Assembly: GCA_001311545.1 (NCBI GenBank)
Contig: BBBL01000013.1
Location: forward strand, 1 to 13,117
Source: Thermus kawarayensis JCM 12314
Lineage (GTDB): Bacteria > Deinococcota > Deinococci > Deinococcales > Thermaceae
DNA length: 13,117 nt
Reading direction: 5' to 3'
Part shown: positions 1 to 13,117 of the stretch, one piece after another
Position numbering within the stretch: the first letter of the stretch is position 1
Layout: every line of letters starts with the position of its first letter
The notes under the pieces: model-generated
Database searches by the model: none
Seen by the model: the letters and a program-made list of their open reading frames with translations, nothing else
What the model was told of the DNA's origin: nothing
Program-made: the position numbers and the translations under genes

Positions 1-365
1 AATGTCCGAGGCCCGGAAGGGGATCCCCTCCACCTTCCCCTCCACCAGGTCCTCGGCCTCGTAGCGGTCGGGGGAGGGAAAGAACCCCGAGGCCAGGGCC
101 TCCTCCAGCGGGAAGCCCGCCAGGGGCTCGTAGCGGAAGCCCATGGCCTCCACCAGGGGAGCTACCAGGGCCCGTTTGGCCTGGGCCTTGTAGCCGCCGG
201 GAGGATGTAGATCCCCGTGAGGGCCAAGGAGGACAGGAAGAAGAGCGGCCCCCTCCCCGCTTCCCAGAGGAGAGCCCCGAGGGAAAGGACCGCCGTCAGG
301 AGAATGAGGAGGTCTGAGAAGAGGAGGGCCCGCCTCCTCCCGCTTTCCAGAGCCTCGAGCCCCAT
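1..365 (-). CDS. DUF3137 domain membrane protein (partial, one frameshift)
   Basis: The start is ATG at 365-363, only three bases after the LemA stop. The first ~55 residues contain two hydrophobic stretches (LLILLTAVLSLGALLW and FFLSSLALTGIYILP), predicting a membrane anchor. The frame then breaks at about 194-201; one missing base restores a reading that runs off the window. That downstream part carries the DUF3137 pattern: a Tyr-rich region, then SGFFPSPDRYEAEDLVEG and a following GIPFRASD. DUF3137 proteins are of unknown function and are often found next to LemA, as here, which supports the call. The gene is cut by the window edge and its C-terminus is not visible. Family assignment is good; the biochemical role is unknown. 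Confidence 0.75.
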
Positions 366-368
366 CCC

Positions 369-899
369 CTACCCCCGGAAGAGCTCCTCCAGGTCGGGCC
401 TCTCCCGCTCCTCCTCGGGGAGGGTGAAGACGGGCCTGCGCTTCAGGCCCATGGCCCTGGCGAAGAGGAGGAAGGGAACCTGCTCCAGGGCGTTGTTGTA
501 GTCCGTCACCGCCTGGTTGTAGAAGCGCCTGGCGGCGGCGATGGAATCTTCCACTTCGGTGAGGGCGGCCTGGAGCTGGAGGAAGTTCTCGCTCGCCTTG
601 AGGTCGGGGTAGGCCTCGGCCCGGAGGCGGAGGGCGGCGAGGGCCCGGGAGAGCTCCCCCTCGAGGCGGAAGGCCTCCTCCCCCACCGCCCCCTCCAGGC
701 GCTCCCTCAAGGCCACGAGCCTCTCCAGGAGCTCCCGCTCGTGGGCCATGTACCGCTTCACCGCCTCCACCAGGTTGGGGATGAGGTCCCGGCGCTTCTT
801 GAGCTGGACCTCTATGCTTCCGAAGGCGTTCTCCACCTGGTTCTTGCGGGCCACCACGGTATTGTAGGCCCAGGCGAGGAAGAGGAAGAGGACGGCCAA
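369..899 (-). CDS. lemA: LemA family protein
   Basis: The open frame gives 176 residues and matches LemA along its length: YNTVVARKNQVENAFGSIEV, then QLKKRRDLIPNLVEAVKRYM, AYPDLKASENF and RRFYNQAVTDYN. LemA proteins have one N-terminal membrane segment and a helical-bundle domain; their function is poorly defined. The open frame starts at TTG 899, but there is no Shine-Dalgarno there and the hydrophobic segment continues upstream in the same frame (ELFALLFLAVLFLFLAWAY). A better start is ATG 922-920, with GGAAG at 935-931 eight bases before it. Joining that ATG to the frame needs one extra base near 917-921 (for example ATGGAG instead of ATGAG). It forms a two-gene unit with the DUF3137 gene and is unrelated to the defence-like genes to its right. 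Confidence 0.92.
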   Translation of the reverse strand: MAVLFLFLAWAYNTVVARKNQVENAFGSIEVQLKKRRDLIPNLVEAVKRYMAHERELLERLVALRERLEGAVGEEAFRLEGELSRALAALRLRAEAYPDLKASENFLQLQAALTEVEDSIAAARRFYNQAVTDYNNALEQVPFLLFARAMGLKRRPVFTLPEEERERPDLEELFRG

Positions 900-941
900 A
901 AAGAGAAGGGCAAACAGCTCATGGTCTTTACTTCCATGCTT

Positions 942-947
942 ACTATA
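942..947 (-). promoter_or_regulatory. -10 element upstream of lemA
   Basis: Read on the minus strand this is TATAGT, five of six matches to the bacterial -10 consensus, in a locally AT-rich stretch. The -35 region is weak: TTATCA lies 19 bases upstream, and a 17-base spacing gives only ATCAAC. A start of transcription near 935 would leave a leader of about a dozen bases that contains the GGAAG ribosome site and the ATG at 922. It indicates that lemA and the DUF3137 gene form their own transcription unit. Confidence 0.45.
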
Positions 948-995
948 CCTAGAAGCGAGGGCGAGTTGATAAGAAATCCCCCTGATCCATGTCCC

Positions 996-1128
996 TCAGC
1001 ATCCTCCCGGCCACCAGTGAAAGAGGGTATGGCTCCGAATCAGGCCCGGCTGGGTCTGCAGGTAGGCGCAATGGGCCTCCACCTCTTCCCAAAACTCCTC
1101 CTCCGAATCCGGGCCCTGCCCCGGAAGC
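996..1128 (-). CDS. Possible short coding tail after the DUF499 gene
   Basis: Immediately after the DUF499 stop, a shifted frame stays open for about 44 codons to a TGA at 998-996. It has protein-like content (for example SEEEFWEEVEAHCAYLQTQ, then LFHWW) and good codon bias. No ATG, GTG or TTG is available in this frame near the gene junction. Removing one base at about 1129-1134 joins it directly to the end of the DUF499 protein. It is therefore either a C-terminal extension of DUF499 cut off by an indel, or the remnant of another gene. I do not recognise the sequence. The stretch between this tail and the lemA promoter holds nothing else I can see. Confidence 0.3.
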
Positions 1129-3820
1129 TTAACGTTCCTCCAGCACTTCGCCCCCCAGTTGCTTGAGCGTTTCCCGCACCTTGTTCTCTAGAGTGGCTTG
1201 GGAGATCCCCCTTGAAGAGCGAGCCCTAAGGTCTATCAGAAGCTCTATCTCGGCACCTTCCCCCTGCAAGGGGATCAACACCCCGCGCAGGAAGTCGGAA
1301 AGCCTGTTCCAGGGGAGGCGGACCTTGAGCGCATAATCCCGCACCCGTTCCGCTTCATCGCCCATGTCCACAAGGGAGTCCCCGGTAGCCCTCGTTCCAG
1401 AAGTCCCTACGGTGTATGTCCCCGCGTCAGAAGCGCTCCCGAGCGAAGAAGCGCCCTCGGCGCCACCCCCAGCCGCGTTGGGCGTTCCACCAGAAGGAAG
1501 GGCCTCCTTGCGGACGAGGACCGCATCCTCCCAAGCGACCCCGAGCACGGCTCCTGGAAATGGTGGCGCCCGCCCACCCGCAGGCCAAACGTCCCCTCCT
1601 CTACCCCCTTCCGCACTGCCTCCTCGAGGACCTCCCAACCCTTCAGGACCGGAAGGTGGGGGTAGCGCAGGAAAGCCTCGTACACCTCCGAGAGGGGCTT
1701 CTCCATTTCTCCCTGGGCCAGGCCGAAAGCAGGTGCCGGGGGGCGATGCGTTCCAGGAGGAGTTCCCGGGCCTTCAGGTAGTCGTAGACCCGCTTGGCAG
1801 GGTGGCTGCCTCCCCCACGGTGGGGATGCCCATGTCGTAGGTTTCCGGCCCCTGCCGCCCGGGCTTCGTCAAGCGGCGGTACGCATGAGGAGCTTCTGGG
1901 TGAGCCCCCCATCGGCATCCCGAAGGAGCTCGTCCAGGCGGCGGCGGTTCTCCTCGGAAAGCTGAGCGTAAAGGGTGCGGTCGTCGCGGACGGACCGCAG
2001 GGCTAGGTAGCGCCGCACCGAGCGGTGAAGGTCCCCTAGGCTGTTGGGGTCGGGCGAGAGGAGGAAGAGGGTGTTCCTGTAGGTGCGGAAGGTGGTGCCC
2101 GCCTTCTCCAGAAGCTCCTCGGCGAGCCCCCCGGAGCTCCGGGAGGACGGCGAGCTTGAGCTCCTTGGTATCGGGCACGTCCTCCGGGGAATGGGGCTCG
2201 AGGTAGACCCTAAGCTCCCGCCCGGCAAGCCTCTCAAGCCGCTCCCTTAGCGCCTGCCTGACGTGTTCGGGGTCAACGGCGCTCTCGCGCTCCACCACGA
2301 TGCGGTTGAGGTTGGGCTGGCTGGAGAAGTAGTAAAGACCGGAGGCCTCGTGCAGGTACCAGAGGAGGTCCCGCAGGCGCTAGGGTGTCACCCACCAGGG
2401 GGGGCGGAACCTCGGGGTGCAGGGAGGCGAGCCGGAGCTCAGCGGGGCCTGCCCCCTTGCGCTCGCCGCCGCTGAAGGAATAGAGGAAGATGGCCGTGGC
2501 GAGCCCAGAGGCCACCTGGAAGCGGGCGTACTCCGAGCCCATCTCCCGGTCCAGGCGCTGGGCCTTGGCCTCCCCCTGCGGGTCGGCGATGTCGGCGGCG
2601 ATCACGCTGTCAAACTCGCTTCCGATGTGCTTCACCAGCTCTCGCCGGACGCTCGGGTTCGCCAGGTTGACGTGGGCCGGGTGGATCAGGGGGGCCGGGT
2701 GTTGGCGGCCGTAGAGGTCGGCCACGATCTCCGCCAAAAGGCGCAGCACCCCCCGCGTCCGCTGGAAGGTGGGGAGGGTTCCCCACCGCTCGTAGAGCGC
2801 GTCTATGAGCTCGGGATGGAAGGGGTAGGCCCTTCGCAGGCGCTCGCGGTAGGCCGGGTCGCGGGCCTCGTCGGGCACCTCGGCCCCCAGGCGGCGATAG
2901 AGCTCAAAGTAGCCCTCGGCCACCCTCCGGACCGCCTCCTCATCCCGGATTCCCTCAAAGAGGCGCGTGCGGATGACGTCGTAGATCTCCCAGCTTGACG
3001 CTCGTAGACCGCTCCAACCGCCCGGCGATCCGCTGGAGCTGGAGGAGGGCCCGCTCCCCCTCCTCGCCGTAGGGGGCGCTGGAGGGAATGGTCATGACCA
3101 GGGCCACCCGGGGCGCCACCTTGACCGCCTCGGTGAGCTCCTGGAAGAAGGCGAGCACCTGGGTCTGGTAGGCCCGCCCCCCCTCGAGGCTCCCCCCGCC
3201 CTGTGCAGGGCCTGGGGGTCCACGGTGCGGGCCACGTACTCCGCCACCTCGTCCATGAGGATGAGGACCGGGCCGCCCACCACCCTGAAGAGCTCGTGCA
3301 ACTTCTCCTTGCCAGGGGCCTTCTGGCTTTGTCATGCTCTTCTAAAAGGCCGTAGTGGCCGAGCTGGGAGGCGAGTTCCCCCCAAGGGGTGCGGCCCTTC
3401 AGGGGGTCTGCGGCGGTGCCTACGAAGACGGCCACCTGGGCCTCCGGGATCTCCTCCACGCCCGCCTCCTCGAGGACCCGGGCGTAGAGCTCCGTCCCCC
3501 TCGCCTCCCCGCTCGAGCGGAAGAGGTGGTAGAGGGCCACGAGGCTGTGGGTCTTCCCCCCGCCGAAGGGGGTCTGGATCTGGACCACGGGCTCGCCCCC
3601 CTTCTCCCCGGAAAGCCGCCGCACCATGGCCCCGAGGAGCCTGACCATCCCCTCGGTGGGGTAGGTCTTGCGGAAGAAGGTCGGGGGGGTCGCGGTACTC
3701 CAGGGGCCCGCGGCCCGCCTGCACATCGGCCAGGTCCGCCGCGAAGGCGGACTCGTCAAACCTGCCCCGGCGGATGTCCTCGTGGGGCACTGCCACTTCT
3801 CGCCACGCCGGAAGCGCCAT
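1129..3820 (-). CDS. DUF499 family P-loop ATPase (about 11 frame breaks)
   Basis: Reconstructed span of about 900 residues. ATG 3820-3818 follows a strong GGAGGGAG ribosome site that overlaps the hepT stop region. Near residue 85 is a Walker A, TPFGGGKTHSL (about 3570-3541), preceded by FFRKTYPTEGMVRLL. A Walker B, LILMDEVAEYVA, lies near 3262-3227. Further DUF499-like segments are EIYDVIRTRLFEGIR (about 2990), YPFHPELIDALYERWGTLP, TYRNTLFLLSPD (about 2070) and the C-terminal RLPWNRLSDFLRGVLIPL (about 1320). A Gly/Ser/Thr-rich linker (about 1500-1385) precedes the last domain. Breaks fall near 3683-3689 (G7 run), 3318-3335, 3192-3197 (C6), 3009-3011, 2989-2991, 2379-2383, 2127-2132 (C6), 1884-1890, 1797-1800, 1738-1743 (G6) and 1569-1571. 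DUF499 ATPases occur in predicted defence loci and have been compared with the PglY/BrxC ATPases of BREX. The ATPase role follows from the motifs; the partner and substrate are unknown. Confidence 0.85.
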
Positions 3821-3832
3821 TATGCTCCCTCC

Positions 3833-4216
3833 TCACTTTCTCCCTCGGTCCTTCTTAGGCTCGGGACGCTCCCTCGCTCTTTCCTCGGCAAGCACCTTCT
3901 CAATCCGCGGGAGCAGCGCAGGGACGTCCTCTTGGACCGTCCTCCAGACGATTTCAAGGTCCACGCCGTGGTATTCGTGGATGAGCTTGTCCCGCATCCC
4001 CGCAACGTCTCGCCAGGGGATGTCGGAATGCCTGGCCCGAACGCCCCGCGGAATCCTCTTGGCGGCCTCGCCCAATACCTCCAGCGAGCGGAGGACCGCG
4101 TTGATCGTCTTGCGGTCTCGCAGGAACTCCTCAAAGGTCATCCCGCGGGTGAAGTCCAGCACTTCCAGGGCGGAGGCCTGCATATCTTCCAGATAGTCCA
4201 AGAGGGTGCGCCTCAT
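3833..4216 (-). CDS. hepT: HepT-like toxin (DUF86)
   Basis: An intact 127-residue frame, one of the few unbroken genes here. It carries the HepT/DUF86 signature R-x4-H-x-Y as R75-DKLI-H80-E-Y82, inside GMRDKLIHEYHGVD. Members of this family are HEPN-type RNases or toxins that are silenced when the partner nucleotidyltransferase AMPylates the tyrosine of this motif. The ATG at 4216-4214 overlaps the TGA of the preceding mntA gene (ATGA), so the two are translationally coupled antitoxin-first. The C-terminal tail (RARERPEPKKDRGRK) is charged and probably disordered. The stop lies 12 bases before the DUF499 start, with that gene's ribosome site in between, so this pair sits inside the larger operon. 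The key residues are all present and the toxin should be active if expressed. Confidence 0.92.
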   Translation of the reverse strand: MRRTLLDYLEDMQASALEVLDFTRGMTFEEFLRDRKTINAVLRSLEVLGEAAKRIPRGVRARHSDIPWRDVAGMRDKLIHEYHGVDLEIVWRTVQEDVPALLPRIEKVLAEERARERPEPKKDRGRK

Positions 4217-4534
4217 ACCTCGATAATCTCCTCGAGGACCCGCCTGCCGATGTGAGGCTTTAGGGCATTTGGCGTGACCAGTTCAACCTTCACGCCCAAA
4301 AGCTCGCTCAAGTGGCGCTCAAGCTCGACAAACTTGAGCAGCCCCGGAGGGGGGAGAACTCCACCAGAAGGTCCAAATCGCTCTCGGGCGTGGCCTCCCC
4401 CCGGGCGTAAGAGCCGAAGACGGCGATTCGCCGCACACCGTATCGGGCCGCCAGCTCCGCCTTGTGCGCTCCAAGATCCGGCAAATCTCCGCCAGTGTCT
4501 TCGGCTGCCCTTTCCCCTTGACCTTCGTTGCCAT
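4213..4534 (-). CDS. mntA: MntA-like minimal nucleotidyltransferase antitoxin (two frame breaks)
   Basis: Reconstructed length is about 107 residues. ATG 4534-4532 has GGGAG upstream and begins MATKVKGKGQ. The catalytic motif of minimal nucleotidyltransferases, G-S-x10-D-x-D, is intact as GSYARGEATPESDLD at 4415-4371, followed by LLVEFSP. The C-terminal half (FVELERHLSELLGVKVELVT, then HIGRRVLEEIIEV) is typical of MNT proteins paired with HepT. Two missing bases break the frame, at about 4468-4472 and in the G6 run at 4349-4354. The enzyme is expected to AMPylate the tyrosine of its HepT partner. Its TGA overlaps the hepT ATG by ATGA. No promoter is visible in the 58 bases separating it from the methylase stop, so it is probably cotranscribed. 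Confidence 0.9.
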
Positions 4535-4592
4535 GGCGACTCCCGTTTTCCACTCATCTCAATCCTAGCGGTTCCAAGCCCGCATCGCCATC

Positions 4593-7377
4593 TCAGTCCT
4601 GCTCGGACTCAAAGAGGCCCCCCTGGCCGGGGGACCTGCCGCCCGTAGCGTCCCGCCAGCCGTAGAGGAGCCCCTGCAGGAGCTGTTTCTCCTTGTCCCC
4701 ATTGGGGAGCACATCGGCTACTGCCTGGGCCACCTTGCGCAAAGCGCCATGGGGGAAGGGGCTTCCGCTTAGGAGCTTCTCCAGGCCCCGTTGGTCGCCC
4801 TTCTCCCAGAGGAGGACCGCTCTGTGGAGCACGTCCACCATGTTCTCAAGGTACGCTTGCGCGTGACCCTGGCGGTCCCGCTCCAGAAAGCCCCGGCCCC
4901 GCTCCTTGGGGCCCAGGACCCAGACGAGCCCCTTTTGCCTCTGGACGAAGCCCCGGCCGTCCCAGTACTCGGAAAGCTCTATGCCCACGCTCTGGGCGAG
5001 CTTCCTCGCCTCGTCAAAGGGAATCCGGGCGTGGTTGTAGGCGAAGCGCCAGAGGACGTAGAAGCGGGCGGCCAGGTCAACCCCCCCGAGCTCGCTCTCC
5101 TCCAAGATCCGCTCCAGGGCGAACTCGGCCACCACCTTGCGCACGTACTCCAGAAGCTCACCCACCGTCACCTCTTCCCCAGAGAGCTTCTCCACCCGGG
5201 CGTACTTCCCGAAGGCCTCCACGGCGGGGCCGATGGCGCTCATGAAGAAGTCCGCCCCCCGTATGCCCTCGTCCCAGAACTGGGCGAGCTTCTCCCGCAC
5301 CCGTGCCTCAATCTCCCGCTGCACCTCGGGGTAGAGGCCCACCTCGTCCGTGGTCCGCTTGCGGCAGACCATGTAGATGGAGGAAGCCAGCGCCGCCGAC
5401 TCCTGGGCCCTCAGGCGGGACTGCATCTCGGTATGAATAGGCCAGGAGGCGGTCATGTAGAGGCCAGCCTTCAAAAGCGCTTGGAGGATCGCCTCCCAGG
5501 CTCGGTGGTCTTGTGGGCGAAGACAACGACGGCGATGCCGTCGTCTTTGAGCACCCGGTGGATCTCCCGGAAGGCTGGGTAAGCCCCTCTTCAAAGCGCT
5601 TCTTGGCCGCCTCCATGTTGCCCGCCTTGCTGGCATCGGCCACGAGTTCCTCTGACTTGGGCGTCAAAGGCGTAGCAAAAAGCTCCGGGTAGAGTCCCCC
5701 TATGGTGCGCTTGAGCCAGACGTAGAAGAAGTCTGAGAGGTCCGAATAGGGCACGCTATCGTAGTAAGCGGGTCGGTGAAGACAGCGTCAAAGTGGGCGT
5801 TGGGGAAGGGAAGGGAGGTGGCGGAGGTGTGTAGCGCTCGGCCAATTCTTGAATAACCAGCAGAATAAGAGCGATGCTGTACCACTCGAAGCAAATAATC
5901 CATTGAGTCCCGCCAGTTGCCGGTAGACTCGCTTAAGGGATTTATTTCAATATAATCCCAAACCATGGGCAAAGCTTGTCTACCGAACGTGTGCGCTACC
6001 AGCTCTTTTGGAGTATGCCAAACACAAATCGTGGAATTATAATCCGCTAACCTGTCAACAGCAAGCCCCAAATACGTCCCCACCGCCTTCGCAAACTCCG
6101 GCTCCCCGCCTTCTTCCAGCATCCTGGCGTGAGCCCGGCGGACCTTCTCGGCGAAGGTGACGAGCGCCAGCTTCTGCCTGGGGTTGAAGAGGTCGCCCCA
6201 GCGGGTGAGGCCGTACCGTTGCACGCGGAAGCCAAGGGTTTCCTTCGGAGGTAGCGGCTCATCCGGCACCGGGTCCATCCCCCACTCGGCCCAAAGCTCC
6301 TGGCGCTTGGCCTCGAGCGCCTCCCGGGCAGCGCGGAAGGCCTCCAGGTCCCGCTCGGTGCTCAAGCGGTAGCGCTTGCCCGGGGTGCCGGGTCTGTGGA
6401 GGACCACGGCCACCATCCGCTCGCCCGCCTTGCCCTCGCGGAAGAGCCTGCGGGTGGTGTTGTCGTTGATGGTGCCGCCGCAGAGAGGGCAACGGACGTT
6501 AGCCCGGGAGACGGTGCCCTCCTCGGGGTCAAAATCTATGGCGCTTCCCTCCACGATGGCGAAGTCCACCCGCTTGGCCTCAAGGTTGGGCATCATCTTG
6601 AGGGCCACCCGCTTGTTCGCCTTCTTGGCGAGCCAGGTCTGGCGCATGAGGGGGATCTCGGCGCCGCAGGCGGGGTTCTGGCAGGGAAGGGTCCGGGCCA
6701 GATGTAGCCCACCGGGATGGAGCCGTCCTCGTCCTTGGGATAGAAGCGCTCGAGCTCCTTGCGGGCCTCCTCCAGCACCCACTCGCCCCAGGCCCTCACC
6801 CCCTCCACGAGGGGCGAGGCCTCCCTTCGGGAAACATCGGTCGGCCCCAAAGGGGTGAGGATCGCCTGTCGCCCCTCCTCCTTCCCCCGACCGGGCGGCA
6901 GGGGGACGGAGGGGACGGAGCCCGGCCGCCCGAACCTCTGCGGGTACTCCAGCACCGCCTTATTGAGGAGCACGGCCACGGGGTTGTAGTCCACGGCGTA
7001 GGTCTCGCAGCGAGGCGCAGGGCCTCCAGGGGAATGGCCCCACCCCCGGCGAAGGGTCCAGCACCCTGGGGGGCCTGCCGCCATGGGCCTCGAGGATGAG
7101 TGCGGGCCTTCTCGAGGTCCCGGTTCTCCCCCTGGATGGCCTCCCAGGGGGCGAGGCGCTTCACCAGACCCAAAAACTCCTGCCTGCGCCGGGGGTCGTC
7201 CGGGAGCAGGGCCGCCAGGGCCGTGGCCCTCGAGGCGGCCAAGGGCCTGCGGGCCCACCAGATGTGGAGGGTGGAGATGTGGCCGTGGCGGATGTTCTTC
7301 TCGCGAACGGAGTGCTCGGAAACCTCCCGCAAGGGGAAGTCCACCTCAATGAGCCGGGGAGCATCGGGTTTAGCCAT
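4593..7377 (-). CDS. DUF1156 adenine-specific DNA methyltransferase (about 7 frame breaks)
   Basis: Reconstructed length is about 928 residues. ATG 7377-7375 begins [20 protein letters not shown] and is followed by the DUF1156 hallmark [19 protein letters not shown]. The SAM-binding motif [15 protein letters not shown], is at about 7058-7017. A zinc-ribbon-like module (C-x4-C at 6683-6666, C-x2-C near 6491-6480) follows. The catalytic motif IV reads [13 protein letters not shown] after repair at 5768-5770. Motif order I, long insert, then IV resembles the alpha group of N6-adenine or N4-cytosine methylases. After the Rossmann part ([18 protein letters not shown]) comes a long C-terminal region ending in FESEQD. 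Breaks lie near 7100-7105, 7054-7056, 7010-7012, 6697-6700, 5768-5770, 5573-5576 and 5499-5501. It is probably the modification component of the locus; target sequence unknown. A low-GC tract lies inside it at about 5830-6060. Confidence 0.9.
5830..6060. other. Low-GC tract inside the methylase gene
   Basis: By hand count, positions 5821-6060 are about 46 percent G+C (31, 31, 26 and 23 per successive 60 bases), while the surrounding methylase sequence is far richer. The reading frame is open through it and encodes residues from about [16 protein letters not shown] to [14 protein letters not shown]. It uses A/T-ending codons that neighbouring segments avoid. It lies just before the catalytic DPPY motif. 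It may be a segment acquired by recombination from a lower-GC homologue. Confidence 0.6.
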
Positions 7378-7805
7378 CTTCAAAGCCTCCTTCAAAGAAG
7401 CGATCCGATGGGGCAGGCCCACCGGGGTCTTTGGCCCTAGGTGCCTGATCTGCCCGTCTCCGCCCACGAAGAGGACGTGAATCCCTAGGCGTGCGAGGGG
7501 CGGGTGGACCTTTTGCGCAAGGCTACGGAACCCACGGGTGTTGGGCAGGGCAATGACGCACACCGAGGAACCATCGTAGAGGGAGAGGATCTGCAAGAGG
7601 GCCTCGCCCAAAGCCATGCGCCGCTGGGCCCCCTCGTGGCCGCCAAGCCGTTCGCCCTTGGCCTCCACGTAGAGCTTACGCCCAGAAACGGGGAACTGGG
7701 CCTCGATGTCAACGCCGCGCTCGTTGCCGTAGCGCACCGTCAGGTTCATGAACCCTCCGCCTGGAGCTTCTGGGCCAGGAGCTGCTTGACTTCCCGTTCA
7801 CGCAT
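7378..7805 (-). CDS. Small PD-(D/E)XK nuclease-like protein, in frame with the methylase
   Basis: About 143 residues upstream of the methylase start. ATG 7805-7803 begins MREREVKQLLAQKLQAEGF, a helical opening typical of small restriction-fold nucleases. One missing G near 7745-7751 joins it to the main frame (NLTVRYGNERGVDIEAQF). The motif GVDIEA, then KLYVEAKGE (D at about 7710, E and K at about 7665-7657) fits the D...ExK core of PD-(D/E)XK enzymes. The remainder (QILSLYDGSSVCVIALPNT, IHVLFVGGDGQIRHLGP) has the alternating strand and helix pattern of that fold. As written, the frame has no stop before the methylase ATG, so this could be an N-terminal domain of a fused protein. A strong internal ribosome site at 7392-7386 argues for at least some separate translation. 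The fold assignment rests on motif inspection only. Confidence 0.6.
7386..7392 (-). promoter_or_regulatory. Ribosome binding site for the DUF1156 methylase
   Basis: AAGGAGG on the minus strand, eight bases before ATG 7377. This is close to a perfect anti-Shine-Dalgarno match. It lies inside the open frame of the upstream nuclease-like gene and decides the methylase start, since DUF1156 proteins normally begin just before the RLIEV-FPL segment. Confidence 0.7.
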
Positions 7806-7865
7806 TCAAGTTGTCTTTTCCGCGTTAAAATACACATTGTTCATTTGTAACACATACTCTGCGTT
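7806..7865 (-). promoter_or_regulatory. AT-rich intergenic gap, possible promoter
   Basis: A 60-base gap between the AlbA_2/winged-helix gene and the nuclease-methylase unit, clearly AT-rich compared with the genes around it. On the minus strand it contains TTACAA (7850-7845) and TATTTT (7832-7827). They are only 12 bases apart, so they do not make one good sigma-70-type promoter. A second promoter for the nuclease-methylase part of the island is plausible here, and the winged-helix protein encoded just upstream could act on it. No clean palindromic operator is visible. Confidence 0.3.
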
Positions 7866-9589
7866 TTATGCGTTGGCCAATCGATAATAAGCTCCCCTTC
7901 CCTTGCTACCTGCGGGCTTAAGCTTGCCTGCTTTTACAAGCTTCTTCAGAAGGTAATATGCCTGATATTCCTTCAAGTGACAGAGTGTCGCAGCTTCTTT
8001 TCGAGTAATTCTCCCATGAGAACGCGCATAGCTCAGGATCATTTCTTCCATCTGCTGATGCTCGAAGCCCTTCATGCGCACGTAGGCCGCCTCTTCCCCC
8101 AGCCGGCGATACGTGGCAGCCGAGAGGTGATACGTCCGCCCTCGCCCCGTGCCTCGGGCCTCGATCAAGCCCGCTTCCACTAGGCGCTCCAGCACAGCCC
8201 GGGCTGCGGCCTCCGGCTTCTGGATAAGCCTCGCGGCTTCTTGCGTGGTCAACCGTCGCTCCTGCCAGAGGCCGTTGAGAACCAGCAACTCGTCAAGTCT
8301 TAAGGGACGGTGTGCTTGACTCTCCTCCACGATGAGCGCACGAAGTTGAGGTTGGTCTCTCCCCCGGGAAGCACGAGCACCACACTCTCGGGCGTGCTCT
8401 GCTCGTAGGAAGGGGCCGGACGCCCGTTGCGGAGCTGCTCCTCAAAGATGATGTCGATCCCACGCCCAGTCCGTTCAACAACCCCAGCCCGCTTGAAGGC
8501 ATCGGCCAGCAGAGGATTGCGTGGCCGCGGCGGAGCGACGAGCAGGTTGTCCAAGCGAATCCCCTCCGGGAAGCCGCCGGGGTTCGAGATCTCGATGCGG
8601 TCCTCATGCCACTGAACGTGCACCGCGCCCAAACGGGTGTAATCGCGGTGAATCAAGGCGTTAGCAAGCCCTTCGCGGAACGCTCGTTCGGAATAGTTCG
8701 GCACACCAATCCTCATGAGCCCAAAGGATACTTCCTCCTCATGATTCCGTGCTCGAAAACGGGTTAGAAGCTCCTCCATGGTCCGCAAGAGTGGCCAGCG
8801 GAAGAACTCGTTGACCTCCACGAGCGTTCCCCTAAGCACCTGGAAGGCCACCTCGTGGGTCGGGATGAACCGCTGCAGGGCCTCCTCCTTGCCGAAGAGC
8901 AGGAGACCCAACACGCGAACCGTCTTTACCTCGTGATTGGCCTCCACGGCACCGAGGGCCTTGGCCAGCTCTACATCAGGCAAGCCCAGAAGGCTTTTGT
9001 CGCCTTGGCCGCGGCTTTCCCGGATGAAGCGCCGGAAGCGCTCAAACTCCAGGGGATCCAAATCGCTCCAAGAAGCCCCCTCGACCGGTAACACCGAGTA
9101 ATCCAGGGCTCCGCGATGGGCCAACGCCGCCTGCATTTCGTGGAAGTGGTAGGGCAAGCATTCCGGCCTTCCCGTGCCCCCAATAGCCCGCCGTTTGTAG
9201 ATGCCCTCGGCCGTCCCTACGGGCATTGTTGCCGGTGGCACCTCGATCACGAGCACAGGCTTGCCTTCAAATTCAACCACCCAAACGCGGCAACTGAGGG
9301 AAGGACGCGTCCGGTTCGCGATCAAGGCCTGAATGCGCGGGGGATCTATACCCCCGGCATGCCGGGGGCGGGCACCCGTCACCCGGCCATCGTCCTCGAC
9401 GCCGATGAGGACGTAACCCATCTCTTGCGTAGGACGATTGGCCATACATACGACCGTTTCCAACAGCTCGTTGTCGGAGAGCTGCTTTCTCTCTTCCCCC
9501 TTGAACTCAACGGTCAGGGCCTCCCCCAGTGCGATGAGTTCTCGGACTAATTCCGGAGTCATTGGATCGATTACCCTCCCTGGTTCCAT
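7866..9589 (-). CDS. AlbA_2 / GHKL ATPase-like protein with C-terminal winged helices (one frame break)
   Basis: Reconstructed length is about 574 residues. ATG 9589-9587 lies four bases after the helicase stop; ATG 9562 is an alternative. Residues ~24-150 form an AlbA_2 (Schlafen-like) domain: ALTVEFKGEERKQLSDNELL, then GYVLIGVEDDGRVTG and a TAEGIYKRRAIGG segment. Residues ~300-375 match the ATPase-like domain found in RecG-annotated AlbA_2 proteins: REGLANALIHRDYTRLGAV, EISNPGGFPEGI and ERTGRGIDIIF. After a missing base at about 8336-8338 the frame continues from VEESQAHRPLRLDELLVLN into two winged-helix-like modules (RRLTTQEAARLIQKPEAAAR and GRITRKEAATLC). They could be taken for a separate regulator, but NFVR-LIVEESQ joins smoothly. 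G+C is lower than in neighbouring genes, especially over the last ~250 bases. It probably senses or regulates through DNA binding; the exact function is unknown. Confidence 0.85.
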
Positions 9590-9593
9590 TGGA

Positions 9594-12500
9594 TCAGCTG
9601 CCCTCCGCCGCCTTCTTCCAGTCGGTGACCACGTAGCGCACCACGTCCACCACCTCCTTGGGCACGAGCTTGGCCGCCGGGTTTTGCACCCGGTGGAGCA
9701 CCGGGCGGGTGGCGGCGTGCTCCACGACATAGAGCCAGTAGTCGTCCCCCAGGCGCTGAGCCATCACCCACTCGTTGGGGGTCAGTGCCACGGGGCCCGT
9801 GGCGGCCCGCGCCTTGACCTCGATGTAGCGGACGGCCCCCTCGGGGGACACGGAACGGATGTCGTAGCCCAGGTTCTCGCGGGAGATGTCCTCGGGCGCC
9901 CACCCCGCTTCCCGCTCGTACCGCAAGGCCACCTCCATGCCGATGGCCTCCACCTCGGGGTCGGGGCGCGTGACCGCTTCCCCCTTGGTCAGGGGCACCA
10001 CCCGGGCCACGCCGAGGATCCGGGGAGCGGCCGGGGTCAGGTTGAGCTCCCGCCGTATCGCCTCCTCCAGCTTCTTCTTGCGGGCCTCCAGCTCCTCCTT
10101 CCGCCGCCTTTCGTTCTGGAGGGTCGCCTCGGGGATGTTTTCTCCCTGGGCCCGGCGGGTCTCGTACTCCACCAGCTTGGCCTCGGAGTCCAGGAGCATC
10201 CGCTCCAGGGAACGCAGGCCGTAGCGGCGCTTCACCTCGGCGTCCCGTTCCCGCCAGGCCAAAAGCTCCTGGCGGTAGCTCGAGGGCGTTCTGGATGGCG
10301 AAGCCACCACGCGCCCCTCGTCCAAAGCGCTTCCGTCCAAGGAGGCCCCCTCGGGGGGGAGAGGCTTCAGGTCCCAAAGGACCGAAGGGTGAACGAGGCG
10401 GAGCTCCCCCGCTTCGGACTGGTAGACGGTGAAGAGGCGCTTGCCCGCCACCTGGTTCTCTCCGTCGCGGACCTCCACCTCCAAAAACCAGAGGAAGCCC
10501 TCGAGTCTCCCATCGGGGTCGGCGAAGAGGGCCCCACGCCTCAGCTCCTCCTCGGACCGGGCCAGAAGCCGCTCAATGAGGGCCTCCAAAAGGGGATGCC
10601 CGGGGGCCACGAGGACCGCCTGGTGCCTCCGGGCCAAGTCCTTGGAGAAGGCCAGCTTCCGGTACTCGGTGAAGACCTCGCCGTAGCGGTCCTTGAACTC
10701 CCGGGGGAGGTCCCGTAGCTCATGGGGAACGCGCGGCACACGCCACAAGCCGTCCTCGCGCCGCTCCAGGGGCACGCCCAAGAACCTGCAGGCTCGCTCA
10801 AAGAAGCGCTCAATGTATTCCGGCACCAGGCGGTTCTCCCGGGCCCTCCGCTCCTCCCCCAGAACCCGGGTGAGGTCAATGTGGCGCACCGCCAAGGCCT
10901 CGAGGGCCGCCTCCCGCACCCGCTGGACCGCCTCTTGGTCGGGCACGGCCTCAATCTCGCGGACGATCTCGTCCAGGGTGCGCCGGTTGGCGATGGCCTC
11001 CACAATCAGCTCCTTCAGGCTCTTCCCGAGAAGCACCTCCCCCACCACGTCAAAGACCCGATCGCTCCCCAGGGCTTCCTGGATCTCCCTGAGCTTGCGG
11101 AAGAGGGCCTCGAGGACCTTCCCCTCGCGGGTGTCCATGGCCACCAGGTTGTAGATGTGCACCTCCTTGGTTTGGCCGTAGCGGTGGACCCGCCCCATCC
11201 GCTGCTCCAGGCGGTTGGGGTTCCAGGGGATATCGTAGTTGACCATGAGGGAGCAGAACTGGAGGTTGATGCCCTCCCCGCCCGCCTCGGTGGACACCAT
11301 CACCTGGGCCCGTTCGCGAAACTCGTGCTCGGCCCGGATGCGGGCGTCCAGGTCCATACCCCCGTGGAGGGAGACCACGGAGTAGCCCCACCCCCGAAGC
11401 TTCTCCACGAGGTACTCCAGGGTTTCCCGGGACTCGGTGAAGATGAGGAGCTTTTCGCCCGTCTGCTGGAGCCTTTCGTCCTCCATGACCTCCCGGAGCT
11501 TGCGCAACTTGGTCTCAATCTCCAGCCGCTCGGCCCGCCGGGCCAAGGCGATGAGCTCGTCCAGCTGGGCGATCTCGCGCTCCAGCTCCTCCCGGGTCTC
11601 GGCCGCGGTGAGTTGCTCCACCAGATCCTCTTCCCGCCTGAGGCGCTCCAGCTCCTCCAGGTCCTCCAGGGCCTCCTCGTCCACCTCGCCCCGCTCCGCA
11701 AGCCACCGGCCCACCTCCAAAAGCTGGGCGAGCCGCTCCCGGCGCCTTTCCAGGGAGCGGCGCACGGCCCGCACGCTGGAGGCCAGCCTCCGCTGCAGGA
11801 TGAGAAGCGCGAAGGCCACGTTCCGCTTCTCCCTGGCCAGGGCCTTGTTGTAGGAGGCCTCCACGTAGCTGGTGACGGCGTTGTAGAGGAGCTTCTCCTC
11901 GTCGCTCAGGTAGTAGGTCACCGTAGAGACCTTGCGAGGCGGGAAGAGGTGCCTCCCCTGGAAGTCCCTCAGGTCTTCCTTCAGCCGACGCAGGAAGAGG
12001 GGGTTGTCTTTCCTGGAAATGGATTCAAGAAGAAGCTCCCGGGAGGCAAAAAAAGCCGGGCTCCAGCAAGTCCAGAAAGAGGCGGAAGTTCTCCGGGTCT
12101 CCCCGGTGGGGCGTGGCCGTCAGGAAGAGCAGAAACTGGCTGGTGCGGGAAAGGAGCTCCCCAAGGCGGTAGCGCTCCGTCTTCTGGGTCTTCTCCCCGT
12201 AGCGGTAGGCGGTCATCTTGTGGGCCTCGTCCACGATCACCAGGTCCCAGTGGGCCTCGGCCAAGGAGGCGAGCACCTCGTCCCGCTTGGCGAAGTCCAT
12301 GGAGGTGATCGCCTGAGGGTGCTCCCGCCAGACGTTACGGCCCCAGTTGGCCTCCACCAGCCCCCGGTCCACCACCAGGAAGGTCTCGGCGAAGCGCTCT
12401 TTCATCTCGCGGCGCCACTGGTCCTTGAGGTGGCCAGGCGCCACGATCAGGGTGCGCTGGACCAGGCCCCGGTACTTCAGCTCCTTGAGCAAAAGCCCCG

Positions 12501-12923
12501 CCATGATGGTCTTGCCCGCCCCCGGATCGTCGGCGAGCAGAAAGCGCACCCGCGGGTTGCGGAGGATGTAGAAGTAGACCGCTCGATCTGGTGGGGCAGC
12601 GGGTCAATCTGGGAGACGTTCACGGCAAAAAGGGGGTCAAACTGCTGGGCGAAGCGGATGCGGTGCCCCTCCACCGCCAGGAAAAAGCCCTCGGCCTGGC
12701 CCCGAAAGTCCCGTCCTACGCTTGCCCGGAACCGCCGGAGGCTCCCCAGGTCCTGGACGGAGAGGACACGGTCGTAGTACTCCCGGGTGCGAAGGCCCAC
12801 GGCCTCGAGGCGGAAGAGGTTGTCCCACACTTGGACCTGGAGAACGCGGACGGGCTCGGGAAAGCAATCGCCCTCCAGGATGTCCCCGGGGCGGAGATCC
12901 ATTGGGTCTAAAGCGGAACCCAT
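9594..12923 (-). CDS. SNF2-family helicase with C-terminal DUF3883 domain (DrmD-like; frame breaks)
   Basis: Reconstructed length is about 1,110 residues. ATG 12923-12921 has GGGAG eight bases upstream. Helicase motifs in order: DDPGAGKTIM (Walker A, 12531-12502), VIVDEAHKM (DEAH, about 12240-12214), LFLTATPHRG (about 12129-12100), a charged coiled coil (about 11770-11475), STEAGGEGINLQ (about 11294-11259) and RMGRVHRYGQ (11201-11172). A coiled coil (about 10150-10060) precedes a DUF3883-like domain, GYDIRSVSPEGAVRYIEVKA and onward (about 9870-9730). Its D...ExK arrangement suggests a nuclease fold. Breaks occur at about 12581-12584 (missing base) and in the A7 run at 12048-12054. A compensated pair near 10303 and 10279 is likely. 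SNF2-DUF3883 helicases are common in defence islands and resemble DrmD of class 1 DISARM. It should act as the DNA translocase of this locus. Confidence 0.92.
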
Positions 12924-12946
12924 TGCACCTACTCCCTCTGGAAAGA

Positions 12947-12974
12947 AGTATATATAACGCTTTTTTTCTTATAA
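12947..12974 (-). promoter_or_regulatory. Promoter of the helicase-led operon
   Basis: On the minus strand a -35-like TTATAA (12974-12969) is separated by 16 bases from a -10 TATACT (12952-12947, five of six consensus). The spacer contains an A7 tract, so the whole stretch is unusually AT-rich. A start near 12940 gives a leader of about 17 bases containing the GGGAG ribosome site (12936-12932) and the ATG at 12923. This is the best-formed promoter in the window. Confidence 0.55.
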
Positions 12975-13001
12975 CCCCCCCTCCACCCTGCGCTTCCTGG
13001 G

Positions 13002-13015
13002 GTTCTATGCAGAAC
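13002..13015. repeat. Short perfect inverted repeat after the upstream gene
   Basis: GTTCT, a four-base loop ATGC, then AGAAC: a five-base-pair stem that touches the stop codon of the partial gene at the right edge. On the plus strand it is followed by TACTTTT. On the minus strand it is followed by CCCC, so it is a poor terminator for the minus-strand gene. It may be a weak transcription terminator or chance. Confidence 0.25.
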
Positions 13016-13117
13016 TACTTTTGCCCCAGGCTCCGCAGAGGGGCCGCCCCGTCCCGGAGGAGAAGCCTGGAGGCCTGGAGGAGGCGGAACTCCTGGGGGA
13101 GGCCAGGGACTCGGGGG
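13015..13117 (-). CDS. C-terminal end of an unidentified gene (partial)
   Basis: Thirty-three codons open from the window edge to TAG 13017-13015, beginning PRVPGLPQEFRLLQASRLLL and ending RSLGQK. Roughly four in five codons end in G or C, matching the genes to its left. The opposite strand is also open here (LRFLGFYAELLLPQAP and onward) but with weaker codon bias and no usable start nearby. I do not recognise the product. It ends about 40 bases upstream of the helicase promoter. Confidence 0.45.
   Translation of the reverse strand, partial: PRVPGLPQEFRLLQASRLLLRDGAAPLRSLGQK

Follow-up and report, generated by a model that had tools for sequence, protein, structure and literature searches.

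Systems built around a DUF499 ATPase were noted in 2013 and 2020 and later named Hma (PMC12839542), and the association of DUF499 with an SNF2-DUF3883 helicase was already recognised in 2013 (PMC3710099). Hma was proposed as a three-gene candidate defence system with 1,638 instances in 26 phyla (PMC8565338), received its name in 2021 and was renamed Type-1 BREX-Related (BR) in 2026 (PMC12839542). As described in the latter report, Type-1 BR systems combine a DUF499 ATPase, a DUF1156 methylase and a Swi2/Snf2 helicase that bears a PD-(D/E)XK domain at its C-terminus; an active domain of this kind is present on the helicase in 79% of the Type-1 taxa, and in 1370 of 2446 taxa the ATPase carries a HEPN fusion (PMC12839542). 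The same source records standalone PD-(D/E)XK nucleases, MNT-fused HEPN proteins and Schlafen-histidine kinase-wHTH proteins as auxiliary effectors, and gives at least 1017 taxa in which Schlafen-kinase-wHTH genes lie beside BREX and BR loci (PMC12839542).

The window analysed here, that is, the whole stretch of 13,117 nt from Thermus kawarayensis JCM 12314 (GCA_001311545.1, contig BBBL01000013.1), carries seven genes at 1129-12923, all on the minus strand and reading from 12923 down to 1129 in the order HmaA, AlbA_2-GHKL-wHTH, small nuclease, HmaB, MntA-like, HepT-like and HmaC. A sequence-only reading had proposed six or seven same-strand genes of named families here, and the PADLOC and Pfam matches, together with motifs and a structure model in the case of the nuclease, confirm both the families and the order. 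Only HepT has an unbroken frame. As judged from these matches, which for the named genes are far beyond chance, the island is best described as a known Hma core (helicase-methylase-ATPase) with three optional modules placed between the core genes. We consider it very likely that the locus is a Type-1 BR Hma operon with optional modules, acting as an RM-like defence, and that its frame breaks are errors of the record.

The PADLOC scan, a search against defence-system profiles that the sequence-only reading had suggested, covered 80 of the 81 window ORFs (all but 1-210) and ranked the Hma profiles first for all three core proteins, using pieces of each gene; the same profiles rank first for intact relatives (HmaA E 7.2e-227, HmaB E 2.2e-141, HmaC E 2.1e-154). 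Pfam, run on 79 of the 81 ORFs (all but 1-210 and 4308-4553), reported SNF2, Helicase_C, NOV_C (DUF3883), DUF1156, DUF499, SLFN_AlbA_2, HATPase_c_4 and HepT-like families in the window. No further defence families were found by Pfam (79 of 81 ORFs) or PADLOC (80 of 81), except for distant relatives, namely helicase, methylase, winged-helix and nucleotidyltransferase families. Active-site motifs are retained in most proteins of the island according to a motif search, and gene content, order, motifs and recurrence are direct observations of the present study.

HmaA (9594-12923, minus strand) is predicted to be an SNF2 helicase with a C-terminal NOV_C/DUF3883 PD-(D/E)XK domain, matching the PADLOC HmaA profile with E 1.6e-123 (411.8 bits) and NOV_C with E 5.1e-24 (Pfam). 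It carries the motifs GAGKT, DEAH and QRMGRVHRYGQ, followed by GYDI...YIEVK in the C-terminal domain, the latter being conserved in the window and in loci L001, L002 and L008, and the helicase of the window is thus predicted from its motifs to be fused to an active PD-(D/E)XK domain. Its closest proteins are P0002 (93%) and P0003 (91%), the intact P0002 being 93.7% identical (1036 of 1106 residues), and a T. scotoductus protein (P0120, 70%) is among its homologues. At 12477-12923, the part relevant to the N-terminal TUDOR domain of Type-1 BR helicases, matches were confined to the PADLOC HmaA and DrmD profiles. HmaB (4593-7371, minus strand, start approximate) is a predicted DUF1156 DNA-adenine methylase that matches the PADLOC HmaB profile on three pieces (E 3.1e-21, 1.2e-42 and 1.8e-25) and has DUF1156 at its N-terminus (PF06634, E 1.5e-21, Pfam), as in Type-1 BR; one frame break falls inside the DPPY motif region of the window copy, and DPPYYD is present in HmaB of L036 and L008. 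HmaC (1129-3820, minus strand) is a predicted DUF499 AAA+ ATPase with PADLOC HmaC matches on two pieces (E 1.6e-33 and 1.6e-31) and the motifs PFGGGKTHS and VLILMDEV, and no HEPN domain fused to this ATPase was seen in the window.

The locus encodes HmaA, HmaB and HmaC together (PADLOC), and the known Hma system accounts for the core in full. Its three core proteins match the Hma profiles best and lie in the order and on the strand found in most surveyed loci, whereas the window carries three extra modules between the core genes. With Type-1 BR it shares the core trio, and its extras fall in the auxiliary classes listed there (PMC12839542), but no HEPN fusion was seen on the window ATPase, and Pfam offers no model for the small nuclease. 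The composition that had been called unusual is hence that of an Hma operon with optional extras, and the set of genes, read before as belonging to no defined system, can be assigned to a named one as regards the core and, given the auxiliary classes in PMC12839542, largely as regards the extras; a new defence system was rejected, as the core matches named Hma profiles.

Several related systems were considered and set aside. For Type-2 BR, neither an HKD/phospholipase D domain on the helicase nor DUF3780 was reported by Pfam in 79 of 81 ORFs, in which frame breaks could hide a domain, and the NCBIfam models for anti-phage PLD, DUF1156 and DUF499 reached 96.9, 49.3 and 60.2 bits versus 1100, 1000 and 1200. 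Type-3 BR, which is marked by PglZ and iSTAND genes in the locus, was rejected because PglZ was not found in Pfam scans of 79 of the 81 window ORFs, a region that extends 194 bases upstream of HmaA, and canonical BREX was rejected with it, no PglZ family being reported in the scanned ORFs. Type-3 BREX does have a homologous helicase, methylase and ATPase (PMC12839542), and BrxHI/BrxHII matches occur in the window, but no PglZ family was reported among the scanned window ORFs. The partial overlap with BREX and DISARM that the sequence-only reading had pointed out is real, in that HmaA also matches the BrxHI/BrxHII and DrmD profiles more weakly (PADLOC), and, of the absences it listed, those of DUF1998 (DrmB), phospholipase D (DrmC) and PglZ agree with the window scans, in which these families were not reported. 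A variant of DISARM could be suspected from the DrmD matches of HmaA (E 2.6e-78). However, the HmaA profile scores 411.8 bits against 262.1 for DrmD, the NCBIfam DrmD model reaches 201.6 bits against a cut-off of 610, and neither DrmB nor DrmC was reported by Pfam (79 of 81 ORFs) or PADLOC (80 of 81), which makes DISARM extremely improbable.

To place the island among its relatives, a 775-residue piece of HmaA was used as query, giving 297 confirmed related loci in genome contigs, of which the best 80, from bacteria and archaea, were analysed. Because the sequence downstream of HmaA is shorter than 10 kb in 54 of the 80, core genes were counted in the 26 with 10 kb, where HmaB is present in 26, HmaC in 25 and the A-B-C order in 24. 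HmaB and HmaC share the strand of HmaA in nearly every locus with room for them; the exceptions are L028, with B and C upstream, and L050, where HmaB starts 8 kb downstream. HmaA and HmaB lie less than 200 bases apart in 26 of 54 loci, but 500 or more apart in 25; for HmaB and HmaC the distance is below 300 bases in 16 of 30 and at least 500 in 13. The gaps thus often serve as slots for additional genes. Of the 105 slot ORFs listed, 76 were scanned and 29, short or on the opposite strand, were omitted by eye; the 76 gave SLFN_AlbA_2 (7), HATPase_c_4 (7), NTP_transf_2 (6), HEPN (5) and HepT-like (3) matches in Pfam, and their PADLOC matches include PDC-S09, AriA and HEC-01A. The core trio is constant and the extras are optional; the neighbourhood survey that had been suggested to look for a single system therefore upholds recurrence of the core trio and speaks against one obligate seven-gene unit.

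The first module (7866-9562, minus strand, one frame break) combines a Schlafen-type AlbA_2 domain and a GHKL ATPase with two winged helices (SLFN_AlbA_2 E 1.7e-15, HATPase_c_4 E 1.1e-19, then HTH_20/HTH_24 in Pfam). It is 87% identical to the L001 gene, and its homologues include a T. scotoductus protein (P0181, 74%). Such AlbA_2-GHKL homologues occur in 8 of the 80 Hma loci (best 80 of 297 by HmaA), directly 3' of HmaA in L001, L008, L023, L025 and L027, between HmaB and HmaC in L060 and L074, and 5' of HmaA in L046. Summed from rounded sizes, the host genomes of the 80 loci amount to about 250.4 Mb and hold 76 HATPase_c_4 matches (16 + 33 + 27), at least nine of which lie by position inside the Hma loci (two in L074; three of the nine AlbA_2 placements, in L027, L046 and L060, by position alone) versus an expectation of 0.31, given that these loci span 1.005 Mb. 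The association with Hma loci is hence real, although most copies lie elsewhere.

In the window protein, E-x4-E and a D at +43 reproduce the spacing of E205, E210 and D248 of SLFN13, whose mutation lowered RNase activity (PMC5862951), and PMC12839542 classes the AlbA_2-kinase-wHTH architecture among Schlafen-family RNases; both points are in favour of an effector. The argument from spacing is a weak one: L023, L025, L060 and L074 have a shorter spacing, with N at the third place in L025, and AlbA_2 domains in general may share the pattern. The protein might instead be a transcriptional regulator of the operon and no Schlafen-type RNase at all, given that it ends in winged helices (Pfam) and that one source describes a 73% relative, P0186, as an HTH-domain protein predicted to regulate transcription. 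We regard this regulator as a serious possibility, if not quite the favoured one.

The second module (7375-7805, minus strand, one frame break), a predicted standalone PD-(D/E)XK nuclease of about 143-145 residues whose reading frame continues into HmaB in the present record, is the least described part of the island. The window copy, to which P0243 aligned at 7805-7375 with 65%, has G-x-D-I-E-A...E-A-K-G...Q, and in the alignment of the homologues, of which seven were found, D, E-x-K and Q are invariant. Pfam gave no match above cut-off in the four family members scanned, the window piece included. The predicted structure of the L036 relative has an a-b-b-b-a-b core (pLDDT 93), two of the five models having mean pLDDT of 80.8 and 61.9, and with this core bearing D...E-x-K the modelled nuclease is assigned to the PD-(D/E)XK superfamily. 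Neither a comparison of the nuclease profile with the sequences of solved structures nor Foldseek (at E 0.001 or better) gave a match, and no paper on the nuclease was found in the literature, its nameless family offering no name to search by. It is present in 5 of 80 Hma loci (best 80 of 297 by HmaA); the four strong matches obtained from the host genomes all lie inside Hma loci, three being the alignment rows themselves, and two weaker ones (G053, G043) lie outside known Hma loci. Here we speculate, on the doubtful side, that this PD-(D/E)XK family of about 145 residues, so far located solely between HmaA and HmaB and sometimes accompanied by AlbA_2-GHKL-wHTH, might be a dedicated second nuclease in a subset of Type-1 Hma systems, most of them in bins from hot-spring metagenomes. 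Such systems would make up an effector subtype peculiar to Hma, with the core coupled to an AlbA_2/GHKL sensor and to a second cutter.

The third module is a pair of adjacent genes, a MntA-like nucleotidyltransferase (4213-4553, minus strand, bounds approximate), which is a candidate antitoxin, and a HepT-like HEPN RNase (3833-4216, minus strand), a candidate toxin. The former matches PADLOC PDC-S09 (E 8.5e-16) and has the GSX10DXD motif, whereas the latter matches PF01934 (E 5.4e-30, 104 bits versus a cut-off of 23.5, Pfam) and has RX4HXY in the form RDKLIHEY. In motifs and adjacency the pair resembles MntA-HepT toxin-antitoxin systems, but the window MntA is split in frame and both proteins miss the NCBIfam type VII cut-offs of 60 bits (MntA_antitoxin 31.9 bits for the MntA piece, HepT_toxin 39.6 bits), and for the latter reason we call the pair MNT-HEPN. 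PDC candidates, including PDC-S09, derive from guilt-by-embedding (PMC12988326), and the window protein is linked to them by its profile match. No match of HepT to the sequences of solved structures was found at 0.001. HepT relatives occur in 6 of 80 Hma loci (best 80 of 297), namely L007 (a fragment), L009, L057, L069, L074 and L079; from the 52 + 119 PF01934 matches in the host genomes, a calculation by hand gives a chance expectation of about 0.7 for the loci. Both the AlbA_2 and the MNT-HEPN modules are also widespread outside Hma loci.

The seven genes could alternatively be parts of a single integrated system, a new subtype in which AlbA_2-GHKL is the sensor and the small nuclease a dedicated effector. 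Supportive of this is that L008 (Blastocatellia) repeats the order HmaA, AlbA_2-GHKL-wHTH, nuclease, HmaB, HmaC, that in L001 HmaA and AlbA_2-GHKL-wHTH are followed by the nuclease, of which the contig edge leaves the first 30 codons, that five AlbA_2 genes begin no more than 40 bases from where HmaA ends, and that strong nuclease matches are confined to Hma loci. However, AlbA_2-GHKL, nuclease and HepT are present in only 8, 5 and 6 of the 80 loci (best 80 of 297), many loci are a bare trio, and the HmaB-HmaC slot of L008 holds DarT-macro and an OLD-type ATPase-DUF4276 in place of MNT-HEPN. An integrated seven-gene system is for these reasons unlikely.

Frame-aware alignment to relatives locates four breaks in HmaA, one in AlbA_2, one in the nuclease (against P0243), seven in HmaB and about 11 in HmaC, and none in HepT or the flanking LemA, while MntA lies in two frames by visual comparison with L009; the total is about 25 breaks over 11.8 kb. 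HmaB and HmaC were aligned to L036, and as the relatives of HmaC and HmaB are 56% and 73% identical, their counts may be slightly high. In the same alignments no in-frame stop was found in any compared gene; HmaA showed the same four breaks and no stop against P0002, and stops remained absent in HmaA and AlbA_2 under a light stop penalty. Decay normally yields stops besides shifts. Since none is in frame here, errors of the record are favoured over decay, and the breaks are most likely such errors, as far as the alignments indicate. The homopolymer evidence for error is mixed, in that 5 of 23 breaks have a run of at least six bases no more than 10 bases away, versus 1.0 expected, and 9 of 23 a run of at least four, versus 9.0 expected, so that enrichment is seen only for the longest runs. 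A pseudogene relic, in which the breaks are real in the organism and HepT alone among the seven could be made whole, would fit the density of breaks, the one in the catalytic-motif region of HmaB and the unbroken LemA beside the island, and it would fit HmaA of L008 and L036, likewise split into several ORFs, so that this record is not alone in having broken copies. Such a relic is nevertheless distinctly improbable, given that HmaA, AlbA_2, HmaB and HmaC all lack in-frame stops, that HmaA retains its identity to an intact protein, that the longest homopolymers are enriched at breaks, and that the flanking DUF3137 homologue likewise runs in another frame than the ORF expected to begin it.

LemA in the flank (374-868) is 80.5% identical to LemA of the T. 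brockianus plasmid pTB1 and is followed by a DUF3137 gene in both. The matches from a near-identity plasmid search were limited to LemA, 137 bases of the flank and short parts of the helicase, and no plasmid had the operon. Among the plasmid protein matches listed there was no close HmaA (best 33-39%) and no close AlbA_2 gene (26-29%).

In analogy with the model published for BR systems (PMC12839542), we propose that Hma works as an RM-like defence, every biochemical step being drawn from the protein families and the cited papers. HmaB would mark self DNA by adenine methylation, HmaC, a BrxC-like AAA+ protein, might assemble a scanning complex or organise recognition, and HmaA would translocate on unmodified DNA and cut it through its C-terminal PD-(D/E)XK domain. 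The combination of self-methylation, an ATP-driven helicase and a large ATPase suggested from the sequence in the beginning is thus close to the published scheme (PMC12839542). In addition, AlbA_2-GHKL-wHTH may be a Schlafen-like RNase or a regulator, the small nuclease could act as a second, auxiliary PD-(D/E)XK cutter, and MNT-HEPN might provide a growth-stopping back-up through an RNase toxin and its nucleotidyltransferase antitoxin.

With the present analysis the seven-gene island is placed in a named and widespread defence class, and there is consequently no need to pursue a new system here. In very different phyla the gaps within the Hma core act as slots for other defence modules, and a small nuclease family with no Pfam model travels with Hma, as far as searched.

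At some of the loci surveyed (the best 80 of 297 found with the SNF2 helicase HmaA), the spaces between core genes hold other contents. Between HmaA and the DUF1156 methylase HmaB, an Actinomycetota bin (L015:12536-13282) encodes a NYN-domain nuclease, and L036:4238-5050 carries two MntA-like nucleotidyltransferase genes in tandem, with the small PD-(D/E)XK nuclease on one side and HmaB on the other. In a Blastocatellia locus (L008:17404-21142), a DarT-macro protein is encoded between HmaB and the DUF499 ATPase HmaC, as is an OLD-type ATPase with DUF4276. As in the window, HmaA itself is split over several ORFs in relatives, two in L008 and three in L036, and broken hmaA frames are thus recurrent in public assemblies.

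At the island edge, 137 bases (969-1105) share 92% identity with plasmid DNA of T. thermophilus, and their unannotated counterpart on pHC11 lies directly past a vapBC pair; this stretch may be what is left of a mobile or repeated element. In the flank (1-899), a LemA gene (374-868) is followed by a frame-shifted DUF3137 fragment, and the presence of the same pair on T. brockianus plasmid pTB1 suggests that the island has a Thermus-like flank.
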